From Blastopirellula marina (lineage in GTDB: Bacteria; Planctomycetota; Phycisphaerae; Sedimentisphaerales; UBA12454): a stretch of 36,400 nucleotides of DNA. The notes below the pieces were generated by a model, which was not told the DNA's origin, made no database searches, and worked only from the letters and a program-made list of their open reading frames with translations. The position numbers and the translations under genes are program-made. Below, one piece after another: positions 1-36,400 of this stretch (the first letter of the stretch is position 1; every line of letters begins with the position of its first letter). The DNA is taken from assembly GCA_020721975.1 (NCBI GenBank), contig DYLR01000003.1, positions 1 through 36,400 on the forward strand, written 5' to 3'.

Positions 1-156
1 CTTATACTCCGTCCCTGTCGGTTGCGCACAGCCGCTTAAAAAACAGGTGGAAAATATGAAAAAAGCTAATTTAACTACCTAATCAGGCCGATTTCAAGTG
101 TTTTTATATAGGATAAGAATATTACCTGTTTCTCCCACGGATTAACGAATTTTTAA

Positions 157-270
157 GGTATAGGGTATATGAACAGCCAATAACCAATAACTCCGCGAAA
201 CAGTTGTTTGATTATTGAAAGTTGGTTATTGATTTATTTTGGATGTTAGATGTTGCATTATTGGATGTTT
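157..270. repeat. 7-nt-period array, copy C1 of the composite element
   Basis: Reads as CCAATAA|CTCCGCG|AAACAGT|TGTTTGA|TTATTGA|AAGTTGG|TTATTGA|...|TTGGATG; core shared with ~4224-4270 and ~29708-29761. Confidence 0.8.
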
Positions 271-280
271 GCTCTTATGT

Positions 281-403
281 TTAGCCGCCGTCAGCATGAC
301 GGCATACTCATCAGTCCGCAGGTGAGTCCTGCGGGTCATCGGTATAATGCAATCACGACTTTGCGCAAATCTGACCCCGACGGCAGGCATAGGGGCTGAC
401 AAT
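281..403. repeat. GC-rich hairpin modules shared with ~3895-4122
   Basis: TTAGCCGCCGTC, CCGCAGG..CCTGCGGGTC and TGACCCCGAYGRCAGGCAT..GGGCTGACAATTTC modules recur in the same order in both places. Confidence 0.65.
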
Positions 404-506
404 TTCTTGTCGGGGTAGTCCGCGGAGTGAAATAACGTTTTACGACCGTTATCTATAGGATTTTCTTCTTGCCGGATATTTGAATGGATAGTATAGTAAT
501 TTTGCC

Positions 507-579
<73 letters not shown>

Positions 580-889
580 TTTTTGTAAGTTATGCTGAAT
601 TCAGTTTTTTTTGTTCACACTTCGCTGCGTTCACTGATATACGATGTACTGTGTGTAAAATATACATTTTAGTCCGGAATTATACCCCCTCCATTGACAC
701 AATTAACAATCTCGTAGATATATTTATTATTCAACTTAAATAAAATCCTGAATTAAACACGTTTGTTAAAATAAATAAATCAGGCAAGTTATGAATTTTT
801 TAATTAAATTGGTTAATTTTGGGCGATAATAAAATAGTTCCCAGTATTAAAAAATATTAAAAAACTGACGTAAACAGTTTAAATTGTTA

Positions 890-918
890 TTGACATTATT
901 CACAGAGTCCGATAAACT
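890..918 (+). promoter_or_regulatory. sigma70-type promoter candidate
   Basis: TTGACA (890-895), 17-nt spacer, TAAACT (913-918), upstream of the ORF at 966. Confidence 0.4.
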
Positions 919-965
919 GGCAAGCCTGGGCAAAGTAGGAGATAAGGACTCTGGGAGGTTAGAAA

Positions 966-1565
966 ATGGAATTTCTAAAAGGCGATCGAGGGACGGTGAC
1001 AATGAAGAATCTGTATACTACCGGCGAGGCTGCCGAAATATGTAACGTCAGCCAGCAGACAATTATCAGGTGCTTTGATTCAGGGCGATTGCAAGGCTTT
1101 CGTATCCCCGGCTCAAGGTTCAGGCGCATTCCCCGTGAAAGTTTAGTCAAGTTCATGAAGGATAACAGTATCCCAATGTCCAATCTTGATTCAGGGCATA
1201 AGAAGATACTGATTGTCGATGATGACGCCGAGATAATTGAAATGATGGTCGATGTGCTGAACAGGGACGGCCGATTTGACGTCAGGACTGCATCCAGCGG
1301 TTATGACGCCGGTATTATGACTCAGCAGTTTCATCCGGATGTGATTTTGCTGGATTATATGCTCCCCGATGTCAACGGAAATGTTGTGTGCAGGACAATC
1401 AAGCAAAATCCCGAGTTTGCCAATACCCGAATTATAATCATCAGCGGCGTGGTCAATTCTGATGAAATAGATGATCTGATGCGCTCCGGTGCGGAAGATT
1501 TCCTTAAAAAGCCGTTTAATATTTCGGAATTGATTGAAAAAATCAGCGCCGTGCTTAATGTATAA
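966..1565 (+). CDS. Excisionase/MerR-type HTH fused to a C-terminal response-regulator receiver domain
   Basis: LYTTGEAAEICNVSQQTIIRCFDSGRLQGFRIPGSRFRRI (HTH) followed by KKILIVDDDAEIIEMM...DVILLDYMLPD...KKPF (REC). SD GGGAGG at ~953. Confidence 0.88.
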   Translation: MEFLKGDRGTVTMKNLYTTGEAAEICNVSQQTIIRCFDSGRLQGFRIPGSRFRRIPRESLVKFMKDNSIPMSNLDSGHKKILIVDDDAEIIEMMVDVLNRDGRFDVRTASSGYDAGIMTQQFHPDVILLDYMLPDVNGNVVCRTIKQNPEFANTRIIIISGVVNSDEIDDLMRSGAEDFLKKPFNISELIEKISAVLNV

Positions 1566-1582
1566 AGCCGGAGCAGGCAGGA

Positions 1583-3862
1583 ATGTTCACAGCGTCTAAT
1601 ATGTTCACAACTCAACGCCGCGACGAGCCTGCGATAAACATAAACGGTCTTTCGACACTGCCCGCCACAGCAGCACAGGCTCTCAAACTCCTTTCCTGCC
1701 CGGACTGTGATAGAAAACAGCTTGCGGAAATTTTCTCAATAGATACTGCAATGACTGTCAAGCTGTGCATTGAAGCCGGCCAAACCATTTCTTATGCCCA
1801 GCCGGATTACAGTATATCCGGCCTTATCGAATGCTTTCCCGCAGAATCGCTTCGCAATATAGTCATTTCCACCGATATTACCGGGCTTGCAGAGCCTGTA
1901 TATATGCAAAATCTGTCCGCTAAAACCGATTTGCATATTTTCAGTGTTGCCTGTGCGTGTGCTGCTGCGATGTTGGCTGAACGGTTGAATGCCGAGATTA
2001 AGGAGCCGGCCTATATTGCCGGGCTGCTTTGTAAAATGGGTCTGCTTGCACTTCAGGACACGATGCCGCGAAGCGTGCAAAAGATGCTTGATATTGCCCG
2101 CGAAAAAAAGATGTCTCTGGCTGAAATTGAACGCGAGAATATAAACACGGATCATAACGTAATAGGCAGGCATCTTGGCGAAAAGTGGCGGTTTCCGCAA
2201 AATCTTGTTCTGGCTGTCTGGTTGCACGACAGTAGTACGGAATTTCTGCAAAGACAAATTGGGCACATGCCGCTGACTGCGATAGTTCACGCCGCCTGTT
2301 CAATTGCTGCAGCCGCTCATATCGGGCTAAGCGGCGATTTTAATCAGCCGCGAAATCCGCACAAAATTGCCCGCTGCATGGGCTGGGACGAATCGCTTAT
2401 TGACGAGATTATCACAAAACTGCCTGGCGAAATTGAAAGAAAATGCGCGATTCTTCGAACCGAGCCTCAAAGAGCAGCCGGCGAATATCACAGAATTATT
2501 GTATCGCTTGCCGGAGAGCTTTCAGAGCGGAGCTATAGGCTCGAGAATAAAAATCAGCGTCTCCAGGCCGGTACAATGCACCTTGAGTTCATCGCAGAGA
2601 CTCTTCAGAGCATAACGGCTTATCAGGACAGCGGCAGGTGCGCTGAAATGATAGCGTGCGGTCTGAAAAAATACTATCAGGCCGACGATGCGGTACTATG
2701 TCTTTTGCCGGCGGGCATAAATAGTTATGCCAGGCTCATATCGGCCGGTTATCTCGATGCACAAACAATATATCTCGACCGTTCCGGCAGCAGGATGATT
2801 GCGGAACTTCTCGCCGCAGCGGCAGATAAAATCAATTGTGAAAAAATCATATCGTTTGTAAAAGACCGAACCGGCGCGAAATTCAGCCCCGAGCGGACCT
2901 TGTTCGTTTCTTTAATCAATGACAAAAGGCATGTCGGGGCGATTATAATAGACTCTTCGCAAATGCCGGCTGCGGTTATAAAAACATTCGACAGCGCAGC
3001 AGCCGTTATCGCTTGGATAATTTCGGGAATAACCGCCGCGGAGCTTAATAAAACGCTCAGCGAGACTATGGCAGGAATGCTCGGCGCCGGACAATCGCAG
3101 GAACAAGCACACGAACAAACACAGGAACAGCCGCAGTCCACGCACAAACAACCGCCGCAGCCGAACGATATCGAATCATCTCCGTCTTCGCAGGATGCAT
3201 TATATAACGCCCTTGGCGAAATGGCCGGGGGAATTGCTCATGAATTAAATAATCCGTTGGCGGTGATTTCCGGGAGAGTTCAACTGCTTGAGCAGACCGA
3301 AACGGATGAAAACAAACGCCGGATATTGGCGCAAATAAACCGGCGAACACAGGAAATCTCGGATATTATTACCAACCTGATGCAGTTTGCAAAGCCCGGC
3401 GACACGGAAATCAGAACCGTCTCTCCGCTGCTTATAATAGACAGTGCGGTTTTGGCTACTGAAAGAAAACATGGCATAAATCAGCTTGAAGTAAGCCTGA
3501 GCGGTATTGACAATCTGCCCGATATTCAGGCCGACCCGCGGCAGGTTTCACAGGCGATAGCCAATATTCTTTCAAATGCCGTGGAATCTTATCCATCCGG
3601 CAGCGGTCCGATAGAAATCACCGGCAGTGTGGATACGAACAACAATACGCTATCGATTGCCGTTACCGACCACGGCTGCGGTATGGACGAGCAATGTATT
3701 GCCGCAGCTGTGCAGCCTTTTTACTCTAACAAGCCCGCAGGCAGACAACTGGGAATGGGACTTGCACACGCAAAACGCCTGCTTGAAGCAAATCACGCAA
3801 AACTTACGATAACCTCTGCCGTGGGACAGGGTACTACCGCAACGATAGCATTTAACATTTAA
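1583..3862 (+). CDS. HDOD domain - GAF-like - histidine kinase (HisKA/HATPase) protein
   Basis: N-terminal HDOD-like region, Q/E/P-rich linker, then GGIAHELNNPLAVISGRV (H box), NAVESYP (N box), DHGCGMD and GMGLAHAKRLLE (G boxes). Confidence 0.85.
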   Translation: MFTASNMFTTQRRDEPAININGLSTLPATAAQALKLLSCPDCDRKQLAEIFSIDTAMTVKLCIEAGQTISYAQPDYSISGLIECFPAESLRNIVISTDITGLAEPVYMQNLSAKTDLHIFSVACACAAAMLAERLNAEIKEPAYIAGLLCKMGLLALQDTMPRSVQKMLDIAREKKMSLAEIERENINTDHNVIGRHLGEKWRFPQNLVLAVWLHDSSTEFLQRQIGHMPLTAIVHAACSIAAAAHIGLSGDFNQPRNPHKIARCMGWDESLIDEIITKLPGEIERKCAILRTEPQRAAGEYHRIIVSLAGELSERSYRLENKNQRLQAGTMHLEFIAETLQSITAYQDSGRCAEMIACGLKKYYQADDAVLCLLPAGINSYARLISAGYLDAQTIYLDRSGSRMIAELLAAAADKINCEKIISFVKDRTGAKFSPERTLFVSLINDKRHVGAIIIDSSQMPAAVIKTFDSAAAVIAWIISGITAAELNKTLSETMAGMLGAGQSQEQAHEQTQEQPQSTHKQPPQPNDIESSPSSQDALYNALGEMAGGIAHELNNPLAVISGRVQLLEQTETDENKRRILAQINRRTQEISDIITNLMQFAKPGDTEIRTVSPLLIIDSAVLATERKHGINQLEVSLSGIDNLPDIQADPRQVSQAIANILSNAVESYPSGSGPIEITGSVDTNNNTLSIAVTDHGCGMDEQCIAAAVQPFYSNKPAGRQLGMGLAHAKRLLEANHAKLTITSAVGQGTTATIAFNI

Positions 3863-4381
3863 CATTTAACATTCAACATTGAACATTTAACACTGTTTAG
3901 CCGCCGTCGCCGCGCCGGCGTATCTTTTAGCCTGCCGGCCAGTCCGGCAGGTTTCTTCCTCGCAGGCCTGTCCTGCGGGTCAGATAAGCGTAAAACTTAA
4001 AGCGTAAAACGAAAAACTTTTGAATAGCTCGTCCGTCAAAGGCGGACTCCATAATTTTACGTTTTTGGTTTTAAGTTTTTCATTTTGTTGACCCCGATGA
4101 CAGGCATCGGGCTGACAATTTCCCCGTGGGACTTTTTAAAACCGCGGATTTTTTTAGGGTATAGGGTATAGGGTATAGAAACATCCAATAACCAAATTTC
4201 AACATCCATTTAACAACCAAAATTCAATAACCAACATCTCTGCGAAATAGTTGATTATTGAAAATTGGTTATTGGTTATTGTTTGGATGTTGTGTTATTG
4301 GATGTTGGATGTTTATAACCCCTATACCCTATAAAAAATCTGTGTTCACAATGTTAAGTGTTCAATGTTCAATGTTAAATG
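3849..4381. repeat. Composite nested foldback of 7-nt arrays (copy C2)
   Basis: Left [CATTTAA]n (3849-3890) mirrors right [..TTAAATG] (4346-4381); TAGGGTA x3 (4155-4175) mirrors CCCTATACCCTATA (4319-4332); inner AACATCC/AATAACC units mirror GGTTATT/GGATGTT units. Confidence 0.8.
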
Positions 4382-4413
4382 CCTGTTGTTCGCGGCTGTG
4401 ATGACTTATATTT

Positions 4414-4692
4414 TTATTCTGCGTTTTTTGTCCACAACCAGTAGTGCATCAAGATATTCGTATCGTTGCTGTCAACTATGCTGCTGTGGTCGATATCCGA
4501 AATGGAATTGGGGTCATCGGGCAAAACCGACTGTGTCGGCGGATGTGCTGAAAATATTGCGAAGTCCCTGAAATTGACGGCGCCGTTTTTATCAAGGTCG
4601 GCCATACAATACGGCTCCATATCCATACCGGCCAGTTTTAATTCATATTTTTTAATCGCAGTATTATAGCCGATATATGTAATCAAAGGCAT
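4414..4692 (-). CDS. Short dockerin-like (EF-hand-type repeat) protein, possibly a C-terminal remnant
   Basis: MADLDKNGAVNFRDFAIFSAH ... DIDHSSIVDSNDTNILMHYWL: two dockerin-like Ca-binding segments; no signal peptide. Confidence 0.55.
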   Translation of the reverse strand: MPLITYIGYNTAIKKYELKLAGMDMEPYCMADLDKNGAVNFRDFAIFSAHPPTQSVLPDDPNSISDIDHSSIVDSNDTNILMHYWLWTKNAE

Positions 4693-4752
4693 GCATAATT
4701 CCGGTTAAACGGCAAGTTATTTTCCCTGTTTTATCAAAAGATATATATAAGG

Positions 4753-6348
4753 TCAGGCTAATCTCAAAGCGACGGACTCTGCAACTTTTATTCCGTCAAC
4801 TGCGGAAGACATAATGCCGCCTGAGTAGCCTGCCCCCTCGCCGGCAGGATATAAACCCGCAATGTTTATGCTGCAATAATTTTCATCACGCAAAATCCGC
4901 AGCGGACAACTGCTGCGTGTTTCAACGCCGGTCAATACCGCATCAGTACCGGCGAAGCCTTTAATTTTTTTATCGAAAGCGGATAAGCCTTCCCGCAGCG
5001 ATTCTACCGCAAAGCCCGGCAAAACCCTGCTCAAATCGCACGGCACAACGGCAGGAGTATAACTCGGCTGAACACTGCCGAAGCCTGCGGATATTTTACC
5101 GGCAAGAAAATCGCAGGCAAGCTGGGCGGGTGCGTTATAATTTCCACCGGCAATTTCAAAGGCCTTTTGCTCCCATTTGCGCTGGAAAGCAATTCCCGCA
5201 AGCGCATCGCTGCCGGCAAAATCTTCCAGTCTCACCGACACGAGAATAGCCGCGTTGGCGTTTGGTTTGTTGCGGGCAGACCCGCTCATGCCGTTGGTAA
5301 CAACGCCGCCGATTTGCGAACTGCACGCGATAACTTCTCCGCCGGGACACATACAAAAACTGTAAACTCCGCGACCGTTTTGACAGTGATGAACGAGCTT
5401 GTAATCGGCAGCGCCTAAAGCCGGATGCCCGGAAAAACTTCCATATCGGCGGCGATTGATAAAATCCTGACTGTGTTCGATTCGCAGGCCGATTGAAAAG
5501 GCCTTATTTTGCATCGCAGCGCCTTTTTGCTGCAAAACTTCAAAAGTATCTCTTGCACTGTGTCCGACAGCAAGTATTACGCATTGGGTTTCGATTTCAG
5601 TTCCGTTATCAAGAACAACGGATTGAACCCTGCCATTTTTGGCTTTGAGGTCCCTGACATGACTTTGATAGCTGATTTGGCCGCCGCTGTTTTCAATTTT
5701 TTCGCAAAGTTTATTTATGACGCCCGCCAGTTTATCTGTGCCGATATGAGGTTTGCTTAAAAACAATATTTCCGGCGGCGCACCGCAGTCAACCAATTCC
5801 ATTAAAACCTTTCGGCAGCGGTTTGCCTTATCCGTGATTTGTGTTGTAAGTTTGCCGTCGCTGAAAGTGCCGGCGCCGCCCTGACCGAAAAGTGCATTGG
5901 ACTGAACGTCTAAAATGCCGTTGCGCCAGAAATTATGCACGTCTCTAATGCGTTCTGCCAAAGGTTTGCCGCGTTCCAGAATCACCGGTTCAAAACCCGC
6001 TTGCGCGAGAATCAATCCCGCAAACAAACCGCAGGGACCTGCCCCGATTATTACCGGCCTTTGAGACACTTTGCCTTTGACGCAAACAGGAAACCGGTAT
6101 TCCATATCAGGCGTCCGGCTGATTCTTCGATTATCAGAAAATTTTTGCAGTAATACACTTTCATCACGAACCGACACGTCAAGTGTGTACGAAACATAAA
6201 TCGTCTTTCGGCGGGCATCAACGGCTTTACGAAATATGCAAATATCCAGAATATCCGCAGTACAAACAGAAAGTTTCTGCCGAACAGCCGATTTTAGACT
6301 TTCACTGTCGTGTTCCAAAGGCAATCTGACATCTGTAATGCGTATCAT
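4753..6348 (-). CDS. FAD-dependent dehydrogenase, COG2509-like
   Basis: VIIGAGPCGLFAGLILAQAGFEPVILERG dinucleotide-binding motif; FGQGGAGTFSDGKLTTQI; C-terminal GLYPAGEGAGYSGGIMSSAVDG. Confidence 0.88.
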   Translation of the reverse strand: MIRITDVRLPLEHDSESLKSAVRQKLSVCTADILDICIFRKAVDARRKTIYVSYTLDVSVRDESVLLQKFSDNRRISRTPDMEYRFPVCVKGKVSQRPVIIGAGPCGLFAGLILAQAGFEPVILERGKPLAERIRDVHNFWRNGILDVQSNALFGQGGAGTFSDGKLTTQITDKANRCRKVLMELVDCGAPPEILFLSKPHIGTDKLAGVINKLCEKIENSGGQISYQSHVRDLKAKNGRVQSVVLDNGTEIETQCVILAVGHSARDTFEVLQQKGAAMQNKAFSIGLRIEHSQDFINRRRYGSFSGHPALGAADYKLVHHCQNGRGVYSFCMCPGGEVIACSSQIGGVVTNGMSGSARNKPNANAAILVSVRLEDFAGSDALAGIAFQRKWEQKAFEIAGGNYNAPAQLACDFLAGKISAGFGSVQPSYTPAVVPCDLSRVLPGFAVESLREGLSAFDKKIKGFAGTDAVLTGVETRSSCPLRILRDENYCSINIAGLYPAGEGAGYSGGIMSSAVDGIKVAESVALRLA

Positions 6349-6349
6349 A

Positions 6350-6720
6350 TATTAGGGTATATAGGGTATAAGATATAGGGTTTAGGGTATAGTTCTACTA
6401 CGCTATATTGCCTTTAGCTATTGTAATCTAATTTCTTATAATATAAGGATTTAAATCCGAAATTCGAATATCGAAATCCGAAACAATATCGAATATTCAA
6501 AACTAAAATGCTCAAAACAAAACCCAAAAACAAAGAACTCTTCGTTTTGGTTATTTTGATTTGGAATTTTGAATTTGTTTTGGATTTCGGATTTCGTGCT
6601 TCGGATTTTTAGTCTGTTTCGTTTCCATATTACAAATAGCGTTGTAGTAATAGGATACAGAGGAATATCAAAAATCAAAAACCAAAAACCAAATATCAAA
6701 AATACCAAAAATCAAAAAGA
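6350..6720. repeat. 7-nt-period arrays (TATAGGG, AAATCCG/TTCGGAT, ATCAAAA families) with a foldback
   Basis: AAATCCG|AAATTCG|AATATCG|AAATCCG from 6453, mirrored by TTTGGAT|TTCGGAT|TTCGTGC|TTCGGAT ending at 6606; ATCAAAA-type units at ~6664-6715. Confidence 0.8.
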
Positions 6721-6783
6721 ATATATAGCTTAAAATGAGTCTATTATATCCGTATAATATCAATAATAAAGATATTTAATCTT

Positions 6784-6811
6784 TTGACAGGCTAAAAATT
6801 TTGGATATAAT
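6784..6811 (+). promoter_or_regulatory. Full-consensus sigma70 promoter
   Basis: TTGACA (6784-6789), 16-nt spacer, TATAAT (6806-6811). Confidence 0.8.
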
Positions 6812-6817
6812 TGCTAA

Positions 6818-7068
6818 CCTTGAAATTCGCAGAGATTTAGGAATTATGATGAGAGCAGTTGGGATTCGTAACCGTGTTAACGCATAGACTGACAATCTTT
6901 GCAGGCTATGCGCGCTTTTCAGGGTTTTTAACCCCGGTTGAGTGTTTTACTTCAAAGGTTGTTGCCGTTGGAGGAAGTGTTGATGGTTGAATAACGGCAA
7001 AAGGTGTTTGATTTTGCGCTTTGTGAAGTGGAAACGCTCGTTAGCCCGGACGTTTCCGCTTTTTTTTG
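6818..7068 (+). ncRNA. Structured nusA leader or independent small RNA
   Basis: Between a consensus promoter and an intrinsic terminator; stems CGCATAG/CTATGCG (6881-6887/6906-6912), GGGTT/AACCC (6922-6926/6930-6934), TTGCCGTT/AACGGCAA (6962-6969/6993-7000). Confidence 0.6.
7026..7068 (+). terminator. Rho-independent terminator 20 nt upstream of nusA
   Basis: AGTGGAAACG-N14-CGTTTCCGCT followed by a run of T. Confidence 0.85.
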
Positions 7069-7088
7069 GATAATGACAGGAAAGAATA

Positions 7089-8351
7089 ATGAATCAGGAA
7101 CTTTTGAGAATCGTTGACAACATTGCTCGTGACAAGAATATCGACAAGGAATCCGTATTTATGGACCTTGAGTCGGCAATGGTATCAGCTGCCAAAAAGC
7201 ATTTCGGAAATCCCGATCTGGACATTGCGGTAAAAATAGACCGCAGCAGCGGCGATATATCAGCCTTAAAGGAAGGCCAGCCAATAGATGTTCGCCAGCT
7301 CGGCAGAATTTCCGCCCAGACAGCAAAGCAGGTAATGATACAAAAAATCCGTGCCGATGAGCGCAGCAGCATATATTCGGAATATATCGAACGCAAAGGC
7401 GAAATAATCACAGGCACGGCCGTGCGATACGAAGGCGGCACCCTTATCGTTAATCTTGAGAACCGCACCGAGGCCATAATGCCGAAATCAGAACAAATCA
7501 GCGGTCAGAACCATCACCCCGGCGAAAAAATAAGATCGCTGATTCTCGACGTGCGGGAAACTTCCAGCCAGGTAAAAGTTATCCTCTCCCGAACACATCC
7601 GGATTTTATACGCAGACTGTTTGAACTTGAAGTGCCGGAAGTGGCCGAGGGTATAATAGAAATAAAGGCAATGGCACGGGAAGCAGGCTACCGCACCAAA
7701 ATAGCGATGCTTTCCAACGATTCAAAGGTTGATGCCGTCGGGGCCTGTGTCGGGGTGCGCGGCAGCAGAATTAAAAATATAGTCGATGAACTCGGCGGCG
7801 AAAAAATCGATATTGTGCGATGGAACGAGTCTTCGCAGAATCTTATCGCCAACGCTCTAATGCCGGCCAAAGTTTCTCAGGTTGCCCTGTGTTTTGAGCT
7901 TGGCGGTGCAACAGTCGTAGTGGACGACGACCAGCTCAGTCTTGCCATTGGCAAACACGGCCAGAACGTGAGGCTTGCGGCAAGACTTACCGAATGGGAC
8001 ATCGATATTCTTACCCCGGACGAATATAATGCCGAAATTGAACGGTTATCGAACGGACTGAAAGGCCTGCCGGAAGTTGACGATACTTTTGTGGATAAAC
8101 TTATAGCGCTGGGCGTTATATCGGTGTTTGATTTGGCGGAAATCGGAGTTCAGCCGCTTGTTAAGGAAATAGGTATAACCGAAGAACTGGCAAGGCAGAT
8201 TGTCGCAAGAGCCGAGGAAGAGGCCAAAAAGCAGGCCGCTGAGCCGGCCGTGCCTACCGCCGCCGAATCGTTGTTGTCCAAAGACTCATCCGGCAAAAAA
8301 TCAGAAAGACCGGAAAAATTGGAAAGAATGGATATCGCCGAGCAGATATAA
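7089..8351 (+). CDS. nusA: Transcription termination/antitermination factor NusA
   Basis: NusA N-terminal domain, S1 and KH motifs (GACVGVRGSRIKNIVDELGGEKIDIV; LAIGKHGQNVRLAARLTEWDIDI). Confidence 0.97.
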   Translation: MNQELLRIVDNIARDKNIDKESVFMDLESAMVSAAKKHFGNPDLDIAVKIDRSSGDISALKEGQPIDVRQLGRISAQTAKQVMIQKIRADERSSIYSEYIERKGEIITGTAVRYEGGTLIVNLENRTEAIMPKSEQISGQNHHPGEKIRSLILDVRETSSQVKVILSRTHPDFIRRLFELEVPEVAEGIIEIKAMAREAGYRTKIAMLSNDSKVDAVGACVGVRGSRIKNIVDELGGEKIDIVRWNESSQNLIANALMPAKVSQVALCFELGGATVVVDDDQLSLAIGKHGQNVRLAARLTEWDIDILTPDEYNAEIERLSNGLKGLPEVDDTFVDKLIALGVISVFDLAEIGVQPLVKEIGITEELARQIVARAEEEAKKQAAEPAVPTAAESLLSKDSSGKKSERPEKLERMDIAEQI

Positions 8352-8369
8352 CTTTGGAGCAGAAAATAA

Positions 8370-11045
8370 TTGGCTATTACCCGTGTACACATCCTGGCTA
8401 AGGAACTTGGCGTTCAGAGCAAGGCCATCGTTGACAAATGTCAGGCCGAGGGTCTCGACATTAAAAATCACATGTCAACGATATCTGCAGGTCTTGCCGC
8501 TACGATACGCGAGTGGTTTAGTGATGGTGAACACACTACAACCGTTGAAACCACTGAACGTGTTGACCTTGAAAAGGCGCGCATAAAAAAGCCGCATAAA
8601 AAAGCTGCGGCAGCAGTGCCGCCGGAGGAGGAATCGACAGACAAACAAATAACCGCTGTGCCGGAGCCGCCGGCAGCAGAGGCAATTCAAACAGACTCTT
8701 CACACATTGCTGTAATGCAGCCGTCGCAAACGGCAGCAGCGGAAACTGCCGGGCCGGCTGTGGCGACAGGGTCATCCGCAGTTGTTGTACAGCCGCCGCC
8801 GGCGCCGCCGAGCGGGCCGGTTATAGTAGCGCCACCGCCTGCCGTTAAACCTGTGCTGATTGTGCCTGCCGGTCCGAAACTCGAAAAACCTGCTCCGGTA
8901 AAACTCACCGGCCCCAAAATTATCAGGGTCGAGGCCCCGGAGCCGGTAAGAAAACCTCCGCCGAGCCGGCACAAGCCGCCGCAGATTCATACGGGCAAGG
9001 CAAAATTTGACGCCAAACCGACAGAATCGGTGATGCAGACCGCTCCGCCGGAGCTGATTACTCCCGGCCGAGGCAAAAAATCCAAACGCAAACACAGATA
9101 CGGCGATGCCGGTGAGGACAGTCACGAAACATTACCGAAAATCCGGCTGATGAAAGACCGTGATATTGAAGAACGCCGTGCAAGACTTGAAGCCGCAGGC
9201 GCTGAAAGTCTGCGAATGCGTCCGACAAGAAAAATCGAAGCCCGGCACAAAAGCGACCTTCAGCAGCAGCACAGGCCGCAGACCGCTCATATTACCGAGC
9301 CGATTACGGTAAAGGACCTGTCCAATGCCCTGGCTGTCAAAACTGCCGATATAATCACGAAACTGATGCAACACGGCGTTATGGCTACGGCCAATCAGAT
9401 ACTAAGCACCGATTCGGCTGAAATTGTCGCGCTGGATTTCGGGACTGAACTTATCGTTGACCGCAGAAAAAGTCTCGAGGAGCAAATAGCCGAAGAGTTC
9501 CGGAACCGCGTCGGCAAAAACGCCGAAAGGCGTCCGCCGGTTGTTACAATGCTCGGACACGTTGACCATGGCAAAACTTCGCTTCTGGACAGAATACGCA
9601 GGGCGGATGTGGCGTCCGGAGAGGCGGGCGGAATAACGCAGCACATCGGAGCATATCAGGTGGCATTCGGCGAAAAGGGCGAAAAGAAAATTACGTTTCT
9701 TGATACGCCCGGCCACGAGGCTTTTACCGCTATGCGGGCAAGAGGCGCGAATATGACCGATATTGTCGTGCTGGTAGTGGCTGCCGACGACGGAGTAATG
9801 CCTCAGACTGTCGAGGCCATACATCACGCAAAAGCAGCAGGGGTTGAAATAATCGTTGCTCTGAACAAAATAGACCTGCCGGGAGCGAATCTGCATCGCA
9901 TTTACGGCCAGCTCGCCGAGCACGAACTTACGCCTGCCGAGTGGGGCGGCAATACCGAAGTGGTCAAGACCAGCGCAATTACGGGCCAGGGCATTGAGGA
10001 TTTGCTTGAACATATATATTACATCTCCGACCTGCATGAATATAAGGCCGACCCGACTGTTCCCGCAACCGGCTGGGTTGTGGAGGCGAAAATGAGTCCG
10101 ACGCAGGGGGCGGTAGCAACGCTGCTTGTGAAGGAAGGCATTCTAAAGATAGGCGATATCGTGCTTGCCGGAGCGGCTTTTGGAAGGGTAAGAACGCTTA
10201 TCGATTCGCACGGAAAGAAAATTCGCCAGGCCACCAGTTCAATGCCTGTGAGCATATCCGGCCTTAGCGACGTTCCCCAGGCCGGCGACAGATTTTACAG
10301 GCTCGATGATTTGAACAAAGCCAAACTTGCCGCTGAAGACAATCAGATGCGGCAGAGAACTGAAAATCTTGTAAGCCGTTCAAAGGTTACGCTTGATAAT
10401 TTGTTCAGCCAGATTGAGGCCGGCAATATCAGAGAACTCAATCTTATCGTGCGGGCGGATGTGCAGGGTTCGGTTGATGTGCTTAACAAATATCTCAATG
10501 AGCTAAGTACGCCTGAAGTAAAGATTCGTATTTTGCACTCTGATGTCGGCGGAATTACCGAAGGCGATGTGGTTTTGGCCGAGGCTTCCGAGGCTATTAT
10601 CATCGGCTTTAATGTTGTGCCGGAGGAGCAGGCGCGAAAAATCGCAGAGGCCAAAGGCATAGATATACGCCTTTATAATATTATATACCGAATTACTGAA
10701 GACCTTAAAGCTGCGATGTCCGGTATGCTTGAGCCTGAGGAACGCCAAAAGCATATCGGCAGGCTCGTCGTCAGGGAGGTATTCAAAATCAGCGGCGTCG
10801 GTACGGTAGCGGGCTGTTATGTCGGCGACGGCGCAGTTTACAGAAATTCAAAAATTCGGCTGATAAGGAATAACGTTGTTGTCAAAGACGGTTTGAACAT
10901 TGATTCGCTCAAGCACTTCAAGGAAGACGTCCGCGAGGTAAAGCAGGGTCTGGAATGCGGCCTGAAAATAGCCGGCTTTGACGACATTAAAAAGGATGAT
11001 ATTTTTGAGGCTTATGAAATAGAAAAAGTCGCACGGACGATTTGA
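8370..11045 (+). CDS. infB: Translation initiation factor IF-2
   Basis: G domain [43 protein letters not shown] start; long Pro/Ala-rich N-terminal region. Confidence 0.97.
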
Positions 11046-11066
11046 CGGCTGAACGGTGAAGTTTTT

Positions 11067-11480
11067 ATGCCCTTATCCAGAAGACAACAGAAAATGGCGC
11101 ATGTCGTCAGGCAGGCTGTAAGCGATGCGATACAGAACCATTTGCAGGACCCCCGGATAAAAGGCCTTATTACCGTAACCGAAGTGGATATGCCGCCGGA
11201 CCTGAAAAGTGCGGATGTTTACATAAGCATTATCGGTACGGATGAAAAGCAGCAAAAACTTACATTTCAGGCAATTGAACATGCATCCGGCCATATACGC
11301 TCGCTGATTGCACCGCAGCTTGTCGTAAGATTTTTGCCGACCCTGCGGTTTCATCACGATGACAGACTTAAAAAAACTATGCAGACTATGGCAATATTTG
11401 ACGAAATAGAACGCCGGCGACAGGAAGATGACCCTCATCACCGGCCGGAAAGTGAACTTCCGAATAAATCGGATGGTTGA
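11067..11480 (+). CDS. rbfA: Ribosome-binding factor A
   Basis: SRRQQKMAHVVRQAVSDAIQNHLQDPRIKGLITVTEVDMPPDLKSADVYISI...LRFHHDD. Confidence 0.94.
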   Translation: MPLSRRQQKMAHVVRQAVSDAIQNHLQDPRIKGLITVTEVDMPPDLKSADVYISIIGTDEKQQKLTFQAIEHASGHIRSLIAPQLVVRFLPTLRFHHDDRLKKTMQTMAIFDEIERRRQEDDPHHRPESELPNKSDG

Positions 11481-11522
11481 AAGACCGTTCACTAACGTTC
11501 GCGGCTCTGAAAGGACGCTGTC

Positions 11523-12257
11523 GTGCTGACGGCAGCTAAACAAATTTGGAATCCGGTATGTAATATGGAAAACAGCAAACAATATGCAGCAGATTTAAAG
11601 GCGATGCTCAAGGCCGTCAGGGCGGGCGGTGCAAAGGCTAAAAAACCGTCGTGGGACGACCCGATTGACGCACTGCTGTTCGCCACTGTTTCCGAGTATA
11701 TGCCGGACGCTGCCGCCAGAGCAGTGATAAAAAAGCTCCATGGACATTTCGTTGACCTCAACGATTTGCGGGTGGCAAGGCCTGAGGAAATAATTGAATT
11801 AATGGAAATGGACTGGCTTCAGGGCAGACCCGTTGCCGAGGCGATTACGGCGGCATTAAACGCGATATTTGGTGAATTTGATGTTGTAAGTCTTGCGGAG
11901 CTGGCCGAGCATGGTAAAAAAACGGCGAAAGACAAGCTCGGCAGACTCAACGGCATAAGCAGATTTGCCTGCGATTATGTCCTGCTTACAACACAGGGCA
12001 TACACGCCGTGCCGATCAATTCGATGATGCTCAAATATATGCGCGACAATGATTATGTTTCGCCGAAAGCGTCGGATGCAGATGCGCTGGATTTTATTGA
12101 AAAAAATGTACCTGCTGCGGCTGCGTATGAGTTTTATTGTGGGCTGAAAAAAGCTGCCGAATCGGGCAAACCTTTGATTGTAAAAACCCCCGCAGCCGCT
12201 TCAAAACAGTCCGGACGGGAAACAAAGAAAAAAACTCCCAAAAAAACCGATGAATAA
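11523..12257 (+). CDS. HhH-GPD/endonuclease III-like protein with degenerate active site
   Basis: Weak similarity to the EndoIII fold: KLGRLNGISRFACDYVLLTTQGIHAVPINSMMLKYMRD at the HhH/catalytic position; no C-terminal Cys cluster. Start may be ATG at 11565. Confidence 0.6.
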   Translation: MLTAAKQIWNPVCNMENSKQYAADLKAMLKAVRAGGAKAKKPSWDDPIDALLFATVSEYMPDAAARAVIKKLHGHFVDLNDLRVARPEEIIELMEMDWLQGRPVAEAITAALNAIFGEFDVVSLAELAEHGKKTAKDKLGRLNGISRFACDYVLLTTQGIHAVPINSMMLKYMRDNDYVSPKASDADALDFIEKNVPAAAAYEFYCGLKKAAESGKPLIVKTPAAASKQSGRETKKKTPKKTDE

Positions 12258-12298
12258 TAATATTGCATCGCAATTAATATTTTGAAAAAGTTATATAA

Positions 12299-12403
12299 AG
12301 GGTTTAGGGTTTAGTTTTTTACTATCCCCTATTTACTCTACCCTATTCTCTAATTGATTTTAGATTTTGGATTTGTTTCGGGTTTCGGATTTCAAGTTTC
12401 GGA
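12299..12403. repeat. 7-nt-period array, 15 consecutive in-phase units
   Basis: AGGGTTT|AGGGTTT|AGTTTTT|TACTATC|CCCTATT|TACTCTA|CCCTATT|CTCTAAT|TGATTTT|AGATTTT|GGATTTG|TTTCGGG|TTTCGGA|TTTCAAG|TTTCGGA. Confidence 0.85.
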
Positions 12404-12485
12404 TTTATATTGAGTTTTGTTTTTCAGGATTGGCCGGATTTCTAAATTAAAGGCAGGATATATATAGGAAACGGATGTCTTGTTG

Positions 12486-14279
12486 ATGAATAGATATTGG
12501 TTTTGTCTTTCAGGATTGCTGCTTGCGGTTTTGCTTTTTGGTTGCGCAGGCAAAAGTTCCTCCGATTCCAATGAGATGGTTCTTTACACCGCCCACGGCG
12601 CCAAGATTCACGGTCTCGACCCCGGCGACATCGGCGACCAGACTTCCGCCGCCTATGCCAGCCAGATATATGAAACACTCTATGATTATCATTATCTCAA
12701 ACGCCCTTATGAGCTGATTCCGCAGCTTGCCGCTGAAATGCCGCTGATAAGTCAGGACGGGTTGACTTATACGATTCATTTAAGAAATGACGTATATTTC
12801 CAGCCGGACAAATGTTTTGGAAAAAATCAAAAACGCAGGCTTACGGCACATGATTTTGTCTATGCCTGGAAGCGAATAGCCGATATTAAATATATCAGCA
12901 AAAACTGGTGGGTTTTTGACGGCAGAATCAAAGGACTGGATGAATTTCGGGAATACACTAAAACTGTACAGAAAGGCCAGACTGTTGACTATAACCTGCC
13001 GGTGGAAGGATTGCACACGCCTGATGATTTTACGCTTGTTATCAGGCTAAAGCAGCCCTGGCCGCAGATAATCTATATGCTTGCACATCTTCCGACGGCC
13101 CCGATGGCCAAAGAAGCCGTCGAATATTACGGCAGGGATATAATCAATCATCCTGTCGGCACGGGGCCTTATATGCTTGGCAGGTGGCATCGCGGCAGTT
13201 TTATTGAGCTTGTCCGCAATCCGAACTGGCGGGGGCAATTATATCCGAGTGAAGGCGAGCCGAATGATTTTCCAGACGGTTTTCTGGCCGACGCCGGCAG
13301 GGCAGTGCCTTTTGCCGACCGACTTATATCGGTGCTTATCGAGGAAGACCCGCCGTCGTGGTTTTTATTTCTCCAGGGCAAAATTGACGCATCCGGTATC
13401 CCGAAGGATAATTTTTCTCAGGCAATCGACCAGCGGCGGCAGCTTACCGATGATATGAAACGCCGTGGCATAAGACTTTATACTTTCCGCGACCCCAGCA
13501 CCTACTGGATAGGCTTTAATATGGAAGACCCTGTTCTTGCGAACAACAAGCCGCTGCGAAAGGCGATAAGTTATGCCGTTGACCGCGACAAGTATATAGA
13601 ACTTTTTACCAATAATCGCGGCGAAACAGCTTACGGTATAATACCGCCCCTGATGAAGGATTACGACCCAAACATAAGCAAAATCGGAGCGCATTACGAT
13701 GTTGCCCGTGCCCGTCAATACGCCGAAGAGGCGAAAAAACTCAACGGCGGCGTAATGCCTAAACTAAAATTTGCGATGCCCGGCACGGACGTTGTTTTTC
13801 GTCAGCGGGGCGATTTCCTTATAAAATGCTTCAGGGACGCAGGGCTGAATATTGAAATCGATTATATGGACTGGCCGACGTTTCTCGATAAAATAAAAAC
13901 CAAATCGGCACAGATGTTCGGGCTGGGATGGGTGGCCGATATACCCGATTCGGAGAATTTTCTGCAGTTGTTTTACAGCAGGAATATTTCCCCGGGTCCG
14001 AATAATTTTAATTACAGCAGTCCCGAATTTGATAAAATTTACGAACAGCTTCGCGTAATGCAGGATTGTCCAGAACGGACCGAACTGTACAGAAAAGCCG
14101 AGCGGATTGTTATTGAGGATGCGCCTGCGGTTTTTATACTGCACGGCGTAGCTTATATTTTAACGCATGACTGGCTGTATAACTACAAGCCGCACGCTTT
14201 TGCTTACGGTCTGTCAAAGTACAGGCGGGTCGATACGGAAAAACGAGAAAAATACAGGAAAAGGTTTAAGGATTTTTGA
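12486..14279 (+). CDS. Peptide ABC transporter substrate-binding lipoprotein (OppA/DppA family)
   Basis: Lipobox LLFGC; SBP_bac_5 features (NEMVLYTAHGAKIHGLDPG, PVGTGPYMLGRW, ADIPDSENFLQLFYS). ORF track starts at an upstream TTG (12480). Confidence 0.92.
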   Translation: MNRYWFCLSGLLLAVLLFGCAGKSSSDSNEMVLYTAHGAKIHGLDPGDIGDQTSAAYASQIYETLYDYHYLKRPYELIPQLAAEMPLISQDGLTYTIHLRNDVYFQPDKCFGKNQKRRLTAHDFVYAWKRIADIKYISKNWWVFDGRIKGLDEFREYTKTVQKGQTVDYNLPVEGLHTPDDFTLVIRLKQPWPQIIYMLAHLPTAPMAKEAVEYYGRDIINHPVGTGPYMLGRWHRGSFIELVRNPNWRGQLYPSEGEPNDFPDGFLADAGRAVPFADRLISVLIEEDPPSWFLFLQGKIDASGIPKDNFSQAIDQRRQLTDDMKRRGIRLYTFRDPSTYWIGFNMEDPVLANNKPLRKAISYAVDRDKYIELFTNNRGETAYGIIPPLMKDYDPNISKIGAHYDVARARQYAEEAKKLNGGVMPKLKFAMPGTDVVFRQRGDFLIKCFRDAGLNIEIDYMDWPTFLDKIKTKSAQMFGLGWVADIPDSENFLQLFYSRNISPGPNNFNYSSPEFDKIYEQLRVMQDCPERTELYRKAERIVIEDAPAVFILHGVAYILTHDWLYNYKPHAFAYGLSKYRRVDTEKREKYRKRFKDF

Positions 14280-14306
14280 TAACTCCGGCGCTGCGGGTTT
14301 ATTGTT

Positions 14307-15260
14307 ATGCTGTCATATATAATCAGACGTCTTTTATATACGATTCCGATTGTGTTCGGAGTGATGCTGCTTACATTTGTTTTGTTCAATGTTGTCGGCG
14401 GCGACGTGTCCGACCAGATAGCCGGCAGGGCGGCTTCTGCCGAGACAATCGCGGAAATACGCGCCGAATACGGCTGGGATAAGCCGCTGTTTTTCAACTC
14501 CGAAGACTTTTTTGATACCCAGTTTTTCAACCATCTGAAAAATACCGCCACTTTTAATTTCGGCCGTTCCTGGGCAGACCGAGAACGGGTAATCGACAAA
14601 ATAAAACGCGGAGCAGGCTATTCGCTTGCGCTTACGGTACCGATGTTTTTTATTTCGCTGGCGATTTCTGTTTGCATATCGCTTGTGGTTGCGTTTTTCC
14701 GCGGCACGTGGTTCGATACGGCTGTAATGCTGCTTTGCGTGGCCGGTATGAGCATTCCGTATTTGAGTTTTATTTTGTTCGGACAGTATTTTCTCGGATT
14801 TAAGTGGGGGCTTTTCCCTGTGTATTTCTGGCCGGACCATTTTCCGGTTCAATATTATCTGCTGCCGGTGCTTGTAGGCGTTGTTTCCGGTCTTGGCGGT
14901 GAAGTGCGTTTCTATCGCACGGTAATGCTCGATGAAATGCGAAGCGACTATGTTCGGACGGCTTTTGCCAAGGGGCTCGGAACTGCTTCGGTGCTTTTTA
15001 AGCATGTGCTGAAAAACGCAATGATACCGATTATTACGCAGGTTGTGCTGGCAATTCCATTTTTGTTTCTCGGGTCGCTTTTGCTTGAAAGATTTTTTGG
15101 CATACCCGGGCTGGGGTATTTGTTTATAGGCGCAATAGGTTCGCGCGATTATCAAATTGTAGGCGCTATTACCTATATCGGCGCGATATTATATGTGATA
15201 TTTGATTTGCTTACGGATATTTGCTATTCGCTGGTAGATCCGCGGATAACTTTTGATTGA
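14307..15260 (+). CDS. Peptide ABC transporter permease (DppB-like)
   Basis: MLSYIIRRLLYTIPIVFGVMLLTFVLFN; FYRTVMLDEMRSDYVRTAFAKGL EAA loop. Confidence 0.94.
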   Translation: MLSYIIRRLLYTIPIVFGVMLLTFVLFNVVGGDVSDQIAGRAASAETIAEIRAEYGWDKPLFFNSEDFFDTQFFNHLKNTATFNFGRSWADRERVIDKIKRGAGYSLALTVPMFFISLAISVCISLVVAFFRGTWFDTAVMLLCVAGMSIPYLSFILFGQYFLGFKWGLFPVYFWPDHFPVQYYLLPVLVGVVSGLGGEVRFYRTVMLDEMRSDYVRTAFAKGLGTASVLFKHVLKNAMIPIITQVVLAIPFLFLGSLLLERFFGIPGLGYLFIGAIGSRDYQIVGAITYIGAILYVIFDLLTDICYSLVDPRITFD

Positions 15261-15262
15261 AG

Positions 15263-16213
15263 ATGGAAACAATCTCTGTGAACTCTGTGTCTTCTGTGGC
15301 CCAAAACGCAGGTCGTTCGCTGTGGTCGGATGCGCTGCGCAGATTACGGCGGCGGAAAACCGCAATGTTCTGTTTTGCCGTCATTATTGTGTATTTTTCA
15401 ATAGCGGCATTTTTGTATGCGGTGGATATTTTTCATATTCCGCTTGCCGTTGCCGACTGGAGCAGGCAGATAGGGCCGGAGTATCAGCCGCCGGGAGCGA
15501 AATATATTTTTGGTACGGATTTTCTCGGCAGGAGCGTGTTTCGCAAGGCTCTTTACGGCGCCAAAACTTCAATTACGGTTGCCCTGTGGGCGTCGCTGAT
15601 AAGCATAAGCATCGGTGTGCCTCTGGGGGCAATGGCCGGGTATTTCCGGGGAATAATCGACCAGCTTATAGTTTGGCTTTATACGACTTTGAGCTGTGTG
15701 CCGTATATTTTACTGATACTTGCCTTTGCCCTGGTGCTGGCTGATAAAACGCTCGATGTTTTCGGCTGGAAAATTCCGCTCAGCGGCACGGCCACGGTTT
15801 ATCTTGCAATAGGGCTTACAAGCTGGGTTGGAATATGCCGGCTGATTCGCGGCGAAGTAATAAAGCACAAAAACCGCGATTATGTGCTTGCCGCCCGTTC
15901 ATACGGGGCCGGTTCCGGGCGAATTATCTTTCGCCATCTGCTGCCTAATGTGTTCCATATTGTCATTATAAATTTTTCGCTGCGGTTCGTAGGTTTTATA
16001 CAGGCCGAGGTGATATTGAGCTTTCTGGGACTGGGCGAAAAGAACTCGCCGAGCTGGGGTGCAATGATCGACAGCGCAAGACTGGATTTACCCAAAGGCT
16101 ACTGGTGGGAAATGACTGCCGCAACGGCGGCAATTTTTGTAATTTCCCTCGCGCTTAACGTGTTCGGCGACGCATTGCGGGATTGTCTTGACCCGAAATT
16201 ACGAACAGAATGA
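15263..16213 (+). CDS. Peptide ABC transporter permease (DppC-like)
   Basis: GTDFLGRSVFRKALYGAKTSI; RLIRGEVIKHKNRDYVLAARSYGAG; HLLPNVFHIVII. ORF track gives a TTG start at 15257. Confidence 0.93.
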   Translation: METISVNSVSSVAQNAGRSLWSDALRRLRRRKTAMFCFAVIIVYFSIAAFLYAVDIFHIPLAVADWSRQIGPEYQPPGAKYIFGTDFLGRSVFRKALYGAKTSITVALWASLISISIGVPLGAMAGYFRGIIDQLIVWLYTTLSCVPYILLILAFALVLADKTLDVFGWKIPLSGTATVYLAIGLTSWVGICRLIRGEVIKHKNRDYVLAARSYGAGSGRIIFRHLLPNVFHIVIINFSLRFVGFIQAEVILSFLGLGEKNSPSWGAMIDSARLDLPKGYWWEMTAATAAIFVISLALNVFGDALRDCLDPKLRTE

Positions 16214-17217
16214 ATAATACTGATAAACATAATAACGCTTTATTGAGTGTCGAAAATCTCTCGACATATTTTTATACTCCCGGCGGTGTCGCAAAAGCCG
16301 TGCAGGATGTCGGTTTTACTATTCAATCGGGTAAAACTTTTGCACTGGTCGGCGAGAGCGGCTGCGGCAAAAGCGTAACTGCTCTTTCGATAATGCGGCT
16401 GATACCGAACCCGCCCGGGAAAATTGTCGCCGGAAAAATCATATTTGACGGCAAAAATTTGCTCGCTTTGCCCGAAAAGCAGTTGCGACAGATTCGCGGC
16501 AACCGTATCGCAATGATTTTTCAGGAGCCTATGACCAGTCTCAATCCGGTTTTTACCATAGGCAGCCAAATTTGCGAAACCGTTCGCCTGCATCAGAAAA
16601 TCGGCGCCGCACAGGCCCGAAAAATCGCTATAGAAATGCTGCACCAGGTCGGAATCCCCGACCCGCAGAGGAAAATCGACGATTATCCGCATCAGTTGTC
16701 CGGCGGAATGAGACAGCGCGTAATGATTGCAATGGCCGTATCGTGCAATCCTGTTTTGCTTATTGCAGATGAACCGACAACCGCGCTGGATGTTACGATT
16801 CAGGCTCAAATACTCGATTTGCTCGGCAGTCTGCAAAGCCGACGAAAAATGTCTATGCTGCTTATAACACATGATTTGGGCGTTGTCGCACAAAGAGCCG
16901 ACGATGTTGCCGTGATGTATGCCTCGCATATTGTCGAGCGGTGCAATTGCAGAGATTTGTTTGAAAATCCCCTGCACCCTTATACGCAGGGACTGCTTAA
17001 ATCCCTGCCGCAGCCTGGCGATAAAAAGAAAACCAAACGGCTGCACACAATACCCGGCACAGTGCCGGAACCTTTGCTTTTTCCCGCCGGCTGTAAATTT
17101 CATCCTCGATGTCCGCTTGGACATAACGACGAAAAGTGTAAAACATGCTCTCCGGCATTAAAACAGGTCGCTGCTGAAAGACTTGTCGCATGCTGGAAAG
17201 CGCCGGGATATGAATAA
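16210..17217 (+). CDS. Peptide ABC transporter ATP-binding protein (DppD-like)
   Basis: [17 protein letters not shown] Walker [15 protein letters not shown] signature, Oligo_HPY C-terminus. Confidence 0.95.
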
Positions 17218-17232
17218 AATTTGTAATACGGT

Positions 17233-17255
17233 CCCGCAGACTTGTCCTGCGGGTC
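17233..17255. repeat. Short hairpin CCCGCAG-N7-CTGCGGGTC, third copy
   Basis: Same module at ~316-337 and ~3961-3981, all intergenic. Confidence 0.6.
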
Positions 17256-17296
17256 AACAATGCGGTTATTCGACTAAAGTGTTCTGAAATTTGTGA

Positions 17297-18310
17297 ATGA
17301 TGAGTGATGACTTAAACAATCCGTTATTGAAAGTTGAAGACCTTAAAACGTATTTTCCAATACGCAGGGGCGTTCTGCGCCGTACTGTCGGCCATATCCG
17401 TGCCGTTGACGGCGTGAGTTTCAAAATTGCGCCCGGCCGGACGCTTGGTCTTGTCGGCGAATCGGGCTGTGGCAAAACCACCGTCGCAAGAACCATAGCA
17501 GGTCTTATTCCTGCCATATCCGGCAGCGTTGAGTTTCAGGGTATCGACATATTAAAGGCAGGCAAAAAACAGCTTCGCGAAATACGCCGCCATATTGCGA
17601 TAGTTTTCCAGGACCCTTATGATTCGCTTAATCCGCGAATGACCGTAGGAGATATTATAGCAGAGCCGCTAATCGTGCATCGGCTTGCGCGAGGTCGGAA
17701 ATTAACGGACCGCGTTGCCGAGCTGCTCTCGAAGGTGGGCCTGTCGCAGTCTCATATAAACCGCTATCCGCATGAATTTTCCGGCGGCCAGCGGCAACGT
17801 ATCGGCGTTGCGCGTGCCCTTGCGCTTGATCCGAAGCTGGTAATCTGTGATGAGCCTGTAAGCGCACTGGATGTTTCCATTCAGTCTCAAATCATAAATT
17901 TGCTTGCCGATTTGCGGGACAGGCTGAATCTGACTTATCTGTTTATTGCCCATGATCTGGCAGTTGTGGAGTTTGTAAGCGATTTTGTGGCAGTGATGTA
18001 TTTAGGCAGGATTGTCGAGTACGCGACGGCTGAGCAGATTTATTCAAATCCTCTGCATCCATATACAAAAATACTGCTTTCGGCGATACCTAAAATTACC
18101 TCGCGTAGTGTTGGCAGGGGTCTGTTGCAGGGTGAAATACCAAGCCCTGCCAATCCACCTGGCGGCTGTCCGTTTCATCCTCGCTGCCCGTTGGCGGCAG
18201 AGGGGTGTAAATCTGTCCCGCCGAAACTTCGGGCTGATAATATCCAAAATGAGCATTTTGTTGCCTGTTTTCGTGCGGGTGAGCCTTTACCAAATGAAGT
18301 ATCGACATAA
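17297..18310 (+). CDS. Peptide ABC transporter ATP-binding protein (DppF-like)
   Basis: [49 protein letters not shown]. Confidence 0.95.
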
Positions 18311-18329
18311 CAGAGATTTATGATATAAT
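18302..18329 (+). promoter_or_regulatory. Extended -10 promoter overlapping the end of the dppF-like gene
   Basis: TCGACA (18302-18307), 16-nt spacer, TG-A-TATAAT (-10 at 18324-18329). Confidence 0.6.
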
Positions 18330-18337
18330 TGCTTCTT

Positions 18338-18730
18338 ATGAATAACCAGGACGACGAAAAACTGCTTGAAATAACCTCGCAGGACGGCGTAACGATAGTC
18401 GCCTTTCTCGGCAGGAGCATAAGTGCGGTCTCCAATCTGCCGCAGATTGCCGACAATATCAATGCGATGATGACAAACGGTAAAGTTCGGCAAATAATAT
18501 TTGATTTTCACCAGGTCGGATTTTTTTCATCTGAAACGCTCGGTTTGCTGCTGGACGTATGGAAACGGCTGCAGACGGCAGGCGGCAAAATGATTATCAG
18601 CGGTATAAACCCGCAGCTTCACAGGGTTTTCAGGATAACCAATCTTGATAAAATCTTCGCTTTTGCCCCTGATGTAAAAGCTGCGATGGAAAGCCTTAAA
18701 GCCCAAACCTCAAAATCTGATAAAATTTGA
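18338..18730 (+). CDS. STAS-domain anti-sigma-factor-antagonist-like protein
   Basis: ~130 aa, QIIFDFHQVGFFSSETLGLLLDVWKRLQTAGGKMIISGINPQLHRVFRITNLDKIF. Confidence 0.85.
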   Translation: MNNQDDEKLLEITSQDGVTIVAFLGRSISAVSNLPQIADNINAMMTNGKVRQIIFDFHQVGFFSSETLGLLLDVWKRLQTAGGKMIISGINPQLHRVFRITNLDKIFAFAPDVKAAMESLKAQTSKSDKI

Positions 18731-18752
18731 ACTCAATTATTGGAGGTATTCT

Positions 18753-19223
18753 ATGTACATTGCAAAGCAGTTTTCGATTTTTATGGTCAACAAACCTGGC
18801 GTTTTTGCTCAATTGCTTGGTGAATTTGCCGCGTCCAAAATTAATATTACCGCTATTGTGGTAATGGATTCCGTTGAGCATGGCGTCATGCGCGTTGTAG
18901 CTCAGGACTCGAATAATCTGCGTAAGACTCTTGAAAGTCTGAATATTCAGTACAGTGAGACGGATGTACTGTGCATAACCATACCCAACAAGTCCGGTGC
19001 GTTTGCCGCGATAACTGAAAAGCTCGCCAAAGCCCATATAAATATAGCTTATGCATACTGTACAGCTGGCGCTCCGGGCGGCAAGACTATCTCGGTAATC
19101 AAGGTCGCCGATGTCAAAAAAGCAATGCACGTGTTGCACGGTACCGGTACCGATGCTCAAAAGCAAAAGCAATCCAAAACTGCCGACCGCCGTCCGTTGT
19201 CGGCTCCTCGCAGTCATAAATAA
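18753..19223 (+). CDS. Tandem ACT-domain protein
   Basis: KQFSIFMVNKPGVFAQLLGEFAASKINITAIVV and DVLCITIPNKSGAFAAITEKLAKAHINIAYAYC. Confidence 0.88.
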   Translation: MYIAKQFSIFMVNKPGVFAQLLGEFAASKINITAIVVMDSVEHGVMRVVAQDSNNLRKTLESLNIQYSETDVLCITIPNKSGAFAAITEKLAKAHINIAYAYCTAGAPGGKTISVIKVADVKKAMHVLHGTGTDAQKQKQSKTADRRPLSAPRSHK

Positions 19224-19248
19224 TCGATGAAATAAATAGGCTTTTTGT

Positions 19249-19292
19249 AAAAAAAAAGCAGAATAATGCAAAAAATGGTTTTGCTTTTTTTT
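19249..19292 (+). terminator. Rho-independent terminator
   Basis: AAAAAAAAAGCAGAA ... TTTTGCTTTTTTTT. Confidence 0.65.
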
Positions 19293-19314
19293 CGCTTTTG
19301 GCGTATCATATCCT

Positions 19315-19340
19315 AAAATCGTGATTTTAATCACGATTTT
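19315..19340. repeat. Perfect 12-bp inverted repeat, TT centre
   Basis: AAAATCGTGATT-TT-AATCACGATTTT, likely a bidirectional terminator or an operator. Confidence 0.7.
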
Positions 19341-19369
19341 GGAATTTAATGGCAGCAGGTCATATCTGT

Positions 19370-19389
19370 TTGTCGGAGTTGGCAGACAA
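19370..19389. promoter_or_regulatory. Inverted-repeat operator candidate upstream of the hydrogenase locus
   Basis: TTGTC-GGAGTTGGCA-GACAA. Confidence 0.25.
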
Positions 19390-19459
19390 CCTTCCGAAAT
19401 CGATTACCTGGTACTGTACATTTATTGAGAATAAAATCTAATCTTGAAGGAGCAGCCGT

Positions 19460-19843
19460 ATGGCCAAAATTTTGATTGTGGATGACGACCCTGATATGGT
19501 AGAGGCCTGCAAATCGATTCTTGAGATGAAAGGACACGATGTTGCCTTTGCGTACAATCGTGTTGACGGTATGAAGGCCGTACAGTCGTTTTCGCCGCAG
19601 TTGATGATGCTCGATGTTATGATGGAGCAGCCGGACGACGGTCTGGCGATGGCTCAGGAGCTTAAACGCAAGGGACATAAATTCCCGATTCTTATGCTCA
19701 CAAGTCTGTCGAAGGTTACCGGCCTTGATTACGGCAAAGATGACGCTGTTGTGCCGGTTGAGGATTTTCTTGAAAAGCCGGTAAGGCCTGAGACGCTTAT
19801 TTCAAAAGTGAACGGCCTTCTTTCAAAAAAGGAGAAGAAATAA
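19460..19843 (+). CDS. Stand-alone receiver-domain response regulator
   Basis: AKILIVDDDPDMVEACKSIL...LMMLDVMM...LMLTS...DFLEKPVRPETL; no output domain. Confidence 0.92.
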   Translation: MAKILIVDDDPDMVEACKSILEMKGHDVAFAYNRVDGMKAVQSFSPQLMMLDVMMEQPDDGLAMAQELKRKGHKFPILMLTSLSKVTGLDYGKDDAVVPVEDFLEKPVRPETLISKVNGLLSKKEKK

Positions 19844-19844
19844 A

Positions 19845-20366
19845 ATGTTAATTACCGAACGCGATCAGTTGAGGTCTGAAATTTCCCAGTTCGTAAAGAA
19901 ACACGGCGGTGATCGCAGCGCTCTTATTCCGGCGCTGCAGTATATTCAGCAGAAATACACGTATATCAGTGAATTTGCGATGCAGGCTGTTGCCGACGAG
20001 CTGGACATACACCCTGTGGAGGTTTATGGCGTTGTATCGTTTTACAGTTTTTTGGATTGCAGACCGAAGGGGCGATTTGTCATTCGTCTGTGCCGCACAA
20101 TAAGCTGTGAAATGCAGGGTAAGGACAGGGTTGCAAGACAACTTGAAAATGATTTGGGCATAAAATTCGGTCAGACCACGCCGGACGGGGCATTTACGCT
20201 TGAATATGCCAACTGTCTGGGCATGTGCGACCAGGGGCCTGCAATGCTGGTGAACGACCAGATTTTTTCAAAAGTTACACCTGAAAAAGTTCACGATATT
20301 TTGCAGGGCTGCCGCCAGGTGTTTGGCGCACACGCCATGCAGAGAAAGGAAGAGCATATAATATGA
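19845..20366 (+). CDS. NuoE/HydC/HndA-like [2Fe-2S] hydrogenase subunit
   Basis: HPVEVYGVVSFYSFLDCRPKGRFVIRLCRTISC...LEYANCLGMCDQGPAMLVND. Confidence 0.95.
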   Translation: MLITERDQLRSEISQFVKKHGGDRSALIPALQYIQQKYTYISEFAMQAVADELDIHPVEVYGVVSFYSFLDCRPKGRFVIRLCRTISCEMQGKDRVARQLENDLGIKFGQTTPDGAFTLEYANCLGMCDQGPAMLVNDQIFSKVTPEKVHDILQGCRQVFGAHAMQRKEEHII

Positions 20367-21553
20367 AGACTCCCTCAGACAGAAATTCGATGACATTTGC
20401 ATCAATTACTCCCAACGAAGGGCTGAAAATAGCGGTGGAAAAAGGCAGAATGGGCGTGCTGGGCGAACTGAGCGAGTCCGGCCTTAAGGGCCGCGGCGGC
20501 GCCGGCTTCCCGACCAGCGTAAAGTGGAATCTTGCTGCTGCCGCACATGACACCAAAAAGTATGTGGTCTGCAACGCCGACGAGGGCGAACCGGGGACGT
20601 TCAAAGACAGATTTATACTTGCCGAGTTTGCCGATTTGATGTTTGAAGGTATGACGATAGGCGGATTCACCATCGGCGCAGCCGAGGGTATCGTGTATCT
20701 GCGGGGCGAATATACTTATCTGCGGGGACATCTCGAAACTGTTCTGGAGCAGCGGCGCAAGGCAAAACTGCTGGGTAAAAACATACTCGGTAAGAAAGGT
20801 TTTAATTTTGATATCCGCATACAAATGGGCGCAGGCGCTTACGTCTGCGGTGAAGAAACAGCGCTCATTGAGTCGCTGGAAGGCCAGCGCGGCGAGCCGA
20901 GAAACAGACCGCCTTTCCCTGTGGATACCGGCTTTATGGGGCATCCGACCATTGTCAATAATGTCGAGACCTTTGCCTGGGTTGCATCAATTATCGTTAA
21001 GGGCGGCAAATGGTTTAAGCACATCGGTACGGAAAAATCAACCGGCCTGAAGCTGTTCAGTATTTCCGGCGATGTTGAAAGGCCGGGCGTTTACGAGTTT
21101 CCGATGGGTATTACCGTTGACCAGCTTTTGCGTGAGGTCGGCGGTGAAGGAGCTAAAGCCGTGCAGATAGGCGGAGCCTCCGGCCATTGTGTCCATCAGA
21201 AGGATTTCAGCAGAAAGATAGCTTATGAAGATATTCCTACAGGCGGCTCGGTTATCGTGTTTGGCCGGCAGCGGGATATGCTGGCGGTCGCTAAAAATTT
21301 CCTCGAGTTTTTTGTGGAAGAAAGCTGCGGTCAGTGTACGCCGTGCCGTATAGGCAATGAAAAACTGCTCGAGGGCGTGGAACTGCTGGAGAAGGGTTGC
21401 TGCTCGATGAAGTATCTGCGTGAGTTGTGTTCCCTGGGGGAAACAATGCAGATTGCAAGCAAATGCGGTCTGGGACAAAGCAGCCCAAACGCTTTCCTGA
21501 GTATTGTAAAACACTTCCAGGACGAAATAATGGGAAGAACAGCGATTGAGTGA
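20363..21553 (+). CDS. NuoF/HydB/HndC-like flavoprotein subunit, short form
   Basis: LKGRGGAGFPTSVKWNLAA, VCNADEGEPGTFKDR (FMN/NADH), ESCGQCTPCRIGNEKLLEG (4Fe-4S). ATGA overlap with the preceding gene. Confidence 0.95.
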   Translation: MKTPSDRNSMTFASITPNEGLKIAVEKGRMGVLGELSESGLKGRGGAGFPTSVKWNLAAAAHDTKKYVVCNADEGEPGTFKDRFILAEFADLMFEGMTIGGFTIGAAEGIVYLRGEYTYLRGHLETVLEQRRKAKLLGKNILGKKGFNFDIRIQMGAGAYVCGEETALIESLEGQRGEPRNRPPFPVDTGFMGHPTIVNNVETFAWVASIIVKGGKWFKHIGTEKSTGLKLFSISGDVERPGVYEFPMGITVDQLLREVGGEGAKAVQIGGASGHCVHQKDFSRKIAYEDIPTGGSVIVFGRQRDMLAVAKNFLEFFVEESCGQCTPCRIGNEKLLEGVELLEKGCCSMKYLRELCSLGETMQIASKCGLGQSSPNAFLSIVKHFQDEIMGRTAIE

Positions 21554-21625
21554 AAATTTTGGATTTTAGATTTTGGATTTTGGATTAAGAAGATTACAGA
21601 TTTAAGATTGCAAATTTAAGACACA
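21554..21625. repeat. 7-nt-period array between the NuoF-like and hydA genes
   Basis: AAATTTT|GGATTTT|AGATTTT|GGATTTT|GGATTAA then AGATTAC|AGATTTA|AGATTGC|AAATTTA|AGACACA. Confidence 0.85.
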
Positions 21626-21644
21626 ATTTATCATAGGAGCAGCT

Positions 21645-23564
21645 ATGTCAGAAGAAATAAAAACAGACAGAGCGCCGGTAAGTCAGCGGGCGCATAAGGT
21701 AAGTGCGGGAATCAACGGCGACGCCCTCGGTGCAAAGGTAACCGTTCAAATAGACGGCAATGAAATTAAAGTGCCGCTGGGAACTACGATTCTTGAAGCG
21801 GCCAACGAGCTGGGCATTCGTATTCCCACGCTGTGCAATCATGCGGACTTGTGTGTTGCCGGCGTATGCAGAATATGCGTTGTCGAAATTGAAGGTTCAA
21901 GGACGCTTCAGGCAAGCTGTGCGTATCCCATAACCCAGCCCATCAAGGTTAAAACACACAGCCAGAAGGTACGCCAGGCTCGCAGGCATATACTCGATTT
22001 GCTTTTGAGCAAACATTACGGCGAATGTTATGCGTGTTTCCGCAATAACAACTGCGAACTTCAGGCACTGGCAAAGGAATACGGCGTTGACTTTTTCCGG
22101 TTCGGCCATCCGTCCAAGCCGTTTTATGAAGTTGACCGCAGCAGCTATTCGGTCATACGCGATATGAATAAATGCATACTTTGCAGACGCTGTGTGCGGA
22201 CGTGTATCGATTTGCAGGAAGTCGGAGTTCTCGACGTTGAAAACCGCGGCTATCAAAGCAAGGTCGTTACCTATATGGACAAGCTGCTCGGCAGTGTTGT
22301 GTGCATCAATTGTGGACAGTGCATCAATCGCTGCCCGACCGGAGCTCTGCGGGCAAACGACCCGACCGATGAAGTATGGGCGGCTATCGACGACCCCAAA
22401 AAGCACGTCGTGATTCAAACCGCCCCAAGTCCGAGAGCTGCTATCGGCGAATGCTTCGGGCTTGAGCCGGGCAAGGCTCTTACGTTTGAACTGAATACCG
22501 CGCTGCGACAGTGCGGATTCGATAAGGTTTTCGATACGAACTTTTCGGCGGATTTGACTATTATTGAAGAAGGCACGGAACTGCTTTTGCGACTGTTCAA
22601 AAACCTGGTCAAAGGCGACCACAGCCAGCCTCTGCCGCAATTTACAAGCTGTTCGCCCGGGTGGGTGAAGTATATCGAACACTTCTATCCTGAACTTCTG
22701 CCGCACATGTCCTCGGCCAAAAGTCCTCAGCAGATGTTTGGCGCGGTTATTAAAACTTATTACGCTAAAAAGCAGGGGATAGACCCGAAAGATATTGTAA
22801 CAGTTGCGCTGATGCCTTGCTCGGCGAAAAAATTTGAATGCAACAGGCCTGAAATGTGCGACAGCGGGTACAAGGATATCGATTACGGCCTGACAACACG
22901 CGAAATGGCACAAATGATAAGCGAAGCCGGCATTGACCTGCCAAATCTGCCTAAGAGCGATTTTGACGACCCGTTCGGTACCGCGACCGGCTCAGGCATT
23001 ATTTTCGGCGCAACCGGCGGCGTAATGGAAGCTGCGATTCGCAGCGTTATCGAGCTTGTGTGCGGAATTCGCATTGAAAAATTGTTTGAACACGCCCGTG
23101 TTATGCCTGTGCGGGGTTTCGAGGGTGTGCGATACGCGGAGCTTGCCTTGCCGCAGATAGGGCCTGTGCCTGATTTGCTCAAGGGTCTGGTAAAGGACTG
23201 GGAATGGATTAAAGGCGCAACGCTGAAGGTCGGAGTATGCCACGGCACGGCCAACGCCAAGAAAGTGCTTGACGATATTAAGGCCGGCGGACAGTTCAGC
23301 CAGTGCCATTTTATAGAATTTATGGCCTGTCCCGGCGGCTGCCTGGGCGGCGGCGGTCAGCCGATACCGACAAGCCCGGAAATTCGTGCAGCCAGAGCCC
23401 GCGCGATTTATTCAGAAGACGAATCATACCAGATTCGCAAATCGCACGAAAACCCGGCTGTTGTGGAACTTTATCAGAAATTCCTCACCGACGGGCCTTG
23501 CGGACATATAAGCCATAAACTGCTGCATACGCATTATCTCTCCAGAGGCAAATATATTGCGTAA
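21645..23564 (+). CDS. [FeFe]-hydrogenase catalytic subunit, HydA/HndD type
   Basis: N-terminal [2Fe-2S] (CNHADLCVAGVCRIC), two 4Fe-4S motifs, H-cluster motifs TSCSPGWVKYIEHFYPELLPHMSSAKSPQQMFG, MPCSAKKFE, EFMACPGGCLGGGGQP. Confidence 0.97.
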   Translation: MSEEIKTDRAPVSQRAHKVSAGINGDALGAKVTVQIDGNEIKVPLGTTILEAANELGIRIPTLCNHADLCVAGVCRICVVEIEGSRTLQASCAYPITQPIKVKTHSQKVRQARRHILDLLLSKHYGECYACFRNNNCELQALAKEYGVDFFRFGHPSKPFYEVDRSSYSVIRDMNKCILCRRCVRTCIDLQEVGVLDVENRGYQSKVVTYMDKLLGSVVCINCGQCINRCPTGALRANDPTDEVWAAIDDPKKHVVIQTAPSPRAAIGECFGLEPGKALTFELNTALRQCGFDKVFDTNFSADLTIIEEGTELLLRLFKNLVKGDHSQPLPQFTSCSPGWVKYIEHFYPELLPHMSSAKSPQQMFGAVIKTYYAKKQGIDPKDIVTVALMPCSAKKFECNRPEMCDSGYKDIDYGLTTREMAQMISEAGIDLPNLPKSDFDDPFGTATGSGIIFGATGGVMEAAIRSVIELVCGIRIEKLFEHARVMPVRGFEGVRYAELALPQIGPVPDLLKGLVKDWEWIKGATLKVGVCHGTANAKKVLDDIKAGGQFSQCHFIEFMACPGGCLGGGGQPIPTSPEIRAARARAIYSEDESYQIRKSHENPAVVELYQKFLTDGPCGHISHKLLHTHYLSRGKYIA

Positions 23565-23633
23565 AGCGTTGAGCGTGAATAGTGAAGCGTCTTGCGAGAT
23601 ACGAGATACGCTTCACGAAATACGAGATACGTA
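23564..23633. repeat. 7-nt-period array with an internal perfect 9-bp inverted repeat
   Basis: AAGCGTT|GAGCGTG|AATAGTG|AAGCGTC|TTGCGAG|ATACGAG|ATACGCT|TCACGAA|ATACGAG|ATACGTA; GTGAAGCGT (23582-23590) vs ACGCTTCAC (23608-23616). Confidence 0.85.
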
Positions 23634-23637
23634 AATT

Positions 23638-24924
23638 ATGTCGGACAATCTGCAATATATCGAGATTTCTTCGGTTGCAGGCAAATATGGTTTGTCCGAA
23701 AATGAGAAAGTAGTTCTCGAACGAATAAATCAGAAGATTGCCGCCGGTCGCAGTCTTGACGAACTGATGACATTCCTTTTCGACAGTACTCGCGGCATCT
23801 GTCCGTGTGACCGGATAGGACTGGCATTTATTGAGGACGACGGGCGGCGGGTCGTAAGCAGATGGGACAGGGCCGACTATGCGCCGATGATTTTACAGCC
23901 CGGCTATACCGAAGACCTTGCAGGCAGCAGTCTGGAAAAACTTCTCAAAGGCGGTCAGGTCCGCATTATTCACGACATCCAGCGTTATCTGGCAGAACAT
24001 CCCGGCAGCAAAAGCACAAAGCTGATTGTGCGCGAGGGCGTCCGTTCAAGTATGACCTGTCCGCTGACTGTTGATGACAGGCCGATTGGTTTTTTGTTTC
24101 GCAGCTCAAGAAAACCTCACAGCTATACCGAGCATCAGGTCGAAATTCATGCAACGGTAGCCGAACGGCTCAGCCAGGCGGTTGAAAAGGCCTGGCTGAT
24201 TGAACAGCTTGGTCAGGCAAATAAGTCTTATCTTGATATGCTCGGTTTTGTAAGCCATGAACTGAAAAATCCGCTTTCGTCGATAATCATGGATGCTTCG
24301 TTGTTCAGCGGCGGATTTTTGGGAGCGGTAGAGCCTAAGCAGCTTGAAAAAGTAAAAAAAATATCCGCCAAGGCGGAGTATCTTCTTAATCTTGTGCGGG
24401 AATACCTTGACCTTGCAAGAATTGAAGACGGAATGATGAGGCTCAACACCCGTGAAAATGTCAATCTTGTTGGCGATGTGCTTGAACCGGCAATTGACAT
24501 TGTTCATTCTCAATTTGAGCTGCAACAGCAAAAATTTGAGAAATTTTACGCAGAAAATTTATCCCCTGTGCAGTGCGATGCGGAATTGCTGAAAATTGTC
24601 GCCGTGAATTTGCTGGCGAATGCCTCGAAATACGGCAATCGGGGCGGAATTGTAAGACTATCCGCAGAACAAATTGACGGAAAATCCCGTATAACGGTTT
24701 ATAATGAAGGCCCCGGTTTTACACCGGAGGATCGTGGAAAACTTTTCAAAAAATTCAGCAGGTTAAACGCCCCGCAGCATCTGCAAAAAAAAGGCACAGG
24801 CGTAGGATTATATACCTGCTGGAAGATAATTCAGCTTCACGGCGGAAAAATAGACGCCCGGTCCGAACACGGCAGATGGGCGGAATTTTGGTTTGAGATA
24901 AAAAATAAAAGCCTATCCGAATAA
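23638..24924 (+). CDS. GAF-domain sensor histidine kinase
   Basis: GAF-like N-terminus (ICPCDRIGLAFIEDDG...), LGFVSHELKNPLSSIIMD (H box), NLLANASKYG (N box), GTGVGLYTCWKII (G box). Confidence 0.92.
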   Translation: MSDNLQYIEISSVAGKYGLSENEKVVLERINQKIAAGRSLDELMTFLFDSTRGICPCDRIGLAFIEDDGRRVVSRWDRADYAPMILQPGYTEDLAGSSLEKLLKGGQVRIIHDIQRYLAEHPGSKSTKLIVREGVRSSMTCPLTVDDRPIGFLFRSSRKPHSYTEHQVEIHATVAERLSQAVEKAWLIEQLGQANKSYLDMLGFVSHELKNPLSSIIMDASLFSGGFLGAVEPKQLEKVKKISAKAEYLLNLVREYLDLARIEDGMMRLNTRENVNLVGDVLEPAIDIVHSQFELQQQKFEKFYAENLSPVQCDAELLKIVAVNLLANASKYGNRGGIVRLSAEQIDGKSRITVYNEGPGFTPEDRGKLFKKFSRLNAPQHLQKKGTGVGLYTCWKIIQLHGGKIDARSEHGRWAEFWFEIKNKSLSE

Positions 24925-24996
24925 CAGGGTCGTTGTGCGTTGTGAGGCATCGGGCTTTGCAGCCGACCGTAATAGAGCGGGTTATTCGGATAGGCT
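24910..24996 (+). ncRNA. Structured element with a perfect 16-bp closing stem directly upstream of hydG
   Basis: AGCCTATCCGAATAAC (24910-24925) vs GTTATTCGGATAGGCT (24981-24996); GGTCG/CGACC and a TCGGGCT-TTGC-AGCCGA hairpin inside. Confidence 0.55.
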
Positions 24997-25011
24997 ATAA
25001 GGAAAGATAAA

Positions 25012-26412
25012 ATGAATAAATCAACACAAACGGTAAATATTGATGAACAAAAAATATGGGATGTTCTAAAATCTTCGTCGCTGAAAGACGCATCGCGGGT
25101 GCGGGATGTTCTGGCCAAGTCTCGCAGGCTTAAAGGTCTTGACATGCATGACGTTGCGTCGCTCAGCACGATAAGCGATCCGCAGCTCCTGGCGGAGCTT
25201 TTCGATACGGCTAAATCCGTAAAAGAGGAAATTTACGGCAAAAGGCTGGTGTTATTTGCGCCGCTGTATGTTTCCAATCTTTGCGGCAACGAATGTCTGT
25301 ATTGTGCGTTTCGCGCAAAAAACAAGGCAGTTATCCGCCGTGCCCTCACGCAGCAGGAAATTGCAAACGAGGTTGAAATACTCGTCAAACAGGGGCATAA
25401 GCGGGTATTGCTCGTGGCCGGTGAATCGTATCCTCGCGAAGGTTTCGACTATATTCTCAAGTCAATCGATACCGTCTATGCGACCAAAATCGGCAGCGGC
25501 GAAATCCGCAGGGTGAACGTGAATGTCGCGCCGCTGAGCGTGGATGAATTCAAACAGCTCAAGGCTCGCCATATAGGCACATATCAGATTTTTCAGGAAA
25601 CGTATCATCACGAAACATATAACAAAGTTCACGTGGCCGGAAAAAAGAAGGATTACGACTGGCGAATTACTGCCCTTGACCGTGCAATGGAAGCAAAAAT
25701 CGACGACGTGGGTATCGGCGTTTTGTTCGGTCTGGCGGACTGGCGATTTGAAATTCTTGCGATGATGCAGCACATCGCGCATCTCGAGGCCAAATTCGGA
25801 GTCGGGCCGCATACGATTTCAGTGCCGAGACTGGAGCCTGCGACCGGAAGCGATATGAGCGTGCATCCGCCGCAGCCGGTGAGCGATATTGATTTTCGTA
25901 AAATCGTTGCAATTTTAAGGCTCGCTGTGCCATATACCGGCATAATTATGTCAACACGCGAAACGCCTAATATGCGGCGGGAAACTTTTGCGCTGGGCGT
26001 TTCGCAGATTTCAGCGGGCAGCCGAACCAATCCGGGCGGATACGCCGAGGGACAGGCAGAGGCGGAACTTGAACAGTTCAGTCTCGGCGACCACCGTTCG
26101 CTCGACGAGGTGATATGCGATGTTGCGTCGCTTGGTTATATTCCGTCGTTCTGTACGGCCTGTTATCGGCTGGGCAGGACCGGAGCAGATTTTATGGATT
26201 TGGCAAAGCCTGGTAAAATCAAGGAACACTGCGACCCGAATGCAATTTCCACATTTATGGAGTATCTCATTGATTACGCATCGCCGCAGACAAAAAAAAC
26301 CGGCGAAAAATTGATAGACACGATTTTGTCGCAGATTAACGAAAAGGCCGCCAGACTCACAAAAGCGATGCTCGAAAAGGTGAGGGCAGGCCAAAGAGAT
26401 GTGTATTGCTGA
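25012..26412 (+). CDS. hydG: [FeFe]-hydrogenase maturase HydG (radical SAM)
   Basis: CGNECLYC (CX3CX2C); C-terminal SFCTACYRLGRTGADFMDLAKPG. Confidence 0.95.
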   Translation: MNKSTQTVNIDEQKIWDVLKSSSLKDASRVRDVLAKSRRLKGLDMHDVASLSTISDPQLLAELFDTAKSVKEEIYGKRLVLFAPLYVSNLCGNECLYCAFRAKNKAVIRRALTQQEIANEVEILVKQGHKRVLLVAGESYPREGFDYILKSIDTVYATKIGSGEIRRVNVNVAPLSVDEFKQLKARHIGTYQIFQETYHHETYNKVHVAGKKKDYDWRITALDRAMEAKIDDVGIGVLFGLADWRFEILAMMQHIAHLEAKFGVGPHTISVPRLEPATGSDMSVHPPQPVSDIDFRKIVAILRLAVPYTGIIMSTRETPNMRRETFALGVSQISAGSRTNPGGYAEGQAEAELEQFSLGDHRSLDEVICDVASLGYIPSFCTACYRLGRTGADFMDLAKPGKIKEHCDPNAISTFMEYLIDYASPQTKKTGEKLIDTILSQINEKAARLTKAMLEKVRAGQRDVYC

Positions 26413-26413
26413 A

Positions 26414-26525
26414 AGATTTCTGATTTTAGATTTTAGATTTTGGATTTTGGATTGAAACCGCGGATTAACGCGGATTTACACGGATTTTTCTTAAATCTTA
26501 AATCTTAAATGTTCAATGTTAATGC
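26414..26525. repeat. 7-nt-period arrays flanking a CGCGGATTAA-type element
   Basis: AGATTTC|TGATTTT|AGATTTT|AGATTTT|GGATTTT|GGATTGA, then CGGATTAACG CGGATTTACA CGGATTTTTC, then TTAAATC|TTAAATC|TTAAATG|TTCAATG|TTAATGC. Confidence 0.85.
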
Positions 26526-26526
26526 T

Positions 26527-27594
26527 ATGCTTGATGAAAATATTACAATCACAGAAATAGAATCGTGGCTTCGGCAGGAAAACGCGGCAGAGCTTGAAAA
26601 ACTCTGGGCAGCGGCGGACCGGGTTCGCAGGGAAAATGTCGGCGACGAAGTTCACCTGCGAGGGCTGATAGAGATAAGCAATTACTGCGTGCGGTCGTGT
26701 GCTTACTGCGGACTGCGTAAGGAGAATAAGCAGCTCGACCGCTATCGAATGAGCGCAGAGGAAGTAATTGAATGCGCACATAAAGCGCATAAGCTCGGCT
26801 ACGGCACGGTGGTAATGCAGGCAGGCGAGGATTACGGCATCCGTGCGCAGTGGCTTGCCGATATTATAAAGACGATAAAAAACGAACTGCCGCTGGCGGT
26901 TACCCTGAGTATGGGAGAACGGCCGCAGGAAGATTTGTGTTTATGGCGCAAAGCCGGAGCAGACAGATATTTGCTGCGTTTTGAGACTTCCGATTTGAAA
27001 CTCTATAAATTGATTCATCCGGATTTGGCAAATAAAACTTCCGACCGTTTTGCAATATTGAAGTTTTTGCGAGAACTCGGCTATGAGGTCGGCGGAGGGG
27101 TGATGATAGGCATACCCGGGCAAAGCTGCGCCAGTCTTGCAAATGATATTGATATGTTCCGAAAATGTGATTTTGATATGATTGGCTCTGGGCCGTTTAT
27201 TCCCAATCTGCTTACGCCGCTGGGTACGGGCGAATTAAAGCCAGATATTGCCCCTGCGGACCAGGTTCCTGCAACAGAACTGATGTGTTATAAAGTTGTT
27301 GCACTTGCAAGAATTGTATGCCCGCAGGCAAATATCCCAAGCACAACGGCTCTTGCTACATTGAACAAGGAAACCGGCAGAGAGCTTGGTTTGTCTCGCG
27401 GAGCTAATGTGGTTATGCCGAACTGTACGCCGCTGAAGTATCGTGTAAAATATGAAATTTACCCCGGCAAGGCCTGTATAAATGAAACAGCCGAGCAGTG
27501 CCAGATGTGCCTTGCAGGCAGAATTTACAGTATCGCACGCACTATCGGCAAAGGACAGGGCGGAAGAATTCGAACACGGATTAACGCGGATTAA
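26527..27594 (+). CDS. hydE: [FeFe]-hydrogenase maturase HydE (radical SAM)
   Basis: GLIEISNYCVRSCAYCGLRKENKQLDRYRMSAEEV. ORF track starts at 26509, inside the repeat; Met at 26527 is the likelier start. Confidence 0.92.
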   Translation: MLDENITITEIESWLRQENAAELEKLWAAADRVRRENVGDEVHLRGLIEISNYCVRSCAYCGLRKENKQLDRYRMSAEEVIECAHKAHKLGYGTVVMQAGEDYGIRAQWLADIIKTIKNELPLAVTLSMGERPQEDLCLWRKAGADRYLLRFETSDLKLYKLIHPDLANKTSDRFAILKFLRELGYEVGGGVMIGIPGQSCASLANDIDMFRKCDFDMIGSGPFIPNLLTPLGTGELKPDIAPADQVPATELMCYKVVALARIVCPQANIPSTTALATLNKETGRELGLSRGANVVMPNCTPLKYRVKYEIYPGKACINETAEQCQMCLAGRIYSIARTIGKGQGGRIRTRINAD

Positions 27595-27616
27595 CACTGA
27601 TATTGCGATTGTTGAA

Positions 27617-28255
27617 ATGGCCGGTCTTTTTGAACATAATTTTCGCCACGTAATGCTCGAGCGGCTGATGCATTATTATCTGTATTTGCAGAAGCATTCC
27701 TTATCTGAAGGCGAATGGATAAGCTCATCTGAAATTGCGGGGTATTTTCAAATGGACGATACGCAGGTCCGCAAGGATTTGGCTGCTGTGGGCATCAGAG
27801 GGCGTCCGCGGCTTGGATACAGACGCGGCGAAGTTGCAGAGCAGATAAAAAAATGGCTCGGAATCGGAAATACATATAATGCCGTAATTGTCGGCGCTGG
27901 CAGACTTGGCGGAGCGATTGCGGAATATAAAATGTTTCAGGATTACGGGCTGAAATTGAAGGCTCTTTTTGATAACGACCCGCTTAAAATCGGCAAACGT
28001 ATCGGCGGATACCCCATATATGATGTGCGTTATTTGCGCCGCCAGGTTGAACAAATGCAGATTCAGCTGGGAATTATTACCTGTCCTGCGGAGATTGCAC
28101 AACAATGCGTCGACGAGCTTGCGGCAGGCGGCGTCAGGGCGATATGGAATTTTGCGCCGATAAACCTGAATGTGCATAAGAATATATTTTTGCGAAATGA
28201 GCATATATCCATAGGGCTTGGCGAACTGGCGTATTATATGAAACGGCAGAAATAA
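27617..28255 (+). CDS. rex: Redox-sensing transcriptional repressor Rex
   Basis: SSSEIAGYFQMDDTQVRKDLAAVGIRGRPRLGYRRGEV (winged HTH) and AVIVGAGRLGGAIAEYKMFQDYGLKLKALFDNDPLKIGKRIGG (Rossmann). Confidence 0.94.
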   Translation: MAGLFEHNFRHVMLERLMHYYLYLQKHSLSEGEWISSSEIAGYFQMDDTQVRKDLAAVGIRGRPRLGYRRGEVAEQIKKWLGIGNTYNAVIVGAGRLGGAIAEYKMFQDYGLKLKALFDNDPLKIGKRIGGYPIYDVRYLRRQVEQMQIQLGIITCPAEIAQQCVDELAAGGVRAIWNFAPINLNVHKNIFLRNEHISIGLGELAYYMKRQK

Positions 28256-28270
28256 TCAGAAAATCCGCGT

Positions 28271-29578
28271 CTATTTTTTTGCAAACATTTCCCTGATTTC
28301 ACGGTTTATGCGCACCGAACACCAGTTGCGTCCGCACATTGTGCAGTAATCTGCATTGGGCGATTCGGCTATTCCTGAATTTTTGCATGCCTCGATGTGC
28401 ATTTCTCCGGCAGTCTTTGGGTCAAGTGAACTGCCGATATGCTTTTGCCAGTCAAGATTCGCACGAGCAATGCTCAATTGTCTGTCGCGCTCGGCTGCCC
28501 CAGGCAGACCGCGAGCAACATCCGCTGCGTGAGCGGCAATCTTGGCTGCGACCACACCGGCACGCACGTCCTCGGCGTTAGGCAATCCCAAATGTTCCCG
28601 CGGGGTTACATAGCACAAAAATGATGCGCCATAATAAGCCGCCGCAGTTCCGCCTATCGCGCTTGTAATATGGTCGTATCCGGGCGCAATATCCGTAACC
28701 ACCGGACCAAGCACATAGAAAGGCGCTCCGTCGCAGATTTCAGCCTGTATTTTCATATTGTATTCAATCTGATTGAAAGGCACATGTCCGGGACCCTCAA
28801 CCATAACCTGACAGCCCTGTTGTCTTGCTCTTTGTGTAAGTTCGCCGAGCGTGCGCAATTCGGCGATTTGTGCCTCGTCGGTGGCGTCGGCAATACAGCC
28901 CGGGCGCAGCCCGTCGCCGAGACTAAAAGCCACATCATATTCCCTCATTATCGCACAAAGCTCGTCAAAAAGCTCGTACATCGGGTTTTGGCGATTGTGA
29001 TAGAGCATCCATTTTGCAAGCAGTGCACCGCCTCGGGAGACTATTCCGCAAACCCTTTTTTGCACCAGCTCGATATGCTCCCGCAAAAATCCGGCGTGAA
29101 TTGTAAAAAAATCAACTCCCTGTTTAGCCTGCTTTTCAATCACATCAAGAATTACCCTGTGCGTGATTTCTTCAACGCCGTGCGATACTATTACTTCATA
29201 AATCGGCACGGTGCCGAACGGCACGGGACATTGACTGATAAGCTCGGTTCGCACCTTGTCGAGGTCGCCGCCAGTGCTTAAATCCATTATCACGTCCGCA
29301 CCGGCGTCAATTGCCATTCGCATTTTTACAATTTCTTCGTCGGTAGTAGAACGTGCCGAGCTTGTGCCTATGTTGGCATTTATTTTGGTTGTGCAGCAGC
29401 GTCCGATACCGATAGGCGTAAGATTGTGCGCAAGGTGAAGCCGGTTGGCCGGGACTATGAGTCTGCCTTTTGCGATTTCTCTCATGACAAGCTCTTCGTT
29501 CAGCGACTCGGCCTTTGCAACGGCTTTCATTTCATTTGTTATTTTTTCCGCACGTGCGGATTGCAATTGTGTAGGCAT
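28271..29578 (-). CDS. thiC: Phosphomethylpyrimidine synthase ThiC family
   Basis: NLTPIGIGRCCTTKINANIGTSS, DAGADVIMDLSTGGDLDKVR, FTIHAGFLREH, GPGHVPFNQIEYNM, C-terminal CTMCGRNWC. Confidence 0.92.
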   Translation of the reverse strand: MPTQLQSARAEKITNEMKAVAKAESLNEELVMREIAKGRLIVPANRLHLAHNLTPIGIGRCCTTKINANIGTSSARSTTDEEIVKMRMAIDAGADVIMDLSTGGDLDKVRTELISQCPVPFGTVPIYEVIVSHGVEEITHRVILDVIEKQAKQGVDFFTIHAGFLREHIELVQKRVCGIVSRGGALLAKWMLYHNRQNPMYELFDELCAIMREYDVAFSLGDGLRPGCIADATDEAQIAELRTLGELTQRARQQGCQVMVEGPGHVPFNQIEYNMKIQAEICDGAPFYVLGPVVTDIAPGYDHITSAIGGTAAAYYGASFLCYVTPREHLGLPNAEDVRAGVVAAKIAAHAADVARGLPGAAERDRQLSIARANLDWQKHIGSSLDPKTAGEMHIEACKNSGIAESPNADYCTMCGRNWCSVRINREIREMFAKK

Positions 29579-29581
29579 TTT

Positions 29582-29826
29582 AAATCAAATATCAAAAATC
29601 TAATATCAAAAATAAAATATCAAAAATAAAAGAACCAGAGGGCAGAGGAGATATAAATATCCAATATCCAATATCCAATAACACAACATCCATTTAATAA
29701 CCAAAATTCAATAACCAACATCTCTGCGAAACGGTTGTTTGATTATTGAAAATTGGTTATTATTTGGATGTTGGAATTTGGTTATTGGATGTTCATATTC
29801 CTATACCCTATACCCTAACTCAAAAA
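29582..29826. repeat. Long 7-nt-period array, 35 consecutive in-phase units (copy C3)
   Basis: AAATCAA|ATATCAA|AAATCTA|ATATCAA|...|ATCCAAT x3|...|CCAACAT|CTCTGCG|AAACGGT|TGTTTGA|TTATTGA|AAATTGG|TTATTAT|TTGGATG|TTGGAAT|TTGGTTA|TTGGATG|...|CCCTATA|CCCTAAC. Confidence 0.88.
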
Positions 29827-29879
29827 ACTCTTTTTTTATGTGTTCTTATTCGTGTTCATTCGTGGCCGGGCAAGTTATC

Positions 29880-31895
29880 TCAGATTGTACGAATTGTTGC
29901 TCCGAGTCTCGACACCAGTTCGTCCAAAATTGTTTTTTCAAATCCGTCAACCTGTTCGTGCGTTAAAGTACCGTCATCGTCTCGGAATTTCAGAACAACT
30001 GTAACGCTTTTTTTGCCCGGCTCGATAGGTTTGCCCCGATAAATGCCCTGAAACTGCACTTCCTGAAGTTCGTCGATGTTTTTACGATTTATCGTTGAAG
30101 CGATTTTATCCCACGTAACCGCCTCGTCGAGTATCAGCGAAAGCGCCCGTTCCACAGCCGGGAATCTCGGGACAGGCTTGATTTTAATTGTTTCTGCCGG
30201 CAAATCGAGCAGTTTTTCAAACTCAAGCTCGGCAGCCGAAACCGCTGACCCGTTCAAATCGAAATTGTCGCAAAGATTTTTATTGACTACTCCTGCTGTT
30301 CCGACTTGTGAACCATTTATTACAATTGCCGCTGCCGCATCCGACCATACGCATTTTGCCGGTACAAAATCAATTTTCACATTTTTATTTATTTTCCGGA
30401 CAGCCGCTTCGATAACGCCTCGCAGGAATCGTAAATCGCTGTCGCAGGCCATTGCCAGAGATGTTTTTTCGTGCTGATGCGGCGGCTGTTCAGTGCGGGC
30501 AAAACAATTCGCCAGCTCATAAACCCGCACAGGCCTGTTGCCTGCGTGATAATTTGTCTGCATTACCGCAAGCAAAGAACCGATAAGCGTCTGTCGCAGC
30601 AGATTGGCGTTTTTGCGGGTGATATCCGTAACGGCAAGATGTTCCTGGGGGTCTTTTCCGCTGGTTAGTTTTGCGCAGTTGTTGTCGATAAATGTTACAT
30701 TTATCGTTTCATAAAAGCCGCAGCTTTGCACAGCGCTGCTTATTTCGCATATTGCCTTGTGCCGCCTGTCAATCGGGGCTACTTCAATTTGCAGTTTGTG
30801 TCTTACAGGCACCTTATCATAGCCGTAATGGCGGGCTACTTCCTCTATGAGGTCAACTTCACGGTAAACATCATGCCGCCAGCTCGGCACGGTGCAGAGT
30901 ACTTCGCCGTCGGACCGGCTTTGCGGCTCAAAGCCGAGCCTGTGCAGAATATCGAAAACTTTTTCGCCGGGTACATCAATCCCAAGCAATTTCTTCATTC
31001 GGGAATGCCGCATGACAACGGTCATTTGTTGCGGCCTGGAGGGATAACAGTCAATTATGCCGTCAACGGCTGTGCCGCCTGCCAGCAGGTGAATAAGCTG
31101 GATGGTTCTTTCGCCCGCCCATCCGACCCGCTCGATATCGACATATCTTTCAAATCTAAAACTTGCTTCTGATGAAATCCCCAAAGATCTTGATGTTGTG
31201 CGGACGCCGGCCGGATTGAAAGCAGCCGATTCAAGCAGCACATCAACGGTTTTTTCGCTCACCTCGCTGTCAAGTCCGCCCATTACGCCTGCAATAGCTA
31301 CCGGCGACTCGGCGTCGCAAATCATAAGCATATTTGAACCGAGCCGGCACTTTGTACCGTCAATTGCCGTGAGGTTTTCATCAGGCCCGGCAGTGCGAAC
31401 TATAATCTGTCCACCCTTTAACCTGGCGAAATCAAAGGCATGTGTCGGCTGACCTGTTTCCATCATCGCAAGATTTGTTGCATCAACAACATTGTTTACC
31501 GAACGCATACCGACGGACTGAAGACGATTTACGACCCACTGGGGGCTTGGGCCGATTTTTACACCGCGAATAAGCTTTGCCGTGTATCGCGGGCAAAGAT
31601 TTGCATCGTTAATCGAAACTTTGACATACTGTGAAACTTCTCCGCTGTTTTGTGATATTTTCACGTCCGGTATTCGCAGTGTCCTGCCTGTGGCCGCGGA
31701 AAGCTCCCTTGCTATGCCGATATGACTGAGACAATCCCCACGATTGGATGTTATTTCCACGTCGAGCGTCATATCATCGCCAAATGGCTCAATGCTTTCG
31801 ATAGGCAGACCGATATTCATAAGAATTTGCCCGACCTGCTGAGCGGAAAGGTCAATATCCACGTATTCTTTGAGCCAGTTGAAAGAAATCTTCAT
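29880..31895 (-). CDS. pheT: Phenylalanyl-tRNA synthetase beta subunit, short form
   Basis: MKISFNWLKEYVDIDLSAQQVGQILMNIGLPIESIEPFGDDMTLDVEITSNRGDCLSHIGIARELSAATG; C-terminal anticodon-binding-like domain. ORF track start is 31919. Confidence 0.94.
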   Translation of the reverse strand: MKISFNWLKEYVDIDLSAQQVGQILMNIGLPIESIEPFGDDMTLDVEITSNRGDCLSHIGIARELSAATGRTLRIPDVKISQNSGEVSQYVKVSINDANLCPRYTAKLIRGVKIGPSPQWVVNRLQSVGMRSVNNVVDATNLAMMETGQPTHAFDFARLKGGQIIVRTAGPDENLTAIDGTKCRLGSNMLMICDAESPVAIAGVMGGLDSEVSEKTVDVLLESAAFNPAGVRTTSRSLGISSEASFRFERYVDIERVGWAGERTIQLIHLLAGGTAVDGIIDCYPSRPQQMTVVMRHSRMKKLLGIDVPGEKVFDILHRLGFEPQSRSDGEVLCTVPSWRHDVYREVDLIEEVARHYGYDKVPVRHKLQIEVAPIDRRHKAICEISSAVQSCGFYETINVTFIDNNCAKLTSGKDPQEHLAVTDITRKNANLLRQTLIGSLLAVMQTNYHAGNRPVRVYELANCFARTEQPPHQHEKTSLAMACDSDLRFLRGVIEAAVRKINKNVKIDFVPAKCVWSDAAAAIVINGSQVGTAGVVNKNLCDNFDLNGSAVSAAELEFEKLLDLPAETIKIKPVPRFPAVERALSLILDEAVTWDKIASTINRKNIDELQEVQFQGIYRGKPIEPGKKSVTVVLKFRDDDGTLTHEQVDGFEKTILDELVSRLGATIRTI

Positions 31896-31971
31896 AGTGA
31901 ATCCAAAACCGTAATCCAAATTACAAAACCGACAGTTTATGCTTTACCGGCTTGTCTGTCAATGATTTAGG

Positions 31972-31999
31972 TTGACAATTGCGGTTTATAGCGTAATAA
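31972..31999 (+). promoter_or_regulatory. Promoter candidate for the PEGA lipoprotein
   Basis: TTGACA (31972-31977), 16-nt spacer, TAATAA. Confidence 0.4.
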
Positions 32000-32034
32000 T
32001 GGATGTGCAAGGATGTTTTTATGGAGATTTTTGT

Positions 32035-32460
32035 ATGCGCAATTTGATTTTGTCGTTTTTTTGCGTATCGGCGTGTTTTTTACTGGAAGGCTGTGTACAG
32101 AGAAGGCTTACAATTAATACCGTTCCTGCCGGGGCGCTGGTGGTGCTGAATGACGAGGAAATTGGCACATCGCCGGTAACGACCAATTTTGACTGGTACG
32201 GCGATTTCAGCGTTCGCATCAGCAAGGACGGTTATCAGACGCTTAACACACATCGCAAATTGAAACGGCCTATTAAGGACGTTGCTCCCTTTGACTTTTT
32301 CTGGGATTTGTTCAGCAATCGTGTTGATGAATATACATGGGATTTTACGCTTGAACCGTACAAAGAGCCTGACCGCAATGAACTGATACAGTCGGCTCAA
32401 AAATTAAAGGCCGAGTCCGCCGAGCCGGAAATAACAAAAAAGAAGAAAAATAAAAAATAA
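32035..32460 (+). CDS. PEGA-domain lipoprotein
   Basis: MRNLILSFFCVSACFLLEGC lipobox; RLTINTVPAGALVVLNDEEIGTSPVTTNFDWYGDFSVRISKDGYQ. Confidence 0.85.
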   Translation: MRNLILSFFCVSACFLLEGCVQRRLTINTVPAGALVVLNDEEIGTSPVTTNFDWYGDFSVRISKDGYQTLNTHRKLKRPIKDVAPFDFFWDLFSNRVDEYTWDFTLEPYKEPDRNELIQSAQKLKAESAEPEITKKKKNKK

Positions 32461-32510
32461 ACTCCGCGAACTAACTAATACAGATAAATATCAGCTCAAA
32501 AAAGATTATC

Positions 32511-33257
32511 GTGCGTATTTTACTGACAAATGACGATGGAATTTTTGCTCCGGGGATAGCCGCGCTGCATAAGGAGCTTGTAAAACTCGGAGAAGTTATG
32601 GTTGTCGCTCCGGCTGAACACATGAGCGGGGCCGGACACAGCATAACTATCTGGCAGCCTTTACGCTGCGAAAGTGTTCAGATAGCAGGAGCTTTCAGCG
32701 GTTACAGCGTATGGGGCTCGCCTGCGGATTGCGTAAAGCTGGCGGTAAATCAGCTTTGCAGGCCTGCGCCGGATTTGGTCGTTTCAGGCATTAATGATAA
32801 TGCAAATGTCGGCATCAATGTGTATTATTCCGGCACAGTGGCGGGGGCTGTTGAAGGAGCATTTTTCAGAATACCTTCAATAGCTGTAAGTCTGCAAAAG
32901 GATGAGCCTATGGAATTTGAAACCGCATCAAAGCTGGCAATTGAGACGATAAAAAAACTGCTGCCGCTGGAAAAAGGAACGGTTACAAATATAAATATTC
33001 CAAAACTTTCCAAAGGTATGCCCAGGGGCATTGTTGTTGTGCCGCAGTCCACTACCGGATTTGAAGAACATTATGAGCCGCTAAAAAACGAGGCCGGCCA
33101 GACCGTTTATCAGCTTACCGGCGGACCACATCGCGAAAACGGCCTTGCCGATGTAACCGCGCTGGAACAGGGCTATATTACTGTAACCGCGTTAAACTAT
33201 GATTTGACTAATCACGAACATCTCGATATGCTCGATAGTAAACTGAAAAGAATGTAG
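32511..33257 (+). CDS. surE: 5'/3'-nucleotidase SurE
   Basis: RILLTNDDGIFAPGIAALHKEL, VVAPAEHMSGAGHSIT, SGINDNANVGINVYYSGTVAGAVEG; GTG start. Confidence 0.96.
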   Translation: MRILLTNDDGIFAPGIAALHKELVKLGEVMVVAPAEHMSGAGHSITIWQPLRCESVQIAGAFSGYSVWGSPADCVKLAVNQLCRPAPDLVVSGINDNANVGINVYYSGTVAGAVEGAFFRIPSIAVSLQKDEPMEFETASKLAIETIKKLLPLEKGTVTNINIPKLSKGMPRGIVVVPQSTTGFEEHYEPLKNEAGQTVYQLTGGPHRENGLADVTALEQGYITVTALNYDLTNHEHLDMLDSKLKRM

Positions 33258-33292
33258 AAGAAAGAATGTAGGATGCATAAGAAAGAAGTTTT
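33251..33292. repeat. Short 7-nt-period array starting at the surE stop codon
   Basis: AATGTAG|AAGAAAG|AATGTAG|GATGCAT|AAGAAAG|AAGTTTT. Confidence 0.65.
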
Positions 33293-33327
33293 TCATTCTA
33301 CCCTCTGTGTTTTGACAGGAATTACGT

Positions 33328-33630
33328 ATGGCCCCAAAAAGCAGAACTTCGCAGCAGTCGCAAATTTGTATAGTTACCGTTACCGGCAGAGATAAAGTTG
33401 GAATTATTGCACGGCTTGCCACAGCAATGGCAAAGGCAAATATCAATATCATCGACGTACAGCAGAGAATAATGGAGGATTATTTTGTAATGACAATGGC
33501 GTGCGACCTGGCCAGGACTACCGCGAGTATGGAACAGCTCCAAAGGAAATTCCAGAAAATCGGCTCGGAAATGAAACTCACGATAACCTTCCAGCATGAG
33601 AATATCTTCAAGATGATGCACCGTGTTTAA
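33328..33630 (+). CDS. ACT-domain protein (UPF0237-like)
   Basis: QICIVTVTGRDKVGIIARLATAMAKANINIIDVQQRIMEDYFVMTMACDL. Confidence 0.9.
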   Translation: MAPKSRTSQQSQICIVTVTGRDKVGIIARLATAMAKANINIIDVQQRIMEDYFVMTMACDLARTTASMEQLQRKFQKIGSEMKLTITFQHENIFKMMHRV

Positions 33631-33655
33631 GGGCGTAATTTATGAAGACTGAAAC

Positions 33656-33690
33656 GTTTCACGAGATACGCTTCACGAAATACGCTTAAC
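33656..33690. repeat. 7-nt-period array, same family as 23564-23633
   Basis: GTTTCAC|GAGATAC|GCTTCAC|GAAATAC|GCTTAAC. Confidence 0.8.
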
Positions 33691-33701
33691 AGAGACAACC
33701 G

Positions 33702-35063
33702 ATGAGAATAGCAGTAGAAGAAGTTTTTGAAACGGTAAGGATGACTATCGAGCAGCATTTCGATATCAGAACCGTTACGCTTGGTATAAATCTGAAGGAC
33801 TGCATCGACCGCAATTTAACTGCTATGCGGCGGAGAATAAAAAAACGCATAGTTGAGAAAGGCTCGCAACTCAATAAATTCGCCGACCAGATACAGGCCA
33901 AATACGGCATACCGATTACCAATCGCAGAATAGCCGTAACGCCCGTTGCGCTGCTGCTTGAGCCTCTGCCGAAGCGCATTTCATCGGCGGTAAGCATCGC
34001 AAAAACGCTTGATGAAGCGGCCGGTTCGGCAGGAATAAATTTTATTGGCGGATTCGGTGCACACGTCCAGAAGGGTATGACCGCCGCGGATGAAAATCTT
34101 ATAAATGCCGTTCCGCAGGCCCTTTCGCAGACTAATCGCGTATGCGGGTTTCTGAATCTTGCATCGAGCAGGGCGGGAATGAATATGACGGCCGTTGAAA
34201 TGTTCGGACATACTTTGCTTGAGCTGGCTCATCGCAGCAAAAACGGCATAGGCTGTGCAAAAATTGCTGTCTTTGCAAATGTGCCGGAAGATAATCCGTT
34301 TATGGCCGGAGCTCATCACGGCGTCGGCGAGCCGGATTTTTCGCTCAACATCGGAATAAGCGGACCGGGCGTTGTCCGCGATGTGGTTTTAAATAATCCC
34401 GAATGCGACCTTACGGAATTAAGCGAGGTTATCAAGCGGACTGTTTTTAAAATCACGCGGGCAGGAGAACTGATTGGGCGCGAAATTGCAAAGCTGATGA
34501 AAGTGCCTTTCGGCATAGTTGATATTTCGCTGGCTTCAACCACTGCCCGGGGCGATTCCGTTGCCGAGATTATCGAGGCTATGGGCGTTTCCAGTATGGG
34601 CAGACCCGGCTCGACAGCAGCTCTTGCAATGTTAATGGATGCCGTAAAAAAAGGCGGTGCAATGGCAAGCGGCAATGTCGGCGGCCTTAGCGGCACATTT
34701 ATTCCCGTAAGCGAGGATTCCGGTATGATAAGGGCCGTTAGAGCAGGAGCGCTTTCGCTTGATAAACTTGAAGCTCTGACCAGCGTATGTTCGGTTGGGC
34801 TTGATATGTTTGCCGTGCCGGGCAGCACGCCGGCTGATGTATTGAGCGCAATAATCGCCGACGAACTGGCGATTGGCGTTGTGAATAACAAGACGACTTC
34901 CGTAAGGGTGATACCTGTGCCTGGCAAAAAAGCGGGTGATATTGTTCACTTTGGCGGCCTGCTCGGCAGCGCGCCGATTATGAAAGTGCCGGGATTGGCA
35001 AGTCCGAATTTTATAAAACGCAAAGGCCGAATCCCCGCCGGTATACAGGCGCTGAGAAATTAA
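33702..35063 (+). CDS. UPF0210 / DUF711 (PFL-like) family protein
   Basis: MAGAHHGVGEPDFSLNIGISGPGVVRDVV; DISLASTTARGDSVAEIIEAMGVSSMGRPGSTAALAMLMDAVKKGG. Confidence 0.92.
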   Translation: MRIAVEEVFETVRMTIEQHFDIRTVTLGINLKDCIDRNLTAMRRRIKKRIVEKGSQLNKFADQIQAKYGIPITNRRIAVTPVALLLEPLPKRISSAVSIAKTLDEAAGSAGINFIGGFGAHVQKGMTAADENLINAVPQALSQTNRVCGFLNLASSRAGMNMTAVEMFGHTLLELAHRSKNGIGCAKIAVFANVPEDNPFMAGAHHGVGEPDFSLNIGISGPGVVRDVVLNNPECDLTELSEVIKRTVFKITRAGELIGREIAKLMKVPFGIVDISLASTTARGDSVAEIIEAMGVSSMGRPGSTAALAMLMDAVKKGGAMASGNVGGLSGTFIPVSEDSGMIRAVRAGALSLDKLEALTSVCSVGLDMFAVPGSTPADVLSAIIADELAIGVVNNKTTSVRVIPVPGKKAGDIVHFGGLLGSAPIMKVPGLASPNFIKRKGRIPAGIQALRN

Positions 35064-35142
35064 TTATAAAACAGCAGCTTATACTTGATTTACAGTAAAT
35101 TTATGGTAAACTGTTGTGGATTCGATTGCAATAGGAGGTATT

Positions 35143-36348
35143 ATGGTACGTGAACTCATTTTAAGGGCAATCTGCTTTATTGTGCTGATATCGGGGATGT
35201 CTGTTTCTGCCGGTAACCACTGGACAGAACCTCGGCTGGTAACCGAGATTTCTGGTGATTTTAATACGATATCACCGTTCTTGAGTTTTGACGGCAAGTC
35301 TTTGTATTTTGGTGCTGATAAATACCATCGTGATACTTATCTTTTTTATGTTGCAACAAGGCCGCAGTCTGACGGACCATTCGTCTCGGTTGTGGAATTA
35401 TCCCAGCTAAATGATGCCAATGCATATTCATTTATACGGCCGGATGGTCGTGTTGTTTATCGTGGCCCGTCATCTCCAATAACAAATGTATGGGTCTCTG
35501 CCGACAATTTAAGGATATATTATACGACATCTTATGATATCCGTAGCACCACAGTTTATTGCTCTGAAAGAACAGATATATCGCAAGCCTGGGGGCGATC
35601 AAACAGAGCGGTATATACCGATTCAAATTATTATAAATTTAAGCGGGGCAGATGCGGTTTTAGTCTAACCACGGATGAGTTATCGCTGGTTTTTACCATG
35701 CTACGAGATTCGCGTGCACCGTCATCAGATGCTATTTTTACCGTGCAAAGAGAAAGTATCGATGAGAATTTTGGCTCGCCATATCTTTTAGATGATGTAA
35801 ATTCGGAATTTGCAGATTTAGATCCATTTATAATGCCGAACGGCCTGACAATCTATTTTGTGTCTGCCGGAAACAATGGTTTTAAGATTTTTCGTGCAGA
35901 CAGGCCGACGAAGGCCGATCCGTTTGCAAATATGGAAATGATTTCTGATATTGGTGTACCCGGCTGTGATTTGCGATGTCCGGCTCTTAGCGCAGATGGC
36001 AATACCATATATTTTGAGGTTCAAAAAAATATAGATGGACGGCAGGTTAGCTCAAAAATATACTATTCCAGATTAATTCAAGATCCTGCCGAATTAGCCA
36101 AACATCTTATAAAGCATGCTGTTCTCGAAAAAGAAAATGCCGCTAATGCCCTTTCTGCCGCAATGGAGTTTGAGCGTCAGGCTATCCAGGAACTTCAGCA
36201 AATCAAATATGACCATCACCGCAATGTATTTCAAAAACGTTTGTTAAGAGCTAAAGTCTTTCTTACTACAGCGATGTTTAAACAGTGGCTTGCTGAAGAA
36301 GCCATAGAAAAGAGTTTGGAAGATCTTGACAAGGCGATGGCTTTCTAA
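35143..36348 (+). CDS. Secreted PD40/WD40-like beta-propeller protein with C-terminal helical region
   Basis: SD AGGAGGT at 35131, signal peptide MVRELILRAICFIVLISGMSVSAG, repeats such as ISPFLSFDGKSLYFGADKY and RCPALSADGNTIYFEVQKN. Confidence 0.8.
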   Translation: MVRELILRAICFIVLISGMSVSAGNHWTEPRLVTEISGDFNTISPFLSFDGKSLYFGADKYHRDTYLFYVATRPQSDGPFVSVVELSQLNDANAYSFIRPDGRVVYRGPSSPITNVWVSADNLRIYYTTSYDIRSTTVYCSERTDISQAWGRSNRAVYTDSNYYKFKRGRCGFSLTTDELSLVFTMLRDSRAPSSDAIFTVQRESIDENFGSPYLLDDVNSEFADLDPFIMPNGLTIYFVSAGNNGFKIFRADRPTKADPFANMEMISDIGVPGCDLRCPALSADGNTIYFEVQKNIDGRQVSSKIYYSRLIQDPAELAKHLIKHAVLEKENAANALSAAMEFERQAIQELQQIKYDHHRNVFQKRLLRAKVFLTTAMFKQWLAEEAIEKSLEDLDKAMAF

Positions 36349-36400
36349 TATGACAGCGCTAATGGCCGTCTAATTTTTTCCTTTTTCGTTCATCTGTTCT

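Follow-up and report, generated by a model that had tools for sequence, protein, structure and literature searches.

Tandem heptanucleotides between genes have been described in several bacteria, and the GGGAATC repeats of Xanthomonas and the TAACTGA repeats of the Beggiatoaceae are the closest precedents for the arrays considered here. The GGGAATC and GGGGATT heptamers of Xanthomonas and Nostoc are intergenic, lying on the coding strand just 3' of stop codons and, in mirrored form, ahead of the following gene (Rehm et al. 2015, PMC4692102); in Xanthomonas they form about 70 convergent (inverted) pairs and are fewer between divergent genes (PMC4692102). The 7-nt unit, the post-stop position, the inverted pairs and the rarity in divergent spacers all recur in the present genome. 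However, in Xanthomonas and Nostoc each lineage has a single G-rich motif, which forms quadruplexes and mostly keeps its place between species (PMC4692102), whereas the motifs here are numerous and mostly AT-rich, and we observe long hairpins that have cores, nesting, and presence or absence at the orthologous junctions examined. Likewise, the TAACTGA repeats of Beggiatoaceae and Cyanobacteria are direct heptamer repeats at gene junctions, strongly strand-biased and in some cases lying over the upstream stop (MacGregor 2015, PMC4679880), as are arrays in our genome, but theirs is a single motif without hairpin pairs, and related heptamers are seldom repeated (PMC4679880).

Other systems share part of this picture. 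Geobacter metallireducens also has dispersed tandem 7-nt elements (GGACCGG, MTYCTGA), of which class 3 MTYCTGA is drawn as strand-switching pairs; unlike ours, these have few units, have been proposed as IHF/HU or RNA regulatory sites and are not shown as insertions (PMC2700814). The constant-size, variable-sequence satellites of Subirana and Messeguer are similar in that length is kept while sequence is not, with several families per genome, although in the part of that account available to us the units are of 20-21 and 52 nt and palindromic pairing is not reported (PMC8161180). Finally, MITEs and REPINs are, like the elements described below, short, dispersed, palindromic and non-coding, and one of our families has terminal inverted repeats; the heptad-periodic arms set ours apart, as does the failure to find a partner transposase in 1.09 Mb. 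We found no description in the literature of many motif families per genome forming hairpin arms with empty orthologous sites, and nothing relevant for the literal repeat sequences. The arrays thereby join two literatures, that on intergenic heptamer repeats of unexplained origin (Xanthomonas, Nostoc, Beggiatoaceae, Geobacter) and that on small palindromic mobile elements.

The thiC-pheT hairpin and related elements

The window, by which we mean the whole 36,400-nt stretch of DNA that was analysed, is one contig of a 1.65 Mb genome assembly (89% complete, 120 contigs), of which 1.09 Mb was analysed with genes taken from simple ORF calls. The identities of the two genes bounding the focal spacer, thiC (28271-29578, minus strand) and pheT (29880-31919, minus strand), were confirmed by NCBIfam. 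The spacer consists mostly of one long hairpin with heptad-repeat arms, with a separate ATATCAA array at its left. In a single-strand DNA fold, positions 29640-29808 form a single hairpin with a 15-nt loop (-34.5 kcal/mol, z -6.5), and none of 200 shuffles was equally stable. When the arrays are written out heptad by heptad, those on the left are mirrored on the right in inverted symmetry (AAATCCG/CGGATTT, AACATCC/GGATGTT, TATAGGG/CCCTATA); neither this symmetry nor the dispersal of the elements had been remarked on in the initial annotation. Such folding is common among the arrays, 42% of 48 array clusters having a hairpin z below -3 as against 6% of control spacers. The elements of the window, with the evidence for each, are as follows; a strand is given where one was assigned.

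29582-29631: ATATCAA/AAATAAA heptad array, outside the hairpin (Tandem Repeats Finder period 14/7; heptad identity 5-6 of 7)
29640-29720: left arm of the B-type hairpin, of ATCCAAT / CATCCAT / AATAACC heptads (single-strand DNA fold)
29721-29735: B-type loop or core CTCTGCGAAACGG, common to other B copies (B core pattern matches; alignment)
29736-29808: right arm of the B-type hairpin, of GGTTATT / GGATGTT heptads, with CCTATA heptads at the end (fold and core pattern)
157-270: B-type copy with decayed arms (core match at 196; lag-7 z 4.6; hairpin signal absent)
3846-3894, plus strand: ATTTAAC heptad array crossing the TAA stop of the histidine-kinase-like gene 1583-3862 (array listing)
4155-4335: B-type hairpin with a TATAGGG outer shell, an AACATCC/AATAACC inner shell and the core of 29721-29735 (lag-7 z 7.7, hairpin z -7.7)
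6396-6649: full-length family A element of 254 bp, ends TACTACG...CGTTGTAGTA (paired terminal inverted repeats)
6453-6608: family A heptad hairpin (AAATCCG ... CGGATTT), the part conserved in relatives (hairpin z -5.4)
12299-12406: composite of a C-type TAGGG hairpin, GATTTTRG and an A right arm, between terminal-repeat remnants (lag-7 z 6.6)
21556-21616, plus strand: sense-strand ATTTTRG array at the junction of NuoF-like and [FeFe]-hydrogenase genes (junction of 91 nt here)
23564-23633, plus strand: CGAGATA/CGCTTCA heptad array, 3' of the hydrogenase gene (lag-7 z 5.9)
26414-26525, plus strand: sense-strand ATTTTRG array, then CGCGGATTAA decads, then TTAAATG heptads, at the hydG-hydE junction (array listing)

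Period and phase of the arrays

The 7-nt period that the initial annotation had noticed is a property of the genome. Over dinucleotide shuffles, the thiC-pheT spacer (29582-29826) has a lag-7 z of 7.9 and a lag-14 z of 6.5. Throughout the 1.09 Mb, lag-7 identity in intergenic DNA reaches 0.2998, whereas the dinucleotide-shuffled controls give 0.268 (z 25.6); harmonics are present at lags of 14 (z 19.7), 21 (z 11.3) and 28, while a lag-7 excess over the same kind of shuffle was looked for in coding DNA and not found. A scan of intergenic DNA for periods 4 to 15 returned 116 arrays of period 7 (5 in shuffles) and 62 of period 14 (none in shuffles), and no other period in this range gave arrays clearly above shuffles. 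Of ten sites initially listed in the window, eight have lag-7 z values of 4.6 to 8.3, but two (33251-33292, z 1.9; 33656-33690, z 2.1) are marginal. The array listing also bears out the presence of several motif families. As in STRR-type repeats, tandem 7-nt units are restricted to intergenic DNA; instead of the one or few fixed unit sequences of that type, however, there are many unrelated units in this genome and others in its relatives.

The further proposal, that one 7-nt frame runs through these motif changes, did not survive. The spacer had been read as 35 heptamers without frame slip, a division that is uninformative because any 245 bases split into 35 heptamers; from heptad to heptad, both 29631-29660 and the core (CTCTGCG/AAACGGT) show an identity of only 1-3 of 7, which is at chance, and the frame is therefore undefined there. 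Genome-wide, the best relative rotation of 57 neighbouring array pairs is spread evenly over 0-6, being 0 in 8 of them, as expected by chance. For GG-anchored pairs of dissimilar heptads, distances in multiples of 7 are no commoner than in shuffles, and a few other anchors (GAT, AGA) give a slight excess. On the rotation and mod-7 tests we reject a phase shared across motif families. Phase is kept within one continuous drifting run, as in ATTTTAG-ATTTTGG-ATTACAG, because its motifs are relatives. What had looked like families simply chained are for the most part shells that follow one another along hairpin arms, or else elements placed beside or inside one another. Because elements can abut or nest, and inner and outer arm shells can carry different heptads, one spacer seems to run through several motif families.

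Dispersed copies and orthologous junctions

Family A occurs at up to 56 places in the 1.09 Mb, the weakest of them partial or B/E-like, and such counts are partly inflated, since palindromes match both strands and the families grade into each other. Families B and E are similarly dispersed with conserved cores, the B core pattern CGAAACGGTTGTTTGATTATTGAAAATTGG having 13 matches in the genome when up to 7 mismatches are allowed. The A hairpin, of about 157 bp, often lies within an element of 245-255 bp bearing terminal inverted repeats (TIRs), and the best A copies in this genome are for the most part inside such elements with inverted TACTACAGCGC-type ends. Eight TIR pairs of family A were found in the 1.09 Mb, namely six of 245-255 bp and short forms of 112 and 47 bp. 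Short non-coding elements with TIRs at both ends, one criterion for a MITE, were found for family A only, and not for B, E or ATTTTRG. Full-length A elements are flanked on one or both sides by TTAA or TTAA-like sequence, which in this palindromic context may be either repeat or target, and their target-site duplications are not clean. Nested and composite elements also occur, with an AGA-heptad interior (L118) or a C hairpin (L077, L092) enclosed by an A outer arm.

The 47-bp palindrome (L106 8318-8364) has family A ends without a heptad interior, and is either a deletion product or an empty host element. Some contigs end within inverted-end repeats (L033 26-48, L041 33-51, L088 33-51, L115 34-52); the assembly therefore breaks there and the element copy number is underestimated.

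The A hairpin (query positions about 57-214 of 254) is matched in 27 of 40 relatives, at up to 30 places in each, and among the matches listed these fall essentially within query positions 40-231 and never include the terminal repeats. All four relatives sampled for periodicity have a period-7 excess (one, G004, also period 8), with heptad hairpins of the same form built of other motifs (ATTGAAG, AAGATTG). Across the phylum, AAATCCGAAATCCGAAA is present in 39 of 392 genomes drawn, as against 2 for its reversed control.

One operon junction is "empty" in G010, G006, G009 and G008 (2, 2, 9 and 9 nt, respectively). In G001 the same junction holds a 94-nt heptad hairpin, whose arms recur at five other sites with variable cores; in G012 (L189) an 88-nt hairpin of 8-nt units (GCACNAAG / CTTNGTGT); in G011 a 102-nt unrelated insert without clear structure; and in the host (L049 4705-4829) a 125-nt heptad-armed composite with inverted (TIR) ends. 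These lengths and contents thus amount to four different insertions 3' of one stop codon in four of eight genomes, the inserts of 88-125 nt being heptad-armed in two cases and octad-armed in one. The [FeFe]-hydrogenase junction with its ATTTTRG array, 91 nt in the window, measures 15 nt in the G051 orthologue and 16 nt in that of G028, and the genes overlap in G014. Empty sites in relatives, a further MITE criterion, are therefore found for heptad-bearing elements generally and for the TIR-bounded composite at L049. The infB-rbfA junction was too irregular and was left out of this comparison. Operon junctions of this lineage have been repeatedly rebuilt by different elements.

From the observed periodicity, hairpins, dispersed copies, empty orthologous sites, differing junction elements and 3'-end location (see below), we conclude that the arrays are probably the arms of a lineage-specific set of small, non-coding, palindromic, MITE/REPIN-like non-autonomous elements inserting at gene 3' ends. 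The palindromes would spread by transposition in trans and persist neutrally where neither neighbouring gene is broken, and their heptad arms may arise and change length partly via 7-nt slippage. Should heptads prove to be arms of such insertions, strain comparison could test the long-standing intergenic 7-nt excess of bacteria, as gain or loss of whole hairpins versus slippage. From the repeated insertion into a gap of 2-9 nt we favour some targeting to stop codons, and not just survival there. A much broader claim would be that of an order-wide, perhaps phylum-wide, class of mobile hairpins conserved only in the 7-nt arm period and the inverted symmetry, actively targeted 3' of stop codons, with unrelated members re-hitting one junction; we regard it as rather doubtful, but, if true, the mobilising or recognition machinery would read period or hairpin, not sequence.

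An autonomous partner with A terminal repeats was sought and not found in the 1.09 of 1.65 Mb, in which many contigs end inside repeats. The sole clear Y1 (RAYT-like) transposase, of 231 aa (L125 1192-1887, G000 contig C34), was rejected as mobiliser, its flanks bearing AATAGGGGACAGTCACCTATT-type palindromes and not heptads, and the REP/REPIN-with-RAYT arrangement (a palindrome of 20-40 bp, a GTAG/CGTC tag and a flanking RAYT gene) is not that of the heptad elements.

Gene ends, strand and other explanations

Spacers measuring 60-300 bp contain arrays in 25 of 60 convergent cases and in 6 of 64 divergent ones; where the spacer is tandem, the arrays lie at a median of 17.5 nt from the stop codon. 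In tandem spacers the ATTTTRG arrays are sense in 19 cases and antisense in 1, with 14 of the 19 at most 15 nt from the stop and some providing the stop codon itself; AGATTAC arrays are sense in 5 cases and antisense in none. This strand bias, that of ATTTTRG being the best argument, would suit a role at the RNA level, with sense heptads or hairpins between a stop and the next start acting as 3'-end protectors, terminators or U-rich translation enhancers, and such a role has been proposed for the likewise strand-biased TAACTGA repeats between genes in Beggiatoaceae (PMC4679880). The stability of the hairpins, at the focal spacer as in the other clusters, points the same way. Nevertheless, we consider this explanation unlikely. 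Orthologous junctions in related species have no element or a different one, and eight of the ATTTTRG arrays are in convergent spacers, where there is no start for them to act on. When copies of families A, B and E are aligned, almost all stem changes are one-sided and there are hardly any compensatory pairs, which fits freely mutating descendants of one ancestor and not a structure under selection; as an Rfam search also returned no family except a tRNA, a selected RNA structure was rejected. Nor are in-array stop codons above composition, and frame-universal stop cassettes (7 being 1 mod 3) were discarded on a stop density of 0.066 in stop-proximal arrays, below the 0.072 of shuffles. The reading as inserted hairpin arms nonetheless has its own difficulties: neutral insertion does not explain the 19:1 bias, transposition does not account for the period common to unrelated families, and certain arrays (ATTTTRG, CGAGATA) do not obviously form hairpin arms.

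Growth in 7-nt steps, which had been suspected at the outset, is supported by the gaps between paralogous copies, 56 of which measure 7 nt, with 6 nt seen 11 times and 8 nt 15 times, making 7 about four times commoner; 1-nt gaps are also frequent, and there is a smaller peak at 4 nt. Slippage of the polymerase from a local seed in each spacer would make the arrays ordinary microsatellites grown in place, and heptameric repeats are over-represented in many bacteria, for which slippage has been suggested (PMC4692102). As a full account this is very unlikely, for unrelated spacers have non-periodic cores and heptad order in common, the arrays are palindromic, and one orthologous junction can hold differing elements.

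Only the period is common to the several motif families, and this would be expected were the heptads sites of a DNA-binding protein stepping by 7 bp, such as a ribbon-helix-helix protein polymerising like ParB/Omega of pSM19035, which organised or segregated the chromosome; the Omega operator indeed consists of unspaced direct or inverted 7-bp sites, with 7 bp per dimer (PMC9499535). We give this little credence, since the motifs differ widely within one genome and among relatives and the array positions are not conserved; a search of the genome for the Omega family (PF07764) had no match, but its positive control gave no signal either. The TTTAGGG- and TATAGGG-like units and the unit length fixed across several motifs might point to a telomerase-like reverse transcriptase that adds heptads from a template; this is scarcely credible and was rejected, because the 89% complete genome has no PF00078 (RVT_1) match in a search that was positive in three control genomes.

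Other short repeats were noted in the vicinity of the arrays and elsewhere in the window. Decad repeats (CGCGGATTAA, AACACGGATT, ATTCGTGTTC) follow or lie beside heptad arrays at 26459-26486, 27573-27601 and 29845-29865, and represent a further period, of 10, which is rarer than that of 7. Short GC-rich palindromes (GCCGCCGTCGGTACGACGGCG, CCCCGCGATTTATTCGCGGGG, CCGCAGG..CCTGCGG) adjoin heptad elements at 3888-3980 and, near B copies, in L101, L115 and L086; these are probably further small repeat families. A 13-nt unit, CGCATAAAAAAGC, is present in two copies at 8572-8605, where ORFs 8200-8586 and 8370-11045 (infB) overlap.
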